64,000 nt of DNA from an uncultured Clostridia bacterium (GTDB taxonomy: Bacteria > Bacillota > Clostridia > Oscillospirales > Ruminococcaceae). Below the pieces are notes generated by a model that saw nothing but the letters and a program-made list of their open reading frames with translations, was not told the origin of the DNA and did not search any database. A program made the position numbers and the translations under genes. The stretch spans positions 42,089-106,088 of the forward strand of contig CANQWD010000006.1 in assembly GCA_947627465.1 (NCBI GenBank), in the 5' to 3' direction. This document shows positions 1-64,000 of this stretch, in pieces (the first letter of the stretch is position 1; each line of letters starts with the position of its first letter).

Positions 1-274
1 ACATACCCTCGACAAGTACCCTTGTGTTGCCGTCGGGAGTAGTCAGCAGCTGTTTGATTATTCCCACCGTGCCCACAGAATAGATGTCGTCGGCAGTGGG
101 ACTTGTTTCGCCCGCGTCCTTTTGCGCCGCAAGAAAAATCTCGCCGCTGCCTTTAGCCGCCGCTTTAAGCGCGTTTACCGATCTGTCGCGTCCAACGTCA
201 AAGTGAAGCACCATTGACGGGAACACCACCAATCCTCTCAAAGCCAATGCCGGAAGTATCTTTGTGTTTTCCAT
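1..274 (-). CDS. lon: Lon protease, N-terminal part (runs off window edge)
   Basis: Reverse translation MENTKILPALALRGLVVFPSMVLHFDVGRDRSVNALKAA... matches the Lon substrate-binding N-terminus. Confidence 0.88.
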   Translation of the reverse strand, partial: MENTKILPALALRGLVVFPSMVLHFDVGRDRSVNALKAAAKGSGEIFLAAQKDAGETSPTADDIYSVGTVGIIKQLLTTPDGNTRVLVEGM

Positions 275-447
275 TGCAGTCTCCCTTTCTATATCTATAT
301 AACAAAACATCTTGTGTCAAAAATTCCAATGCTTTCATTATTATACATCATTTAAAAAAATTTTGCAACCCCTAAAATTTTACCGTTTTATCTGGAATTC
401 TGCGTTATAGCGGAGAATAAATTCCAAAAGCGGCGTTATGTGAATTT

Positions 448-1209
448 TCAGCGAAAAATCAGCGAAAACAGCGCGAAAATGATCGGCATGTGCAGCATAT
501 ATATCCAAATTGTCACGCGTCCGACAGCGGCAAGCGGCTTGCAGTGCGGTTTATAGAATGCTTTGGGCATTGCGCCGCTTTTAAACCAATATCCGCAGAA
601 GCTGCCGGCAAGGAACACAAAAAACCACGGCATTATCGGAAAAAAGTCCGAGGAACTGAAACTTTTGGAAATTATTCCCATGGGGAACAGTACGCCTACA
701 TTTCGCGCCGTTTCGGGAAAATTGTACTTTAACGCTCCAAATCCAACAAATCCTCTTGAGGCGTTCCAAGTAAACGCGGCGAGCAGAGCGTTCAGAGCAA
801 GCCCAACCGTCGGCGGTATTTTCTCGATATACTTTCCGAACAGCCCGTAAATCATCATTGAAACGCCAAGCAAGTGCAATATGCCGAAGCTTATCTCGTC
901 CGTTGTGAAAAACGGCACAACGAACGTTATCACCATTCCGAGGAAAAAACATTCCGCGCCGCGTCTTACATTGTCGTGAGAGTATCTGCACATTATTCCC
1001 GAAATGAAGATGAACGTTCCCGCGAAAATATCGCGGATAATGCCGAACCAACCGCTGAAGAACACGGGTATTTTTACGCCGAACTCGTAGTTCAACTCAT
1101 AAAGCGCGTGATATATCACCATACATATTATCGCGAAGCCGCGTATCTCGTCGAGAAGATACACTCTGCCGCTTTTTCCGGATATGCCGCTTTTGCACGA
1201 AACTTTCAT
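448..1209 (-). CDS. DUF1624/heparan-alpha-glucosaminide N-acetyltransferase-like membrane protein
   Basis: RVYLLDEIRGFAIICMVIYHALYEL start and multiple TM segments typical of the family. Confidence 0.75.
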   Translation of the reverse strand: MKVSCKSGISGKSGRVYLLDEIRGFAIICMVIYHALYELNYEFGVKIPVFFSGWFGIIRDIFAGTFIFISGIMCRYSHDNVRRGAECFFLGMVITFVVPFFTTDEISFGILHLLGVSMMIYGLFGKYIEKIPPTVGLALNALLAAFTWNASRGFVGFGALKYNFPETARNVGVLFPMGIISKSFSSSDFFPIMPWFFVFLAGSFCGYWFKSGAMPKAFYKPHCKPLAAVGRVTIWIYMLHMPIIFALFSLIFR

Positions 1210-1350
1210 TTTTTCACCCGATAGAATTTTTTATCCCGTTTTCTCTGCCATTGGCGGGGAGAACGCTGTATATATTCTATCACAAATTTCCAAAAAATAC
1301 AACTCGCCACTTGAAAAATTAAAAAAATCGTGCTATAATATATCGGTGAG

Positions 1351-1722
1351 GTGAGAAAATTGCTAAACGTCTTGACAGTCGGGGCGGGCGGATTTGTCGG
1401 CGCGGCTTTGAGGTATCTCGCGGGTCTTATACCCATAGAAACAAAATCGGGTTTTCCCGTGAAGACTTTCGCGATAAACATTATCGGGTGTTTCGCAATC
1501 GGCATTATTTCCGTGTTGATAACCAAAAAGGTCGGCAATGATACGCTTATGCTGTTCCTGAAAGCGGGAGTTTGCGGCGGATTTACAACGTTCTCTTCGT
1601 TCGCTCTTGAAACGCAGGAGCTGTTTTCGGACGGAAATATCGTTACGGGCGTTCTTTACGCTTTGGGAAGCCTTACAGCGGGGACGTTGGCGGTTCTGTT
1701 GGGGCAGATAATTGTAAAATAA
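1351..1722 (+). CDS. crcB: Fluoride efflux transporter CrcB/FluC
   Basis: GAGGFVGAALRYLAG ... INIIGCFAIGI ... GGFTTFSSFALE motifs. Confidence 0.9.
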   Translation: MRKLLNVLTVGAGGFVGAALRYLAGLIPIETKSGFPVKTFAINIIGCFAIGIISVLITKKVGNDTLMLFLKAGVCGGFTTFSSFALETQELFSDGNIVTGVLYALGSLTAGTLAVLLGQIIVK

Positions 1723-1733
1723 AGGAAATTGAT

Positions 1734-2708
1734 GTGAAATACATACAAATAGGTAACGTCAGAATAGAGAAAACCGCCGCCTTGGCTCCTATGGCAAGCG
1801 TTGCGGATAAGGCTTATCGGACAATGGCAAAGGGGTTTGGCGCAGCATATTGCGTGGGCGAAATGGCAAGCTGCAAGGGTCTTGTATACTCCGACCGCAA
1901 AACCGCCGAGCTTCTTTCGGTAAGCGAATTCGAGCGCCCTATGGGAGTGCAGCTTTTCGGTGCGGAGCCGGAGTTTATGGAAAAGGCGGTGAAGATCGCC
2001 GAGCGTTATTCTCCCGATATTATCGACATCAACGCGGGCTGTCCGATGCCGAAAATAGTCTGCGGAGGCGCGGGAAGCGCTCTTATGAAAACGCCGAAAA
2101 TTTTCGGGGAGTTGGTTCGAGCGGCGGTTGAAGCAACGGGAATACCGGTGACTGTGAAAATACGCGCGGGCTGGGATGAAAACTCCAAAAACGCCGTTGA
2201 AATGGCGAAAATCGCCGAGGAAAACGGAGCGGCGGCAGTCGCCGTTCACGGGCGCACCAAGGAACAGCTTTATGCGGGAAACGCGGATTGGAATATCATA
2301 AAAGCCGTAAAACAATCCGTGAGCGTTCCCGTGATAGGCAACGGCGATGTTAAAAGCGTTGAGGACTGCGTCAGAATGTACGAATACACGGGCTGCGACC
2401 TTGTGATGATAGGGCGCGGGAGTTATGGCAGACCGTGGCTTTTCGGGCAGATACGCGATTACTTTAGCGGAAAAACGCCGCGTTTTGAACCCGATTTGGA
2501 CGAAAAGCTTAATATAATGCGCCGCCACATCGCGCTTTTAGTCGAGGACAAGGGCGAGCGCACCGGAATGAAAGAGGCTCGGCGGCAAGCGGCGTGGTAC
2601 ATAAAGGGCATCGAGGGCGCGGCGGCTTTGAGAAACCGTTTCGGAAGTTTAAATACACTCGCCGACCTTGACGAGCTGATTAGTGAAATAAGCGGGAACG
2701 CGAATTGA
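1734..2708 (+). CDS. dusB: tRNA-dihydrouridine synthase (DusB family)
   Basis: ALAPMASVADKAYR, DINAGCPMPKIVCGGAGSALM, VHGRTKEQLYAGNADW, NGDV motifs. Confidence 0.92.
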   Translation: MKYIQIGNVRIEKTAALAPMASVADKAYRTMAKGFGAAYCVGEMASCKGLVYSDRKTAELLSVSEFERPMGVQLFGAEPEFMEKAVKIAERYSPDIIDINAGCPMPKIVCGGAGSALMKTPKIFGELVRAAVEATGIPVTVKIRAGWDENSKNAVEMAKIAEENGAAAVAVHGRTKEQLYAGNADWNIIKAVKQSVSVPVIGNGDVKSVEDCVRMYEYTGCDLVMIGRGSYGRPWLFGQIRDYFSGKTPRFEPDLDEKLNIMRRHIALLVEDKGERTGMKEARRQAAWYIKGIEGAAALRNRFGSLNTLADLDELISEISGNAN

Positions 2709-2716
2709 TAGCGTGT

Positions 2717-2823
2717 GCAAATCGAGCAAGCGAGTGAGTTTGGCGTAGCGCGAAGCGCGTAGCCAAAGCTCACTCGGCTAGCGAACGGAGCGCAAAGCGC
2801 GTAGAGAGCGGTGCTCGATTTGC
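2717..2823. repeat. Long imperfect palindrome in the dus-AAA intergenic region
   Basis: Outer arms GCAAATCGAGCA (2717-2728) and TGCTCGATTTGC (2812-2823) are perfect inverted repeats; inner GAGTGAGTTTGGC / GCCAAAGCTCACTC pair imperfectly. Confidence 0.7.
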
Positions 2824-2845
2824 CAATTTAAATAAGGAGATAATT

Positions 2846-4036
2846 ATGCAGGAATTCAGAAACAAAATTGCGGCGATATGCTGCTTCAACGTAAAAAACG
2901 ACCCCGTATTGTGCGGTTTTAAAAAGTTGTTCGGAGATACCGCGGAAGAAAGCTTTGAGGGCTATTCCGAAATAGTGGGAACGGTTCTGAAAAGCGGCGG
3001 CACGCTTGCCGAGTATTTTCATGATATGCTTGTGTTTTCGGAAAGCCCCGTTTTGAACGAATTCGCTTACGGAAAAACGGCTAAAAAGGACCACTCGATA
3101 TTGCGGCTCGACGCGGTAAAGTCAGATCTCGACATTATACGCGGTCTTTGCGAGGAGACCGCCGCGCAGGTACAAATACGTCTGAATACATTCTATGACA
3201 CGCTTGATTTCGGCAAGCTGCCGCTTTACGATAACGGAGTTTTTGATTACGAGCCGCAGTATTTTCTTGATTACATAAGAACCAACGGCAGCGGCATGTT
3301 CGCGAAATATAAGGCTTTCACATTTGACGGCGAATTGCATCCGATCGAGAACCCGGATAAAATTCGCCTGTCCGACCTTAAAAATTACGAGGAGCAGCGA
3401 AAACAGGTCGTTGACAACACGGTTTGCTTTCTTTCCGGAAAACCCGCGCAGAATGTGCTTCTTTACGGCGATAGGGGCACGGGCAAATCTTCGACGGTGA
3501 AAGCCATTATGAACGAATCTAAGTACCTAAGAATGGTGGAGGTCTCAAAGAACGATATCGCGGAATTGCCGCGGCTTTTCCGAAAGCTTAAAGATATTCC
3601 GCTGCACTTCATAGTTACCATTGACGATCTGTCTTTCTCCGAAAACGACGACCGCTTTGGGATATTGAAAGCCGTGCTGGAGGGTTCTCTTTCGGCAAAG
3701 CCCGAGAATATTCTTATTTACGCTACCACAAACCGCCGTAAAATTATCCGTGAAACTGCATCCGAACGCGAGATATCGGGCGCGGACGCTATTGATGAGA
3801 GTATGTCGCTCTCCGATCGTTTCGGACTTTTCGTTACGTTTATGAAGCCCGACAAGAAGGTCTATCTCGATATCGTGCAAAAACTCGCCGATGACAGGGG
3901 CTTGGACGTTTCCGAGGAAGAGCTGTTCGCCGCGGCAGAACGTTTCGCGCTCAAACGCGGCGGGCGTTCGCCGAGAACCGCGCGCCAGTTTATTGATTGG
4001 CTTGACGGCAGAATAGCGTTGGGTTTGGCTTATTAA
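2846..4036 (+). CDS. DUF815-type AAA ATP-binding protein
   Basis: LLYGDRGTGKSSTVKA Walker A; FIVTIDDLSF Walker B; overall DUF815 pattern. Confidence 0.8.
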   Translation: MQEFRNKIAAICCFNVKNDPVLCGFKKLFGDTAEESFEGYSEIVGTVLKSGGTLAEYFHDMLVFSESPVLNEFAYGKTAKKDHSILRLDAVKSDLDIIRGLCEETAAQVQIRLNTFYDTLDFGKLPLYDNGVFDYEPQYFLDYIRTNGSGMFAKYKAFTFDGELHPIENPDKIRLSDLKNYEEQRKQVVDNTVCFLSGKPAQNVLLYGDRGTGKSSTVKAIMNESKYLRMVEVSKNDIAELPRLFRKLKDIPLHFIVTIDDLSFSENDDRFGILKAVLEGSLSAKPENILIYATTNRRKIIRETASEREISGADAIDESMSLSDRFGLFVTFMKPDKKVYLDIVQKLADDRGLDVSEEELFAAAERFALKRGGRSPRTARQFIDWLDGRIALGLAY

Positions 4037-4052
4037 CTTTGGAGTGATAAGT

Positions 4053-4985
4053 ATGAAAGGTATCGTCATAAAATCGTTTTGCGCGGCGCTTTGCGGAGCG
4101 CTGCTGCTTACGGGCTGTTCAAAGTCGTCGTCAACGCCGGACGAGATATCCGTTGCAAGCGGCGCGGAGAGCGTTGCCGAGCAGCCGTTTCCCGTTGTTT
4201 CCTGCGGCGTTCGTCTTGAAAAAACTCCCGAAAAGATAGTCAGCCTGTCGCCCGCCGCGACTGAGATTATTTGCGAGTTGGGCTTTAAAGATAAGTTAGT
4301 CGGAATAAGCGATTACTGCGATTATCCAGAGGGCTTGAAAGCGGATAAAGTCGGAAGCACGGAAAATCCCGATACGGACGCTATTGTAAAACTGAAGCCC
4401 GACGCGGTTTTCACGCTGTCAGCGCTTTCGGAACGTGAAACTTACGCGCTGAACCAAGCGAATATCGCCGTGCTTACCGCACAGCCGCCGCACAATCTTG
4501 AGGAGTATTCCGCGTTGTACAAGGAGATAGCAGCGGCGTTTTACGGCAAAGAAACGGACGGAAGCGAAAAGGACGTACAAAAAGCCGTCAAAATAGGTTC
4601 CGAAGCGCGTTCCGCTCTTGAAAAAGCCGCTCAAAGCGTGAAGCTTGAAAGCTTTGTTTATGTAACCGAAAAGCTTACGGCGGCAGGTAAAGATACCTTT
4701 GAAAGCGCGGTGTTAAGCCTTTCGGGAAAGAACGTCTGCGAAGGTACGGATTACGCGGCTCTTGATACGATAAAATCCGCACCGAAGTTTATTATCGCGG
4801 CAAATTCGCTGTCCGAGGATAAACTCAAAGAGAATGAAACGCTCGCGGCGTTTATTGAAAAAGGCGCGCAGATCGAATTCATAAACGCTGCGGCGTTTGA
4901 GCGTCCTACGGCTCGCACCGCCGAGGTTTTCAACGAACTTTTGAGCGGTGAGGTGTCGGCGGTCTCGGCGGTCACATCGGAGTGA
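4053..4985 (+). CDS. ABC transporter substrate-binding lipoprotein (BtuF/heme-type)
   Basis: Lipobox LLLTGCS; EKIVSLSPAATEIICELGFKDKLVGISDYCDYP. Confidence 0.85.
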   Translation: MKGIVIKSFCAALCGALLLTGCSKSSSTPDEISVASGAESVAEQPFPVVSCGVRLEKTPEKIVSLSPAATEIICELGFKDKLVGISDYCDYPEGLKADKVGSTENPDTDAIVKLKPDAVFTLSALSERETYALNQANIAVLTAQPPHNLEEYSALYKEIAAAFYGKETDGSEKDVQKAVKIGSEARSALEKAAQSVKLESFVYVTEKLTAAGKDTFESAVLSLSGKNVCEGTDYAALDTIKSAPKFIIAANSLSEDKLKENETLAAFIEKGAQIEFINAAAFERPTARTAEVFNELLSGEVSAVSAVTSE

Positions 4986-5736
4986 TTAAATAACCGTTTT
5001 CGCGCCAATTGTCAATTACAGAGCCCAGTATTTCCGTATTTGTTTTGGATACCGCGTGGAGCAGATAAACCGCGCCCGGGTGTACCTTTTGAGTTATTTT
5101 CTCAAACGCTTCGGACGGCTCGGGCTGTTTGCTTGTGTCCCAATCGTAGTATGCGAAGCTCCACAAAACCGTGGTGTAGCCCAAATCTTTGGCACATTTC
5201 AGCACACGCTCGGAAAACTCGCCCTTAGGCGGGCGCATAACGTACATATCATAGCCGAACTGTTGTTTTATATATTCGTGAAGCTCGGAAAGCTCATTTT
5301 TCAGCTCGTTGTCGGAGCATTCGGGAAGCGACGGGTGCGACATCGTGTGGTTGCCTACCGTATGTCCCTCGGCTATCATTCGTTTTATTAACTCGGGGTT
5401 GGATTTGGCGTAGTCGTAAGTTACGAAAAATACTGCGCGGACGTTCTTTTCTTTTAGAACGTCCAGAATTTTTTCGGTGTAACCGTTTTCATATCCCTCG
5501 TCGAACGTGAGCCACAGCCGTTTGTGCTCGGCTTCTCCAACGAACAAGCCGCCCATTTCGGAATACTTTGCTTCGGCGTTTACGGCGTCGGACGGTCTTC
5601 CGCTGGCGTCCGTTGAGGCTCCCAAGCCCCAGGCGATTTTTTTGTTGTCATATTGGCTAAAATCCTCGGCGAACGCGGGGCAAGTTGTCAAAGCTGCCGC
5701 CAAAGCCGCGGACAGCGCGCTTTTACAGAATTTCAT
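4972..5736 (-). CDS. pdaA: Polysaccharide deacetylase, PdaA-like (delta-lactam biosynthesis)
   Basis: Signal peptide; KRLWLTFDEGYENGYT, GHTVGNHTMSHPSLP, MRPPKGEFSERVL. Confidence 0.85.
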   Translation of the reverse strand: MKFCKSALSAALAAALTTCPAFAEDFSQYDNKKIAWGLGASTDASGRPSDAVNAEAKYSEMGGLFVGEAEHKRLWLTFDEGYENGYTEKILDVLKEKNVRAVFFVTYDYAKSNPELIKRMIAEGHTVGNHTMSHPSLPECSDNELKNELSELHEYIKQQFGYDMYVMRPPKGEFSERVLKCAKDLGYTTVLWSFAYYDWDTSKQPEPSEAFEKITQKVHPGAVYLLHAVSKTNTEILGSVIDNWRENGYLITPM

Positions 5737-5956
5737 AGCTATCTCCTTTTCGGTCGTTTTAGGTTATTTTCCGCATTGTTCGGCGGATTATTAAAGTAAA
5801 ATTTTCACAGGCTTTTGCGAAAAATAGAAAAATCTCACTTTGGTTAAAAAACATTTGTGCAATATGACGTGCCCTATATTCCGCAAATCCACTTGAATAA
5901 TGCGGAAAAATATGTTAAAATATAATTAGTACAGCATTGCAAAGGAGCCGTTTAAT

Positions 5957-6973
5957 ATGGCAAAAAACTTTAACGATCTGGTTGAACTTCTGCAAGGTCA
6001 CCGCGTTTTTATACAAACTCATAACTTTCCGGATCAAGACGCTGTTGCGAGCGCTTTCGGACTTCAGGAGCTTTTGCGGCATTTCGGTGTTGAGACCACG
6101 ATCTGCCACCATGGTGTTGTGGAACGCGCCGTTACTAGCAATATGGTTGCCGAGCTTGGGATCGAGATGCTTTCCGAGGAGGGCGGGGAAACCGAAAATC
6201 TCGGCGAGGAAATGAACGCGCGGGATTATATTATCATCGTTGATTCGCAAAAGGGAAGCGGAAACATTGATGATCTGATTGGTGATGAGGTCGCTTGTAT
6301 AGACCATCACCCGACTTTTGTTGAGGTTTCCGATTATAAATATATGGATATCCGCATTGTGGGAAGCTGTGCCACGATAATTGCCGATTACTATCGGGAA
6401 TGCGGCGTTGAGATGTCCGAAAATGTCGCTACGGCGCTTCTTTACGGCTTAAAGAGCGACACGCGCAATTTTACGCGTGGCGTAACGCAGCTTGACGTGG
6501 ATATTTACAGCTACTTGTTTCCGAAAAGCAATCATCAGTTAATTAGGAAATACCAGGCCGCCGAGATCGAATACAGCGAACTTAACGCGTTTTCCGATAG
6601 TCTTAGGAACATCGAGGTCTACAATGAGGTGGGGTTCGCGTTTCTGGATTTCCCGTGCAAGGAGGGATTTGTGGCAACGGTCTCGGACTTCATTCTCGAT
6701 ATCGATTTGGTGAAGTTCGTGGTGGTTTACACACGCAGACCAAACGGGTTTAAATTTTCGGTGCGCTCCGAATTGGACGAGCTTGACGCGGGCATGATCA
6801 TCTCCGAGGCGCTTAAGGACGTGGGTTCGGGCGGCGGACATAAAACTATGGCGGGCGGATTTGCGGAGGAAGACAAGGTTCTGGCAATGAATTTCGACTT
6901 TAATAAGGTCATTCAAAATTTGTTCTTGAACGTTATCAACAAGGTGCCGCCTCACGGTTTGACGATAGAATAA
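5957..6973 (+). CDS. DHH/DHHA1 phosphoesterase (NrnA-like)
   Basis: VFIQTHNFPDQDAVASAFG, CIDHHPTF, C-terminal GSGGGHKTMAGGF. Confidence 0.88.
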   Translation: MAKNFNDLVELLQGHRVFIQTHNFPDQDAVASAFGLQELLRHFGVETTICHHGVVERAVTSNMVAELGIEMLSEEGGETENLGEEMNARDYIIIVDSQKGSGNIDDLIGDEVACIDHHPTFVEVSDYKYMDIRIVGSCATIIADYYRECGVEMSENVATALLYGLKSDTRNFTRGVTQLDVDIYSYLFPKSNHQLIRKYQAAEIEYSELNAFSDSLRNIEVYNEVGFAFLDFPCKEGFVATVSDFILDIDLVKFVVVYTRRPNGFKFSVRSELDELDAGMIISEALKDVGSGGGHKTMAGGFAEEDKVLAMNFDFNKVIQNLFLNVINKVPPHGLTIE

Positions 6974-7030
6974 ATATTTAAGCGACAGGTTTTCTTTCCG
7001 CTTAGAATTGTATTATAAAGTATATTTTTC

Positions 7031-7063
7031 CCTTTTCTCCTCCGCGATGCGGGGGAGAAAAGG
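7031..7063 (+). terminator. Intrinsic terminator-like hairpin
   Basis: CCTTTTCTCC...GGAGAAAAGG perfect stem downstream of the DHH gene. Confidence 0.6.
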
Positions 7064-7189
7064 TTATTTTAAAGCTCGGTTTTATTTAAAGACGCGATAA
7101 AGCAATTTCAGGCTGCGCATAAAAAGACTTTTTTACAAGCTGAAGCGGTAGGTTTTCCTGCCGCATTTTAAATTCTCGAGTTTTCCTTA

Positions 7190-7218
7190 TTGACAATATC
7201 TATGAAACGTGATATAAT
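7190..7218 (+). promoter_or_regulatory. Sigma-A-type promoter for the radical SAM-ruvC operon
   Basis: TTGACA (7190-7195), 17-bp spacer, TATAAT (7213-7218). Confidence 0.75.
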
Positions 7219-7242
7219 TATAATGTATATTTTTGCGGAGAG

Positions 7243-7869
7243 GTGCAGACAATGACAATTTTTTACAAATTTGAAGGCAAATTATATATAAATATAACCA
7301 ACGGCTGTCCGTGCGACTGCGTGTTTTGCATACGCAAAAACGGCGACAGCATAGAGGACAATGACAGCTTGTGGCTTGAGCATGAGCCGACGTTCGAGGA
7401 AATATGCGCTGCTTTTGACGGGTTCGATAAAACGGGAATCAAAGAAGCAGTGTTCTGTGGTTACGGAGAACCGACCGTTCGCGCGGATATGCTGATAAAA
7501 ACCGCCGAATATATTAAGGCGAATTCCGATTTAAAGCTCCGCGTGAATACCAACGGCTTGGTAAGGCTTATTCATAAAGACTTTGATATTTCGCGTTTTA
7601 AAGGCGTTATCGACAGCTTTTCGATAAGCTTGAATGCGCCGAATGCAAAACGCTACAATGAAGTCACGCGTCCCAAATACGGAGAACGGTCTTTTGATGA
7701 AATGCTTCGTTTTGCAAAGGACGTTAAGGCAATGGGTATCAAAACAGCGTTTACCGTGGTGGATGTGATAACAGCCGAGGAGATCGAAGAATGTAAAAAG
7801 CTCGCCGAGAGCCTTGAAATTCCGCTTAGAGTGCGCGCTTACGTTACGGACAACGAGAGTTACACATAA
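7243..7869 (+). CDS. TatD-linked-type radical SAM protein
   Basis: LYINITNGCPCDCVFCIRK cysteine motif, AVFCGYGEPT, RVNTNGL; stop overlaps ruvC start. Confidence 0.82.
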   Translation: MQTMTIFYKFEGKLYINITNGCPCDCVFCIRKNGDSIEDNDSLWLEHEPTFEEICAAFDGFDKTGIKEAVFCGYGEPTVRADMLIKTAEYIKANSDLKLRVNTNGLVRLIHKDFDISRFKGVIDSFSISLNAPNAKRYNEVTRPKYGERSFDEMLRFAKDVKAMGIKTAFTVVDVITAEEIEECKKLAESLEIPLRVRAYVTDNESYT

Positions 7870-8396
7870 TGAGAATTTTGGGGATAGACCCGGGCTACGC
7901 GATAGTCGGGTGGGGCGTTTTGGAGTTCGACAATACGCGCTTTGACGTGATAAAATACGGTTCGATAACTACGCAGCCCGAAACGCCGTTTGACAAGCGT
8001 TTGTGCGAGATTTACGACGATATGTGTGTGGTGATCGAAAAATTCCGCCCCGATTGTATGAGTATTGAAAAACTGTTTTTTAACACCAACATCACAACGG
8101 GTATAGATGTGGCGCAGGCTCGTGGGGTTATAATGCTTTCGGCGGCAAAGCATAACGTTAAAGTGTTCGAGTATACGCCGCTTCAAGTGAAAACGGCTGT
8201 TACGGGTTACGGACGCGCGGAAAAACATCAGGTTCAGGAAATGACAAAGAACATTTTGCGCCTAAAGGAAATACCAAAGCCCGATGATACCGCCGACGCT
8301 TTGGCTCTGGCGATAACTCACGGACATACGGGCGGTTCTCGGCTGTCGGAAATTATGCGCGGCAACGAGGTCACGCAGTTAAACAAAAAGAGGTAG
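7869..8396 (+). CDS. ruvC: Crossover junction endodeoxyribonuclease RuvC
   Basis: MRILGIDPGYAIVGWGVLE; TADALALAITH. Confidence 0.95.
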   Translation: MRILGIDPGYAIVGWGVLEFDNTRFDVIKYGSITTQPETPFDKRLCEIYDDMCVVIEKFRPDCMSIEKLFFNTNITTGIDVAQARGVIMLSAAKHNVKVFEYTPLQVKTAVTGYGRAEKHQVQEMTKNILRLKEIPKPDDTADALALAITHGHTGGSRLSEIMRGNEVTQLNKKR

Positions 8397-8401
8397 TATT
8401 T

Positions 8402-8989
8402 ATGATATATAGTTTACAAGGTGAATTGACGCATTGGGAGACGGGTTTAGCCGTTATCGAGTGCGGGGGAGTGGGCTACGCATGCCGCACGACTATGAAC
8501 ACCATAGCGAAGATACGAGATTTGGACGAGGTGAAACTGTTTACATATCTTCACGTTACGGAGAACTCGCTGGACTTATTCGGCTTTGCGGATAACGCGG
8601 AACTTGCCGCGTTTAAGCAGCTTATCTCCGTTTCGGGAGTGGGACCCAAAGCCGCGCTGTCGATTTTAAGCGACATCACGCCCTCAAAATTGGCTCTCTG
8701 CATAGCCGCCGAGGATTACAAAACGTTGACGAAATCCCCGGGAATAGGTGCGAAGATCGCTCAAAGAATTGTTTTGGAACTTAAAGATAAGGTGGCTAAG
8801 GAACAAAAACTTTCAGCGAAAGACTTGCAGAGCGCCGCGGTTTCAGCGGGTGATAATTTCGCCGAGGCTATGACGGCGTTGCAGACATTGGGTTTCAATC
8901 CCGCGCAGTGCGGCGCGGCTCTTTCAGGCGCAAATGCGAATGCGTCTGTGGAGGATTTGATAAAATTCGGACTTAAAAATCTTGCGTAA
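8402..8989 (+). CDS. ruvA: Holliday junction branch migration protein RuvA
   Basis: VIECGGVGYACRTT, LFGFA, SVSGVGPKAALSILS, TKSPGIGAKIAQRIVLELKDK. Confidence 0.95.
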   Translation: MIYSLQGELTHWETGLAVIECGGVGYACRTTMNTIAKIRDLDEVKLFTYLHVTENSLDLFGFADNAELAAFKQLISVSGVGPKAALSILSDITPSKLALCIAAEDYKTLTKSPGIGAKIAQRIVLELKDKVAKEQKLSAKDLQSAAVSAGDNFAEAMTALQTLGFNPAQCGAALSGANANASVEDLIKFGLKNLA

Positions 8990-9009
8990 AGGAGGAGTCC
9001 TTTATTAAA

Positions 9010-9951
9010 ATGAATAAGAAAAAAGGCTTAAACGGCTTTGAAAAGCTGATGTGGTTATTTATCGGCGGACTTTTCGGCGTTATGATAACTTTTTTGAGCG
9101 GTGAAACGAAGAATGTGTATTTCGCGTATATTTGCGGCGGGCTTATGTTGGTGGCGGCTCTTATTTCGCTGTTTACCGTAATAATATCAAATTTTATAGC
9201 TCCTCATATTGCGAAGAAAAAAGCCGCCGAGCGCGCTCTCGGAAAAGAGGGTATCAAAATAATGCGCCGCGACGAGGTCGCCAAACTCGCTTACAAAGGC
9301 ATTATCGCGCTTTTGGACGGGAAGCTCGTTAAAGCGGAGGAATTTTTACAACAGGCTTTGTCAAAGACGGATGTTCGTCAAAACCAGATGTTCTGTATCG
9401 AGTGGCTTATCAATCTTTATGAGGCCACGGGAAACGAAGCAAAATTGATGTGGTGTTATCGAAAAGCGGTTGAGTACGCGCCCGAAAATCCCGAAGCGCA
9501 GTCGCGGCTGGGGCACGCGTACTTCTCCGAGGGCAAGCTTGACCAAGCGTTGTATTGCTTTGAGCAGGCTTTGCGCTACGACCCAAACCACGGTTATTCG
9601 TATTTCAGCATTGCGAAAATCCAAATGATACGCGGCGAGGACGACAAGGCTTTTGAAACGCTGCAAACGCTTTTGAAGATAAACGAAAATCATCCGCTCT
9701 GCCGCGCGGAGCTTGCGGATTGGTACGCTATGCAGGGCAATGCCGAAAAAGCCAAGGAAGAATGCAAAAAGGCGCAGCTTTGCGGAATCCACGACCCGGA
9801 TGAGTTAAACAAACGTATCAACGCTATACTCAGCTTTCATAAAACGGACTACGATGGGAAAAATCTTCCCGAGATGTTTTATCGCAAAATAGATCCGATA
9901 ACCGATGAAAATGCGGATAATGCGGATAATAAGGAGAAAACCGATGACTAA
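9010..9951 (+). CDS. TPR-repeat membrane protein
   Basis: Two N-terminal TM segments, then TPR repeats (PENPEAQSRLGHAYFSEGKLDQALYCFEQALRYDP). Confidence 0.8.
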   Translation: MNKKKGLNGFEKLMWLFIGGLFGVMITFLSGETKNVYFAYICGGLMLVAALISLFTVIISNFIAPHIAKKKAAERALGKEGIKIMRRDEVAKLAYKGIIALLDGKLVKAEEFLQQALSKTDVRQNQMFCIEWLINLYEATGNEAKLMWCYRKAVEYAPENPEAQSRLGHAYFSEGKLDQALYCFEQALRYDPNHGYSYFSIAKIQMIRGEDDKAFETLQTLLKINENHPLCRAELADWYAMQGNAEKAKEECKKAQLCGIHDPDELNKRINAILSFHKTDYDGKNLPEMFYRKIDPITDENADNADNKEKTDD

Positions 9952-10537
9952 TGTTTATTTTGTCCGCCACGCGGATCCCGACCATTCGGTTCGTGACGAC
10001 AGGAGCCGTCCGCTAACCGAAAACGGCTTGCGCGACAGCAAAGCGGTAACTTGGGTTTTGGCTGACAAGCATATTGATTTTTTGATGTCAAGTCCATATA
10101 AAAGAAGTATGTACACGATAGCCGATTTGTCGCGGGCGCTTGGTTTGGAAATACATACGGACGAGGATTTTCGAGAGCGCGGCGCGGGTAACTGGCGCGG
10201 CGGCAATATTTTTGAATTTATTGAAAAGCAGTGGGCTGATTTCGATTATCACATTGAGGACGGGGAAAGTCTGCGCGAGGTGCAAACGCGCAATATCGGC
10301 GCTTTAAAGCAAGTCCTTGCGGAGCATGCCGGCGAGAACATAGTAATTGCAACGCACGGAACGGCGCTTTCAACGATTTTGAACTATTACTATCCCGAGT
10401 TCAATTTCAAGTGCTTTAAGAAAATAGTTGACTTTATGCCGTTTGTTATTCGTCTTGATTTTGACGGCGAAACGTGTGTGAATTATCAAACGGAACTTAT
10501 CATACATAAAGATTTTAATAACCGAAAGGCAAACTGA
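9944..10537 (+). CDS. Histidine phosphatase family protein
   Basis: [13 protein letters not shown] catalytic RH(A) motif, [10 protein letters not shown]. Confidence 0.85.
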
Positions 10538-10539
10538 CA

Positions 10540-11601
10540 ATGATTGAAATGTCAAACGACGACCTTGAATTTGACCCGCGTGAACGCTTGGTTGAACCCG
10601 GTTTCAGCGAAAGCGACAGCGAAGCGGAGCTTACTCTGCGCCCGAAAACTCTCAACGAGTATATAGGACAGGACAAGGTCAAGGAAAATATGTCCGTTTA
10701 TATCGAAGCGGCGAAAAAGCGCAGCGAGTGTCTCGACCATGTTTTGCTGTACGGACCACCGGGGCTTGGAAAGACTACGCTTTCGTGCATAATCGCCAAT
10801 GAAATGGGCGTAAATATACGTGTAACGAGCGGCCCCGCTATCGAAAAGGCGGGCGATCTCGCGGCTCTGCTTACGAATTTGCAGCCGAACGACGTGCTGT
10901 TTATAGACGAGATTCATCGTCTTTCGCGGCAAGTCGAGGAAGTGCTTTATCCCGCAATGGAGGACTACGCGCTCGATATTGTAATGGGCAACGGTCCCGC
11001 GGCGCGTTCCATAAGAATAGATCTTCCGCACTTTACGCTTATCGGCGCTACAACGCGTTCGGGACAGCTTTCCGCGCCGCTTCGCGATAGATTTGGCGTA
11101 GTTCAGCGTTTGGAGCTTTACTCTCCCGAACAGCTTTGCGATATAGTTCAGCGCTCGGCGGTAATCCTCGGCATACCGACTATGAAAGACGGCGCAATGG
11201 AGATAGCGCGGCGAAGTCGCGGTACTCCGCGTATTGCGAACAGGCTTTTAAAGCGCGTCCGCGATTTTGCGGAAGTTCTCGGAGACGGCAAAATAACGCG
11301 CTCCATAGCAGATAACGCTCTCCAAAAGCTGGAAATCGACGAGCTCGGTCTTGACAGCTTAGACCGCCGTATGCTCGAAATGATGATAAAGGGCTACAAC
11401 GGCGGTCCCGTGGGGCTTTCCACGCTTGCTTCCGCTCTGAACGAGGAAGCGGTAACTCTCGAGGACGTCTGTGAGCCGTATCTTATGCAATTGGGATTTG
11501 TAGCTAAAACTCCGCGCGGGCGCGTGGCGACCGCTCTCGCCTATAAGCATTTGGGAATTCTTAAAGACGGACAGGCGACATTGGACGATTTGGAGGACTG
11601 A
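10540..11601 (+). CDS. ruvB: Holliday junction DNA helicase RuvB
   Basis: [42 protein letters not shown], ending [18 protein letters not shown]. Confidence 0.97.
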
Positions 11602-12384
11602 ATGAAAATAATCAAAAATAACATCGGTGTAATATTGGCTGTTGTATTTTTCGCGGCGTTTTACGGAGTGACTATGATTCCTCGTGCTTTAAAGCTTGAC
11701 GGGGCGCAGTGGTATTTTTTCAGCAGCGCACAGCGGCTTGTGTTCGGTATCGTGGAGCTGATAATATTTGTAAAGCTTTTTCATAAGGGCAAATGGACGA
11801 ACGTTATCAATTTCAATGGCTTTAAGGCGGCTTTTTTTGCGGGTCTGGGGCTTATCGTACTGACGCTTTTCAGCGTGTTATATGTGATGATCGGCGCGGT
11901 GGAGTTTATCGACACTACATTTGCGATAGTTTTCTCGAAAGTGTTCTGTCAGCAGATAACCACGGGCTTTTTCGAGGAGCTTACCTTTCGCGGGTTTGTG
12001 TGCGAGGGCTATTTCAACGGCGAGCGCACTTGGAAAAGACGGCTTTGCTACGCGCTGCTTTCATTTGTGCTTTTCGGACTTATTCACGTTATCGGCTGCG
12101 GCAGCTTTGATGAGGCTCTGGGTCGCTTTTTGCAGACGGGTGCTATGGGATTCGCGTTTTCGGCGGTATATCTGCACTCGCACAACATCTTAATGCCTAT
12201 GCTGCTGCATTTTCTGTACGATGTTCCCGCGAACATTGCGGGGGTTGTCGCAAAATGGAATGAGGACAGCGCCGTGTTCGTTTTTATTGACAACTATTTG
12301 CAATGGATAGTTATGGGCATGGCGTTCGTTTGGTCGGTTTGGTTTGTTATAAAAAAAGATAAGGATTGCGGGAAAGGATTTTAA
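11602..12384 (+). CDS. CPBP-family intramembrane metalloprotease
   Basis: [10 protein letters not shown] (EExxxR), LFGLIHV, LLHFLYD. Confidence 0.82.
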
Positions 12385-12385
12385 A

Positions 12386-12493
12386 ATGATATTTGAGACC
12401 GAAAGATTGATACTTCGCCCGTGGACTGACGCGGACAAGCATTTGGGAATTCTTAAAGACGGGCAGGCTACACTGGACGATTTGGACGATTAG
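12386..12493 (+). pseudogene. 35-codon chimeric ORF: GNAT N-terminus fused to RuvB C-terminus
   Basis: Translation [35 protein letters not shown]; compare MILETERLILRPWSDAD at 12986 and [18 protein letters not shown] at the ruvB end; preceded by a GGAAAGG RBS-like sequence. Confidence 0.85.
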
Positions 12494-12501
12494 GGGATTA
12501 T

Positions 12502-12975
12502 ATGAGAAGAAAAGATAGAGAAGTTACGAGTTTAGACGAGATTTTTGAAATCGTAGATAGTTGCGGCGTTGCCCATATCGGTATGGTTGAAAACGGAAAG
12601 CCTTATGTTGCGGCATTGAATTTCGGCTATGAGCGTCGCGGCGGCGAGTTGATTTTGTATTTCCATAGTGCCGCGGAAGGTCGTAAAATTGACATTTTAA
12701 AAGAAAACCCAGAGATCTGTTTTGAAATGGATTGCATAAACGAGTTGATCGCGGGAGACGAACCGTGCTGTTACAGCTGGCGTTATCGCAGCGTGGTTGG
12801 AAACGGGCGTGTTGAGTTTATCGGCTCTGCCGAAGAAAAAACGCACGCTCTTAACCGAATACTTTGTCATTTGGAAAAAACGGAGAATACTTTTCGATAT
12901 CCGGAGGAAATGTTAAAAAACGTTTGTGTATTTCGTGTCTGCACAAAGGATTTTAGCGGCAAGCGGCACGATTAA
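12502..12975 (+). CDS. NimA-like/pyridoxamine 5'-phosphate oxidase family flavoprotein
   Basis: VAHIGMVENGKPYVAALNFGYE, LYFHSAAEGRKIDILKENPEICFEMD. Confidence 0.82.
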   Translation: MRRKDREVTSLDEIFEIVDSCGVAHIGMVENGKPYVAALNFGYERRGGELILYFHSAAEGRKIDILKENPEICFEMDCINELIAGDEPCCYSWRYRSVVGNGRVEFIGSAEEKTHALNRILCHLEKTENTFRYPEEMLKNVCVFRVCTKDFSGKRHD

Positions 12976-12985
12976 GGAGAATGAA

Positions 12986-13516
12986 ATGATACTTGAAACC
13001 GAAAGATTGATACTTCGTCCGTGGTCTGACGCGGACGCGGCGGACTTATTCGAGTTCGCGAAAGACCCCGACGTAGGTCCGATAGCGGGCTGGAATCCTC
13101 ACGAGAGCGTCGATGAGAGCCTTGAAATAATACGTACGGTTTTGGGAAAACCCGAAACTTACGCGGTCGTGCCGAAAACCGAAATGCGCGCGGTGGGTTC
13201 TGTGGGGCTTATGATAGGGAAAGAGAGCACTTTCGATATTCCTAAAACCGAAGCCGAGATAGGCTACTGGATAGGCAAGCCGTATTGGGGCAGAGGGCTT
13301 ATTCCCGAGGCGGTGCGCGAACTTTTGCACCACGGTTTTGTCGAGCTTAAACTTCAAAGAATTTGGTGCGGGTATTTCGACGGAAACGAGAAATCAAAAC
13401 GCGTTCAGGAGAAGTGCGGCTTTAAATATCATCACACCAACGAGAATATCTTCTGGGAGTTGACCGGCGACGTTCGCACCGAGCACGTTACGTTTATTGA
13501 CAATCCCGCAATTTAA
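12986..13516 (+). CDS. GNAT family N-acetyltransferase (RimJ/RimL type)
   Basis: ILETERLILRPWSDADAADLFEF, EIGYWIGKPYWGRGLIPEAVRELL. Confidence 0.9.
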   Translation: MILETERLILRPWSDADAADLFEFAKDPDVGPIAGWNPHESVDESLEIIRTVLGKPETYAVVPKTEMRAVGSVGLMIGKESTFDIPKTEAEIGYWIGKPYWGRGLIPEAVRELLHHGFVELKLQRIWCGYFDGNEKSKRVQEKCGFKYHHTNENIFWELTGDVRTEHVTFIDNPAI

Positions 13517-13528
13517 GGAGAATACGGT

Positions 13529-13915
13529 ATGAACGCGCGGTTTGAGTTCGGAGAAAACTTTCTTGAAATAAGCGCCGATCGTCCCATTGCGGTTTATTAT
13601 TCGAATTTTACACTCAATGTTCGGAGCGGCAATTTTTCAGGTCTCGGCGAGTGCGAGGTCAACTTGGAGAATTTTCGGAACTTCATATGCGAACTTGATG
13701 ATTTGTACGATTTAAAGCGTAATAACGCTCGGATTCAAAGCATTATCGGCTACGATTCTCGGGTCGAATTCACACTTGATAAAAGCGGACACGTTACGGT
13801 GAGCGGTAAGGCATCATATGAAAGACAATTCGTTGAGTTCAAGTTCGAGGCAGACCAAACCGCGCTGCCCGGTTTTATAAACGCGCTCAAAGAAATGCTT
13901 GAGGAAAATGGGTGA
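13529..13915 (+). CDS. Hypothetical protein (weakly resembles WapI-type immunity proteins)
   Basis: Intact ORF with AAGGAG RBS; 128 aa; family call is a weak impression only. Confidence 0.6.
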   Translation: MNARFEFGENFLEISADRPIAVYYSNFTLNVRSGNFSGLGECEVNLENFRNFICELDDLYDLKRNNARIQSIIGYDSRVEFTLDKSGHVTVSGKASYERQFVEFKFEADQTALPGFINALKEMLEENG

Positions 13916-14430
13916 TGGCGAACTTTGTCACATTAGGAGAAAACGGCGGCAATCATCTTCAAATGTCCAACGGCTTGACGAGTGTGTTTATCGACGTGCT
14001 GACGTTGGCAGGTTCCAAACTCGCGCGGACAGACGATGAAAAGCGCCTTATTGTTTGGCTTGCCGAAAAAGACCAAAACATCGTCGGAATGGGAACGGTG
14101 GGTTTTGATATTCGCGAAATGCCGTGGAATACGGGGAATTTGGAGGATAACAAGCAATTTATTCAGAACGTAGTCGAAGCGGCAAATAATAAATCCGATT
14201 GGGATAAGTTAGACTATCAGCCAAACGAGGAGTTGCTGTTTCCCGCTCTGGAAAAGTTCTCAAAGATGATAGAAAAACTCACCGCCGAGGACGTTTACCC
14301 GAACGCCATTGCGGATTGGGTGAACGCTGCCGAAAAGGACGACCCGATATTAAACGGCTTTCCCAAATGCGAAAAACACGGAATACTGTTGACGTGCTTT
14401 GGGTGTATTTTCTGTGGTGCTAATTTGTAA
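13912..14430 (+). CDS. Hypothetical protein with Cys-rich C-terminus
   Basis: Overlaps the previous stop; C-terminus CEKHGILLTCFGCIFCGANL. Confidence 0.6.
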   Translation: MMANFVTLGENGGNHLQMSNGLTSVFIDVLTLAGSKLARTDDEKRLIVWLAEKDQNIVGMGTVGFDIREMPWNTGNLEDNKQFIQNVVEAANNKSDWDKLDYQPNEELLFPALEKFSKMIEKLTAEDVYPNAIADWVNAAEKDDPILNGFPKCEKHGILLTCFGCIFCGANL

Positions 14431-14498
14431 CCGTATGTGCCTAAAATGAAAGCCCTTATGAGAAGTCTATGCTTTTTGAGATTGGGAGAGGAGTATAT

Positions 14499-15455
14499 AT
14501 GACTTTTAGATTTTGCCCCAAGTGCGGGGAAAGACTGACTTTAAAGCCTATGGGTGACGACGGCGACACTCCGTTCTGTGAAAAGTGCGGGAATCCATGG
14601 TTCGAGATGTTTTCAAGCGCGGTGATAGTGCTTGTGGTAAACGAATTTGGCGAGGCGGCGCTTTTGCGGCAAAATTATATTTCGGAAAAGTTCCGCAATC
14701 TTGTTTCGGGCTATATGAAACCAGGCGAGACCGCAGAGGAGACCGTGCGCCGCGAGGTACTTGAGGAGATCGGCGTTGAAATGACCGACTTGCGGCTTGT
14801 CGGGACTTATTGGTTCGCGAAAAAAGATATGCTTATGATAGGGTTTATCGGCAAAGCTAAAAAGGCGGATTTCACGTTTTCACAAGAGGTTGACGGCGCG
14901 GAATGGATACCCGTTGAAGACGCGATAAAGCTGGTTCACCCCAAAGGGAGTGTTTCATACGCGCTTTTGGACGAGTATCTTAAACGCAGCATTTCGGCAA
15001 AGTTCATTGAGAAAATCAAACCGATAAAGTGGTTTGAAAACAGCGGCACTTCAACGGATAAGTATTTGCTCGTGCGTTCGGTCTACGACGCTTACGACAA
15101 TTGGAACGCGAAATATTTAGAGGTCTGGGAACCGCCAATTTGTCTTTTGGAAAAGCTTGCAGTTGAAATTATCGGCAGCGATGCGTTAGACGATATTTTT
15201 GATACGGTTTCGTTTGCCATAGACGAAGATATTTGGCGTGAGTGGACAGCTTTCAGGGAGCGCGGCTTGTCGGAGCAAAGCGGTCTTGACGAGGAGATCG
15301 TAGATATGGTAAAGCGCGACTTGTGCTGGGCGGCGGTTGAATATGTCTTAAACAGAACGGGCTTTTTTACCGCGCTTCTTGAAATTTATAAAGACGGGTA
15401 TTTCCCGTGCGGCTGGGATGGGGTCTACCCGAACGGCAGAGCTGCGGTTATGTGA
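14499..15455 (+). CDS. Zinc-ribbon NUDIX hydrolase with long C-terminal extension
   Basis: FCPKCGERL..FCEKCGNPWF zinc ribbon; GETAEETVRREVLEEIGVE Nudix box; ~150 extra aa after the Nudix domain. Confidence 0.82.
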   Translation: MTFRFCPKCGERLTLKPMGDDGDTPFCEKCGNPWFEMFSSAVIVLVVNEFGEAALLRQNYISEKFRNLVSGYMKPGETAEETVRREVLEEIGVEMTDLRLVGTYWFAKKDMLMIGFIGKAKKADFTFSQEVDGAEWIPVEDAIKLVHPKGSVSYALLDEYLKRSISAKFIEKIKPIKWFENSGTSTDKYLLVRSVYDAYDNWNAKYLEVWEPPICLLEKLAVEIIGSDALDDIFDTVSFAIDEDIWREWTAFRERGLSEQSGLDEEIVDMVKRDLCWAAVEYVLNRTGFFTALLEIYKDGYFPCGWDGVYPNGRAAVM

Positions 15456-15473
15456 GGTTAGAAATACTTGGGG

Positions 15474-15502
15474 TTGACAATTTGGCAAAAATATGATATA
15501 AT
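15474..15502 (+). promoter_or_regulatory. Strong sigma-A-type promoter upstream of tex
   Basis: TTGACA (15474-15479), 17-bp spacer, TGaTATAAT (-10 at 15497-15502). Confidence 0.75.
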
Positions 15503-15660
15503 AAGGACAGCATAATAAACTTACAGCGAAAACGTTATAGGTTGATTGAGCATATCATTGGTACTGAAAATATGGTATAATAAGGACAACGTAACAAACC
15601 TACAGCGAAAACGTTATAAGTTGGTTGCACATATCATTGGTATTGAAAATATGGTATAAT
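15490..15660 (+). repeat. Tandem 79-bp repeats with TGnTATAAT motif
   Basis: TATAAT at 15497, 15576 and 15655, exactly 79 bp apart; the two full units share most of their sequence (e.g. ACAGCGAAAACGTTATA, CATATCATTGGTA). Confidence 0.85.
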
Positions 15661-15682
15661 AAAGGCAGAGCCTTTATTATAC
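15654..15682. repeat. Perfect 13-bp hairpin containing a -10 box
   Basis: GTATAATAAAGGC-AGA-GCCTTTATTATAC. Confidence 0.85.
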
Positions 15683-15735
15683 TTTTATGTCCACGCGCAT
15701 ACGCCCACTTCGTTCGCTCCGCGCGGTAATGGACA

Positions 15736-15770
15736 ATTATACCATAAATTCTCCGAATTTATGGTATAAT
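15736..15770. repeat. Perfect 16-bp hairpin containing the tex-proximal -10 box
   Basis: ATTATACCATAAATTC-TCC-GAATTTATGGTATAAT. Confidence 0.88.
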
Positions 15771-15808
15771 AAGACGTTGAGAATAAAAAATTTTAATGAG
15801 GTGCAAAA

Positions 15809-17953
15809 ATGAATATAAACGAAACTCTTGCAAAAGAGTTTAATTTACGTCAGGAGCAGGTGGACAATACGGTAGCTCTCATTGACGATGACAAGACGAT
15901 CCCGTTTATTGCGCGTTACCGTAAGGAGCAAACGGGGTCTCTGGACGATACCGTGCTGCGCGAGCTGTCGGACAGATTAACTTATCTGCGTAATTTGCAA
16001 AAGCGCAAAGAGGAGATAGCAGCTTCCATTACGGAACAGGATAAAATGACCGACGATATCGCGGCGTCCATTGAAAAAGCAATGACGCTTGTCGAAGTCG
16101 AGGACATTTATCGTCCGTTTAAGCCTAAGCGCAAAACACGCGGTTCCGTGGCTCGCGAAAAAGGTCTGGAGCCGCTAGCGGTTATTTTGCGTGAACAGAA
16201 GTTTGATGTTGTTCCCGAAACGGAAGCGGCAGCGTTTGTGAACGAGGAAAAAGGCGTTGCAACGGCGCAGGACGCGCTTCAGGGCGCTATGGATATAATA
16301 GCCGAGGATCTGTCGGACAGCGCGGAGCTGCGCAAAAAGCTCCGTGATTTGATTTTTAAACGCGGTACGATAAGTTCCTCGGCTGCCGCTGAGGACTCAA
16401 ACGAGGTATACAAAAACTATTTCGAGTTCAGCGGCGCTGTAAGCAGACTGGCGGGACATCAGACCTTGGCTCTCGACCGCGGCGAGAAAGAGGGGCAGCT
16501 TAAAGTTGCAATAACACTGCCCGAGGGCGAGGGCGAAAGTATGTGCGTGCGCGAGTTTACGGAAAACAATTCCGAGTGCGGCAAGGTGGTTCGCGCGGCT
16601 TGCGAGGACAGTTATAAAAGGCTTATTTTCCCGTCCGTTGAGCGCGAGGTTCGCGCGGAGCTTTCGGCGAACGCTCAAGAGGGTGCTATCAAGGTTTTCG
16701 CTTCAAATCTGCGTCAGCTTCTTATGGCGCCGCCCGTTAAAGACACGGTTACTCTCGGGCTTGACCCCGGATACGCACACGGCTGCAAATGCGCGGTCGT
16801 TGACAGCACAGGCAAAGTTCTTGATACGTTTATAATTTACATAACGCGTTCGCAAGGTGAAAAAGAGCGAGCCGAGCAGATCGTTAAAAAGGCTATTGAG
16901 AAACACCACGTTTCCACGATAGCGATAGGAAACGGCACGGCTTCCCGCGAAACGGAGCAGTTTACCGCCGAGCTTATTAAAGGCATTCCCGAGAAAGTAT
17001 CTTATATGGTGGTTTCAGAAGCGGGAGCGTCGGTGTACTCCGCTTCAAAGCTCGCCGCCGAGGAATTCCCGGAGTACGATGTAAGTCTGCGCTCGGCGGT
17101 GTCAATAGCGCGGCGTTTGCAAGACCCGCTTGCAGAGCTTGTTAAAATAGACCCGAAAGCCATTGGAGTGGGACAATATCAGCACGATATGCCGAAAGCA
17201 CGTATGGACGAGGCTTTAAAGGGCGTTGTCGAGGACTGTGTGAACTCCGTGGGCGTTGACTTAAATACGGCTTCATACTCGCTTTTGTCCTACATTTCGG
17301 GAATAAACAGTGCCGTTGCAAAGAATATCGTGGCTTACCGTGAGGAAAACGGTGCGTTTACCGACAGAAAGCAGCTTATGAAAGTAGCTAAGCTGGGCGC
17401 AAAGGCGTTTGAACAATGCGCAGGCTTTTTGCGTGTTCCAAACGGCAAAAATCCGCTTGATAACACGGGAATTCACCCCGAAAGTTACAAAGCCGCGAAA
17501 ACGCTTCTTGAAAAGTGCGGTATTACATCGGAAGAGTTGGGTAGGGGAGAGGTCGTTCGCGCGAAGGTTGACAGCATTGGACTTTCACAAATTGCCGAGG
17601 AAACGGGCGCAGGTCTCCCCACTCTTCAAGATATTGTAAAGGAACTGGAAAAGCCGGGGCGCGATCCTCGCGACGAACTGCCTCCGCCTTTAATGCGAAG
17701 CGGCGACATTATGGAGCTTAAAGACTTAAAGCCCGGAATGGAGCTTATGGGTACCGTCCGCAATATTGTGGATTTTGGCGCGTTTGTGGACGTAGGCGTT
17801 CACGAGGATGGACTTGTTCACATTTCTCAGATGAGCGACCGCCGAATTAAGCATCCGTTGGAAGTCCTCAAAGTCGGGCAGGTCATCAAAGTGTGGGTTT
17901 TAGACGTCGATGAAAAGCGCGGCAGAATTTCGCTTACGATGAAGCAGCGGTGA
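15809..17953 (+). CDS. tex: Tex-family RNA-binding transcriptional accessory protein
   Basis: IPFIARYRKEQTGSLDD, TLGLDPGYAHGCKCAVVD, C-terminal S1 domain (MGTVRNIVDFGAFVDVGVHEDGLVHISQMS). Confidence 0.95.
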   Translation: MNINETLAKEFNLRQEQVDNTVALIDDDKTIPFIARYRKEQTGSLDDTVLRELSDRLTYLRNLQKRKEEIAASITEQDKMTDDIAASIEKAMTLVEVEDIYRPFKPKRKTRGSVAREKGLEPLAVILREQKFDVVPETEAAAFVNEEKGVATAQDALQGAMDIIAEDLSDSAELRKKLRDLIFKRGTISSSAAAEDSNEVYKNYFEFSGAVSRLAGHQTLALDRGEKEGQLKVAITLPEGEGESMCVREFTENNSECGKVVRAACEDSYKRLIFPSVEREVRAELSANAQEGAIKVFASNLRQLLMAPPVKDTVTLGLDPGYAHGCKCAVVDSTGKVLDTFIIYITRSQGEKERAEQIVKKAIEKHHVSTIAIGNGTASRETEQFTAELIKGIPEKVSYMVVSEAGASVYSASKLAAEEFPEYDVSLRSAVSIARRLQDPLAELVKIDPKAIGVGQYQHDMPKARMDEALKGVVEDCVNSVGVDLNTASYSLLSYISGINSAVAKNIVAYREENGAFTDRKQLMKVAKLGAKAFEQCAGFLRVPNGKNPLDNTGIHPESYKAAKTLLEKCGITSEELGRGEVVRAKVDSIGLSQIAEETGAGLPTLQDIVKELEKPGRDPRDELPPPLMRSGDIMELKDLKPGMELMGTVRNIVDFGAFVDVGVHEDGLVHISQMSDRRIKHPLEVLKVGQVIKVWVLDVDEKRGRISLTMKQR

Positions 17954-17960
17954 GGTAATT

Positions 17961-18485
17961 ATGAGCGAAAAATCACAAAAGAATATGAAGCGGTTTGCGT
18001 ATATAATCGCGTCGGTTGCTTTTGTAGCGTTTGTTGTGCTGTTTTTTGTAGGTAAAGTCGGCGATTTTATCGGCTTTACGAGTGATACGTCTTCTCAAAT
18101 ACAAAGCACTGACAGTACGGGCGAAAGCGCGGCGGTTTCTCAAGACGTTACACAAGGAGAGAATTCCGCTTCGTACAGTTTTCAGGAAGCGTCAAGCGCA
18201 GCGTCCGTTTACGAAACATCATACAAATTCCGCAATGAAAGCTTACTAAATCAGCACTACGAAAAGCACGGCAGGGATATGGGCTTTAAGTCCGCAGAGG
18301 AATACGAACAAGCCGCCGCGGCTGTTCCGAATAATCCGAATGTGCTTCACAAAACCGAAAAAGAAGACGGCGATGACGTTTACTATGTTGAAAACACCAA
18401 CGAATTTGTTATCATATCCACCGACGGATATATCCGCACCTACTTCAATCCCGACCTAGGTATAGATTATTATAACAAACAATAA
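17961..18485 (+). CDS. Membrane-anchored protein with BECR-toxin-like C-terminal domain
   Basis: N-terminal TM, Ser/Thr-rich linker, C-terminal HYEKHGRDMGFKSAEEYEQAA...DVYYVENTNEFVIISTDGYIRTYFNPDLGIDYYNKQ. Confidence 0.65.
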   Translation: MSEKSQKNMKRFAYIIASVAFVAFVVLFFVGKVGDFIGFTSDTSSQIQSTDSTGESAAVSQDVTQGENSASYSFQEASSAASVYETSYKFRNESLLNQHYEKHGRDMGFKSAEEYEQAAAAVPNNPNVLHKTEKEDGDDVYYVENTNEFVIISTDGYIRTYFNPDLGIDYYNKQ

Positions 18486-18503
18486 GTTATTTTTGAAAAG
18501 CCC

Positions 18504-18532
18504 TTGACAATTTCGTTTTTTTATGGTAAAAT
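18504..18532 (+). promoter_or_regulatory. Promoter of tRNA-Ser transcription unit
   Basis: TTGACA, 17-bp spacer, TGGTAAAAT. Confidence 0.65.
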
Positions 18533-18588
18533 AATATAGTTGAGAGGATTCCGATTGCGATTCTCCTCTCAACACCTTATTTTTAAAC

Positions 18589-18677
18589 GGAGAGGTATCG
18601 AAGTGGTCATAACGAGGCGGTCTTGAAAACCGTTTGAGGGCAACCTCACATGGGTTCGAATCCCATCCTCTCCGCCA
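18589..18677 (+). tRNA. tRNA-Ser (anticodon TGA), CCA encoded
   Basis: GGAGAGG...CCTCTCC acceptor, TCTTGAAAA anticodon loop, variable arm TTTGAGGGCAACCTCA, TGGGTTCGAATCCCA T-arm. Confidence 0.95.
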
Positions 18678-18687
18678 AAATAGCGTA

Positions 18688-18716
18688 AAGCCGCATTGTT
18701 ATGCGGCTTTTGTTTT
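18688..18716 (+). terminator. Intrinsic terminator after tRNA-Ser
   Basis: AAGCCGCAT-TGTT-ATGCGGCTT followed by TTGTTTTT. Confidence 0.85.
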
Positions 18717-18822
18717 TATATCCCCGAAAAATCATTTTAAAACTATTTGATTTAGAATTTTTAAAGCACTTTCGATCAGACGAGACTTAGAGCAAGGAAA
18801 AATCTGAAAGGAAGTGTTTTTT

Positions 18823-18969
18823 ATGGAAAAACCATCGAATGAAGTGCTGAAGGAATTTATAAACAACCGGAATTGTGCAAGCACAACGGACAACAGCATG
18901 AAGGAGCTGTTTAGCGGCTTGGTTTCCAATCAACTTTCGATAATGTTCGCGGATAGGGAGACCGCATAA
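18823..18969 (+). pseudogene. 48-codon ORF, possible IS256-type transposase N-terminal remnant
   Basis: MEKPSNEVLKEFINNRNCASTTDNSMKELFSGLVSNQLSIMFADRETA*; resembles the NCxSxxDxxxAMKxLF N-terminus of mutator-type transposases; good RBS. Confidence 0.4.
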
Positions 18970-19255
18970 TTGGATTTCCTCTCTTATTGTTTTTTCCGTA
19001 GGCGAAGACGGCGATTAAGAGGAACCGCAAATCATGCTTGCTTTGCAATCGACCTTTTGCCTGATTGGATTTGCTTTTGCACAAAATTTTTTGGGAGTGC
19101 TTTTTTGTCATGATGAACTCTAAGCCTGCAATTTTGTCAATTCTTCGGGATTTGTATAATCGGATAATTGATTGTAAGCGCCGAAAATGCTTGCACGAGG
19201 TGTTTTTCCGCTATAATAACTCGGTTGCTGTTTTAACGTGAGCAGGCTTCGCTTG

Positions 19256-19690
19256 TCAAATTTCGTCAATTGAGAATGTTCTATTTGACAAACCGTGGTA
19301 ATAGTTCACTGTTTCTGCGGTGAACTTGTAAACGCAATAGTCATCGTCATCCACACCGTCAGGGTAATATATCTCGCAGCCGTCGCGCCAAAGCATTGCT
19401 TTTGTTTCCCGGTCGGTGCACACCTCGATGTTTCCGGTGAAAAGCGCCCCTGCGTAATCCTTATCGTTGACGTAATATACGCACGCTTTCGGGTTCGCAA
19501 TAAACTGCTTTACGCGCTTTGAACTGTAATTCGTAGAGAAATAATGTGTTTTTATAGGGCGCTTGTCCTCGTCCTCAAATACCAGCATTGCCTTTATTTG
19601 AGGAGCGCCGCTCTTGTTTACCGAGCCTATGTAGGCAACCTTTGATTTTTCTCGCAGTCCGCGTATCTCAGCTATGATTTTTTTGTCCAT
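19256..19690 (-). CDS. Pyridoxamine 5'-phosphate oxidase family protein
   Basis: KVAYIGSVNKSGAPQIKAMLVFE, HYFSTNYSSKRVKQFIANPKACVYYVND. Confidence 0.82.
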   Translation of the reverse strand: MDKKIIAEIRGLREKSKVAYIGSVNKSGAPQIKAMLVFEDEDKRPIKTHYFSTNYSSKRVKQFIANPKACVYYVNDKDYAGALFTGNIEVCTDRETKAMLWRDGCEIYYPDGVDDDDYCVYKFTAETVNYYHGLSNRTFSIDEI

Positions 19691-20129
19691 TTTCATTCTC
19701 CTTTTTGATAAGATTTTCAAGAACTTTCCCAAGAGCCTTTTCAAAGGCGAGTATCTCGTCATCGCCGAATCCTCCGTAAAAAATCTCACTCATTTTTGCG
19801 GAAACCTCGTCATATTTTTCACGCAGAGAACGCGCGTGTTTCGTAAGCTGAATACGCACGGTTCTGCGGTCGGCGGGGTCGAATGCACGCACGATGTGCC
19901 CCGATTTTTCCAATCGGTCAAGCATACTTGTGAGAGTGGTTTTCGCAAGTCCCGTTTTTTCGGAAAGCTCACGGATGGGAATGTCATCCCTTTCCCAAAG
20001 CACAAATAATATCCGACCCTGCGCCCCGTTAAACTCGCTTATACCGTGTTCCGAAAGCAGCTTTTCAAATACCCGCCCCTGAATCTGTTTGATTTTTGTG
20101 ATAAGAAATCCGCCGTTTGTTTTCTGCAT
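19668..20129 (-). CDS. MarR family transcriptional regulator
   Basis: IPIRELSEKTGLAKTTLTSMLDRLEKSGHIVRAFDPADRRTVRIQLT. Confidence 0.9.
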   Translation of the reverse strand: MQKTNGGFLITKIKQIQGRVFEKLLSEHGISEFNGAQGRILFVLWERDDIPIRELSEKTGLAKTTLTSMLDRLEKSGHIVRAFDPADRRTVRIQLTKHARSLREKYDEVSAKMSEIFYGGFGDDEILAFEKALGKVLENLIKKENENGQKNHS

Positions 20130-20148
20130 TTCGCACCTCCTACCATAT

Positions 20149-20177
20149 AGTATAGTACTATATAGTACTAATGTCAA
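20149..20177 (-). promoter_or_regulatory. MarR operon promoter with palindromic operator in the spacer
   Basis: On the minus strand TTGACA (20177-20172), 17 bp, TATACT (20154-20149); perfect 18-bp palindrome TAGTACTATATAGTACTA at 20153-20170. Confidence 0.75.
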
Positions 20178-20412
20178 GCGTTTTCTTAATGTTTCACGCA
20201 ATTTTCACACAAAGTTCTTCAAAAAGTTTCTGACGTTGCCTTAAGTTTTCCTTGCGCAGTATTGTTTTAGAAATATTGTCATTTTATACAAAAATTTCTA
20301 AAATTCAATATATTTAATGTGTGAAACATTGAATTTCAAAAATCCCTTGAAAAAAAGCGTATTTTGCGGTATACTATAATACAGAGGTACTACATCTTGA
20401 AAGGAGATTATT

Positions 20413-21666
20413 ATGTACAACGATTTGATGGATTCGATAGGTTTTGTGGGCAATTACGATAAAGAGGTTGCCGACGCAATGGGTCTGGAGCTGGAGCGCC
20501 AGCAGCGTAACTTGGAGCTTATTGCGAGCGAGAATATAGTTTCCCCCGCGGTTATGGCGGCAATGGGCAGCGTTCTCACGAACAAGTACGCCGAGGGTTA
20601 CCCCGGGAGACGTTATTACGGCGGCTGCGAGGACGTTGATATCGTCGAGAATATCGCGATAGAACGCGCAAAGAAGCTTTTCGGCGCACAGTTCGCGAAC
20701 GTTCAGGCGCATTCGGGCGCACAGGCGAACACGGCGGTTTATGTGGCCCTGCTTCAGCCGGGCGACACCGTTATGGGTATGAGCCTCGATAACGGCGGAC
20801 ATTTAACGCACGGTTCTCCCGTAAATATTTCGGGCAAGCTCTATAACTTCGTTCCCTACGGCACGAACGACGACGGTTTTATAGATTATGAGGAGCTTTA
20901 CAAGCAGGCTAACAAGTGCAAGCCCAAACTTATCGTTGCGGGTGCGTCCGCTTACCCGAGAGCGATCGACTTTGAGAAACTCTCCTCTATTGCGAGAGCG
21001 GTCGGCGCCTATCTCATGGTAGACATGGCGCATATCGCGGGACTTGTCGCGGCGGGTCAGCACCAAAGCCCCGTACCCTACGCTGACATCGTTACGACGA
21101 CCACTCACAAGACTTTGAGAGGTCCGCGCGGCGGTCTTATCCTTACAAACAACGAGTATCTCGCGAAGAAGATAAACTCCGCGATTTTCCCCGGAACGCA
21201 GGGCGGTCCGCTTATGCACGTTATCGCGGCGAAAGCCGTTTGCTTCGGCGAGGCGCTGAAGCCCGAGTTCAAGACCTACGGCGAACAGATAGTTAAGAAC
21301 GCCAAGGCTCTTGCGGATACTCTGCTTGAAAAAGGCTTTAACCTTGTTTCGGGCGGCACGGACAATCACCTTATGCTCGTTGATTTGAGACCGTTCAACA
21401 TCACCGGCAAGGAATTGCAGAACAACCTCGACGACGTTTACATCACCGTAAACAAGAACGCTATCCCCAACGACCCGCAGAAGCCCGCGTTCACAAGCGG
21501 CGTTCGCATAGGCACGCCCGCTGTTACGACGCGCGGTCTTAAAGAGGACGATATGAAAGTTATCGGCGAGTGCATTTACCTTACGGCTAAGGATCACGAC
21601 GGCAACAAGGAGAAAGTTCGCGCTATGGTAACGGAGCTTACGAATAAATATCCGCTGTACAAATAA
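20413..21666 (+). CDS. glyA: Serine hydroxymethyltransferase
   Basis: [57 protein letters not shown]. Confidence 0.97.
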
Positions 21667-21729
21667 TTGATAATGTGCAATGGATAATTGACAATTTTGG
21701 TGTGCGCTTTGCGCATGTTATTTAAAACT

Positions 21730-22290
21730 ATGAAATATACACGAGAATTTATTGAAGATAAATTTAAACGCGGCGAGCGTTTAAAATTCATCTTCTTTTG
21801 GGGGCATAAGCCGTCGGCGGACGGAAGCATTACAAAATCGTGCTTCAGTCAGTGGTGGGATTGCCGCTTCACGGTTGACGGCGTGGAGTATCACACCGCC
21901 GAACAGTATATGATGGCGCAGAAAGCCGCGCTTTTCGGAGACGAGGAGATCCGCCGCGAGATAATGTCGGCAGGTCACCCGAAGCAATTCAAGGCGCTCG
22001 GACAAAAGGTCTCGCACTTTAAACAGAATGTGTGGGACGAAAACTGCCGCGATATCGTAGCAAAAGGAAACTTGGCGAAATTCTCTCAAAACGAGAGCCT
22101 AAAGTCGTTCTTGCTGAATACAAATACACGCGTTCTCGTTGAAGCCAGCCCCTACGACAAGATTTGGGGCATTGGAATGGGAGCGGACGACCCGAAAGCC
22201 GAAAACCCCGCGTTATGGAACGGCACGAATTTCCTCGGCTTTTGCCTTATGGAAGTGCGCGATATTTTGAGGGAGAACGCGAATGGTTAA
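21730..22290 (+). CDS. NADAR family protein
   Basis: CFSQWWDCRFTVDGVEYHTAEQYMMAQKA, LWNGTNFLGFCLMEVRD. Confidence 0.9.
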   Translation: MKYTREFIEDKFKRGERLKFIFFWGHKPSADGSITKSCFSQWWDCRFTVDGVEYHTAEQYMMAQKAALFGDEEIRREIMSAGHPKQFKALGQKVSHFKQNVWDENCRDIVAKGNLAKFSQNESLKSFLLNTNTRVLVEASPYDKIWGIGMGADDPKAENPALWNGTNFLGFCLMEVRDILRENANG

Positions 22291-23062
22291 TGAGAAAATC
22301 GACGGCGGCAAGGCGTTCGATTGGGGCAGGACCTCGGAGGATTACGCAAAATTCCGCGATATTTACCCCGACGAGTTCTATGAGCGTATCGCGAAGCGCG
22401 GTTTATGCGTAAACGGACAGAATGTTCTGGACTTAGGCACGGGAACGGGTGTTATTCCGCGAAATATGCGAAAATACGGCGCGAAGTGGACGGGCGCGGA
22501 CATTGCCGAAAATCAGATAGAACAGGCGCGGCGCTTGTCGGCGGGAATGGATATCAATTACGTATGCTCTCCCGTTGAGGAAGCGGAGTTTCCCGAAAGC
22601 TCGTTTGACGTGGTAACAGCGTGCCAATGCTTTTGGTATTTCCACCACGAGACGCTTATCCCCAAACTCTGCGCAATGTTGAAAGACGGCGGTTTTTTCG
22701 TGCCTATGGAAATGGAGTGGCTGCCGTTTGAGGACGAAATAGCGCGGCAGAGCGAGGAATTGGTTCTGAAATACAATCCAAATTGGACGGGCGCGGGAAT
22801 GAAGCGGCAAGAGCTTTTCGTTCCCGAATGTTATTTCGATAAGTTCAAGCTCGTTTATCATGAGGAATACGCCTTGCCGGTGCATTTTACCCGTGAAAGC
22901 TGGAACGGGCGAATGAAAGCGTGCAGGGGAGTGGGCGCGTCGCTGTCGGAGAGCGAGACTGCCGCTTGGGAAAAGGAACATACGGCTCTGCTTGAAAAAA
23001 TCGCTCCCCCGGAATTTGACGTGAAGCATTTCGCCGCTTTCGCGGTTCTTGAAAAGTTGTGA
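22283..23062 (+). CDS. Class I SAM-dependent methyltransferase
   Basis: NVLDLGTGTGVIPRNM motif I; FDVVTACQCFWYF. Confidence 0.88.
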   Translation: MVNEKIDGGKAFDWGRTSEDYAKFRDIYPDEFYERIAKRGLCVNGQNVLDLGTGTGVIPRNMRKYGAKWTGADIAENQIEQARRLSAGMDINYVCSPVEEAEFPESSFDVVTACQCFWYFHHETLIPKLCAMLKDGGFFVPMEMEWLPFEDEIARQSEELVLKYNPNWTGAGMKRQELFVPECYFDKFKLVYHEEYALPVHFTRESWNGRMKACRGVGASLSESETAAWEKEHTALLEKIAPPEFDVKHFAAFAVLEKL

Positions 23063-23083
23063 TAAGACAGAAAGGAAAATATA

Positions 23084-24235
23084 ATGTCAAATGTAAAAAA
23101 TACGGAAGTTCTTTATTCGGAGTATAACGAGGTAGCACCTATCGGGCTTATCGCCATGCGCGGCACCGAGGAACTCGGAGCGCGTATCAACAGCTATCTC
23201 ACGCGCTGGGCGGACAGATACGGAAAGCCCGTTCACGACTACCTTATAGAGGCGGAGTGCCCTCGTTTCTCTTCGGGAGACGCAAAGGGTCTTATAAAGA
23301 GCACGGTTCGCGGCAAGGATTTGTTTATCCTTGTGGACGTGGGAAATTACAGCTGTACTTACAAACTTTTCGACCGCGAAAACTATATGTCTCCCGACGA
23401 TCACTACGCCGATCTTAAGCGTATTATTCAGGCGGCTTCGGGAAAACCGCACCGCATAAACGTTATTATGCCGCTGCTTTACGGCGGACGTCAGCACAGA
23501 CGCTCCTACCGCGAGAGCTTGGACTGCGCGTTTATGCTTCAGGAACTTCACGATATGGGCGTTGAGAACGTCATCACCGTGGACGCTCACGACCCGCGCG
23601 TATGCAACGCTATCCCGCTTATGGGCTTCGATAACGTTATTCCGTCTTATCAAGTCTTAAAATCAATGTTTGCCTCGTTCCCCGACCTTGTGATAGACAA
23701 AGATCACTTTATGGTGATAAGCCCCGACGAGGGCGCATTGAACCGCAATATGTTCTACGCTTCAATGTTGGAAGTGGAAATGGGAATGTTCTACAAGCGC
23801 CGCGATTATTCCACGATAGTAAACGGGCGCAACCCCATTGTGGCGCATGAATATCTGGGAACCTCCGTTGAGGGAAAGACTGTGTTTGTTGCCGACGACA
23901 TCATTTCTTCGGGCGAATCCATGCTCGATATCGCCAAAGAACTTAAAAAGCGCAAAGCAAAGCGTTTCTTTGCCTATGCAACATACGGAATTTTCACCAA
24001 CGGCTTGGAAGCGTTCGATAAGGCTTATGAGGACGGAATGATCGAAGCGGTGTTCAGCACAAACCTTACTTACCGCACGCCCGAACTGCTCAAACGTCCG
24101 TGGTATAAGGAAGTTGACGTATCGAAGTATATCGCGTACTTCATAGCTTCCATAAATCATGACACTTCGATCTCCAACGTCATGGACCCGAACGAGAAAA
24201 TAAAGGCTCTGCTTCGCGAGCACAAAGGTCTGTAA
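23084..24235 (+). CDS. prs: Ribose-phosphate pyrophosphokinase (long clostridial form)
   Basis: RINVIMPLLYGGRQHRR, VITVDAHDPRV, VFVADDIISSGESM. Confidence 0.85.
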   Translation: MSNVKNTEVLYSEYNEVAPIGLIAMRGTEELGARINSYLTRWADRYGKPVHDYLIEAECPRFSSGDAKGLIKSTVRGKDLFILVDVGNYSCTYKLFDRENYMSPDDHYADLKRIIQAASGKPHRINVIMPLLYGGRQHRRSYRESLDCAFMLQELHDMGVENVITVDAHDPRVCNAIPLMGFDNVIPSYQVLKSMFASFPDLVIDKDHFMVISPDEGALNRNMFYASMLEVEMGMFYKRRDYSTIVNGRNPIVAHEYLGTSVEGKTVFVADDIISSGESMLDIAKELKKRKAKRFFAYATYGIFTNGLEAFDKAYEDGMIEAVFSTNLTYRTPELLKRPWYKEVDVSKYIAYFIASINHDTSISNVMDPNEKIKALLREHKGL

Positions 24236-24236
24236 T

Positions 24237-25487
24237 ATGCCGCTCGCCGATAAAATACGCCCCGATACGATAGATGAAGTCGTGGGGCAGACGCATCTTT
24301 TGGGAGCGGGAAAACCGCTTCGCCGCGTGATAGAATCGGGGAAGATACCGAATATGATCTTTTACGGACCGTCCGGAGTGGGAAAGACCACTGTCGCGCG
24401 AATAATCGCCGAGAGCGCGAATATGCGGCTCCACAAGCTTAACGGCACGAACGCAAGTACCTCGGACATTAAGAACATAGTCGCGGAGCTTGACACTTTT
24501 CTCGGCGCAAACGGTGTTTTGCTGTACTTGGACGAGATACAGTACCTCAATAAAAAGCAGCAGCAAAGCCTTTTGGAATACATTGAGGACGGCTCTATAA
24601 CGCTTATCGCGTCCACTACGGAAAATCCGTATTTTTACGTTTACAACGCTGTTTTGAGCCGTTCCACGGTTTTTGAGTTCAAGCCCGTAGAGCCTGACGA
24701 AATGGCAAGGGCGGTTCGGCGCGGATTTGCGGAACTGTCCAAGGAAAACGGCACGGAGTATAATATTTCCGATGAAGCGGTGAATTATATTTGTCACGGA
24801 GTGGGCGGCGACGTCCGCAAGTGTTTAAATACCGTAGAGCTTTGCGCGTTGACGGCGGCGGACGGCAGGGTAGACCTCGAGATCGCGAAAGAGCTTACTC
24901 AGCGCAGTAATATGCGTTACGACCGCGACGGTGACCAGCATTACGACTTGCTTTCCGCGCTGCAAAAATCCATTCGCGGCAGCGACGAAAACGCCGCGCT
25001 TCATTACGCGGCGCGGCTGATAGACGCGGGGGATATCATTTCTCTGTCACGACGGCTGCTTGTTATCGCCGCGGAGGATATCGGGCTTGCTTATCCGCAG
25101 GCTATTCCGATAGTTAAAGCGTGCGTAGACAGCGCAATGCAGCTTGGACTTCCTGAAGCGCGGATACCGCTCGGCGACGCTGTCGTTCTGCTCGCAACTT
25201 CTCCGAAGTCGAATTCCGCACATATTGCGATGGACGCGGCGCTGGCGGACGTTCGCAACGGAGCGGTCGGAGATTTTCCGCGGCATTTGCAGAACAAGCA
25301 CTGCGACGGCGAGGACGCGGAAATTCGCGGACAGCATTATCTCTATCCGCACGATTTTCCCAATCATTATGTAAAACAGCAGTATCTTCCCGATAATTTA
25401 AAGGATAAGGTATACTATCAATTTGGCGACAACAAACTCGAAAACGCCGCGCGCGAATATTGGGACAAAATAAAAAATCAGAAGTAG
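24237..25487 (+). CDS. rarA: Replication-associated recombination protein A
   Basis: PLADKIRPDTIDEVVGQTHLLGAGKPLRR, MIFYGPSGVGKTTVAR, LYLDEIQYLNKKQQ. Confidence 0.93.
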   Translation: MPLADKIRPDTIDEVVGQTHLLGAGKPLRRVIESGKIPNMIFYGPSGVGKTTVARIIAESANMRLHKLNGTNASTSDIKNIVAELDTFLGANGVLLYLDEIQYLNKKQQQSLLEYIEDGSITLIASTTENPYFYVYNAVLSRSTVFEFKPVEPDEMARAVRRGFAELSKENGTEYNISDEAVNYICHGVGGDVRKCLNTVELCALTAADGRVDLEIAKELTQRSNMRYDRDGDQHYDLLSALQKSIRGSDENAALHYAARLIDAGDIISLSRRLLVIAAEDIGLAYPQAIPIVKACVDSAMQLGLPEARIPLGDAVVLLATSPKSNSAHIAMDAALADVRNGAVGDFPRHLQNKHCDGEDAEIRGQHYLYPHDFPNHYVKQQYLPDNLKDKVYYQFGDNKLENAAREYWDKIKNQK

Positions 25488-26398
25488 GTCTCTATACGCT
25501 TCCTGCAGTTTTCGGTGGAGTAGATCCAGTTGTCGATGTGATTTGAGGTTATAAAGTAATTAAGCTCGTTGTTGTGATAAGCGTTGTCAAACGCGTTCAC
25601 GATGATGAGCTTTATTTTCATCTTTTCGGGGATTATGGCTTTAATGTAAACGGAAGCGCAGTTGTTGACGATAACGCCGTCGTGCGGTTCGGCAAGTCCC
25701 GCGAGATTTGGGGTAAGTTCCACGAAAACGCCGTAGTCCTCCACCGAGCGGACAATTCCCGTGACTGTCTCGCCTGTTGAAAACAACGCGGCGTTTTGTT
25801 CCCACGTACCGAGAAGTTCCTTGTGAGTTAAACATACTCTGTCGCCGTCAAACGACTTGACGACCGCTCTGATATCCTGTCCGACAAAAAATCTGTCAGA
25901 CGGGTGAGAAATTCTGGAAATAGATATCAAATCGATAGGTATAAGCGACGGAATTCCACAGCCGATATCCACAAAGCAGCCGAATTGTTCCAAATGCGTC
26001 ACCCGCGCGGGAATGACGTCGCCGGGGCAAAGGTTGGCTATGTAGTTCTCCATACAAAGCTTTTGCGCTTTTTTGCGCGAAAGAACGGCGCGGACAATGC
26101 CGTTAGCGTCGCGGTCGAAATCGGTGACTACAAAGCACACGGGCTTGTTTACCCGCGAGATAAGCGCGATATCGCGCGTTGTGCCCTCGGAAATACCGAT
26201 AGCTCCCTCCTCGCGCGGAATAATGCCTCTCATACAGCCAAGGTCTATAACAAGATCGTGGTCGCTGTTGCAAACTATACAGGGTGCCTCAAGAATTTTT
26301 CCCGATTTCAAACACTCGGCAAGGCTTTGGTAATTCGCCGTGCATGCCGAGTTTTCGGGTGTGCCGAATAAAAAGCCCTCAGGCAGATACTCTTTCAT
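25478..26398 (-). CDS. S1 RNA-binding domain protein
   Basis: Multiple S1-like segments (GDVIPARVTHLEQFGCFVDIGCGIPSLIPI; GETVTGIVRSVEDYGVFVELTPNLAGLAE). Confidence 0.8.
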   Translation of the reverse strand: MKEYLPEGFLFGTPENSACTANYQSLAECLKSGKILEAPCIVCNSDHDLVIDLGCMRGIIPREEGAIGISEGTTRDIALISRVNKPVCFVVTDFDRDANGIVRAVLSRKKAQKLCMENYIANLCPGDVIPARVTHLEQFGCFVDIGCGIPSLIPIDLISISRISHPSDRFFVGQDIRAVVKSFDGDRVCLTHKELLGTWEQNAALFSTGETVTGIVRSVEDYGVFVELTPNLAGLAEPHDGVIVNNCASVYIKAIIPEKMKIKLIIVNAFDNAYHNNELNYFITSNHIDNWIYSTENCRKRIETYF

Positions 26399-26470
26399 TT
26401 TGTACCTCCAACGGATTGATTTACATTTAATTCTATGAACCGTCGTGAGGTATTATGCAAATAACCGATA

Positions 26471-26503
26471 AAAAAGCCGCAATATCAACATTGCGGCTTT
26501 TTG
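26471..26503 (-). terminator. Intrinsic terminator (bidirectional-looking) between the S1 and hydrogenase-like genes
   Basis: AAAAAGCCGCAAT ATCAAC ATTGCGGCTTTTT. Confidence 0.8.
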
Positions 26504-26511
26504 TTAGATTA

Positions 26512-28389
26512 TCAGTTGACTGTTTCAAGGCTGGACGCCAATTCGTTAACCTGCTGAACGATATCGGTGATTTCCGAAACGTTTTGGCTAATAAATTTAA
26601 GGCTTTTATTTAGGTCGTCCACAGCGTTGTCGGTATTATTTACGTTAGTTTTTGTGCTGTCAACATCCGACATGATCTTTTGGGAACATCCTTTAATTCC
26701 GCTTATATTCTCCAAAATCTGCTTGGTATGCTGTTCCGCAGCTTTCAGAGTATCGGCGGAGCGCACCGCCAGCATTCTTATCTCGCCCGCAACGACCGCA
26801 AATCCCTTTCCAAATTGTCCCGCGCTTGCCGCTTCTATGGAAGCGTTTATCGCAAGGATATTTGTTTGCTCGGAAATGCCTTTGATTTTGTCAAGAATAC
26901 GCTCGTATTCGCCGATACTTACACTTATCTGATTTACAAATGCCGCGATTTCGTTTGCACGAGTAAGTATTTCGCTGATATCCGTTTCAAGAGTACTCAT
27001 ATCGGATTTAATATTATCATTTTTAACGGTGTTTTCCGTCGTCTGCTCGTGGATAGGCATAATTTTATCGGAGAGCATTTGCATGGATTGTTGAATATTA
27101 CCGACAACATCAGCAAGTTTATCGTTTTGACTTTCGATTTTTGAAGTCATATTCTGCAAGATCGCCTTTTCGTGAACAATACAGTTTTCGGGTTTGTTGT
27201 TGCCATAGAAAATAGTCCGCGCCATATCGTGACAAGATTTATAACCGCAGGCGTGGCAGTCGATGTGGCGATCCACTTCCGTAAATTTGCCCATAGAACA
27301 GAAGATCTCGTTGAGCTGCTCCTCGGTCGGGTCAATAGTGGTGCGTCTGTTCTCGTATTTTCTGATGAAATCATCCAACCGCAGAGTTTTAAAGATCTTT
27401 TTGTGGAAACGAGCGGACGATTTATTTCTGTTAGCCCACTTTTTCGCGTGAACCATAATATCGTAGGCATTGAAAGAGTTTACGGATTCACGTGCGCCAA
27501 CACCAGTGTTGCATCCGAATTCGCAGTTAAGGACATCGTAAACCGCGGGCAGATGATACTTGTCGGTTTCCAGATATTTGTCCAGATCCTCGTATACCTT
27601 ATTTGCTCCCTCGGAAGTAGTGACGGTAAGTTCGGGATCATATACGTGCAGACAGTCCTTAAGTCCGCCCGGCATAGGGTAGAACGCGCCGTCGAAGCCA
27701 CGCGCCACAGAAAATTCAAACGGACTTCTGCCGTTGCTTAGCATAACATTATTATCCCTTATGTACCTTACTATATTCTTAAACGTAATGTTGTAGCTGA
27801 TAACACCTGTGTTGTGGAACTCGTCCGATTTTGCGATACACGGAGTAACTCCCACGAGAATGTCTTGATTATTAAGATATTTTCTCGCGTAGATCGCCGC
27901 GCACATCAACGGAGATTGAACGGGAGACAGTGACTGGATAAGCTCGGGCTTATGCTTTTCGGCATAATTGACGATAGCCGCACACGGCTGTGAAATTATC
28001 TTGCTTTCCGGGTGCTTTTTGAGATATTCAATATGCATATAAGTACATATATCAGCGCCGAACGCGCCGTCGTAAACCTCTTTAACGCCCTGATCCTTAA
28101 ACCATTGGAGAACGTGTCTCCAGGTGCCGTCCATAGACGCTTTAATAGCGGGTGCAACAACGAATGAAACGTTTTGCGTTTTGATAAGTTCCAAAACCTT
28201 ATCCAGATCATCGTCATAATACCTTGCGTCGTGCTGACAGGCTTTGATACATTCGCCGCATTGAATACATTCCGCATTGTTGACGGTAACGACTTGTCCG
28301 TTGGATGTGTTTGCACTGGGAATAGGGCAGGCGCGAATACACGCGTTACAGCCTATGCATTTGTCTTCTCTTACATGAACCATAGTCAA
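26512..28389 (-). CDS. [FeFe]-hydrogenase-like (HydA C-terminal domain) protein fused to MCP signalling domain
   Basis: 2x[4Fe-4S] ferredoxin ([23 protein letters not shown]); SQPCAAI / TPCIAKSDE / [10 protein letters not shown]-cluster-like motifs; [14 protein letters not shown]-terminal [40 protein letters not shown]. Confidence 0.9.
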
Positions 28390-28557
28390 AATTCTCCCTG
28401 TTTACAAAGTTATATAATTATATTATACTATTTTTGATGTATAAATTCAATCTGCTTTTTTAACGATATTTTTTTGCAAAAATTGTGCAAATGTGACAAC
28501 TTATGTAAAATTGGCTAACATTTTTAAATTGGCATATACTAATTTCGAGGTGGATGT

Positions 28558-28899
28558 ATGAAAAAATTTATAGAGGGAACCGTGTGCGGCTTTTTAAACG
28601 GCTTTTTCGGGTCGGGCGGGGGAATTCCGGCGGTGCCGATCTTTGAGAAAGACGGCGCCGAACCGAAAGAAGCCCATGCGACTTCCGTGGCGTTTATTTT
28701 CACGCTCAGTCTGGTGACGGCGGCATTCTACGGCTTTTCGGGTAATCTTGACTTTAAGGCGGCATGGCGGTTTATTCCGTGGGGAGTACTCGGCGCGGTT
28801 ACGGGTGCGTTATTCTTAAAGAAGATCAAGGCGAAAGTTTTAAAACGCGTTTTCGGCGGCATAATCACGATTGCCGCCGTGAGGATGCTGCTATGGTAG
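28558..28899 (+). CDS. TSUP (TauE/SafE) family half-size permease, first half
   Basis: GFLNGFFGSGGGIPAVPIFEKDG...ATSVAFIFTLS. Confidence 0.8.
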   Translation: MKKFIEGTVCGFLNGFFGSGGGIPAVPIFEKDGAEPKEAHATSVAFIFTLSLVTAAFYGFSGNLDFKAAWRFIPWGVLGAVTGALFLKKIKAKVLKRVFGGIITIAAVRMLLW

Positions 28900-29282
28900 C
28901 CGTAATAGTTGGATTTCTCACGGGAGTTCTCGCTTCAATGGGATTAGGCGGAGGATTTATACTTGTGGTGTGGCTCACGATTTTTGAGGGCGTACAGCAG
29001 CGTGCTGCGCAGGGGATAAATCTGCTGTTTTTTCTGCCGATAGCGTTGATCTCGCTGGTTTTACACATCAAAAATCATCTGATAAACGCCGCGCTTATAA
29101 AGAAAACCGCGCTCGGCGGCGTGCTCGGCGCGGTTATCGGAACGTATGGAGCGCAGCTTGTTGACAATTGGGTCTTGCGCAAGCTTTTCGCGCTGTTTTT
29201 GCTGTCGTTCGGGCTGAGGGAGCTGTTCGCCAAGAGAACCGACAAGCCGACGTCTAACTCCACTCAACAAAATAATACTTGA
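28893..29282 (+). CDS. TSUP (TauE/SafE) family half-size permease, second half
   Basis: VGFLTGVLASMGLGGGFILVVWLTIFEGVQQRAAQGINLLFFLP; overlaps the first half by 7 nt. Confidence 0.8.
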   Translation: MVAVIVGFLTGVLASMGLGGGFILVVWLTIFEGVQQRAAQGINLLFFLPIALISLVLHIKNHLINAALIKKTALGGVLGAVIGTYGAQLVDNWVLRKLFALFLLSFGLRELFAKRTDKPTSNSTQQNNT

Positions 29283-29367
29283 TAGCTTTAACGCTATGCC
29301 GGGGAAACCCTTTAAAATTCGCGTGTTTTTTGAGTTTGCGGTATTCGGCGGAGCGTTTTGCCGACGC

Positions 29368-30129
29368 TTAAACCGCACACACGTATTCCGCAAGCCCTAG
29401 CGCGATATCAAAATGCCCGACGTCGTGCTGAGTTCCCGAATCGCCGTCGCTTTTGCGAGAATCCCATTCCGGCGCGTCGAGCAAATCACCGCTTGTAAAG
29501 AACGTGTAAAATTTCAACTCCCTGAAATCGCACATAGCTTGAAGTGCGGCACACTCCATTTCCACGGAGATACAGCCGTCCGCCTTGCGCTTTTGAAAAT
29601 TGTTTTCGGTTTCACGGTAAAACGAATCGGTAGTCCATGTTTTTCCCTCAACAAAGGGAATTCCGCTTCTTTTCATGAAATTGCTCACGATTTTGTGATT
29701 TGCGACGTTTATATAGTCGGCAGCGGGAGCGTAGTGATAGGACGTTCCCTCGTCACGGTAAGCGGCGGTGGGTATCATTACTTTTCCGTGCGCTATTTCC
29801 TTGTTGAGACAGCCCGCACCGCCGAATACTATGTACTTCTTGGTACTGATCACGGCAAGAGAATCCTCGACGAGACCCACGCAGGCGGGAGCGCCTATCA
29901 TAGTTTTGAAAAACGCGAACTTTCCGCCGTTATGCCGAATTTCGTAAACGGGAGTATCTCCGGTCGCCGAAAACAGTCTGCCAATCTCTTTGAAACTGTA
30001 ATTTTCCAAAACGAACTTCTCTATTTTTTCCGAAAACGTTATTATACAAGCGTCGACTTTCGGCGCGTTTTCGTTTACAAAAGGCTCTATTATCGCTTTC
30101 GATTTATTGTCAAAGCTGTCGGTTATCAT
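29368..30129 (-). CDS. Nucleoside phosphorylase
   Basis: YIVFGGAGCLNKEIAHGKVMIPTAAYRDEGTSYHYAP; CISVEMECAALQAMCDF. Confidence 0.88.
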   Translation of the reverse strand: MITDSFDNKSKAIIEPFVNENAPKVDACIITFSEKIEKFVLENYSFKEIGRLFSATGDTPVYEIRHNGGKFAFFKTMIGAPACVGLVEDSLAVISTKKYIVFGGAGCLNKEIAHGKVMIPTAAYRDEGTSYHYAPAADYINVANHKIVSNFMKRSGIPFVEGKTWTTDSFYRETENNFQKRKADGCISVEMECAALQAMCDFRELKFYTFFTSGDLLDAPEWDSRKSDGDSGTQHDVGHFDIALGLAEYVCAV

Positions 30130-30586
30130 TTCTTATCTCCTCAATTCGCTTAATTATTTTTTCCGTCCAATGCTCGTCCTCCGCGCCGATAATAAACACG
30201 CGGAAGCCGTAAGTGTCTCCGTTTTGCTTTACGGAAATATCGTCGTCGATATGTAGATCAATGCGGTATTTCGCGGGGTATTTTGACGGCATAGCTTCGG
30301 GATTATCGCGCTGAACCTCGCGGGCGTGGCGTTCGCCGTTTACTACCTCGCAAAGCTTTATTCCGTAACAGCGGAAAAGTCCGCGAATATATCTCTCCGA
30401 ACGGAACGAGGTGGTGTATATCCACGGTTCGATATTATGTTCTGTAAGATACTTAAACAGCTCGATAGTTCCGAGCCGCAGACGCTCCTTGTAGATAATC
30501 CGAAAAGGGAAGCGGAGCGACTTTTCCGTTTTGAACTTTTCCGGGGCGACAAATAAAGTGTCGTCCAAGTCGAATGATACGCGCAT
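30110..30586 (-). CDS. HAD-like hydrolase
   Basis: MRVSFDLDDTLF; PWIYTTSFRSERYI; DLHIDDD. Confidence 0.82.
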   Translation of the reverse strand: MRVSFDLDDTLFVAPEKFKTEKSLRFPFRIIYKERLRLGTIELFKYLTEHNIEPWIYTTSFRSERYIRGLFRCYGIKLCEVVNGERHAREVQRDNPEAMPSKYPAKYRIDLHIDDDISVKQNGDTYGFRVFIIGAEDEHWTEKIIKRIEEIRNDNRQL

Positions 30587-30616
30587 GGTTAAGTCTCCGA
30601 ATAAGGCTTGAATTTA

Positions 30617-30810
30617 GGCAACACCGCACAATTATTGCTGTCCGATTGCGCATTCAGATTTTTCTGTCAGCGGGTTGAGCTTTGCTCAACGCTTGTACAA
30701 TGAGGACGAAGCAAGGCTGACGCCTTGCGAGGACGAATTGTGCAATATGACGGAAAATATGCAAGCAAGCGGGCGGCAAAGGCGTTAGCCGGTAATTGTG
30801 CGGTGTTGCC
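30617..30810. mobile_element. MITE-like element copy A (194 bp), GGCAACACCGCACA family
   Basis: TIR GGCAACACCGCACAATTA...TAATTGTGCGGTGTTGCC; flanked by TTTA (30613-30616) and TTTA (30811-30814). Confidence 0.88.
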
Positions 30811-31017
30811 TTTATATTCAACAAATCGTGTTTCATTGTTGTTCGCCTAAATTATAGGTTAGATTATAGCATAAACGTCTTAATTTGTCAAGACATTTTC
30901 GTGAATTCGGTCAAAGATAAAGCTGCCTGATTTGATTTGGAGACATTCTATTGACAAATTGTAAAAAAAGCGGTATAATATCATTGTTGATAAGAAAGAA
31001 GAATTCAGAGGTAAAAT

Positions 31018-31884
31018 ATGAGAATATCGGATAAATGGAAGGACTACGAACTTATAGATACCGCGAACGGCGAGCGTTTGGAGCGTTGGGGCGATGTGAC
31101 GCTCATTCGCCCCGACCCTCAAATTATATGGAAAAACACGGGAGAAGCCCCCGAGTGGAGCACGGCGCACGCGCGCTATATCCGTTCCGATAAGGGCGGT
31201 GGAGCGTGGGATTACCGCCGAAAGCTTCCCGAAAGTTGGAAGATAAGCTACGGCAGTCTGCGCTTTATGGTGAAGCCTACGGGTTTCAAACACACGGGGC
31301 TGTTTCCCGAACAGGCGGTGAATTGGGACTATTGCGGCGAGCTTATCCGAGCGTCGGACAGACCTATAAACGTACTTAATCTGTTCGCCTACACGGGCGG
31401 CGCTACCTTAGCTTGCGCGGCGGCGGGAGCAAGCGTTTGTCATTGCGACGCGGTAAAAGGAATGGTGGATTGGGCGCGTACCAACGCGAAGCTTTCGGGG
31501 TTGGAGGACAAGCCTATTCGCTGGATAGTGGACGACGCGAACAAGTTCATCAGGCGTGAGATACGCCGCGGCACACGCTACGACGGCGTTATCCTCGACC
31601 CTCCAAGCTACGGACGCGGCACAAACGGCGAGATGTGGAAGCTTGAGGACAGCATTTTCGATTTGATGACGAACATCACGGAGCTGCTGAGCGACAAACC
31701 GCTCTTCGTGCTTTTGAACAGCTACACAACGGGTCTTTCGCCGAGCGTTATGAGTTATCTGCTGCAAATGACGATAGGGCGGCGCTTTAAGATCGAGGTT
31801 CTTTCGGAGGAGATCGGGCTTCCCGTGAAGCAGACGGGAATGCCGCTGCCTTGCGGAAGTACGGCTGTTGTGAAATTTTGTTAA
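31018..31884 (+). CDS. SAM-dependent methyltransferase (RlmI/RlmK-like)
   Basis: VLNLFAYTGGATLACAAAGASVCHCDAVKGMVDWARTNAKLSG; DGVILDPPSYGRG. Confidence 0.88.
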   Translation: MRISDKWKDYELIDTANGERLERWGDVTLIRPDPQIIWKNTGEAPEWSTAHARYIRSDKGGGAWDYRRKLPESWKISYGSLRFMVKPTGFKHTGLFPEQAVNWDYCGELIRASDRPINVLNLFAYTGGATLACAAAGASVCHCDAVKGMVDWARTNAKLSGLEDKPIRWIVDDANKFIRREIRRGTRYDGVILDPPSYGRGTNGEMWKLEDSIFDLMTNITELLSDKPLFVLLNSYTTGLSPSVMSYLLQMTIGRRFKIEVLSEEIGLPVKQTGMPLPCGSTAVVKFC

Positions 31885-31902
31885 TGCGTATAAATAACCG
31901 TC

Positions 31903-31932
31903 GCGTTCTACATAATGTGGAACGCTTTTTTT
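31903..31932 (+). terminator. Intrinsic terminator after the methyltransferase
   Basis: GCGTTCTAC-ATAAT-GTGGAACGC then TTTTTTTAT. Confidence 0.8.
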
Positions 31933-32137
31933 ATAACAATTTTTTAACAAAATGATGAATTGATTTTTATATAAAATGTCGAAATTTGCCTGCGGTGTTG
32001 TGAATTGGGTTGACGAATAAAGACAGACGTGCTATAATATATATAACTATAAAAGAGCTTTTCCGCACGGTGTGCCCGAAAATGATTAAAAATATAAAAA
32101 GTCAGCATACCGTGCCGCAAATAATTGGGGAAAAATT

Positions 32138-33676
32138 ATGAAAAGAAATTTTACAGTAATATTATCGCTTGCCTTAACGGCGGGGTTGTTCGGCGGGTGT
32201 GCCGAAGCTCCAAATACAATTGAGGTAAGTTCCGCAGGTGTTGGGGAAAAGTCTGTCATAAGCGCTGCTTCTTTAAAATCAGTTGCTTCAAATTCGACGG
32301 TATCGAGCGTTAAATCATCAAATTATCAAAGCGCAAAATCAAGTGTTGGCGTTGTTGATTCACATTCTGTTCAATCTAATCCGATACCGAATATAATTCT
32401 GCCGAAAAAAGACGGAGAACAGCCGCAGAACGAGGATATTCCGCAAGAAAACAGCGTTGAGCATATTCCGTCCATAAACGAACCAACCGTTCAGCCGTCG
32501 GAAATCGAACAGCCGCCCGAATCGGAAAACTCCACGGAAAGCGAGAAACCGACCGAAAGCGAAACACCAAAGCCATGTTCTCCGAGTGGTACAAACAGCT
32601 ATCAAGCGCTGAATTACAGCGAGGTCAAGGGAATTTGGATATCATATCTCGAATTGGCGGGACTTCCGAGCGATACGGAAAGCGAGTTTGAAAACGCGGT
32701 CGGCACGGTTTTTGATAACTGCGCGGAATTGGGGATAAACACGGTGTTTGTCCATGTGCGCTCGCACGGCGACGCTTATTATAATTCCGAGATATATCCG
32801 AGAACGAAATACCTCGGCGGCGATTACGACCCGCTCTCCATTATGATCAAGGAAGCGCATAAGCGTTCTCTTTCGTTTCAGGCTTGGATAAATCCGCTTC
32901 GGGCGTGTTCCGTTGGCGATATCGAAAGGGAAAGCGGCTATAAGATCTACGATTGGGCGGGCGGTGAAAAACAGCTCGTTTCAGTCGGAGACTATTATTA
33001 CTTAAATCCCGCTTACGAGGAAGTTACGGACTTTATCGCTCAAGGCGCGTCCGAGATCGCCGCGAATTACGATGTGGACGGCGTTCATATCGACGATTAT
33101 TTTTACCCGACCACCGAGGAGTGGTTTGACAGCGCGGCATATAACGAAAGTTCGTATACTTCGCTTTCCGAATTTCGGCTCGCGAATTGCGACAGGCTGG
33201 TAAGTTCGCTCTACAAAGCGGTGAAGAACGCCAACAGTTCGGCGGTTTTCGGAGTAAGTCCGCAGGGAAATCTGCAAAACAACTACGCTTATATGTATGC
33301 CGACGTTGAAAAATGGTGTACACAAAGCGGATATTTAGATTACATAATGCCGCAGATATATTTCGGCTTCAAGAATTCCGCACAGCCGTTTGCAGATGTC
33401 GTTAAGGAATGGGATAACCTTGCTTCAAAGGGCGGCGTGCCGCTTATCGTGGGACTTTCGCCGTCGAAGATAGGCACCGAGGATACATGGGCGGGCGACG
33501 GAGAATACGAGTGGATAAACGACCAAGATATATTGAAACGTCAGTTTGCCGCAAGCCGTGAAGCACAAAGCTACGGTGGAGTTTGCCTATACAGTTATCA
33601 AAGTATTTTCAACGCGGACAGCGCAGTCAGCGAACAAGTAGATAAAGAAATTGACGCGCTTAAAACGATATTTTGA
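32138..33676 (+). CDS. Glycoside hydrolase-like GHL10 (DUF187) lipoprotein
   Basis: Lipobox GLFGGCAE; GIWISYLELAG; INTVFVHVRSHGDAYYNSEIYPRTKYLGGDYDPLSIMIKEAHKRSLSFQAWINP. Confidence 0.88.
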   Translation: MKRNFTVILSLALTAGLFGGCAEAPNTIEVSSAGVGEKSVISAASLKSVASNSTVSSVKSSNYQSAKSSVGVVDSHSVQSNPIPNIILPKKDGEQPQNEDIPQENSVEHIPSINEPTVQPSEIEQPPESENSTESEKPTESETPKPCSPSGTNSYQALNYSEVKGIWISYLELAGLPSDTESEFENAVGTVFDNCAELGINTVFVHVRSHGDAYYNSEIYPRTKYLGGDYDPLSIMIKEAHKRSLSFQAWINPLRACSVGDIERESGYKIYDWAGGEKQLVSVGDYYYLNPAYEEVTDFIAQGASEIAANYDVDGVHIDDYFYPTTEEWFDSAAYNESSYTSLSEFRLANCDRLVSSLYKAVKNANSSAVFGVSPQGNLQNNYAYMYADVEKWCTQSGYLDYIMPQIYFGFKNSAQPFADVVKEWDNLASKGGVPLIVGLSPSKIGTEDTWAGDGEYEWINDQDILKRQFAASREAQSYGGVCLYSYQSIFNADSAVSEQVDKEIDALKTIF

Positions 33677-33708
33677 TTTTATAACAGATATAAAAATGGG
33701 GATTTTTT

Positions 33709-36657
33709 ATGAAAAGAATAATAAGGGGAAGTTTGGCGGCGTTATTGTCGTTAAGCATGATTTGGGGAACAGCTTCGGCGCAGAATACTTCGGAAAGGAC
33801 GGCTTCTCAAGACGAGCAGGCGGTTCAAGCTCCCGCGCCGAGTAACGAATTGGTTGAAAAGCCTAAGCCCGCGGAACGTAAGATCACCTTGCCGAACGGC
33901 ATGCGTGCTGTTTTTGCCGCACCCGAAACGGATTTTCCGCTTAAGAAAGCGGATTTTGGGGAATTTTATAAAAACATAAAATCACTCGGAATGAATGCGG
34001 TGATCATTGAAACCACTTCCGAGGATAAGGATTATTACGACGCAGAGCTTGACGGAACCAAGTCCGATATTATCAATTTGGCAGTCAATGCCGCACGAAA
34101 AGCGAATTTAACGGCTTACGTCACTCTTGATGTGAACTCTATGCTGAAAAAAGTCGAAAAGCAAGGCGGCGGACTGAAGTCGGGATTTACAGCCGCGGCG
34201 CACAAATTCGCGATGAAATACAACTGCGACGGCATTTTGCTGTGCGATTATTACACGTACGACACGTCCGAAGCATACGCCGAATATCTGCGCTCCGGTT
34301 CGGGTATCGGTTATGAAAACTGGCTTTACGAAACCAATCAATACATTATTAGAACGCTTTCCGAGGTTATTAAAAAGTCGTCGAACACTGCCGCGGTGGG
34401 GCTTATAGTCGATAATATGTGGGCGAATTCCTCGGACAACCCCCAAGGTTCCGAAACGGACGATAAACTTCAGGCGCTGTATGATGGACATTGCGACACA
34501 AAAAAATATATCGAGAGCGGATACGCGGATTTCGTTATGCTGAAAGCTTACGGCTCCACAAGCGACAGTTCTTTGAATTTTGAGAACGTTGTCTCGTGGT
34601 GGGACGAGCTGGATAAGAAGAACGACGTTAAAACTTACGTTTGCCATTTAAACGAGAGAATAGGCGAATATTCGGGTTGGAATGAGGATCAGCTTTTGCA
34701 GCAGCTCACCGTTTTAAAGGATATCGGCGGCAGCGTTTGCGGAAGCGCGTTCAACTCGCTGTCCGCGCTTAACCGAAACACTCTGCAAAGCACCGAAACG
34801 CTTCAAAAATTCTACGCGGATAAGATAAATACGGACACGCTTTTCGAGGAACTGAAAATGACGTCGCCGTCGGAGCTTGATTTTGTCACTTATGATTCAA
34901 CCGTGAATTTTATGGGAACGTTCGACGAGAATTTCGACGTTTATTTTGACGGTGAAAAAGTCGAACTGAACGAAGCGGGCAACTTCCTTATAAGAAAAGA
35001 TCTTGATATCGGCGTGAATAATTTCACGATCGAACACAAGGGCAAGAAATATGAGTATTCGATAGAACGCCGTGTGGACGTGCTTACTTCGATTTACAGC
35101 ATGGGCGGCATAACCGTTGAGGGCGGCACCAAACTTTCGTTTACGGCTGTGGCTTACAGCGGCGCGGACGTTTATGTAAGCGTTGGCGGAGAATCGATAA
35201 GGCTTTACGAAAAAGGCACCTCGGAGCTTGTGGACGCGGGCAGCTCTTATTCGGAGTTTGTGGGATATTATACAGTCGGTGACGGCATTGTGGGCGAGGA
35301 GCAATATCTCGGCGACATCAGCTACTACGCGGCTTACGGAGGCTATGACGAATCCGCGTGGGGCGGCAGCGTTACGATAGCCGCGAAACCCGAGCCGCCG
35401 AAAACGCCCGTCAATTATGAGATCGATCCCGATCAGGAAAATGTCGGCACGGGCGAGGTCGTCGGAACTATCGACCCGATATGCACCGAAGAGGACGATG
35501 TTACTTATGTAAAAGTGCTGAACGATTTCACGGACGTTCTCGACCCTATGACAACGGGTCATATCCCGTCGCCCGAGTTTTCGCAAATGCCTGCGGGAAC
35601 GCTTGATTATTACAGATCGTATTCGGACGGATATTATATCACGACCTCGGGCAAACGTTATTTGGAGGATTATGTGACAACGTTTGACGACACGGGCTTG
35701 GGTTATAACGCGCTTACCGTAAACTCCATAGGCGACAGCGGCGGCAAGAGCTTTATAAATATAAGTATGGACTACAAATCGTCGTTCAATGTAAACACCT
35801 CTCAAACTTATGTTGAGGGTTACGAGGGTCCTTTCGGGGTCGTGGACTTTAACGCGGAGTACGTTTACGTAACGTTCGATAATGTTACTTCAGTCACAAA
35901 GCTTCCCGATTTCAACTCTTGCACGCTTTTCAGCGCGGGGGAGTGGTCGACGGTGGAGATTGACGGAATACCGAAATTCCGCTTAACGCTTACGCTTCGT
36001 CAAGCGGGAATTTACAGCGGAATGGACGCGTATTACAACGACGACGGCTGCCTTATGCTGACGTTTGGCATTCCTACGGCGACTTTAAGCGGCAAAACGA
36101 TAGTAGTAAGTCCCGGACACGGCGTTGACGGCGACCATTTTGACCTGGGAGCTATCGGACAGGTAAGCGAACAGGAAATAAATCTCGCTGTTGCGAAAAA
36201 GCTGACGACGCAGCTTGAGAAAATGGGTGCGACAGTTGTTCGGCTTGAAACCGAAAGCGTTGATATTTACGACCGTGACAGACCCAAAGTCGCTCGGCAA
36301 TACGGAGCGGATATGTACCTTGAGCTGCATTGCAACAGTTCTTCAAGTTCTGACGCTTCAGGCTGCGAGGTCTATTATTTCACGCCGTGGTCGCAGCCTT
36401 TGGCTAAGGCTGTGAACGATAATCTGGGCAGCTTCTTTGACGGAGTTTACAGCGACGGAACAAGCAGCGCCCGCGGCGATAAGTACAGCTACTATTGGTA
36501 CACGCTTGAACAAGGCTTCCCGTCTGTGCTTGTAGAAATGGGATTTGTTTCCAACGACACAGAATGCCTTATTATGGCTAATTCCAAAAACCAAACCAAA
36601 ATGGCAAAGGCGATAGCCGACGGCGTTTATGAATATTTTGCCAGAAGCGATCTGTAA
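33709..36657 (+). CDS. Large secreted N-acetylmuramoyl-L-alanine amidase with GHL10-like N-terminal region
   Basis: Signal peptide; N-terminal VIIETTSEDKDYYDAELDGTKSDIINLAVNAARKANLTAYVTLDVN; C-terminal Amidase_3 IVVSPGHG...DMYLELHCNSSS...PSVLVEMGFVSND. Confidence 0.82.
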   Translation: MKRIIRGSLAALLSLSMIWGTASAQNTSERTASQDEQAVQAPAPSNELVEKPKPAERKITLPNGMRAVFAAPETDFPLKKADFGEFYKNIKSLGMNAVIIETTSEDKDYYDAELDGTKSDIINLAVNAARKANLTAYVTLDVNSMLKKVEKQGGGLKSGFTAAAHKFAMKYNCDGILLCDYYTYDTSEAYAEYLRSGSGIGYENWLYETNQYIIRTLSEVIKKSSNTAAVGLIVDNMWANSSDNPQGSETDDKLQALYDGHCDTKKYIESGYADFVMLKAYGSTSDSSLNFENVVSWWDELDKKNDVKTYVCHLNERIGEYSGWNEDQLLQQLTVLKDIGGSVCGSAFNSLSALNRNTLQSTETLQKFYADKINTDTLFEELKMTSPSELDFVTYDSTVNFMGTFDENFDVYFDGEKVELNEAGNFLIRKDLDIGVNNFTIEHKGKKYEYSIERRVDVLTSIYSMGGITVEGGTKLSFTAVAYSGADVYVSVGGESIRLYEKGTSELVDAGSSYSEFVGYYTVGDGIVGEEQYLGDISYYAAYGGYDESAWGGSVTIAAKPEPPKTPVNYEIDPDQENVGTGEVVGTIDPICTEEDDVTYVKVLNDFTDVLDPMTTGHIPSPEFSQMPAGTLDYYRSYSDGYYITTSGKRYLEDYVTTFDDTGLGYNALTVNSIGDSGGKSFINISMDYKSSFNVNTSQTYVEGYEGPFGVVDFNAEYVYVTFDNVTSVTKLPDFNSCTLFSAGEWSTVEIDGIPKFRLTLTLRQAGIYSGMDAYYNDDGCLMLTFGIPTATLSGKTIVVSPGHGVDGDHFDLGAIGQVSEQEINLAVAKKLTTQLEKMGATVVRLETESVDIYDRDRPKVARQYGADMYLELHCNSSSSSDASGCEVYYFTPWSQPLAKAVNDNLGSFFDGVYSDGTSSARGDKYSYYWYTLEQGFPSVLVEMGFVSNDTECLIMANSKNQTKMAKAIADGVYEYFARSDL

Positions 36658-36682
36658 TACTGATTTGTAATTAATACTATTT

Positions 36683-36822
36683 CCCGATTGAAAATAGACA
36701 AAGATTTGCGAGGATGATTTTTGCATGACAAGGAGGAGGACGAAGCAAGGCTGACGCCTTGCGAGGACGACAACGCAGTATTGCAAAAATCAGACCGCAA
36801 AGATTGTCTATTTTCTGTCGGG
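36683..36822. mobile_element. MITE-like element, CCCGAYNGAAAATAGACAA termini (140 bp)
   Basis: CCCGATTGAAAATAGACAAAGATTTGCG ... CGCAAAGATTGTCTATTTTCTGTCGGG imperfect TIR. Confidence 0.7.
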
Positions 36823-36827
36823 TATTA

Positions 36828-37015
36828 GGGCGTGTTCACATTACCCGAAATGCTCGGATTGCGAAGCGATTTTTTCGCAAAACGAGGAAAAAATCCGCAG
36901 ACATACTGTATGTATTTCAAGGATTTTTGACGAAGTTAATGCGCGCATTATGCGCTACGCGCAAAACGCTAAATTCGCCGCAAGACGGGCGTTGAGCGGT
37001 AATGTGAACACGCCC
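36828..37015. mobile_element. MITE-like element, GGGCGTGTTCACATTACC termini (188 bp)
   Basis: GGGCGTGTTCACATTACC ... GGTAATGTGAACACGCCC perfect 18-bp TIR; TA on both flanks. Confidence 0.82.
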
Positions 37016-37141
37016 TAGTATAAAGTATAGTCTAACATTTGTGTTATTGTCGGGCATTGGGGTTAATCTATTGGCTGCATTTTGATTGTAAATCGGTATA
37101 ATATGCCTGCGTGTGTACAGCGCGGCGTTTAATATATAAAA

Positions 37142-37169
37142 CTCCCCGTTCTAAATAAAGAACGGGGAG
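37142..37169 (-). terminator. Terminator of mscL
   Basis: CTCCCCGTTCT AAATAA AGAACGGGGAG; T-rich tract on the minus strand. Confidence 0.82.
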
Positions 37170-37181
37170 CGTGTTATGTAA

Positions 37182-37688
37182 TTATTCTTTTACCGTTGCC
37201 TCGGCGTTTTCTTCAAGAAGCTCTTTTGCCTTTTCCGCGCCGCCGTCTGTTTTAAGCAGATCGCGTATCTCGGTGAGAAGAACTATCTGCGGGTCGGGAG
37301 CAGGCTCGGGTTCCGGCTCGGGTTCGGGTTCACCCTTTTTCTTCTTTTTGTGACCCAAATCCATGAGTTTATTCATTCCTTTAAGCAATAGGAACAGCAC
37401 CAGCGCCATTATCAAAAAGTTTATCACCGCCGAAAGGAATGCGCCATAGTTGAACTCAACGCCGTTGATCTTGAACGAACCGCCGATTATCATCGGGTTG
37501 CCGTTCTCGTCGTGCTTAACGCCGCCCGTTACCAATGCGATAAGCGGATTGATGAAGTTGGTAGTCAGCGAAGTGACGATAGCTTGAAACGCGCCGCCTA
37601 TGATTACTCCGACTGCCATACTCATTGCGTTGCCCTTTATGGCAAACTCCTTGAATTCTTCGAGAAAATTCTTCAAAAATTTCTTCAT
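37182..37688 (-). CDS. mscL: Large-conductance mechanosensitive channel MscL
   Basis: KNFLEEFKEFAIKGNAMSMAVGVIIGGAFQAIVTSLTTNFINPLIALVTGG. Confidence 0.95.
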   Translation of the reverse strand: MKKFLKNFLEEFKEFAIKGNAMSMAVGVIIGGAFQAIVTSLTTNFINPLIALVTGGVKHDENGNPMIIGGSFKINGVEFNYGAFLSAVINFLIMALVLFLLLKGMNKLMDLGHKKKKKGEPEPEPEPEPAPDPQIVLLTEIRDLLKTDGGAEKAKELLEENAEATVKE

Positions 37689-37775
37689 TTTCACTTGTCC
37701 TTTCATAGTTTTTCGCCCCAAAGGGGCATTATGTGACACAATGAAATTTTACCACAAAATGTGTGTTTTGTCAAC

Positions 37776-40604
37776 CTATTTTTCCAACATTCTCTTTAAA
37801 TACTCACCTGTGTAAGATTTTTTTACTTTGGCAATTTGCTCCGGAGTGCCTTTGGCGATAACCGTGCCGCCGTTGTCGCCGCCCTCGGGACCCATATCTA
37901 TGATGTAGTCGGCGGATTTGATAACGTCGAGATTGTGCTCGATAACAAGAACCGTGTTGCCCGCGTCCGTCAGCCGCTGTAAAATGTTGATAAGCTTCTG
38001 AACGTCCGCGGAGTGAAGACCCGTTGTCGGCTCGTCAAGAATGTAAATCGTCTTACCCGTGGAACGTTTTGAAAGCTCCGTCGCGAGTTTAATTCTTTGC
38101 GCTTCGCCGCCCGAAAGTGTAGTGGACGACTGTCCTATCTTGATATATCCCAATCCCACTTCTTCCAAGGTTTTCAGCTTGTTGTAAATTCGCGGAATAT
38201 TCGCGAAAAACTCTACGCCCTCCGAAACCGTCATTTCCAAAACGTCGTAGATATTTTTGTCCTTGTACTTGACTTCCAGCGTTTCGCGGTTGTAGTGGTG
38301 CCCTTTGCACACCTCGCACGGCACGAAAATATCAGGCAAAAAGTGCATTTCGATTTTGAGGATGCCGTCGCCCTCGCAGGCCTCGCAACGTCCGCCCTTT
38401 ACGTTGAACGAAAACCGCCCCGCCTTGTAGCCGCGCGTTTTCGCGTCGGTCGTCTGCGCGAACAGTTCGCGTATCTCGGTGAACACACCCGTGTAAGTTG
38501 CGGGATTGGAGCGCGGCGTTCTGCCGATAGGGGATTGGTCTATCATAATTACTTTGTCTAAATTTTCGAGACCTTCCATTTTTTTGAATTTTCCCGCGCG
38601 GACGCGCCCTTTATTCAGCTTGCCGAACAGGTGCTTGTAAATAACTTCGTTGACAAGCGAACTTTTTCCGCTGCCCGAAACTCCTGTAACGCAAGTGAAA
38701 ACGCCGATAGGAATATCTACGTCGATCTTTTTGAGATTGTTTTCCTCCGCGCCTATTACCTTAAGCCAACGATCGTCGGGTTTGCGGCGGTTTTCGGGAA
38801 CGGGTATCTTCAGTTTACCGCTTAAATACTGTCCCGTCACGGATTTTCTGCACTTTAAAATTCCTTTAGCGTCGCCGCTGTAAACAACATTTCCGCCGTG
38901 AACTCCCGCCGCGGGTCCGATATCGACTATCCAGTCGGCGGCGCGCATAGTGTCCTCATCGTGCTCGACTACGATAAGCGTGTTTCCGAGGTCGCGGAGA
39001 TTTTTTAAAGTAGCGATCAGCTTGTCGTTGTCGCGCTGATGAAGCCCGATAGACGGCTCGTCCAAGATGTAAAGAACGCCAGTAAGCGCACTGCCAATCT
39101 GCGTTGCAAGACGTATTCGCTGACTTTCGCCGCCCGAAAGCGTTCCCGCGTTTCGCGACAGCGTGAGATATTCCAAGCCCACGCTTTTGAGAAATCCGAG
39201 CCGCGCTTTTATTTCTTTCAGAATTTGTCCCGCTATCATTTGATCGCGTTCGGAAAGTTTCAAGTCGTCGATAAATTTCAGCGCGTTAACCACGGACATC
39301 TGCGTAAACTCGTAAATATTCAAGCCGCCGACCGTAACCGCCAAAGCCGTGTCGTTAAGCCGTTTGCCGTGACATTTCGGACATTCGACGTCGCTCATAA
39401 AATCTTCGAGAGCGTCGCGCGCGTACATTCCGACCTGCGCGTCGTTGTAACGCCGCTGTAAATTATTGGCAACGCCCTCAAAGTCTGTATAATACGAGCC
39501 GCCGCCTTGATTGCGCGGTCTTTTTATGAGTATCTTCTCGCCGTTCGTGCCGTACAGAAGTTCTTTGTATGCCTTTTTCGGTATCTTTGAGAGCGGCTCG
39601 TCAACGGAAAAACCGTGCCGTTCAGCAAGCGCGTCAAAGTACATAGCAGCTATGGAACCCTCGTTGTAAGTCCAGCCGTAGCCCTTTATTGCGCCGTCCT
39701 TTATCGACAGGTCGGGGTTCGGGATAATCAAATCGGGGTCTATTCTGCGGTAACTGCCTATGCCCGTACACTCCGGGCAAGCGCCGAACGGATTGTTGAA
39801 CGAGAACATTCGCGGCACAAGCTCCTCAACCGAAACGCCGTGCTCGGGGCAGGCGTAGCTTTGCGAAAAATGAAGCTCCTCGCCGTCGATTATATCAATA
39901 TAAACAAGTCCGCCCGTGAGCGCCCCCGCCGTTTCGATACTCTCTGAAAGGCGCGATTTTATGCCGTCTTTTATCACAAGGCGGTCTACTATTATTTCAA
40001 TGGAGTGCTTGATATTCTTTTCGAGCGTTATTTTCTCTGATAAGTCGTAGGTTATGCCGTCCACTCGAACTCTCGCGTAGCCCGACTTCCGCGCATTCTC
40101 GAATTCCTTTTTGTACTCGCCCTTACGTCCGCGAACTATCGGAGCGAGCACCTGAAATTTCGTTTTTTCGGGTAATTCGAGAACCTTATCGACTATCTCA
40201 TCAACGGTCTGTTGTTTTATCTCCCGACCGCATACGGGGCAGTGGGGAATGCCGATACGCGCGTACATCAGTCGCAGATAGTCGTAAATCTCCGTGACCG
40301 TGCCGACTGTCGAGCGCGGGTTTTTGGACGTGGTTTTCTGATCTATCGAGATAGCGGGGGAAAGCCCGTCAATGCTGTCCACGTCGGGTTTTTCCATTTG
40401 TCCGAGAAACTGCCGCGCGTAGCTTGAAAGGCTCTCCATATAGCGGCGCTGTCCGTCCGCAAAAATCGTGTCAAACGCCAGCGATGATTTTCCCGAACCG
40501 GAAACGCCCGTAAGCACGACCAGCTTATCACGCGGGATAGTTACGTCGATATTATTGAGGTTGTGCTCCCGAGCGCCCTTTATTACTATTTTATCATTTG
40601 CCAT
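37776..40604 (-). CDS. uvrA: Excinuclease ABC subunit UvrA
   Basis: [63 protein letters not shown]. Confidence 0.98.
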
Positions 40605-40678
40605 TTTTGTCTCCTAAAAAATCAATGCAAGGTTTTATGTTTTCCGCAAATTCATTATATCACATTTTGGTGAATTTG

Positions 40679-40837
40679 TCAAGCCTTGTTTTGATAATGT
40701 AATTTTCGGTATTCTTCCGCAAACCGCGTAAGCTTGTAAACGCCGTTTTCACGGCAGCCTTTGCCGCCGCCGTCGTGAAAAAATCCGCAGGTTTCGCAAT
40801 TGCCGCCGCAAGGAGTGACCTTTGAAAAATCCGTCAT
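40679..40837 (-). CDS. Small Cys-rich protein (52 aa), translationally coupled to upstream CPBP gene
   Basis: [55 protein letters not shown] overlaps the CPBP stop (ATGA); AAAGGAG RBS. Confidence 0.72.
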   Translation of the reverse strand: MTDFSKVTPCGGNCETCGFFHDGGGKGCRENGVYKLTRFAEEYRKLHYQNKA

Positions 40838-41598
40838 TCCTGTAACTCCTTTACCCGGTCGCGCAAAGCGGAGCCTTTCCGTATCATAATCACGCAGAGC
40901 AATGCCGAAACGATCCCCGCGGCAATTGCGATTATAAGCTGAACGGTAAAATCCGTTCCGTTCAGCGCGTCGGGTATAAGTCCTCCGAGATTTCCCGCAA
41001 GATGAGCCGCAATTGCCGAAAAAAGAGAACCGGTTTTTTCATACGCAAGACTGAAGATCAGTCCGCCGAGCATAGCGTGAACAGCCGTTATGATACTGCC
41101 TGTCATCAAATGAACCGCTCCGAACAAAACCGCGCTTATGAGAACGGACGGAACAGCTTTCAAGGCTCGGCGCAGCTCCGTCATAATCATACCGCGGAAT
41201 ACAAATTCCTCGGTGATCGGCGCGATAACGTAGATCGCCGCGATATATGCCGCAACGCTGTTTCCCACCGTATCCGTCATTTCGCCCGTCAGAACCTTTG
41301 GGATAGGTAAAATCTCCTGAAATGTGCTTGAAAAAACAGAAAAGCAAAATCCCGCGCCGACAGGGAGAAGAAACGCGGTAATCGGTGCACCGACAAGCCT
41401 GCATTTTTCGGTGATTTTCACTTTTCGCAGCTTTAAAATCACAACGGCGGAAATAAGGTAAATAAGCTGCGCCACGCCGCTGATAAGCGAGATGTGATCG
41501 TTCGGGTTATCGAATAACATCATAGCCGCCGAAGAAATCACACCTATAACCAGCACAAATGATAACGCAATGAGAGCCGCTTTTAATACTTTTTTCAT
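40834..41598 (-). CDS. CPBP-family intramembrane metalloprotease, C-terminus resembling UvrB tail
   Basis: [33 protein letters not shown]; ends [11 protein letters not shown]. Confidence 0.83.
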
Positions 41599-43568
41599 TC
41601 CTGTAACTCCTTTATTCTGTCGCGCAGATACGCTGCGTGCTCAAAGTCGAGAAGTTTCGCCGCCTTTTTCATCTCGGCGGTGTAACGCGCGATAAGCTGT
41701 TCGCGTTCGCGGCGCGGGAGCTTCTTTATTTCGGATTTGGAGCGTTTCTTGGTCTCCTTTTTGGTTATCTCCAGAACGTCCCGAACTTCCTTGATGATAG
41801 TTTTCGGGATAATGCCGTTTTCCGTGTTGTAACGCTGTTGAATTTCGCGGCGGCGTTGTGTCTCGGTGATAGCAAGCTCCATAGAGCGTGTAACCTCGTC
41901 CGCATACATAATTACCGTGCCCTCCGCGTTACGCGCGGCGCGTCCTATCGTCTGCACAAGCGACGTTTCGGAGCGCAGAAAACCCTCCTTGTCCGCGTCG
42001 AGTATGGCAACTAGCGACACCTCGGGAATATCCAGCCCCTCGCGGAGCAGGTTAATTCCCACAAGCACGTCGAATTCGCCCTCGCGCAGGTCGCGGATTA
42101 TTTCCATGCGCTCTATCGTGTCGATATCGTGGTGCACATAGCGAACCTTGATACCCGCCTTTTCGAGAAAGTCCGTCAAATCCTCCGCCATTTTCTTGGT
42201 AAGCGTCGTAACGAGCACGCGCTGTTTCTTTTCGACGCGTGTGTTTATCTCGCTTATCAAGTCCTCTATTTGACCGTCGGTCGGTTTTACGATTATCTCG
42301 GGGTCGAGCAGTCCCGTCGGACGGATTATCTGCTCGACTATCTGCGTGGAGCGCTCTTTCTCGAAATCTCCGGGAGTTGCCGAAACGAACACCGCTTGCG
42401 GTATCTTCTCGTAAAATTCATCGAAATTGAGCGGTCGGTTGTCGTAAGCGCACGGCAGTCTGAAGCCGTAGTCGACGAGGTTTTTCTTTCGCGCAACGTC
42501 GCCGCCGTACATACCGCGAACTTGCGGCAAAGTAACGTGGCTCTCGTCCACCATAAGCAGAAAATCCTCGGGAAAGTGGTCGATAAGCGTTATCGGAGTG
42601 CTTCCGGGCGGTCTGCGCGCAAGCACGCGCGAGTAGTTCTCAACGCCTTTGCAGGTGCCTATCTCGCGCAGCATTTCCATATCGTAGCGCGTGCGCTGTT
42701 CAATGCGCTGCGCTTCTATCAGCTTGTTGTTGTCCTTGAAGAACTTCACGCGTTCTTCCAACTCGTTTTCAAGCTCCTCAAGAGCCTCGTCCATTTTCTC
42801 CTTGCCTATAATGTAGTGCGAAGCGGGAAAAATCATAGCGTGCAATATTGTCGCGCGGGTGTTGCCCGTAACGACCTCAAACTCGCTTATGCGGTCGATC
42901 TCGTCTCCGAAAAACTCCACACGGACGGCGTTTTCGTTTGTGCTGCCCGCGGGGTAGATCTCAAGAGTATCGCCTTTAACGCGGAATTTGTTGCGCACGA
43001 AATTCAGCTCGTTGCGTTCGTATTGCATTTCCACAAGCCTTTTGATGACTTCCTCGCGCGAAATCTCCTGCCCTTGCCGCAATGACAGCGTGTTGCAGCG
43101 GTAATCGTCCGGAGAGCCGAGCGAGTAAATGCACGATACCGACGAAACAATTATTACATCGCGGCGCTCGGCTAAAGAAGCCGTCGCAGAGTGCCGAAGT
43201 CTGTCTATTTCGTCGTTTATCGCGCTGTCCTTTTCAATGTACGCGTCGGTTGAGGGAATATACGCTTCGGGCTGATAGTAGTCGTAGTAGCTTACGAAAA
43301 ACTCCACCGCGTTATTTGGAAAGAACTCGCGAAACTCGCTGCAAAGCTGCGCCGCAAGCGTTTTGTTGTGCGCCAAAACGAGCGTGGGCTTGTTGACGTT
43401 CGCGATAATGTTCGCCATAGTGAAAGTTTTTCCCGAGCCGGTAATGCCGAGAAGCGTCTGCTCCTTGTCGCCGCGCAGAACGCCCTCGGAGAGCGCCTTT
43501 ATAGCTTCGGGCTGATCGCCCGTAGGTTTGTATTCGCTGTGAAGCTCAAATTTTTTAGAAGTATCCAT
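41595..43568 (-). CDS. uvrB: Excinuclease ABC subunit UvrB
   Basis: [44 protein letters not shown]; ends [13 protein letters not shown]. Confidence 0.98.
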
Positions 43569-43586
43569 AGTTTCCCCTTAATCAAA

Positions 43587-44282
43587 TCAGTACCATATCT
43601 CCGACACTGCGCCCTCTGAACGAAGGGAATAGCCTTGATCGCCGCAAATAATAACGTGATCCATAAATTCAATGCCGAATTCCTTTAATAAATTTCCAAG
43701 CTTGCGCGTTACGTTTATGTCCTCGCCGGAAGTGTATGCGTATCCCTCTGAATGATTGTGTGCCAGAATTACGGAAGCGCATTTGTAATTTAACGCCTGT
43801 CTTATTATTTCACTACAATCAACAACGATGTGCTCGGAGTCGTTTCCGGGAAAGTTGTCCTTGTAAATAATATTGAGGCTGCGATCCAACAAAAAGAAGG
43901 AACTGCATTCATAAGAAAGGTTCTTATAATAATCAAGACAAAATTTAACGGTTGACTGTGAAGCTTCCATTTTTATAAGCTTTGTTTTTTGTTGGTTCAG
44001 ATATACGGAAAGTTCGCCTAAAAAACGAAGCTGGGTCGCTGCGTTTTCGCCAATGCCCTTGATATTTATAAGTTTCGATATCGGCGCGTTAAGCGCGTCC
44101 TTGATTGAGCCGAATGTATTGATAAGAGAATGCGCGGTCTCATTTGTGTTAACTCGCGGCAAGCACAAAAAGAGAATTATCTCCATAATTTCGTGTTCTT
44201 CAAAACCCGATAATCCGTTTTTGAGATATTTTTGCCACATTCTGCTTCTGTGACCGTTGTGAACGTCTCCTTTTTCGGACAT
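43587..44282 (-). CDS. radC: JAB-domain DNA repair protein RadC
   Basis: NIKGIGENAATQLRFLGEL; SVILAHNHSEGYAYTSGEDINVTRKL. Confidence 0.9.
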   Translation of the reverse strand: MSEKGDVHNGHRSRMWQKYLKNGLSGFEEHEIMEIILFLCLPRVNTNETAHSLINTFGSIKDALNAPISKLINIKGIGENAATQLRFLGELSVYLNQQKTKLIKMEASQSTVKFCLDYYKNLSYECSSFFLLDRSLNIIYKDNFPGNDSEHIVVDCSEIIRQALNYKCASVILAHNHSEGYAYTSGEDINVTRKLGNLLKEFGIEFMDHVIICGDQGYSLRSEGAVSEIWY

Positions 44283-44422
44283 TATCTCACCTCGTTTAGT
44301 TAGTAATTAGAAATGCATTTCCTTGTGTAAATGCTCAAACGTCTATCCCTATTCTATCAAATTATTCGGACTTTGTCAAGATGTAAAACGCGCCCGCAGT
44401 TAAGACCGGCGAGCGCATAATT

Positions 44423-45604
44423 TTATCTTATTTCAAAATCCTTGCCAACATTGAAGATAAGCGCCGTCATCGCGAGGTCTGACAGCTTGCTTCCTTTATC
44501 TATAGCCTGTGATATGCAGTTGAAAGTCGCACTGTTGCTTACCAGCCTGCGGAAAACTTCGTCTGTCTTTTCGCCGAAAACCCCGTTTGAAAACAGCGTA
44601 AAAACAGAGGAGCAAATCGGATAATAATCGTAAAGCTGACTGCGGTAAACCGTAATAGGCTCGCCGTCCTCGGACTTTATCTGCACAGTTTCGGGAAATG
44701 TCGCTTCGGAAAGCGCGTTCTCCGCGCAAATCTCGGGAATAAACAGGAAACATTCCCACGCTAATGTCACATCGCCGAATTCGGCTGTCAATGTTTGCGG
44801 GAGAGCTTGAAGATCCTCGCTGCTTTTGACCTCGTTAAATAGCTCTATCGCTCTTTTTACTTTGGAGATCAAAACCTTGCGTCCGTCTAAACCGCTGTAT
44901 AGCTTTTGCGGCTGTACGTCCTGCTTGATGAAAAAGAACTGCTTCTGCGACGCGAATTGTTCAACGTTCCACTGCGCGGCGTGCTTTTCAACTATTGCCC
45001 CAAGTTCCGCCGACGGAATGTCGTTTACCCGCACTTCGCCCGTGACTTGTTGATCGTTTTTTCCGATAGCCTTAGAAGCGAAGATCTTCACGTAACACAT
45101 TTTACGGTCGCCAAGCCGTTTTACGATCTCTTTTTTCAGCATATCCCAATATTTTAAAGCGACGGTTTCCGAATTGTCTATGTCGATGTTTTCGCCCATT
45201 CCCACGAGATCGCTGCCGTAGACTTTCCATGTGTGACTTTTTCCGTTAAACGTGCTTGTGACGGGTTTTCCGTTTTCGCCGTTTTTCATTTGGATAATAC
45301 CGTTCATAAACGCGAAAAGAAACGAACCCACGCAAGAGCCTATCGCCGTATCGATGTCTTTTCCCGTTGCGGCGCAGCATTCGTAAAGCGGTTCGTCAAA
45401 GTCGGGATCGGAGATGTTGAAGCCGACGACCGCAATATGTTCATCACTCTGCTCAATGCGCGGCGTTATTGTCATGCCCCATTCGGAACAGAAAATGCCG
45501 TCTCCGCGTATCTCGTTTTCGACCGCTTCCGCAAGGCTGCTGTGGACGCTTTCCAAAACACGTCTTAGCGGGTCGTACTTGTGATGCCGTTCAAAGATAC
45601 TCAT
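44423..45604 (-). CDS. Conserved hypothetical protein (possible DUF6348-type)
   Basis: Intact 393-aa ORF between radC and pduL. Confidence 0.6.
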   Translation of the reverse strand: MSIFERHHKYDPLRRVLESVHSSLAEAVENEIRGDGIFCSEWGMTITPRIEQSDEHIAVVGFNISDPDFDEPLYECCAATGKDIDTAIGSCVGSFLFAFMNGIIQMKNGENGKPVTSTFNGKSHTWKVYGSDLVGMGENIDIDNSETVALKYWDMLKKEIVKRLGDRKMCYVKIFASKAIGKNDQQVTGEVRVNDIPSAELGAIVEKHAAQWNVEQFASQKQFFFIKQDVQPQKLYSGLDGRKVLISKVKRAIELFNEVKSSEDLQALPQTLTAEFGDVTLAWECFLFIPEICAENALSEATFPETVQIKSEDGEPITVYRSQLYDYYPICSSVFTLFSNGVFGEKTDEVFRRLVSNSATFNCISQAIDKGSKLSDLAMTALIFNVGKDFEIR

Positions 45605-46182
45605 TACAGCTCCTTGATGATCTCGCCCATAAGTCCGGGCGTTGCGCTAATGGCGTTGGACTCGTCCGTGTCGATGTGCATAGCGTCCGCGAAATCGTCT
45701 CTTACACGAACAACTACATCGCCGAGAACCGCCGCTCTGCCGTTGGTCTTGCACTTTACCCAGACAACGTCCTTGCTTTTGAGACCGAGTTTCTCGGCGG
45801 TTGCGGGAGTGAGATGGATATGGCGCTTAGCGACGATAACGCCCTCTTTGATAGTTACCTCGCCCGCGGGACCTTTGAGCGTACAGCCGGGAGTACCCGC
45901 GATGTCGCCGCTTTCGCGTATTGCGATATCAACGCCGATAGAACGCGCGTCCGTAGCCGACAGCTCCACTTGGTTCGCGCTTCTGCACGGACCGAGTATA
46001 GAAACGTTTGCAAGCTCTCTCTTGGGTCCCACAACGGTAACTCTCTGCTCGCTCGCAAACTGCCCGGGCTGCGAAAGGTCTTTTTTCTTGGTAAGCTCCG
46101 CGCCCTTGCCGAACAGTATCTCAAGGGTCTCTTTTGTTACGTGAACGTGACGCGCCGATGTTTCGATAAGTACTTCTGCCAT
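45604..46182 (-). CDS. pduL: Phosphate propanoyltransferase PduL
   Basis: VLIETSARHVHVTKETLEILFGKGAELTKKKDLSQPGQFASEQRV; VIVAKRHIHLTP. Confidence 0.93.
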   Translation of the reverse strand: MAEVLIETSARHVHVTKETLEILFGKGAELTKKKDLSQPGQFASEQRVTVVGPKRELANVSILGPCRSANQVELSATDARSIGVDIAIRESGDIAGTPGCTLKGPAGEVTIKEGVIVAKRHIHLTPATAEKLGLKSKDVVWVKCKTNGRAAVLGDVVVRVRDDFADAMHIDTDESNAISATPGLMGEIIKEL

Positions 46183-46235
46183 TATTTTGTCCTCCAAAAT
46201 TTGATTTAGGCAAATTGCCCAATAATTACTCTTTC

Positions 46236-46264
46236 ATTATACTACATTTTTTCAAAAAAATCAA
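46236..46264 (-). promoter_or_regulatory. Divergent promoter toward pduL
   Basis: Minus strand TTGATT (46264-46259), 17 bp, TATAAT (46241-46236). Confidence 0.65.
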
Positions 46265-46290
46265 TAAAAACTATTGATTTTTTTGAAAAA
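46248..46290. promoter_or_regulatory. Perfect 19-bp AT-rich inverted repeat spanning both divergent -35 boxes
   Basis: TTTTTCAAAAAAATCAATA-AAAAC-TATTGATTTTTTTGAAAAA. Confidence 0.85.
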
Positions 46291-46302
46291 ATATGTTATA
46301 AT
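46274..46302 (+). promoter_or_regulatory. Promoter toward the fur-family regulator/znu locus
   Basis: TTGATT (46274-46279), 17 bp, TGtTATAAT (-10 at 46297-46302). Confidence 0.68.
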
Positions 46303-46304
46303 TT

Positions 46305-46323
46305 GAAAATGATAGTCAATATC
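46305..46323 (+). promoter_or_regulatory. Fur/Zur-box-like operator overlapping the start region
   Basis: GAAAATGATAGTCAATATC matches GATAATGATAATCATTATC at 16 of 19 positions by eye. Confidence 0.6.
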
Positions 46324-46468
46324 AATTTATGCTTGCGGAAAATCCGTAATAATACTACATTTCCTTACATTTGTTCGCATAAGCGAGAACAATAGTATGT
46401 GACTTTACAAGACGGATTTTTTTCGCGAATTTGTGAAAAGGATATTTTTTGAAGGTGCAGAGGTAAAA

Positions 46469-46870
46469 ATGAGCGACAACGAATATAAAACCAAACAGCG
46501 CGACGAGATAGTGGAGTTTTTCAATTCTCACCGCGGAAAATGCTACACGGCGAAAGAACTTATTAGAAGCGGCGAGGTAAGTTCCGGTGAGGCGACTGTT
46601 TACAGAACGCTGTCAAGGCTAGCCAATCAAGGCATTCTCAAACGTTTTACGGACGGCGAGGCGGCGTGCTATCAGCTTAACGAGAGCGAGGAATGCTCAC
46701 GGCATTTTCATTTGAAGTGCGAAAAATGCGGCAAACTTATTCACATGGATTGCGGCTTTATGGCGGAAATGAGCAGTCATATCGAACAAAGCCATAATTT
46801 CTTTGTGGATATCGGCAAAACCGTGATCTACGGATTATGCGGAGAGTGTAAGGAGAAAGAGAATGTTTAG
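46469..46870 (+). CDS. Fur-family transcriptional regulator (probably Zur)
   Basis: TKQRDEIVEFFNSHRGKCYTAKEL, EATVYRTLSRLANQGILKRF, HFHLKCEKCGKLIHMDC, GLCGEC; next to zinc-type ABC genes. Confidence 0.85.
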   Translation: MSDNEYKTKQRDEIVEFFNSHRGKCYTAKELIRSGEVSSGEATVYRTLSRLANQGILKRFTDGEAACYQLNESEECSRHFHLKCEKCGKLIHMDCGFMAEMSSHIEQSHNFFVDIGKTVIYGLCGECKEKENV

Positions 46871-47813
46871 AAAACTTATCGCGGTTCTGACCGCGGCGGC
46901 GATCGCGCTGTTTTGCGGCTGTTCGTCGGCGGAATCTCGCGGCGAAAAGCTGCAAATAGTCACTACGATATTTCCGGCTTACGACTTCGCGCGGCAGATA
47001 TTCGGCGACAAAGCCGATATCACTTTGCTTTTAAAGCCCGGAACGGAAAGCCACAGCTACGACCCGTCCGCACAGGATATCGTCAAAATAGACAAGTGCG
47101 ACTTGTTTATTTACAACGGCGGCGAGAGCGACGCTTGGGTTGAAAACGTCCTTAAATCCGCCAACAAGGTAAACTCGCTTAAAATGATGAACTTTGTTGA
47201 AGCAATCGAGGAGGAAAAACTTGTCGGCACTGAAGATGAAAGTCACGAGGAACACGACCACGACGAGGGCGAGGAAGAATATGACGAGCACATCTGGACT
47301 TCGCCGAAAAACGCCGCGCTTATCGTCGACGGCATTAAAAGCGAAGCCATAAGGCTTGATACAAGTAACCGCGATATCTACAAGAAAAACGCGGACGATT
47401 ACTCCGCTAAGATAAACGACTTGGATAAGCGTTTCGGTGAACTTCTGGCGGGGGAGAGCCGCTATTTTGTGTTCGGCGACCGCTTTCCATTGCTTTACTT
47501 CTTTAAAGAGTATGGGCTGAACTACTACGCCGCGTTCCCGGGGTGCGGCGCGGAGACTGAGCCGTCAGCGCAAATCATTGCGTTTCTTACCGATAAGCTC
47601 AAAGATGACGACACGGTGAAAACGGTGTTTTATATCGAGCTTTCCAATCACAAGCTGGCGGACACGTTGGCAAATGAAAACGGTCTGCAAACAGCCGAGT
47701 TCCACACCTGTCACAACATAACTGCCGATGATTTTCAAGCGGGGGAGAGCTATGTTTCGCTTATGGAGAGGAATTTCCAAACTTTGGAAAATACCTTAAA
47801 GAAAGGAACATAA
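46863..47813 (+). CDS. znuA: Zinc ABC transporter substrate-binding protein (ZnuA/AdcA type)
   Basis: IVTTIFPAYDFARQIFGDKADITLLLKPGTESHSYDPSAQDI; His-rich loop HEEHDHDEGEEEYDEHIWTSP. Confidence 0.9.
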   Translation: MFRKLIAVLTAAAIALFCGCSSAESRGEKLQIVTTIFPAYDFARQIFGDKADITLLLKPGTESHSYDPSAQDIVKIDKCDLFIYNGGESDAWVENVLKSANKVNSLKMMNFVEAIEEEKLVGTEDESHEEHDHDEGEEEYDEHIWTSPKNAALIVDGIKSEAIRLDTSNRDIYKKNADDYSAKINDLDKRFGELLAGESRYFVFGDRFPLLYFFKEYGLNYYAAFPGCGAETEPSAQIIAFLTDKLKDDDTVKTVFYIELSNHKLADTLANENGLQTAEFHTCHNITADDFQAGESYVSLMERNFQTLENTLKKGT

Positions 47814-47815
47814 AA

Positions 47816-48073
47816 ATGGGTCAGTTGGCAAATCTTCCGAATATCGGAAAGGTTGTTGAGGGGCAATTAAATCAAGTTGGCATCGATACCACCGAGCAGC
47901 ATGTGCAGACGGGCGCGGAAAGCGCATGGCTGAAAATACAGTCGATAGACAGCAGCGCGTGTATTCACAGGCTGTTGGCTCTTGAGGGTGCTATTCGCGG
48001 AATTAAGAAAACCGATATCCCGACCGAGCGTAAGGCGGAGCTTAAGGATTTTTACAATTTGCATAAACTTTAA
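47816..48073 (+). CDS. TfoX C-terminal-domain protein
   Basis: LANLPNIGKVVEGQLNQVGI...CIHRLLALEGAIRGIKK. Confidence 0.85.
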   Translation: MGQLANLPNIGKVVEGQLNQVGIDTTEQHVQTGAESAWLKIQSIDSSACIHRLLALEGAIRGIKKTDIPTERKAELKDFYNLHKL

Positions 48074-48110
48074 CTTGTGGGTAAATAAATTATTCGAGAT
48101 TTAAAGAGGT

Positions 48111-48308
48111 ATGGCGATGGAGCGGTTAAAGGCGTTTGAAGATATGCTGAACGATATAAAAAAGCAAGCCGAATACGAAACGGAACAGCTTAAACAACTG
48201 AAAGCGGCAGGCAGGGAGAAATCCGCAACATACCGTCAGTATCTGGGAAACCGTATGTTTTATAAGATGATGCTCGAAAAATATAAAGAGTATGGACTTA
48301 TTGAGTGA
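48111..48308 (+). CDS. Small charged helical hypothetical protein
   Basis: 65 aa, intact, in-line with the flanking genes; MERLKAFEDMLNDIKKQAEYETEQLKQLKAAGREKSATYRQYLGNR. Confidence 0.6.
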   Translation: MAMERLKAFEDMLNDIKKQAEYETEQLKQLKAAGREKSATYRQYLGNRMFYKMMLEKYKEYGLIE

Positions 48309-48387
48309 TATGTTTTTACCAAAAGTAAAACCGTCTCATTGACTTTGCGGTAACAATGCGCTATAATAAGCGCGGAGGTGTTGAATT

Positions 48388-48867
48388 ATGGCAAACGAAA
48401 ACAAAAAGGACTTCAACGCAATGTTAAAGGACGGCAAGGATATGCCGAAGATCGTCGAGATAACCGACCAAAAGAGTATTGAAAAGTACGGCGGCAGCCG
48501 AATGTATTTTGCTCCGCCAATGTATTACGACGAAGTTATGCGGCGCGTTCCCAAAGGAAAAGTGATAACTGTCGGAGACATTCGCGCGTATTTCGCTAAG
48601 CAAAACAACGCGAACTTCACCGACCCGATAACGGCGGGGATATTCTGCTCGATAGCGGCATGGGCGAGTTTTCAGCGCACGGACAACAAAGCGCCGTATT
48701 GGAGAACGCTGAAGAATAACGGTGAGTTAAATCCAAAATATCCCGGCGGAATTGAGGATCAAAAAAGGCTGCTCGAAGCAGAGGGCTTCACGATAATCAA
48801 AAAGGGCAGGACTAACATTCGCTATTATGTCAAGGATTATGTGAAATTTTTGTACAGATTGGAATAA
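48388..48867 (+). CDS. MGMT/ATL-like DNA-binding protein lacking the acceptor cysteine
   Basis: YYDEVMRRVPKGKVITVGDIRAYFAK...APYWRTLKNNGELNPKYPGGIEDQKRLLEAEGFTI; PYWR where MGMT has PCHR. Confidence 0.75.
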   Translation: MANENKKDFNAMLKDGKDMPKIVEITDQKSIEKYGGSRMYFAPPMYYDEVMRRVPKGKVITVGDIRAYFAKQNNANFTDPITAGIFCSIAAWASFQRTDNKAPYWRTLKNNGELNPKYPGGIEDQKRLLEAEGFTIIKKGRTNIRYYVKDYVKFLYRLE

Positions 48868-48872
48868 AGAAA

Positions 48873-49607
48873 ATGGCACTTATCAGAACTGAAAAATTAA
48901 CGCTGTCGTATGAAAATATGACTGTTATAGAAAACCTTGATTTCGAGGTGAAAAGCGGGGATTATCTCTGCATAGTCGGCGAGAACGGCTCGGGAAAATC
49001 CACGCTCGTAAAAGCGCTGTTGGGACTAAAAAAGCCCGTCGGCGGCTTGATAGAGTTCGGCGATGGACTTCTTCAAAAGGAGATAGGATATTTGCCGCAG
49101 CAGACGAGCGCTCAGCGCGATTTTCCCGCAAGCGTTTCGGAGGTGGTGATCTCGGGCTGCCTGAATTCGCGCGGAATACGCCCGTTTTACTCGGCGAAAG
49201 AGCGCAAAAAAGCTTCCGAGAATATCAAGCTCTTAGGTCTTTCGGATTTAAAGAACCGCAGCTACCGAGAACTTTCGGGCGGTCAGCAGCAGCGCGTTCT
49301 TTTGGCGAGAGCGCTCTGCGCCACAAAAAAGCTGCTTTTGCTTGACGAACCCGTAACGGGTTTGGATCCAATGGTTACGGCAGAAATGTACGAGCTTATC
49401 TCAAAGATAAATAAAAGCGGTGTTACCGTTATAATGGTAACGCATGATATTTCCGCCGCGATAAGGTACGCAAGTCATATCCTGTGTATGCGCGAAGGTG
49501 CGGAGGAGCATTTTTTCGGCACGACAGAGGAGTTTCTGAAAAGCGATATGTCGAATTTTCTTACGGGCAGCAAAAGGGAAAGGAGTGCGGAAAATGGAGA
49601 TACTTAA
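48873..49607 (+). CDS. znuC: Zinc ABC transporter ATP-binding protein
   Basis: LCIVGENGSGKSTLVKALLGL, LSGGQQQRVLLARAL, LLLDEPVTGLD. Confidence 0.93.
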   Translation: MALIRTEKLTLSYENMTVIENLDFEVKSGDYLCIVGENGSGKSTLVKALLGLKKPVGGLIEFGDGLLQKEIGYLPQQTSAQRDFPASVSEVVISGCLNSRGIRPFYSAKERKKASENIKLLGLSDLKNRSYRELSGGQQQRVLLARALCATKKLLLLDEPVTGLDPMVTAEMYELISKINKSGVTVIMVTHDISAAIRYASHILCMREGAEEHFFGTTEEFLKSDMSNFLTGSKRERSAENGDT

Positions 49608-50421
49608 GGAGATGCTTTCCGCGCCGATTTTGGTGCGCGCCCTGATAGTCGGGATATTGGTGTCGCTTTGCGCCGCGCTGCTCGGAGTAAGTCTTGTGCT
49701 GAAGCGTTACTCGATGATAGGCGACGGCTTGTCGCACGTCGGCTTCGGAGCGTTGGCGATAGCCGCCGTAATGAACTTAGCGCCGATGGCTGTCGCTATT
49801 CCGGTGGTGATTTTGGCGGCGTTCCTGCTGCTGCGGTTGTCCTCTAACAGCAAGATAAAGGGCGATTCCGCGATAGCGCTTATCTCAACGGGAGCATTGG
49901 CTATCGGCGTTATGGCGGTTTCAATGTCTCACGGCGTGAATATCGACCTTAACAGCTACTTGTTCGGCAGCATAGTCTCGGTAAGCGGCGGCGACGTGGT
50001 GATAAGCGTCATTCTTGCGTGCGCCGTTCTGCTTATGTTCATTTTCTTCTACACGAAGATATTCGCGATAACGTTCGACGAGAGTTTCGCGAAAGCCACG
50101 GGCATTAACGTGAATCTCTACAATATGCTGATAGCGCTTCTCACCGCCGTGACTATCGTTATCGGAATGAGACTTATGGGCAGTATGCTGATCTCCAGCC
50201 TTATTATTTTCCCCGCGCTGAGTTCAATGCGTGTTTTCAAGAGTTTCAAAAGCGTGACGATATGCTCTGCGGTCATTTCCGTTGTGACGTTCGTTATTGG
50301 AATGATCATTTCATACGCCGCCGACACTCCGTGCGGAGCTTCCATAGTCTGCGTTAACATTGCGGCGTTCGCGGGATTTTTTATCGCGGGCGCACTGCTT
50401 TCGAGAAGCAAAAAGTCTTAG
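49585..50421 (+). CDS. znuB: Zinc ABC transporter permease
   Basis: YSMIGDGLSHVGFGALAIA; DIVVS-like ABC-3 permease pattern, multiple TM. Confidence 0.92.
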   Translation: MRKMEILKEMLSAPILVRALIVGILVSLCAALLGVSLVLKRYSMIGDGLSHVGFGALAIAAVMNLAPMAVAIPVVILAAFLLLRLSSNSKIKGDSAIALISTGALAIGVMAVSMSHGVNIDLNSYLFGSIVSVSGGDVVISVILACAVLLMFIFFYTKIFAITFDESFAKATGINVNLYNMLIALLTAVTIVIGMRLMGSMLISSLIIFPALSSMRVFKSFKSVTICSAVISVVTFVIGMIISYAADTPCGASIVCVNIAAFAGFFIAGALLSRSKKS

Positions 50422-50757
50422 AGCCTGTTTAGTATCTCAACGTGCGCAGATTACGCAGCAGATTTTTCGTCCGATGACGGCAATTTTTCGCAGGAATACT
50501 TTAGGCAACACCGCACAGAGATTGTCGTCCGATTGCGTCGCCTAATTTTTCGTCAGATTGCACAAAATCGACGAATAAGGCTGGCGCCTATGAGGAGATT
50601 TTGGGCAAAAATGACGGAAAATTTGCAAGCAAGCGGGCGGCAAAGCCCGTAGGGCAGTCTTTGTGCGGTGTTGCCTTTATGTATTTCAAGGAAAAGTGAC
50701 TAAATCGGGCGGAAAATATGCAAACGAGATACATACAAAAAAATACTGAACAAGCTC
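50421..50757. mobile_element. Outer MITE-like element, GAGCYTGTTYAGTAT termini, containing nested copy B
   Basis: GAGCCTGTTTAGTAT ... ATACTGAACAAGCTC imperfect TIR; TTA on both flanks; interrupted by copy B. Confidence 0.7.
50504..50675. mobile_element. MITE-like element copy B (172 bp), nested, GGCAACACCGCACA family
   Basis: TIR GGCAACACCGCACA...TGTGCGGTGTTGCC; TTTA at 50500-50503 and 50676-50679. Confidence 0.88.
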
Positions 50758-50761
50758 TTAA

Positions 50762-50794
50762 AAAAATTCCCCGTTCGAGACGGGGATTTTTTTA
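50762..50794 (-). terminator. Terminator of CPBP gene pair
   Basis: CCCCGTTCGAGACGGGG flanked by A and T tracts. Confidence 0.8.
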
Positions 50795-51514
50795 TTATTC
50801 TTTTTCCAATGCCGTGGGCTTTTTGCTGAGGTAAAGACCGTACACGAGTGCTATAACTACCGTTGCGCCCCAATACGCGTAACTTAACGTCATATTCTCT
50901 CTCTGCACGGCAAATTCCGAGAACACGTCGATAAGGCTGTGCGCGATTATACATATCCACAGACTGCCCGACTTGTAAAACACAAACGTAAAAATAAACC
51001 CGATTACGATTGCGAATACGATTTGTATTATGGTTTCAAGCGTCGCGTGACCCGTTAAAAGGTTGACGATGTGTCCCGCCCCGAACGTCACCGCCGAGAT
51101 GAGTATCGCGACGGGCGGTTTGTTGCTTTTCAGCAGCGCGCGGAATAAAAATCCGCGGAAGATGATCTCCTCAACGAAGCCGACAAGCGCCATCATCAGC
51201 ACCGCCCACACTTGCTCCATGCCGCTGTAAGCCATATCGACGCCGCCCCAAAGGTTGCCGGTCATAAGTATAAAAATCGGAATAAAAAACCAATATTCCG
51301 CGGCTTTTCCGCGCCATTTGCACAGCCCGTATTTTTTCTCAAGCTTATTGGACTTTATAAATATCGTGCCGAAGATCGCGAGAACGGCGAGCGCCGACGG
51401 CATTACGGGACTTGTATCGCCGAAATTGCCGCGCAGCGTTCCAATGCCGACCGCGTAAACTATTACCCAAACAAGCGCGAACCAAAGTTCGCTTTTTTCA
51501 TACAGTTTTTTCAT
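50795..51514 (-). CDS. CPBP-family intramembrane metalloprotease (tandem copy 2)
   Basis: MKKLYEKSELWFALVWVIVYAVG; GFVEEIIFRGFLFRALL; TFGAGHIVNL. Confidence 0.85.
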   Translation of the reverse strand: MKKLYEKSELWFALVWVIVYAVGIGTLRGNFGDTSPVMPSALAVLAIFGTIFIKSNKLEKKYGLCKWRGKAAEYWFFIPIFILMTGNLWGGVDMAYSGMEQVWAVLMMALVGFVEEIIFRGFLFRALLKSNKPPVAILISAVTFGAGHIVNLLTGHATLETIIQIVFAIVIGFIFTFVFYKSGSLWICIIAHSLIDVFSEFAVQRENMTLSYAYWGATVVIALVYGLYLSKKPTALEKE

Positions 51515-52274
51515 TTCTTTCCTCGTTTCTGTCTTTTATGAATTTCTCTGTTTTGTTCGGCAGAGTTTTCAAGAGTATCAGCGTGTAAGCAATGCAGATC
51601 GCCATTCTTATCAGGAAGAACATAACTATCTGCTTTTCTGACGCGTTAGCTTGATTTGCGAACGCGCTTACCATATCGTTCACCGAGTGCGTGATAATGC
51701 ACGGGATAATACTGCCGCCGCGGTAAAACAGAGTCATAAACATAAACCCTATCGCGACAGCCCCTAACACTTGAAGCAGCGTTTCAATAAGCCGCTGACC
51801 GCTTCCGTCGAACAGGTGAAGTATATGTCCCAGCCCGAACGTCACGCTTGAAATTATTATCGCCTGCGTTACGTTGTCCTTGGCTATCGCTTTGAACAGT
51901 ATAGCTCGGAAGATAAGCTCCTCATTGATACCCACGCAAAGCATATAGGTAAGATAACATACACATTCGAGCGGCGGGAGATTAACTGCCGCACCGAAAC
52001 TCAAATTGCCGAAAGAGATCGCGATAAGAGGTATGTAGAACAAAAATCGCCAAGCCGAAAATTTCGTTTTGCATAGCCCGTATTTTTTGAAAAGTCCGTT
52101 TTGTTTCATAAATACCAACAAAATTATCGACTGCGCGAGATTGAAAACCGCATACGCCGCATAGTCAACGCCGACAGCCTTGTTGAGAGCGGGCGAGGAC
52201 ATTTGCAATATGCAATACACCACTATGCAAACGATCGCGAACGTCATTTCATTCTTTTCGTAAAGTTTTTTCAT
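51498..52274 (-). CDS. CPBP-family intramembrane metalloprotease (tandem copy 1)
   Basis: MKKLYEKNEMTFAIVCIVVYCI; GINEELIFRAILFKAIA; TFGLGHILHL. Confidence 0.85.
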   Translation of the reverse strand: MKKLYEKNEMTFAIVCIVVYCILQMSSPALNKAVGVDYAAYAVFNLAQSIILLVFMKQNGLFKKYGLCKTKFSAWRFLFYIPLIAISFGNLSFGAAVNLPPLECVCYLTYMLCVGINEELIFRAILFKAIAKDNVTQAIIISSVTFGLGHILHLFDGSGQRLIETLLQVLGAVAIGFMFMTLFYRGGSIIPCIITHSVNDMVSAFANQANASEKQIVMFFLIRMAICIAYTLILLKTLPNKTEKFIKDRNEERNEKTV

Positions 52275-52836
52275 TTTCCTCCTCCCGCAATACCAGCATG
52301 GCGCCATTATAAGCGCGTTCAAGATCTTTCGCGACGGTTTTCTCGTCGTATTCAAGCGAGTTGTTCGCGATAATGCTGGCGTAGCCGTGCGCGAACAGCG
52401 CGATTGTTACGAACACTTCCTTCGTCTGTTCAACAGACGTTTCCATTGCGCCGCTCATCATCTCCAGAACGGGCGCAAGCTCCGGGCTGTCTATCATTTC
52501 CAAAAGATTGTTCTCCACCGCGTACCCCGACTGAAACAGCAGACGAAACAGGTTAGGCTCGCGTATCGCAAATCGGATATAGTTCAACCCGATACCAAGC
52601 ATAATTTCTTCGGGATTTTCGATATTCATCAGATACTCCGTGTGAAATTCGTCCGTTTTTTGATAAACGGCGCGCTTCAGCTCCTCAATAGTTGTGAAAT
52701 GATACATCACCGGCTGCGTAGAGCAGTTCAGCTTTTCGGCGACGGTTCGCGCGTTGACGTTTTCAATACCCTCAGCTCTTGCTACTTCAAACGCCGCGTC
52801 AACTATCATTTCTCGTGTGATTTTTGCTTTTGGCAA
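52249..52836 (-). CDS. TetR family transcriptional regulator
   Basis: ITREMIVDAAFEVARAEGIENVNARTVAEKLNCSTQPVMYHFTT. Confidence 0.92.
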   Translation of the reverse strand: MPKAKITREMIVDAAFEVARAEGIENVNARTVAEKLNCSTQPVMYHFTTIEELKRAVYQKTDEFHTEYLMNIENPEEIMLGIGLNYIRFAIREPNLFRLLFQSGYAVENNLLEMIDSPELAPVLEMMSGAMETSVEQTKEVFVTIALFAHGYASIIANNSLEYDEKTVAKDLERAYNGAMLVLREEENEKTLRKE

Positions 52837-52967
52837 TTAAATCTCCCCTTATTATAACATAAGTTATATAACGCTTGTTATATAATTTGAATTATAATAG
52901 TTTTTTCTCGTTTTGTCAATATGTTTTATCACATTTCACATAATTTTCACATTATTGTGGATAAAAA

Positions 52968-52990
52968 AATCCCCGCGCGAGGGCGGGGAA
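52968..52990 (-). terminator. Terminator downstream of the cls-like gene
   Basis: CCCCGC(GCGAG)GGCGGGG preceded by AAAAAAAT on + (T-tract on -). Confidence 0.7.
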
Positions 52991-53003
52991 GTGATTTTGC
53001 TAT

Positions 53004-54581
53004 TCACATAAGCGGCGCGAACAGCCGAAGTATCGACCGTCCGAGCCTTCTAAACGGATTGACTTTCAGACAGTCGTCGTAGGTTATTTCGCGGCAGCTT
53101 TCAAGGGTCTTTAAAAAATCTTCTTTAACATCGAGAATGCAGTCTGTTTTGTACATATAAGTACCGCATTCAAAGTGGAGATAGAGGCTGCGATAATCAA
53201 GATTTATAGTGCCTACAACGGCGGTCTTGTCGTCGGAGACAAAGTTTTTCGCGTGAATAAATCCGGGGTTATATTCAAAAATACGAACCTTGCCTTTGGT
53301 GAGGTTTTTGTAATAAGAGCGCGTCACCGCGTGAACGTACCACTTATCGGGAACGTGCGGCGTAATAATGCGCACGTCGACGCCGCTTTTAGCCGCGAGA
53401 GTAAGCGCGGATTCGATCTCGTTGGTGATGATCAAATACGGCGTTGTAATGTAAACATAATCAGTGGCGTTATTTATAATGCTGATATAAGTGTTCTCGC
53501 CAACGGACTCCTTGTCAAGAGGACTGTCCGTGTATGGGATAACCAAGCCGTGCGCGTTTGCGTTATCGAGAATATCATGCTCTTGAGGCATATACAGGTC
53601 GTAGCTTTGAGGTTTGGTGTTAGTGATGTAGTTCCACATAGTGAGGAACATCATCGTAAAGCTCCAGACGGCCTCGCCCTTTATCATCACTGCGGAATCT
53701 TTCCAATAGTCGCCGTGTTTTTTTATGACATTGATATATTCATCGGCGAGATTTACTCCTCCGTTGAACGCCGTGTGCCCGTCAATCACAAGGATCTTCC
53801 GGTGATCGCGGTTGTTCATGCGCGCGACCCAAAACGGATGAAATTTGTTGAACGAGCGGCATTTTATTCCGCGCTTTTCCATTTGGTCGTAATATTGGTA
53901 GGGGAGAGTGCGCAGACAGCCTATGTCGTCGTAAACCATTCTCACATCCACACCGTCCTTGACTTTGCGTTCAAGAATATCAAGAATTGTGTTCCACATC
54001 ACGCCCTCTTGAATAATGAAGTATTCAAGAAAAATGAACCGTTCCGCTTTTTCGAGTTCTCGACATATCGCTTCAAATTTAGCCTCGCCGCTCTCAAAAT
54101 AAGTGATGTTTGAGTTTGAGTAAACGGGATATCCTCCGAAATTATACAGATAATTCGCTTGCTTTGCGACTTCTTTCAGCTCGACATCACCGCTGTTTTC
54201 CAGCCGTTCGATCACTTCCTTTTTTTGAGGTAAAAGCAGGTGTTCTTCCTCGTTAAATTGATTCATACGCTGCCGCAGCTTTTCGCCCGAGTTGCCGTTG
54301 CCAAAGCAGACGTACAGCATTACGCCAACGATCGGTACAGTTAGTATCAGCAAGATCCACGAGATCTTGTAGCTCGGGTGCTTGTCCGAGTTGATTATTA
54401 TAAACGCGATAAGAATAGCCGCCGTTTCAAAGATCCAGTAAGAATAAGAAAAAGCGGTGCCAAATGACCAAAACAGCCACACAAGATAACTCAACTGAAT
54501 TATCACACCAAGAACGCAAATAACAGTGCGGTTGAATATTCGTTTTATTGTTCTTACCAGTTTTGAGATAAACATCTTCAT
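53004..54581 (-). CDS. cls: Cardiolipin synthase (PLD family)
   Basis: Two TM, HxK-D motifs NNRDHRKILVIDGHTAFNGGVNLADEY and PGFIHAKNFVSDDKTAVVGTINLDYRS. Confidence 0.93.
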   Translation of the reverse strand: MKMFISKLVRTIKRIFNRTVICVLGVIIQLSYLVWLFWSFGTAFSYSYWIFETAAILIAFIIINSDKHPSYKISWILLILTVPIVGVMLYVCFGNGNSGEKLRQRMNQFNEEEHLLLPQKKEVIERLENSGDVELKEVAKQANYLYNFGGYPVYSNSNITYFESGEAKFEAICRELEKAERFIFLEYFIIQEGVMWNTILDILERKVKDGVDVRMVYDDIGCLRTLPYQYYDQMEKRGIKCRSFNKFHPFWVARMNNRDHRKILVIDGHTAFNGGVNLADEYINVIKKHGDYWKDSAVMIKGEAVWSFTMMFLTMWNYITNTKPQSYDLYMPQEHDILDNANAHGLVIPYTDSPLDKESVGENTYISIINNATDYVYITTPYLIITNEIESALTLAAKSGVDVRIITPHVPDKWYVHAVTRSYYKNLTKGKVRIFEYNPGFIHAKNFVSDDKTAVVGTINLDYRSLYLHFECGTYMYKTDCILDVKEDFLKTLESCREITYDDCLKVNPFRRLGRSILRLFAPLM

Positions 54582-54701
54582 AAATTTCTATATCCTTTTA
54601 TTTGCTGTAATAACATTAAACCTGTTATTCCGATAGCCGCCAAAAAATCAAAAGGGGCGGAGTATACCGTCCCTTTTGCGGATAGTTAAAAATAAAGGCG
54701 T

Positions 54702-55031
54702 TTAGTTTCCTGCGGGAATAACATAAAAAATTCTCTCATCGGGATTGGCGTAATCTAATTTGTCTCGGGCAATGTCCTCAATATATTCTTCAAGGTTCTT
54801 ATCGTTTTCAAGATAGCCCGTGATCCGCTCGTTTTTGGATTTCATAGCCGCCGTCTGTTCGGTAAGCTCCGCGAGCTTTTGATTGTTATTGCGTATCTGA
54901 ATGTTATCGGAGATAACAGTATATCCCACAAAAACCACAGATACAATTATTGCGGCAAAGGCAAGAAGCTTTATCAACCCATGACCTTTAGTATCCTCTT
55001 GAACCTTTTCTGACTTTCGCTTTGATAACAT
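54702..55031 (-). CDS. divIC: Septum formation initiator DivIC/FtsB family
   Basis: Single TM, coiled coil, DIARDKLDYANPDERIFYVIPAGN. Confidence 0.85.
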   Translation of the reverse strand: MLSKRKSEKVQEDTKGHGLIKLLAFAAIIVSVVFVGYTVISDNIQIRNNNQKLAELTEQTAAMKSKNERITGYLENDKNLEEYIEDIARDKLDYANPDERIFYVIPAGN

Positions 55032-55539
55032 GAGTATTTTCCCCCTCCCCATGCATTATATCTCTTTTATTATTATACACCATTGTTGGGGGTGTTTGCA
55101 AGTGTTCATTGCGCTTTTTTGTAAGTTTATCGTAATATTTGTGAGTTTTGTCAAAAAATCCCTTAAAAATATGTGAAATATTAACACAAACATGCTTAAA
55201 CAATGCCGCAATCTTACTGAAAAGCTTTCCGAGCGTATTTCTCCATACAATGGCGGCAGCGCTTTCAAGCACGTTAAACAGCCGCCCGAGCGTCACAATA
55301 TAAGTAAAAACGCCTGCACCGAAGCCTATTACGGTGTAGATCCGCACGTAATTACCGAGAAATTCGGAAAGTTTGCATACCGCCATAGCCGCGAGTATAA
55401 AAAACGCCGCGTCGCATATAAAAACGGCAGCGCGAAACCGCAGCACAAGCCGAATTATACGCAGAGCTTCATAGACAAGTCCAAAAATAAGTCCCGCGAA
55501 AAACGCGATCATAAAGCAATCGGGAATAGAAACGTTCAT
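54988..55539 (-). CDS. yabQ: Spore cortex biosynthesis protein YabQ
   Basis: FFAGLIFGLVYEALRIIRLVLRFRAAVFICDAAFFIL; position between yabP and divIC. Confidence 0.85.
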   Translation of the reverse strand: MNVSIPDCFMIAFFAGLIFGLVYEALRIIRLVLRFRAAVFICDAAFFILAAMAVCKLSEFLGNYVRIYTVIGFGAGVFTYIVTLGRLFNVLESAAAIVWRNTLGKLFSKIAALFKHVCVNISHIFKGFFDKTHKYYDKLTKKRNEHLQTPPTMVYNNKRDIMHGEGENTHVIKAKVRKGSRGY

Positions 55540-55593
55540 TTTTGATTCTCCTAAGCTGAAAACATCTGAAAAGCCTTTTTACGGCAGCCGAAA

Positions 55594-55866
55594 TTATCTG
55601 AAAAGTTTTTTAACGGGACCGTCCATAACGCTGTGGCGGCTGTAAACTATTGAGTTCACACAGCCCGTCATTGAAAGGTCGCCGCTTTCCGCGTCAAGAT
55701 CGCCTATGTGCAGATCTTCGCCTTTTATGACCAGTTCGCCCATTACAGTGCTTAATACTATTCTGTTTTCGGAGAACGCGTCGATGTCCTTAACTCCCGA
55801 TATTCGCATTGACTTGCGGTTTTCCATTATGATATTGTGCGGCATATTCACCTTTTGGCTTTGCAT
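55594..55866 (-). CDS. yabP: Sporulation protein YabP
   Basis: PHNIIMENRKSMRISGVKDIDAFSENRIVLSTVMGELVIKGEDLHIGDLDAESGDLSMTG. Confidence 0.92.
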   Translation of the reverse strand: MQSQKVNMPHNIIMENRKSMRISGVKDIDAFSENRIVLSTVMGELVIKGEDLHIGDLDAESGDLSMTGCVNSIVYSRHSVMDGPVKKLFR

Positions 55867-55925
55867 AAAAAATCCCCCTTGGCATACGTTCTTTTTAAGA
55901 ATATATGTCAAATAGGGGGAGAATA

Positions 55926-56162
55926 TTACACTACCTCGTAGAGCGCGGCGGCATCTTCTTTTTTTGTGAACTCGCGAACCTCGAGCACACGAACCTTAAG
56001 CGGTTTTCCGATCAGTATTTCTATAATGTCACCTGTTTTAACCTCGTATGAGGCGCGAGCAGCCTTTCCGTTTACGATAACTTTTTCGGCGTCGCAGGCT
56101 TCGTTAGCGACAGTTCTGCGCTTTATCAGGCGCGATACCTTTAAAAACTTGTCTAATCTCAT
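55926..56162 (-). CDS. S4-domain RNA-binding protein (YabO/RlbA/Hsp15-like)
   Basis: MRLDKFLKVSRLIKRRTVANEACDAEKVIVNGKAARASYEVKTGDIIEI. Confidence 0.92.
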   Translation of the reverse strand: MRLDKFLKVSRLIKRRTVANEACDAEKVIVNGKAARASYEVKTGDIIEILIGKPLKVRVLEVREFTKKEDAAALYEVV

Positions 56163-56189
56163 ATTAACCTCGCTTCAAAAATATAAACA

Positions 56190-56213
56190 AACGGCGGGGT
56201 CGCCCCCGCCGTT
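56190..56213 (-). terminator. Hairpin between hup and yabO
   Basis: AACGGCGGGG TCGC CCCCGCCGTT. Confidence 0.6.
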
Positions 56214-56251
56214 TAAGTCCGGACTAATGTTAAAAAGCTTAGCAAAAGCAA

Positions 56252-56539
56252 TTACTTCTTGCTTACAGCATCCTTAAGCGCTCTGCCTGCCTTGAACGCG
56301 GGAACTTTTGTAGCCGCGATCTTGATCGGCTTCTTGGTGCGAGGGTTGATACCCTTTCTTGCTGCGCGCTCACGAACCTCAAAAGTGCCAAAGCCTACCA
56401 GCTGGATAGACTCGCCCTTTGCGAGAGTTTCGGTAATAGTTTCGATAACTGCCTTAACAGTAGACTCAGCAAGCTTCTTGGTGAGCTTTTCGTCGTCTAC
56501 TTTCTTAGCAACTGCATCTACTAATTCTGCCTTTGTCAT
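56252..56539 (-). CDS. hup: HU family DNA-binding protein
   Basis: [70 protein letters not shown]. Confidence 0.97.
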
Positions 56540-56596
56540 GTTGTAAAACCTCCAAAAAATATATAATAACGGTAAACTCCAACGGAACTCCGTGGT

Positions 56597-57448
56597 TTAC
56601 ATACCGCTAATGACTTTATAAGCCGCTCGGCTTAATTCGTCACTTGAGAGCTTGTCCAACGTGCCGCCCTGATTGACGACCTCGTTTTCGACAGCCCTAA
56701 ATGCCATTATAAACCGATTTGTTGAATATGTCAAGGCTTTTTCGCCGTCATTCTTTAAAATTCTGTTTAAATTACAAAAACTTAACAATATTTCCCCCAA
56801 TATATGTTGATTTTGTGCAAAATCCTCAGACTTTTCCCCCTTGTCCTCGGCTGCTTTTAATGGCTCTTGCTGCGATATACGGCGACAAAGCTCGTCGAGA
56901 TCCGCTTTTATTTTTTCTATACAGTCCTCGGCGCTGTTTATCGGAAGACCCGCACGTGCCGCGCGCTTGCAAACCTTTTCGCCCCTAAGCAGGGCGGGGA
57001 AGGTTTTGGGCACGCTTTCCAGCGTTTCCGTATATGTTTCTTGTTGTTTGGACGCTTTCTTCAGCGCGTCCCAGTTCTTCAAAACCTCGTCCTCGGTATC
57101 GGCTTGTATTTTTTTATCGCCCTCGCCAAAGACGTGCGGATGTCTGTAAATCAGCTTTTGGCAGATATCGTTGCAAACATCTTCAAAGTCAAAGTGCTTT
57201 TGCTCGGATTCTATCTGCGCGTGAAAGATGACCTGCATCAACAGATCCCCGAGTTCTTCTTTTAATATTTCGGGGCTGTTTTGATCTATTCCCTCACACA
57301 CTTCATAACATTCCTCGATAAGATCGGTGCGTATGCTTTCATGCGTTTGAACCTTATCCCAAGGACATCCGTTTTCCGAGCGCAGAATTTCCATAATCTT
57401 CAGCAGATCGTTAATTCCGTATCGGTTTTTGAATTCAAAATCCAACAC
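56597..57448 (-). CDS. mazG: Nucleoside triphosphate pyrophosphohydrolase MazG
   Basis: LRSENGCPWDKVQTHESIRTDLIEECYEVCEGID; KEELGDLLMQVIFHAQI. Confidence 0.95.
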   Translation of the reverse strand: MLDFEFKNRYGINDLLKIMEILRSENGCPWDKVQTHESIRTDLIEECYEVCEGIDQNSPEILKEELGDLLMQVIFHAQIESEQKHFDFEDVCNDICQKLIYRHPHVFGEGDKKIQADTEDEVLKNWDALKKASKQQETYTETLESVPKTFPALLRGEKVCKRAARAGLPINSAEDCIEKIKADLDELCRRISQQEPLKAAEDKGEKSEDFAQNQHILGEILLSFCNLNRILKNDGEKALTYSTNRFIMAFRAVENEVVNQGGTLDKLSSDELSRAAYKVISGM

Positions 57449-57648
57449 TGTTCAACCTCCCTAAATATGAATCTGCAATACTATTTTAACGCATTTTTCT
57501 CGGTTTTGCAAGGGGTTTTTAAATATTTTCTCTTTTTTTTCGCTTTATTATGCCGTTTGTACGAAAATGCACTATCAAAATCAGTAATATTGCATAAAAA
57601 ATTTGAAGTTAAATTGTTGAAAAGTCTATTTTTTTTGCAAACTTGGCG

Positions 57649-59334
57649 TTAAACAGAAGCGGATCTCTTTCCCGAAACGCTCAAACGGACAGCTTTCACA
57701 ATGATAAGCAGAATAAAATAAACCGCCGCTCCCGCCAAAACCGAAATTATAATGTTTAAAAGCGCGGAAATTTTGCCATTCAGCAGCCGATTAACAAAAT
57801 ATGCCGAAGCACCACAGCAGGCTCCGCATAAAAAAATAGGCAAAACCGCGGATATCGGGTTTATTGAGCGCGGAAGATATTTGTGCATTTTAACTGCTCC
57901 GCCGATAGTCATCAGAACATATCCGATAACGCTGGAAAGCGCGGCGCCGGCAATGTTAAGCTGGGGAATTGAAATAAGAACGGGGTTCAGCAAAAGCTTG
58001 ACAACAACGGAGATTATCATAAGTATAAGGGGAACGTGCGCCTTGCCGATAGACTGAAATATCCCGAACATCGCCGAGGACAGCACCATAAAAATTCCGC
58101 CAAGACAGAGAATGACAAAGGAGCTTTGGCAAACGGAGACCTCCGCACCACGCGAGCGGTAAAGGATATCCATAATAGGCTGAGCCAATGCCGCCGCGCC
58201 AAAGCAGGCGGGACAAGCGATAAGCGCGCCCGCCCGCAGAAGTAAGGTGATTTTTCTTGAAAGAGCGTGAGCGTCTTTTTGTTCCCAAGCGGCGGCTATC
58301 TCGGGCGCGGCAGTCTTTTCAGTCATTCCCGCAAACGAGGGTATGATCATAAACAGCGACATCGCGATTCCCGTGTAGCTTCCGTACATAAAATTGGGCA
58401 AGCCCTCTAAACCGCCGCAAAACTCAAAAATACCGCTGAATGTCGTGGTGTAATATTCGGGATTTATCGCGGCAGAATATGAAAGCGTGCGTGTTACTGT
58501 CAGCAGATCCACAAACGATACACAGTTTACGGCAAGCGCGGAAGCCGCGATGGGGATAATGTCTTTGATAAGAGTACGGCATATTTCCAAGCGGCGGTAA
58601 GTGGTGCGCGGCGGCAGATGTTCGGCGCTTTTGGTGCGCTTTTCGTTAATTATCAGCGTCAGCAGTCCCGCAAGCTCGCTTATGCTGACAGCAAGTATCG
58701 CTCCTGCGGCGGCATACGGCAGAGCCGCCGCGTATGCTTCCTCGATAGTGGCGCAGTCCGCGCCAAAGACTTGTTTGCCGTTTAAGAACGCGCTTTTTGA
58801 ATAGAAAATAACAGCATAGGATATTCCAAGTCCGAAAACGGCTCTGGAAAGAGCTTCGGCTACCGAAGCCGCAGCGGACGGCACAACGTCCGAAAGTCCC
58901 TCGCGGTAACCTCGCAGCACGGAAGCGGCACAGCAAAATGCCACAGCGGGCGCAATGCAGATGATCGCGGGCGCGCTTTTCGGCGAACAGGCAATGTACT
59001 CCGCAAAAGGCTTTGCAAATATTACCACTGCCGCGCTTCCCAGCACGCCTACTATTGAAAACATGATCAGCGCGTACTTTCGTACAGCGAGAGCGTAAGG
59101 TTTGTTTCCTACCGCCGCACACCGAGCGGTTGTTCGCATAATTACAGTCGGAACTCCCGCGGCGGTGAGCGCGAAGATTGGAGAGTACAGTCCGTAAGCC
59201 GTTGAAAAGAACCCCATTCCCGTGCCGCCGAGCAGATTTGCGAGCGGTATCTTAAACAAAGCACCCACGATTTTCGTGATAGCCATAGCCGCAAAAAGTA
59301 TCGCGGTATTTTTTATGTAACGTTTTTCGTTCAT
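57649..59334 (-). CDS. spoVB: SpoVB-type flippase (MATE/MVF superfamily)
   Basis: 14-TM-like ORF, IVGALFKIPLANLLGGTGMGFFSTAYGLYSPIFALTAAGVPTVI; next to mazG/yabOPQ. Confidence 0.88.
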   Translation of the reverse strand: MNEKRYIKNTAILFAAMAITKIVGALFKIPLANLLGGTGMGFFSTAYGLYSPIFALTAAGVPTVIMRTTARCAAVGNKPYALAVRKYALIMFSIVGVLGSAAVVIFAKPFAEYIACSPKSAPAIICIAPAVAFCCAASVLRGYREGLSDVVPSAAASVAEALSRAVFGLGISYAVIFYSKSAFLNGKQVFGADCATIEEAYAAALPYAAAGAILAVSISELAGLLTLIINEKRTKSAEHLPPRTTYRRLEICRTLIKDIIPIAASALAVNCVSFVDLLTVTRTLSYSAAINPEYYTTTFSGIFEFCGGLEGLPNFMYGSYTGIAMSLFMIIPSFAGMTEKTAAPEIAAAWEQKDAHALSRKITLLLRAGALIACPACFGAAALAQPIMDILYRSRGAEVSVCQSSFVILCLGGIFMVLSSAMFGIFQSIGKAHVPLILMIISVVVKLLLNPVLISIPQLNIAGAALSSVIGYVLMTIGGAVKMHKYLPRSINPISAVLPIFLCGACCGASAYFVNRLLNGKISALLNIIISVLAGAAVYFILLIIVKAVRLSVSGKRSASV

Positions 59335-59598
59335 ATTACAAGCTCCTCATCCGAATTTGTAAATAGCTTGTACTATATATATTGAGCGAAAGGCGCGATT
59401 ATGAAAGTTCCGTCTTGAAAGAAAAGCACTTATAGTAATCTGCGCAATCCAAACGTCATCTAAACGGCGAACGCATATAAAAAATGCCGTTCGATTTCGC
59501 GGCGGAATGAGTTCATTAAATTTGTGTAATACTATATCGACCCGCGGTTAAAACTGACTTCTCCATGAGCTGCGTTTAAGGTCTGAATTGTGTTTTAA

Positions 59599-59770
59599 GG
59601 CAACACCGCACAGAGATTGTCGTCCGATTGCGTCGCCTAATTTTTCGTCAGATTTCACAAAATCGACGAATAAGGCTGGCGCCTGTAAGGAGATTTTGGG
59701 CAAAAATGACGGAAAATTTGCAAGCAAGCGGGCGGCAAAGCCCGTAGGGCGGTCTTTGTGCGGTGTTGCC
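59599..59770. mobile_element. MITE-like element copy C (172 bp), GGCAACACCGCACA family
   Basis: TIR as copy B; TTAA at 59595-59598 and 59771-59774; 4 mismatches to copy B by eye. Confidence 0.88.
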
Positions 59771-59806
59771 TTAAGTAAATTAGGAAAAAAGAAAAGGCGG
59801 AGAGAT

Positions 59807-60280
59807 ATGAAAAAACCATTTTTTACATTTGTAACAATAGTTACTATCGCGGCGAAAAACGCGTCATTGTTCATGAGCAATATACAGATGTGGGAAGCTG
59901 CCGTCTCGGAAGCTGCCGTTCGGTATCAAATCAGCGACGCCGAGCGTCGGGAAATCGAGAGGATAGTGGCAAGCGAGGGCGGCTACTGCGATTACAAATT
60001 TCAAGCCCTTGTCGCAGAGTGTATTTTGAACGACTGCGAAGCCGAGGATATGCGTCCGTTGGAGCTTTTCGAGCGCGGGGATTTTTGGATAACGCATAAT
60101 GTCGAGCCGACTGAAGTGACAAAGAAAGCAGTGTCGGACGTGTTCGACCGCGGGGCCTTTCCGACAGCCGAAAAGATCCGATATTATTATAATCCGTATT
60201 ACTGCGACAGCCCGGAGCACGAGAGCTTTTGTTATGTTCTGACGTGCTGCGACTGCAGATTTTTTAAGGATTGGGAATGA
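59807..60280 (+). CDS. Cell wall hydrolase (SleB-like)
   Basis: ISDAERREIERIVASEGGYCDYKFQALVAECILND...FPTAEKIRYYYNPYYC. Confidence 0.65.
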   Translation: MKKPFFTFVTIVTIAAKNASLFMSNIQMWEAAVSEAAVRYQISDAERREIERIVASEGGYCDYKFQALVAECILNDCEAEDMRPLELFERGDFWITHNVEPTEVTKKAVSDVFDRGAFPTAEKIRYYYNPYYCDSPEHESFCYVLTCCDCRFFKDWE

Positions 60281-60410
60281 AAAAGTTCCCCTTGGAAACC
60301 GCATTAAATGTAATTTCCGAGGGGAAAATATGTGAAACACCGATAAAAAGATTTCGGAAAGCGGCCGCCTTTGAATAGAAGATCAACCTCGCGCAGTTTT
60401 TGCGATATAC

Positions 60411-60445
60411 AAAATCCCTCTCAGCAAAGCTGAGAGGGATTTTTA
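60411..60445 (-). terminator. Terminator of tRNA-Met (bidirectional-looking)
   Basis: AAAATCCCTCTCAGC AAA GCTGAGAGGGATTTTTAT. Confidence 0.85.
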
Positions 60446-60447
60446 TT

Positions 60448-60524
<77 letters not shown>

Positions 60525-60660
60525 ATATACTGCTGACGGTTTGTAAACACCATGCCGTCAACAATATATATTATAGCACATCAAAATGGATTTGTCAAGG
60601 GGTTTTGAAAAATTTTTTTCACAAATTGTGTGTAAATTTCGACAAAACGGGAAAATCGGC

Positions 60661-61746
60661 TCAGTCACCGAAAGAAATGCCGATATCGCGCGCGGTTTTT
60701 ACCATATTGCAGTCCTCTGAAACAAATTTGGTTTTCATAGCGACGTCCTTGAGAGGATTTTCGGTGATCTTGCCGTCAACCATTGCAACGGTATAGCCGT
60801 ACTTTTCACGCTTGAGCAAAGCCGCCGCGTGAGCGCCGAACTGTGTTGCAAGCACTCTGTCGTAAGCGGAGGGAGAGCCGCCGCGCAGAAAATGACCGGG
60901 AACGACCGTGCGCGATTCCAAGCCCGTTTTTTCCTCAATAGCTTTGGCGATGCGCGCCGTCGCGGTGACCTCGCCCTTATCGGCGCGGACTTTTGCACGT
61001 TCTTTTTTCTTCATTTTTGCTTCCTCAACGTCAAACGCGCCCTCGGCTACCGCGATTATCGAGAACGCCTTGCCCGCGTCCGCGCGGCGCTGACAAGCCT
61101 TAGCCACCTTGTCGATATCGTAGGGTATCTCGGGGATCAGAATGATATCCGCGCCGCCCGCTACGCCGCTGTAAAGCGTCAGCCAACCTGCCTTGTTGCC
61201 CATAATTTCTATAACCATAATTCTGCTGTGAGAATTGGCAGTGGTATGAATTCTGTCTATCACCTCCGTGCCGATATCGACTGCGGTATGGAAGCCGAAT
61301 GTAACGTCCGTGCCGAAAATGTCGTTGTCGATGGTTTTGGGCAGTCCGATAACGTTCAATCCCTCCTCGGAGAGCATATTCGCGGTTTTGTGGGTGCCGT
61401 TGCCGCCGAGCGTAAATAGACAGTCGAGCTTCAGATCTTTATATGTCTGTTTCATTTCCTTGACCTTGTCCACCTTGTCGTCCTCAATGATCTGCATCAT
61501 CTTGAACGGCGTGCGCTTTGTGCCGAGGATAGTGCCGCCCGTTGTGAGGATTCCGGAAAAATCACTTGGTGACATTTCCTTGTAAACGCCGTGGATAAGT
61601 CCGTGATAGCCGTCGTGTATGCCGATGATCTCTACCTTGTCCTCGCCGAATTTCTCGTAAGTCGCTTTCGCAACGCCGCGGATGGTCGCGTTAAGTCCGG
61701 GGCAGTCGCCGCCGCTTGTCAAAATGCCGATTTTAAGTTTTGCCAT
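60661..61746 (-). CDS. pfk: 6-phosphofructokinase (group with GGNGT and PKTIDND motifs)
   Basis: IGILTSGGDCPGLNATIRG, LFTLGGNGTHKTA, GLPKTIDNDI, ILIPEIP. Confidence 0.93.
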   Translation of the reverse strand: MAKLKIGILTSGGDCPGLNATIRGVAKATYEKFGEDKVEIIGIHDGYHGLIHGVYKEMSPSDFSGILTTGGTILGTKRTPFKMMQIIEDDKVDKVKEMKQTYKDLKLDCLFTLGGNGTHKTANMLSEEGLNVIGLPKTIDNDIFGTDVTFGFHTAVDIGTEVIDRIHTTANSHSRIMVIEIMGNKAGWLTLYSGVAGGADIILIPEIPYDIDKVAKACQRRADAGKAFSIIAVAEGAFDVEEAKMKKKERAKVRADKGEVTATARIAKAIEEKTGLESRTVVPGHFLRGGSPSAYDRVLATQFGAHAAALLKREKYGYTVAMVDGKITENPLKDVAMKTKFVSEDCNMVKTARDIGISFGD

Positions 61747-61814
61747 AATCGTATACCTCCATAATTTTTTAATTTTAGAGCGCTCTCCGCTTGCGGCAGG
61801 GAAACGCGGAACTC

Positions 61815-62801
61815 TTATTGCTTGAAGTTTTCGGAAAATTCTATACGGTTGTCATATCCCTCAAAGAACAGTATCTTCATGCTGAACATTCTTGAAGAAA
61901 GTCTGTCTTGATACTTGTCCCTAAGCTCGTCAAAATCAAGATTGGTGTTGATAATGAGCGGAAGCCGCCGATTTTGACGCGTGTTGATTATCTCATACAG
62001 CATTGAAACGCACCAATCCGTGCTGTTTTCCGCGCCCAGATCATCGAGTATCAGCAGGTCGCAGCTTGTCGCCAGTGATAAGATATCGCCGTCGGCTCTC
62101 CCAAATTGCTGATCCTGTATCTTGCGGATAAGTTCGGGAACGGAGCCGTAAACCACGCAAAATCCTTTCTTAATAAGAACGTTTGCGATACCGAGCGACA
62201 AATGCGTTTTACCAAGCCCCGTACTGCCCATCATCAAAACGCCGCTGCCTTCGCCTCTGAAATCCTCGGAGAATTTTTTGCAGTACTCAAAATTATCACG
62301 CATAATTTCTCTCGGCGAAACGGATTCTTTTTTAGGCGTTTCATCGGGATAGCGGTTTAGGTCGAAATTGTCAAAACGGCTTTTCGCCAAAGGAGCGTTT
62401 TGGTTTAACTCCGCCGCCGCCATTTCGTTGGTGAGCCTGCAAAGGCATTCGCACCATTCGCTGCCTGTGTTTCCTTTGTCCCTGCATTTTGGACAGGTGA
62501 AGATGGGTTCCAAATAGTCCGCGGGATAGCCGTTTTTTTCAAAAAGATCGTTCATTTTTTGTCGGATCGCTTGGTTCTTTTCAAACGCAGCATTGACTTT
62601 CTCTTCTGTCAGAGCCGATTTATCCAGAGCCAAAGAGATAACTTCGTTCATCGTAAGCGCCAGCTCCGCTTCGAGTTTTTCATATTCCGGAATTTTTTTC
62701 AAAATCTCCGAACGCCGCGTATTCTCCAGCCGCTTGTTTTGTTCGCGGCGCTCGGACAGCGTCTTTAAAGCTCCGTCAAGATACATCTTGTTTAATCTCA
62801 T
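61815..62801 (-). CDS. DnaC/DnaI-like helicase-loader ATPase
   Basis: FTCPKCRDKGNTGSEWCECL zinc motif; LMMGSTGLGKTHLSLGIANVLIKKG; LLILDDLGAE. Confidence 0.88.
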   Translation of the reverse strand: MRLNKMYLDGALKTLSERREQNKRLENTRRSEILKKIPEYEKLEAELALTMNEVISLALDKSALTEEKVNAAFEKNQAIRQKMNDLFEKNGYPADYLEPIFTCPKCRDKGNTGSEWCECLCRLTNEMAAAELNQNAPLAKSRFDNFDLNRYPDETPKKESVSPREIMRDNFEYCKKFSEDFRGEGSGVLMMGSTGLGKTHLSLGIANVLIKKGFCVVYGSVPELIRKIQDQQFGRADGDILSLATSCDLLILDDLGAENSTDWCVSMLYEIINTRQNRRLPLIINTNLDFDELRDKYQDRLSSRMFSMKILFFEGYDNRIEFSENFKQ

Positions 62802-62811
62802 ATAGAATTCC

Positions 62812-63855
62812 TTATTTCTTATAGTTATTCATAATACGCGAACGCAGCGAGTTGGTGTCAAACGAAGAAACTTTTCCGGCGTTTGCCGTAACGGGGGTTT
62901 TAGCCGAGGCTGTCTTTTTATAGCCGTTTGCTTTTTTGAAATCCGCGTCGGATTTTTCGGCTGCTTGGGGGGTGGTTATGCCCGCCGCTTTCCAGTTTTC
63001 CAGAATTTTGTTGGCGTAGGAGCTGCTCCATTTGCCCGTTCCGTCGACTGTCTTATCGTATGCGAGCATTATCATTTCTTCGCTGAATCCCCAATCATAC
63101 GTCCACGTTTTTATGAACGCTCGGATGTTCGCCGAAAGATTTGACGACAGCCCAAGCCTTTCGCACAGCCGCTGTTCAACGTTGTTCTGCTTTTCAAGAG
63201 AACGTATCTTCTCGTCCGCAAGCTGAACGGTCATAATCTCGTCGTTAGCCCAATCCTGCGCGGCTTTCGATATGTAGCTTGCGGAGATCTTTTTGCCGTG
63301 TTTTTCCTTTAAATTGGTGCAGTAGCCGATAAGCATGAGCGCAACGTCACACGGCAAGCCGTAATAGCCTGTCAGGTTGGATATCGTTTCACGGTCGGAT
63401 TGATTCAGCATTTTGCCGAATAGGTTCTCCGCCGCGCCGAAAAGCGCTTTCATTTCGGGAGAACTTTTAATGCTCTGCGCGATCTCTCCGCTTGAAGCAG
63501 CAGGCGGTTTAGCCTTTTGTATCGTTTTCTTGACAGGCTCTGCAGCCGTTTCCCGTGCGCTTTTCGCAGAATTTTCCGTACTTGCCGCCAACAGACTTGT
63601 GCCGTCTCTGCCGCTGTTCGCCTTTATAATTCCGCGCTGTACCCAGAAAAGCGCCGCGTCCTCCAGTTCGCCGAACTCCTCAAAGCCCAGATCTTCTTTC
63701 AGCCTTTCGGCAGTAAACGTTTCGCCGCCGTGCCGCGTTAAATAGAGCAGAAGTTTCAGTGCGTTTCCGCTCGCAAGCTTTATATATTTGTCAACAACGC
63801 TTGAGGGCACGGCGAAAACGCTGTTCCATTCTCCCGCGTTCAAAGAATATTCCAT
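62812..63855 (-). CDS. DnaD-domain replication initiation protein
   Basis: Repeated DnaD-like segments (SNLTGYYGLPCDVALMLIGYCTNL; WTYDWGFSEEMIMLAYDKTVDGTGKWSSSYANKILENWKAAGI). Confidence 0.9.
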   Translation of the reverse strand: MEYSLNAGEWNSVFAVPSSVVDKYIKLASGNALKLLLYLTRHGGETFTAERLKEDLGFEEFGELEDAALFWVQRGIIKANSGRDGTSLLAASTENSAKSARETAAEPVKKTIQKAKPPAASSGEIAQSIKSSPEMKALFGAAENLFGKMLNQSDRETISNLTGYYGLPCDVALMLIGYCTNLKEKHGKKISASYISKAAQDWANDEIMTVQLADEKIRSLEKQNNVEQRLCERLGLSSNLSANIRAFIKTWTYDWGFSEEMIMLAYDKTVDGTGKWSSSYANKILENWKAAGITTPQAAEKSDADFKKANGYKKTASAKTPVTANAGKVSSFDTNSLRSRIMNNYKK

Positions 63856-63925
63856 TATAATATCACCTGTTTATATTGTACTTCATTTTCACGGATTTTT
63901 CAAGGGATTTTGGGAATTTTTTTAA

Positions 63926-64000
63926 GGCAACACCGCACAATTACCGGCTAACGCCTTTGCCGCCCGCTTGCTTGCATATTTTCCGTCATATTGCACAATT
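63926..64000. mobile_element. MITE-like element copy D (truncated by window end), opposite orientation to copy A
   Basis: 75 bp identical to the reverse complement of the right end of copy A; preceded by TTAA. Confidence 0.85.

Follow-up and report, generated by a model that had tools for sequence, protein, structure and literature searches.

What placed four extended -10 boxes in front of a single gene? In the window, by which we mean the whole 64,000-nt stretch of DNA from an uncultured Clostridia bacterium that was analyzed, tex is preceded by TGnTATAAT at positions 15494-15502 (TGA), 15573-15581, 15652-15660, and 15762-15770 (the latter three TGG). A sequence-only reading of this DNA had described these boxes, and its account of the layout was borne out. 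The first three are spaced by 79 bp, as 79-nt units that are 87% identical; TTGACA at 15474 and the first -10 are separated by a 17-bp spacer and match the consensus at 12 of 12 positions. The third -10 lies in a perfect 13-bp stem with a 3-nt loop and the fourth in a perfect 16-bp stem, also with a 3-nt loop, and a GTCCA...TGGAC hairpin sits between the two stems. The reading offered three interpretations: a repeat-driven promoter array, a small RNA tandem, or a structured mobile element.

Layout of the array

Downstream of the TGATATAAT promoter are three segments, two of 79 bp and one of 110 bp, each ending in TGGTATAAT. The single "array" is two distinct repeat families with a common boundary motif: family A (79 bp), which is present twice, and family B (119 bp), which is present once. 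We refer to the left and right 9-mers of B as F1 and F2, and to its internal arms as R1 and R2. The features are as follows.

15474..15479, + strand: -35 TTGACA of the original tex promoter, from the sequence and the single comparable promoter before tex in relatives
15494..15502, + strand: extended -10 TGATATAAT of the original tex promoter and target 9-mer for the first insertion, from the sequence and the empty site in relatives
15503..15581, + strand: family A insertion 1, 79 bp, last bases TGGTATAAT; a repeat with dispersed copies in its own genome and in relatives, and an empty site at another A locus
15582..15660, + strand: family A insertion 2, 79 bp, a repeat with dispersed copies; its last bases, TGGTATAAT, are also the left 9-mer of B
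15652..15660, + strand: F1, the left 9-mer (target) of family B, from the 36-copy B alignment
15652..15770, + strand: family B element including both 9-mers, 119 bp, three hairpins; 95-100% identical copies on other contigs, and covariance model matches
15654..15682, + strand: B left hairpin (F1 and internal arm R1), the perfect 13-bp stem, with compensatory changes
15688..15735, + strand: B core hairpin (TGTCC...GGACA), with compensatory changes in 12 of 15 pairs
15736..15770, + strand: B right hairpin (internal arm R2 and F2, the right 9-mer TGGTATAAT at 15762-15770), the perfect 16-bp stem, with R2/F2 co-change
15809..17953, + strand: tex CDS, 714 aa, the gene with the invaded promoter (the name is that given by the sequence-only reading); an ORF with orthologues, relatives of the N-terminal part of its protein, in 28 of 43 genomes of the genus

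Compared with shuffled sequences, the region folds strongly, both as RNA (15645-15808, z = -6.5) and as DNA (15652-15770, z = -8.5). From the sequence comparisons described below, we consider it probable that the array is a stack of two small gene-less mobile element families inserted at the tex promoter -10, with B moving as arm-guided folded DNA.

Dispersed copies and empty sites

When the host genome (2.52 Mb, 52 contigs) was searched, the array separated into families A and B. Further copies of the 79-bp A unit were found on contigs C45, C17, C10, C1, C18, and C15, and A is also dispersed in relatives; copies of B are present on C25, C13, C10, and C4, all of them 95-100% identical to the query consensus. 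The flanks of the dispersed copies are mutually unrelated, and so are the downstream genes. On C10, B is followed by A, which is the opposite of the order at tex; A and B therefore combine freely. Both are small and gene-less, well within the roughly 200 bp taken as the limit for small nonautonomous elements (bacterial MITEs in the broad sense), and both have many dispersed copies. Named relatives retrieved with the Tex protein are uncultured Clostridia, Oscillospiraceae, and Ruminococcus, and the order was accordingly taken as Oscillospirales. A covariance model built from 36 B copies identified B in 59 of the 394 sampled genomes of the order Oscillospirales and in 33 of 167 genera, and the architecture of B is unchanged in several Clostridia families outside the order. 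Tandem B copies overlap by exactly the 9-mer (9 bp), and at what appears to be a single locus two copies are present in genome G181 versus one in G439. A search for phage or plasmid carriage gave no match to the tex-locus copy.

Comparison with relatives identified the corresponding empty sites. In G066, for example (93% identity over the N-terminal part of Tex), a single promoter precedes tex, with no repeats, and TGTTATAAT ends 44 nt before the start codon. At the C25 locus, before a queA-like gene, the same relative has a single TTGAAA-17-TATAAT in place of the A-like copy and B of the window genome; at the C4 locus it has a single TTGAAT-17-TATAAT, with an identical TGGTATAAT. At the family A locus on C15, TTTATGATATAAT is followed directly by AGAATA in G066, whereas in the window genome (G000) TTTATGTTATAAT is followed by A and then by TATGTTATAAT and AGAATA; an empty site for family A at a locus other than tex is given by L098 versus L196. 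Eight recent B insertions were examined in G072, and for seven of them the empty site of a relative carries the identical 9-mer; for the eighth, relatives have TGTTATACT, TGCTATAAT, and TGATATAAT.

The genome search for the 79-bp unit and the comparison of copy number in relatives, both of which the sequence-only reading had proposed as checks, thus returned other copies and variation, and a structured mobile element is supported by the dispersed copies, the empty sites, and the differences in copy number between relatives. An operator or regulon interpretation of family A was rejected, given the unrelated downstream genes and an empty site. At one other tex leader (L131, from G026) a different insert, running from AAGGAAACGCTGATC... 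to ...ATCGGTGGTTTCTTAA, follows the TGGTATAAT of that leader; the tex promoter therefore appears to have received insertions repeatedly within the genus.

A 9-mer target and its matching arms

Both families insert directly after a pre-existing extended -10, TGnTATAAT, and have the same 9-mer at the right end. The target was characterized using 135 non-tandem B copies whose upstream flanks are all distinct. In 73 of them TTG lies 17 bp ahead of the left TATAAT; each of the other spacings between 12 and 23 bp has TTG in six copies or fewer. A match of at least 5/6 to TTGACA at 17 bp was found in 44 of the 135 left flanks and at none of the right ends. Native TGnTATAAT sites, a control drawn from the same retrieved sequences and not from whole genomes, have TTG at 17 bp just as often (166/300) and a flanking composition similar to that of the B targets, so recognition of a -35 element or of an open complex was rejected, and the supported target is the 9-mer itself only. 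The base n is nearly evenly distributed at the native sites (A, 82; G, 79; T, 75; C, 64). In these genomes TGnTATAAT is usually a promoter.

These data also bear on the proposal of a repeat-driven promoter array, which holds only as a by-product: a -10 is left at the right end by each insertion, but of the boxes before tex the first alone has a -35 at the correct spacing, and there is no good -35 at any B right end. That duplicated promoters and hairpins were selected as a regulatory array controlling tex and other genes is very improbable. The copies do lie upstream of genes, in the direction of the gene, and the later boxes are extended -10s; the direction, however, follows from the target, the genes downstream are unrelated to one another, the later -10s lack a -35, and the array is absent before tex in relatives.

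Three conserved hairpins make up B, and its internal arms are complementary to the target and to the element's own right end. In the alignment, 98.0% of cells pair, and compensatory double changes occur in 20 of 41 pairs; the covariation score is 0.280, against a shuffle mean of 0.093, a value reached by none of 500 shuffles, while slid controls gave at most 0.048. Double changes (139 cells) far outnumber one-sided changes (8 cells), and G-U intermediates are almost lacking. In an RNA maintained by selection they should be more frequent; the constraint is therefore more likely to be on DNA hairpins, or on palindromes that correction keeps perfect. The small RNA tandem was not sustained: four of the five family A copies tested folded no better than their shuffled versions, a search of Rfam matched no known structured-RNA family, and the covariation of B is without intermediates of the RNA type.

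The two ends of B and its arms change together. Of 134 B copies, 110 have identical F1 and F2, compared with 47 expected by shuffling, and in 104 of 128 the TGn bases are the same in F1, F2, and the complement of R2; these counts are inflated by copies related by descent and are less independent than they appear. Some copies occupy TAAAAT boxes (L225, L475) and have all four arms altered to fit. Within one genus, 12 of 13 T-type elements occupy TGT and all 5 A-type elements occupy TGA (p = 0.0007). Among discordant copies, 13 have an F2 that matches the complement of R2 and a different F1, and three have identical F1 and F2 with a different R2. Taken as a statistical match, this pattern suggests that arm-target pairing governs the choice of target and that F2 is brought by the element. 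A role for R1 as a strict guide was unsupported, as R1 is not strictly complementary to F1; the R1 T-T counts are partly an artifact of a wrong ATTATA being parsed in one genus.

Family A behaves differently in one respect: 16 of its 19 copies have matching ends, and clear hairpin arms are lacking, so that target duplication fits A better. A single mechanism may not apply to both families. Extended to B, this reasoning would have a trans-acting DDE-type transposase duplicate at least 9 bp at TGnTATAAT, the B arm being matched later by correction of the imperfect palindrome during replication. Such a route would account for the frequent identity of F1 and F2 in B and of the ends of A, for the three B copies in which R2 alone differs, and for the near-exclusive Watson-Crick double changes, which palindrome correction would also be expected to produce. 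We regard it as unlikely, since the 13 copies in which F2 follows R2 and not F1 stand against three of the opposite kind, the identical recent copies in G072 are all at TGT where duplication would have given each target's own n, and the presumed element ends have no terminal inverted repeats outside the hairpins. Guidance by the arms is favored because of the matching arms and TGn types together with the pre-existing targets.

Insertion and comparison with known systems

Under arm guidance, B would move as folded DNA, R2 (and perhaps R1) would base-pair with the target 9-mer to choose the site, and a putative trans-acting mobilizer would carry out cutting and joining. Each insertion leaves the host -35/-10 pair in place and adds, next to the gene, a second -10 that lacks a -35; the new right end can accept the next insertion, which gives head-to-tail arrays with a common 9-mer. 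Tentatively, and as a possibility we hold at somewhat less than even, mobile DNA hairpins across the Clostridia may use their own arms as guides to the extended -10, reading it base by base, with the variable position of TGn included, and insert so that the promoter survives; the promoter core would then be the very target of this mobile DNA.

A close parallel is IS608, which inserts 3' of a tetranucleotide that is recognized by base pairing with the element (PMC5934647). Like B, members of the IS200/IS605 family (IS608, ISDra2) and their nonautonomous derivatives keep a short fixed target at the left flank, insert 3' of it, and have hairpins at both ends and no classical terminal inverted repeats. 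The target of B, however, is a promoter box of 9 nt rather than a tetranucleotide, its complementary arms lie within long perfect hairpins, and the target itself belongs to the end hairpin, whereas the hairpins of IS608 are subterminal. Y1 transposase (PF01797) was not detected in ten multi-copy carriers, mostly draft bins; the missing enzyme is weak evidence, because draft bins tend to lose multi-copy insertion sequences. Y1 transposase was rejected as the mobilizer, being undetected in the ten carriers, with the Y1 loci seen in related genomes lacking B-like ends; for these reasons, and because the target lies within the end hairpin, we do not file B under IS200/IS605. Among the right ends inspected in one genus there was no autonomous or longer parent copy, all of them being on the short core except L456, which lies beside unknown bases. 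IS200-like Y1 loci of the genus (for example, L161, minus strand, near 1417, and L159) carry a TGnTATAAT of their own, in which n varies; it lies between CCTCC and GGAGG arms, about 80 bp upstream of the transposase match, and is probably the transposase promoter within the left end.

Insertion could also proceed by site-specific recombination, in which a tyrosine or serine recombinase would join a circular form bearing one TGnTATAAT core to a chromosomal TGnTATAAT, as with integron cassettes and integrating mobile elements. Recombinases of both types are common in bacteria, and the oriented insertion, the direct repeats at both ends, the core-sharing tandem arrays, and the need for core identity would all follow. 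No recombinase is known to be linked to the element, however, a 9-bp core that is met at many places would be unusually short for a recombinase site, and a circular form was not seen; we consider this route quite improbable. Integron cassettes combine oriented insertion beside a promoter, tandem arrays, and a folded single-strand site, and A and B resemble them in each of these respects; they differ in that A and B are gene-less, have no known linked integrase, and use many scattered targets.

REP and BIME palindromes, which are mobilized by TnpA-REP, are also short, gene-less, intergenic, multi-copy, and sometimes tandem, and share their palindromic character with B. REPs are 20 to 50 nt long, with GTAG before the palindrome (PMC8266576), whereas B is 119 bp, with three hairpins and a fixed 9-mer site, and a GTAG-type motif is absent from the conserved positions of the 36-copy B alignment. 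Correia elements of Neisseria bring promoters to adjoining genes (PMC2229807, PMC10969869). They and other bacterial MITEs are, like A and B, small nonautonomous repeats, but they are bounded by terminal inverted repeats and duplicate a TA-type target, whereas A and B end in TGnTATAAT direct repeats and take an existing promoter as the target. The whole-element terminal inverted repeats of classical DDE MITEs were not found; inverted repeats are present only as local hairpins. Within the open-licence literature, a scope that leaves out most subscription journals, we found no earlier description of such elements.

At tex, 38 nt separate the end of the last -10, which has no good -35, from the start codon, and the first promoter retains its -35. 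The likely effect, as judged from the sequence, is a leader that is about 270 nt longer from the first promoter, together with extra weak -10s. If the stacked-insertion reading is correct, mobile DNA has a specific landing site in the promoters of a major group of gut bacteria, which would account for many tandem -10 boxes and structured leaders in these genomes and would give annotators a recognizable family. If guidance by the arms is also correct, B would be a natural system whose DNA guide exceeds the tetranucleotide of IS608 in length, and there would be good reason to look for its enzyme.

Other repeats were observed near these elements. On C17 of the host genome, at about 50253-50372 (L006:1501-1620), the left hairpin and core of B are joined at GGACAA to A sequence, without the B right hairpin, a chimera that perhaps arose by recombination between stacked copies. 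At the start of the same contig (L010:1-496), another repeat, with ends GGCAACACCGCACA / TGTGCGGTGTTGCC, breaks the right -10 of a family A copy; this repeat is also present upstream of tex in L132. In G072, the approximately 80 bp before one B copy (upstream of L319, query 24-103) is a further high-copy repeat, with dozens of matches across G072, G181, G439, and related genomes.
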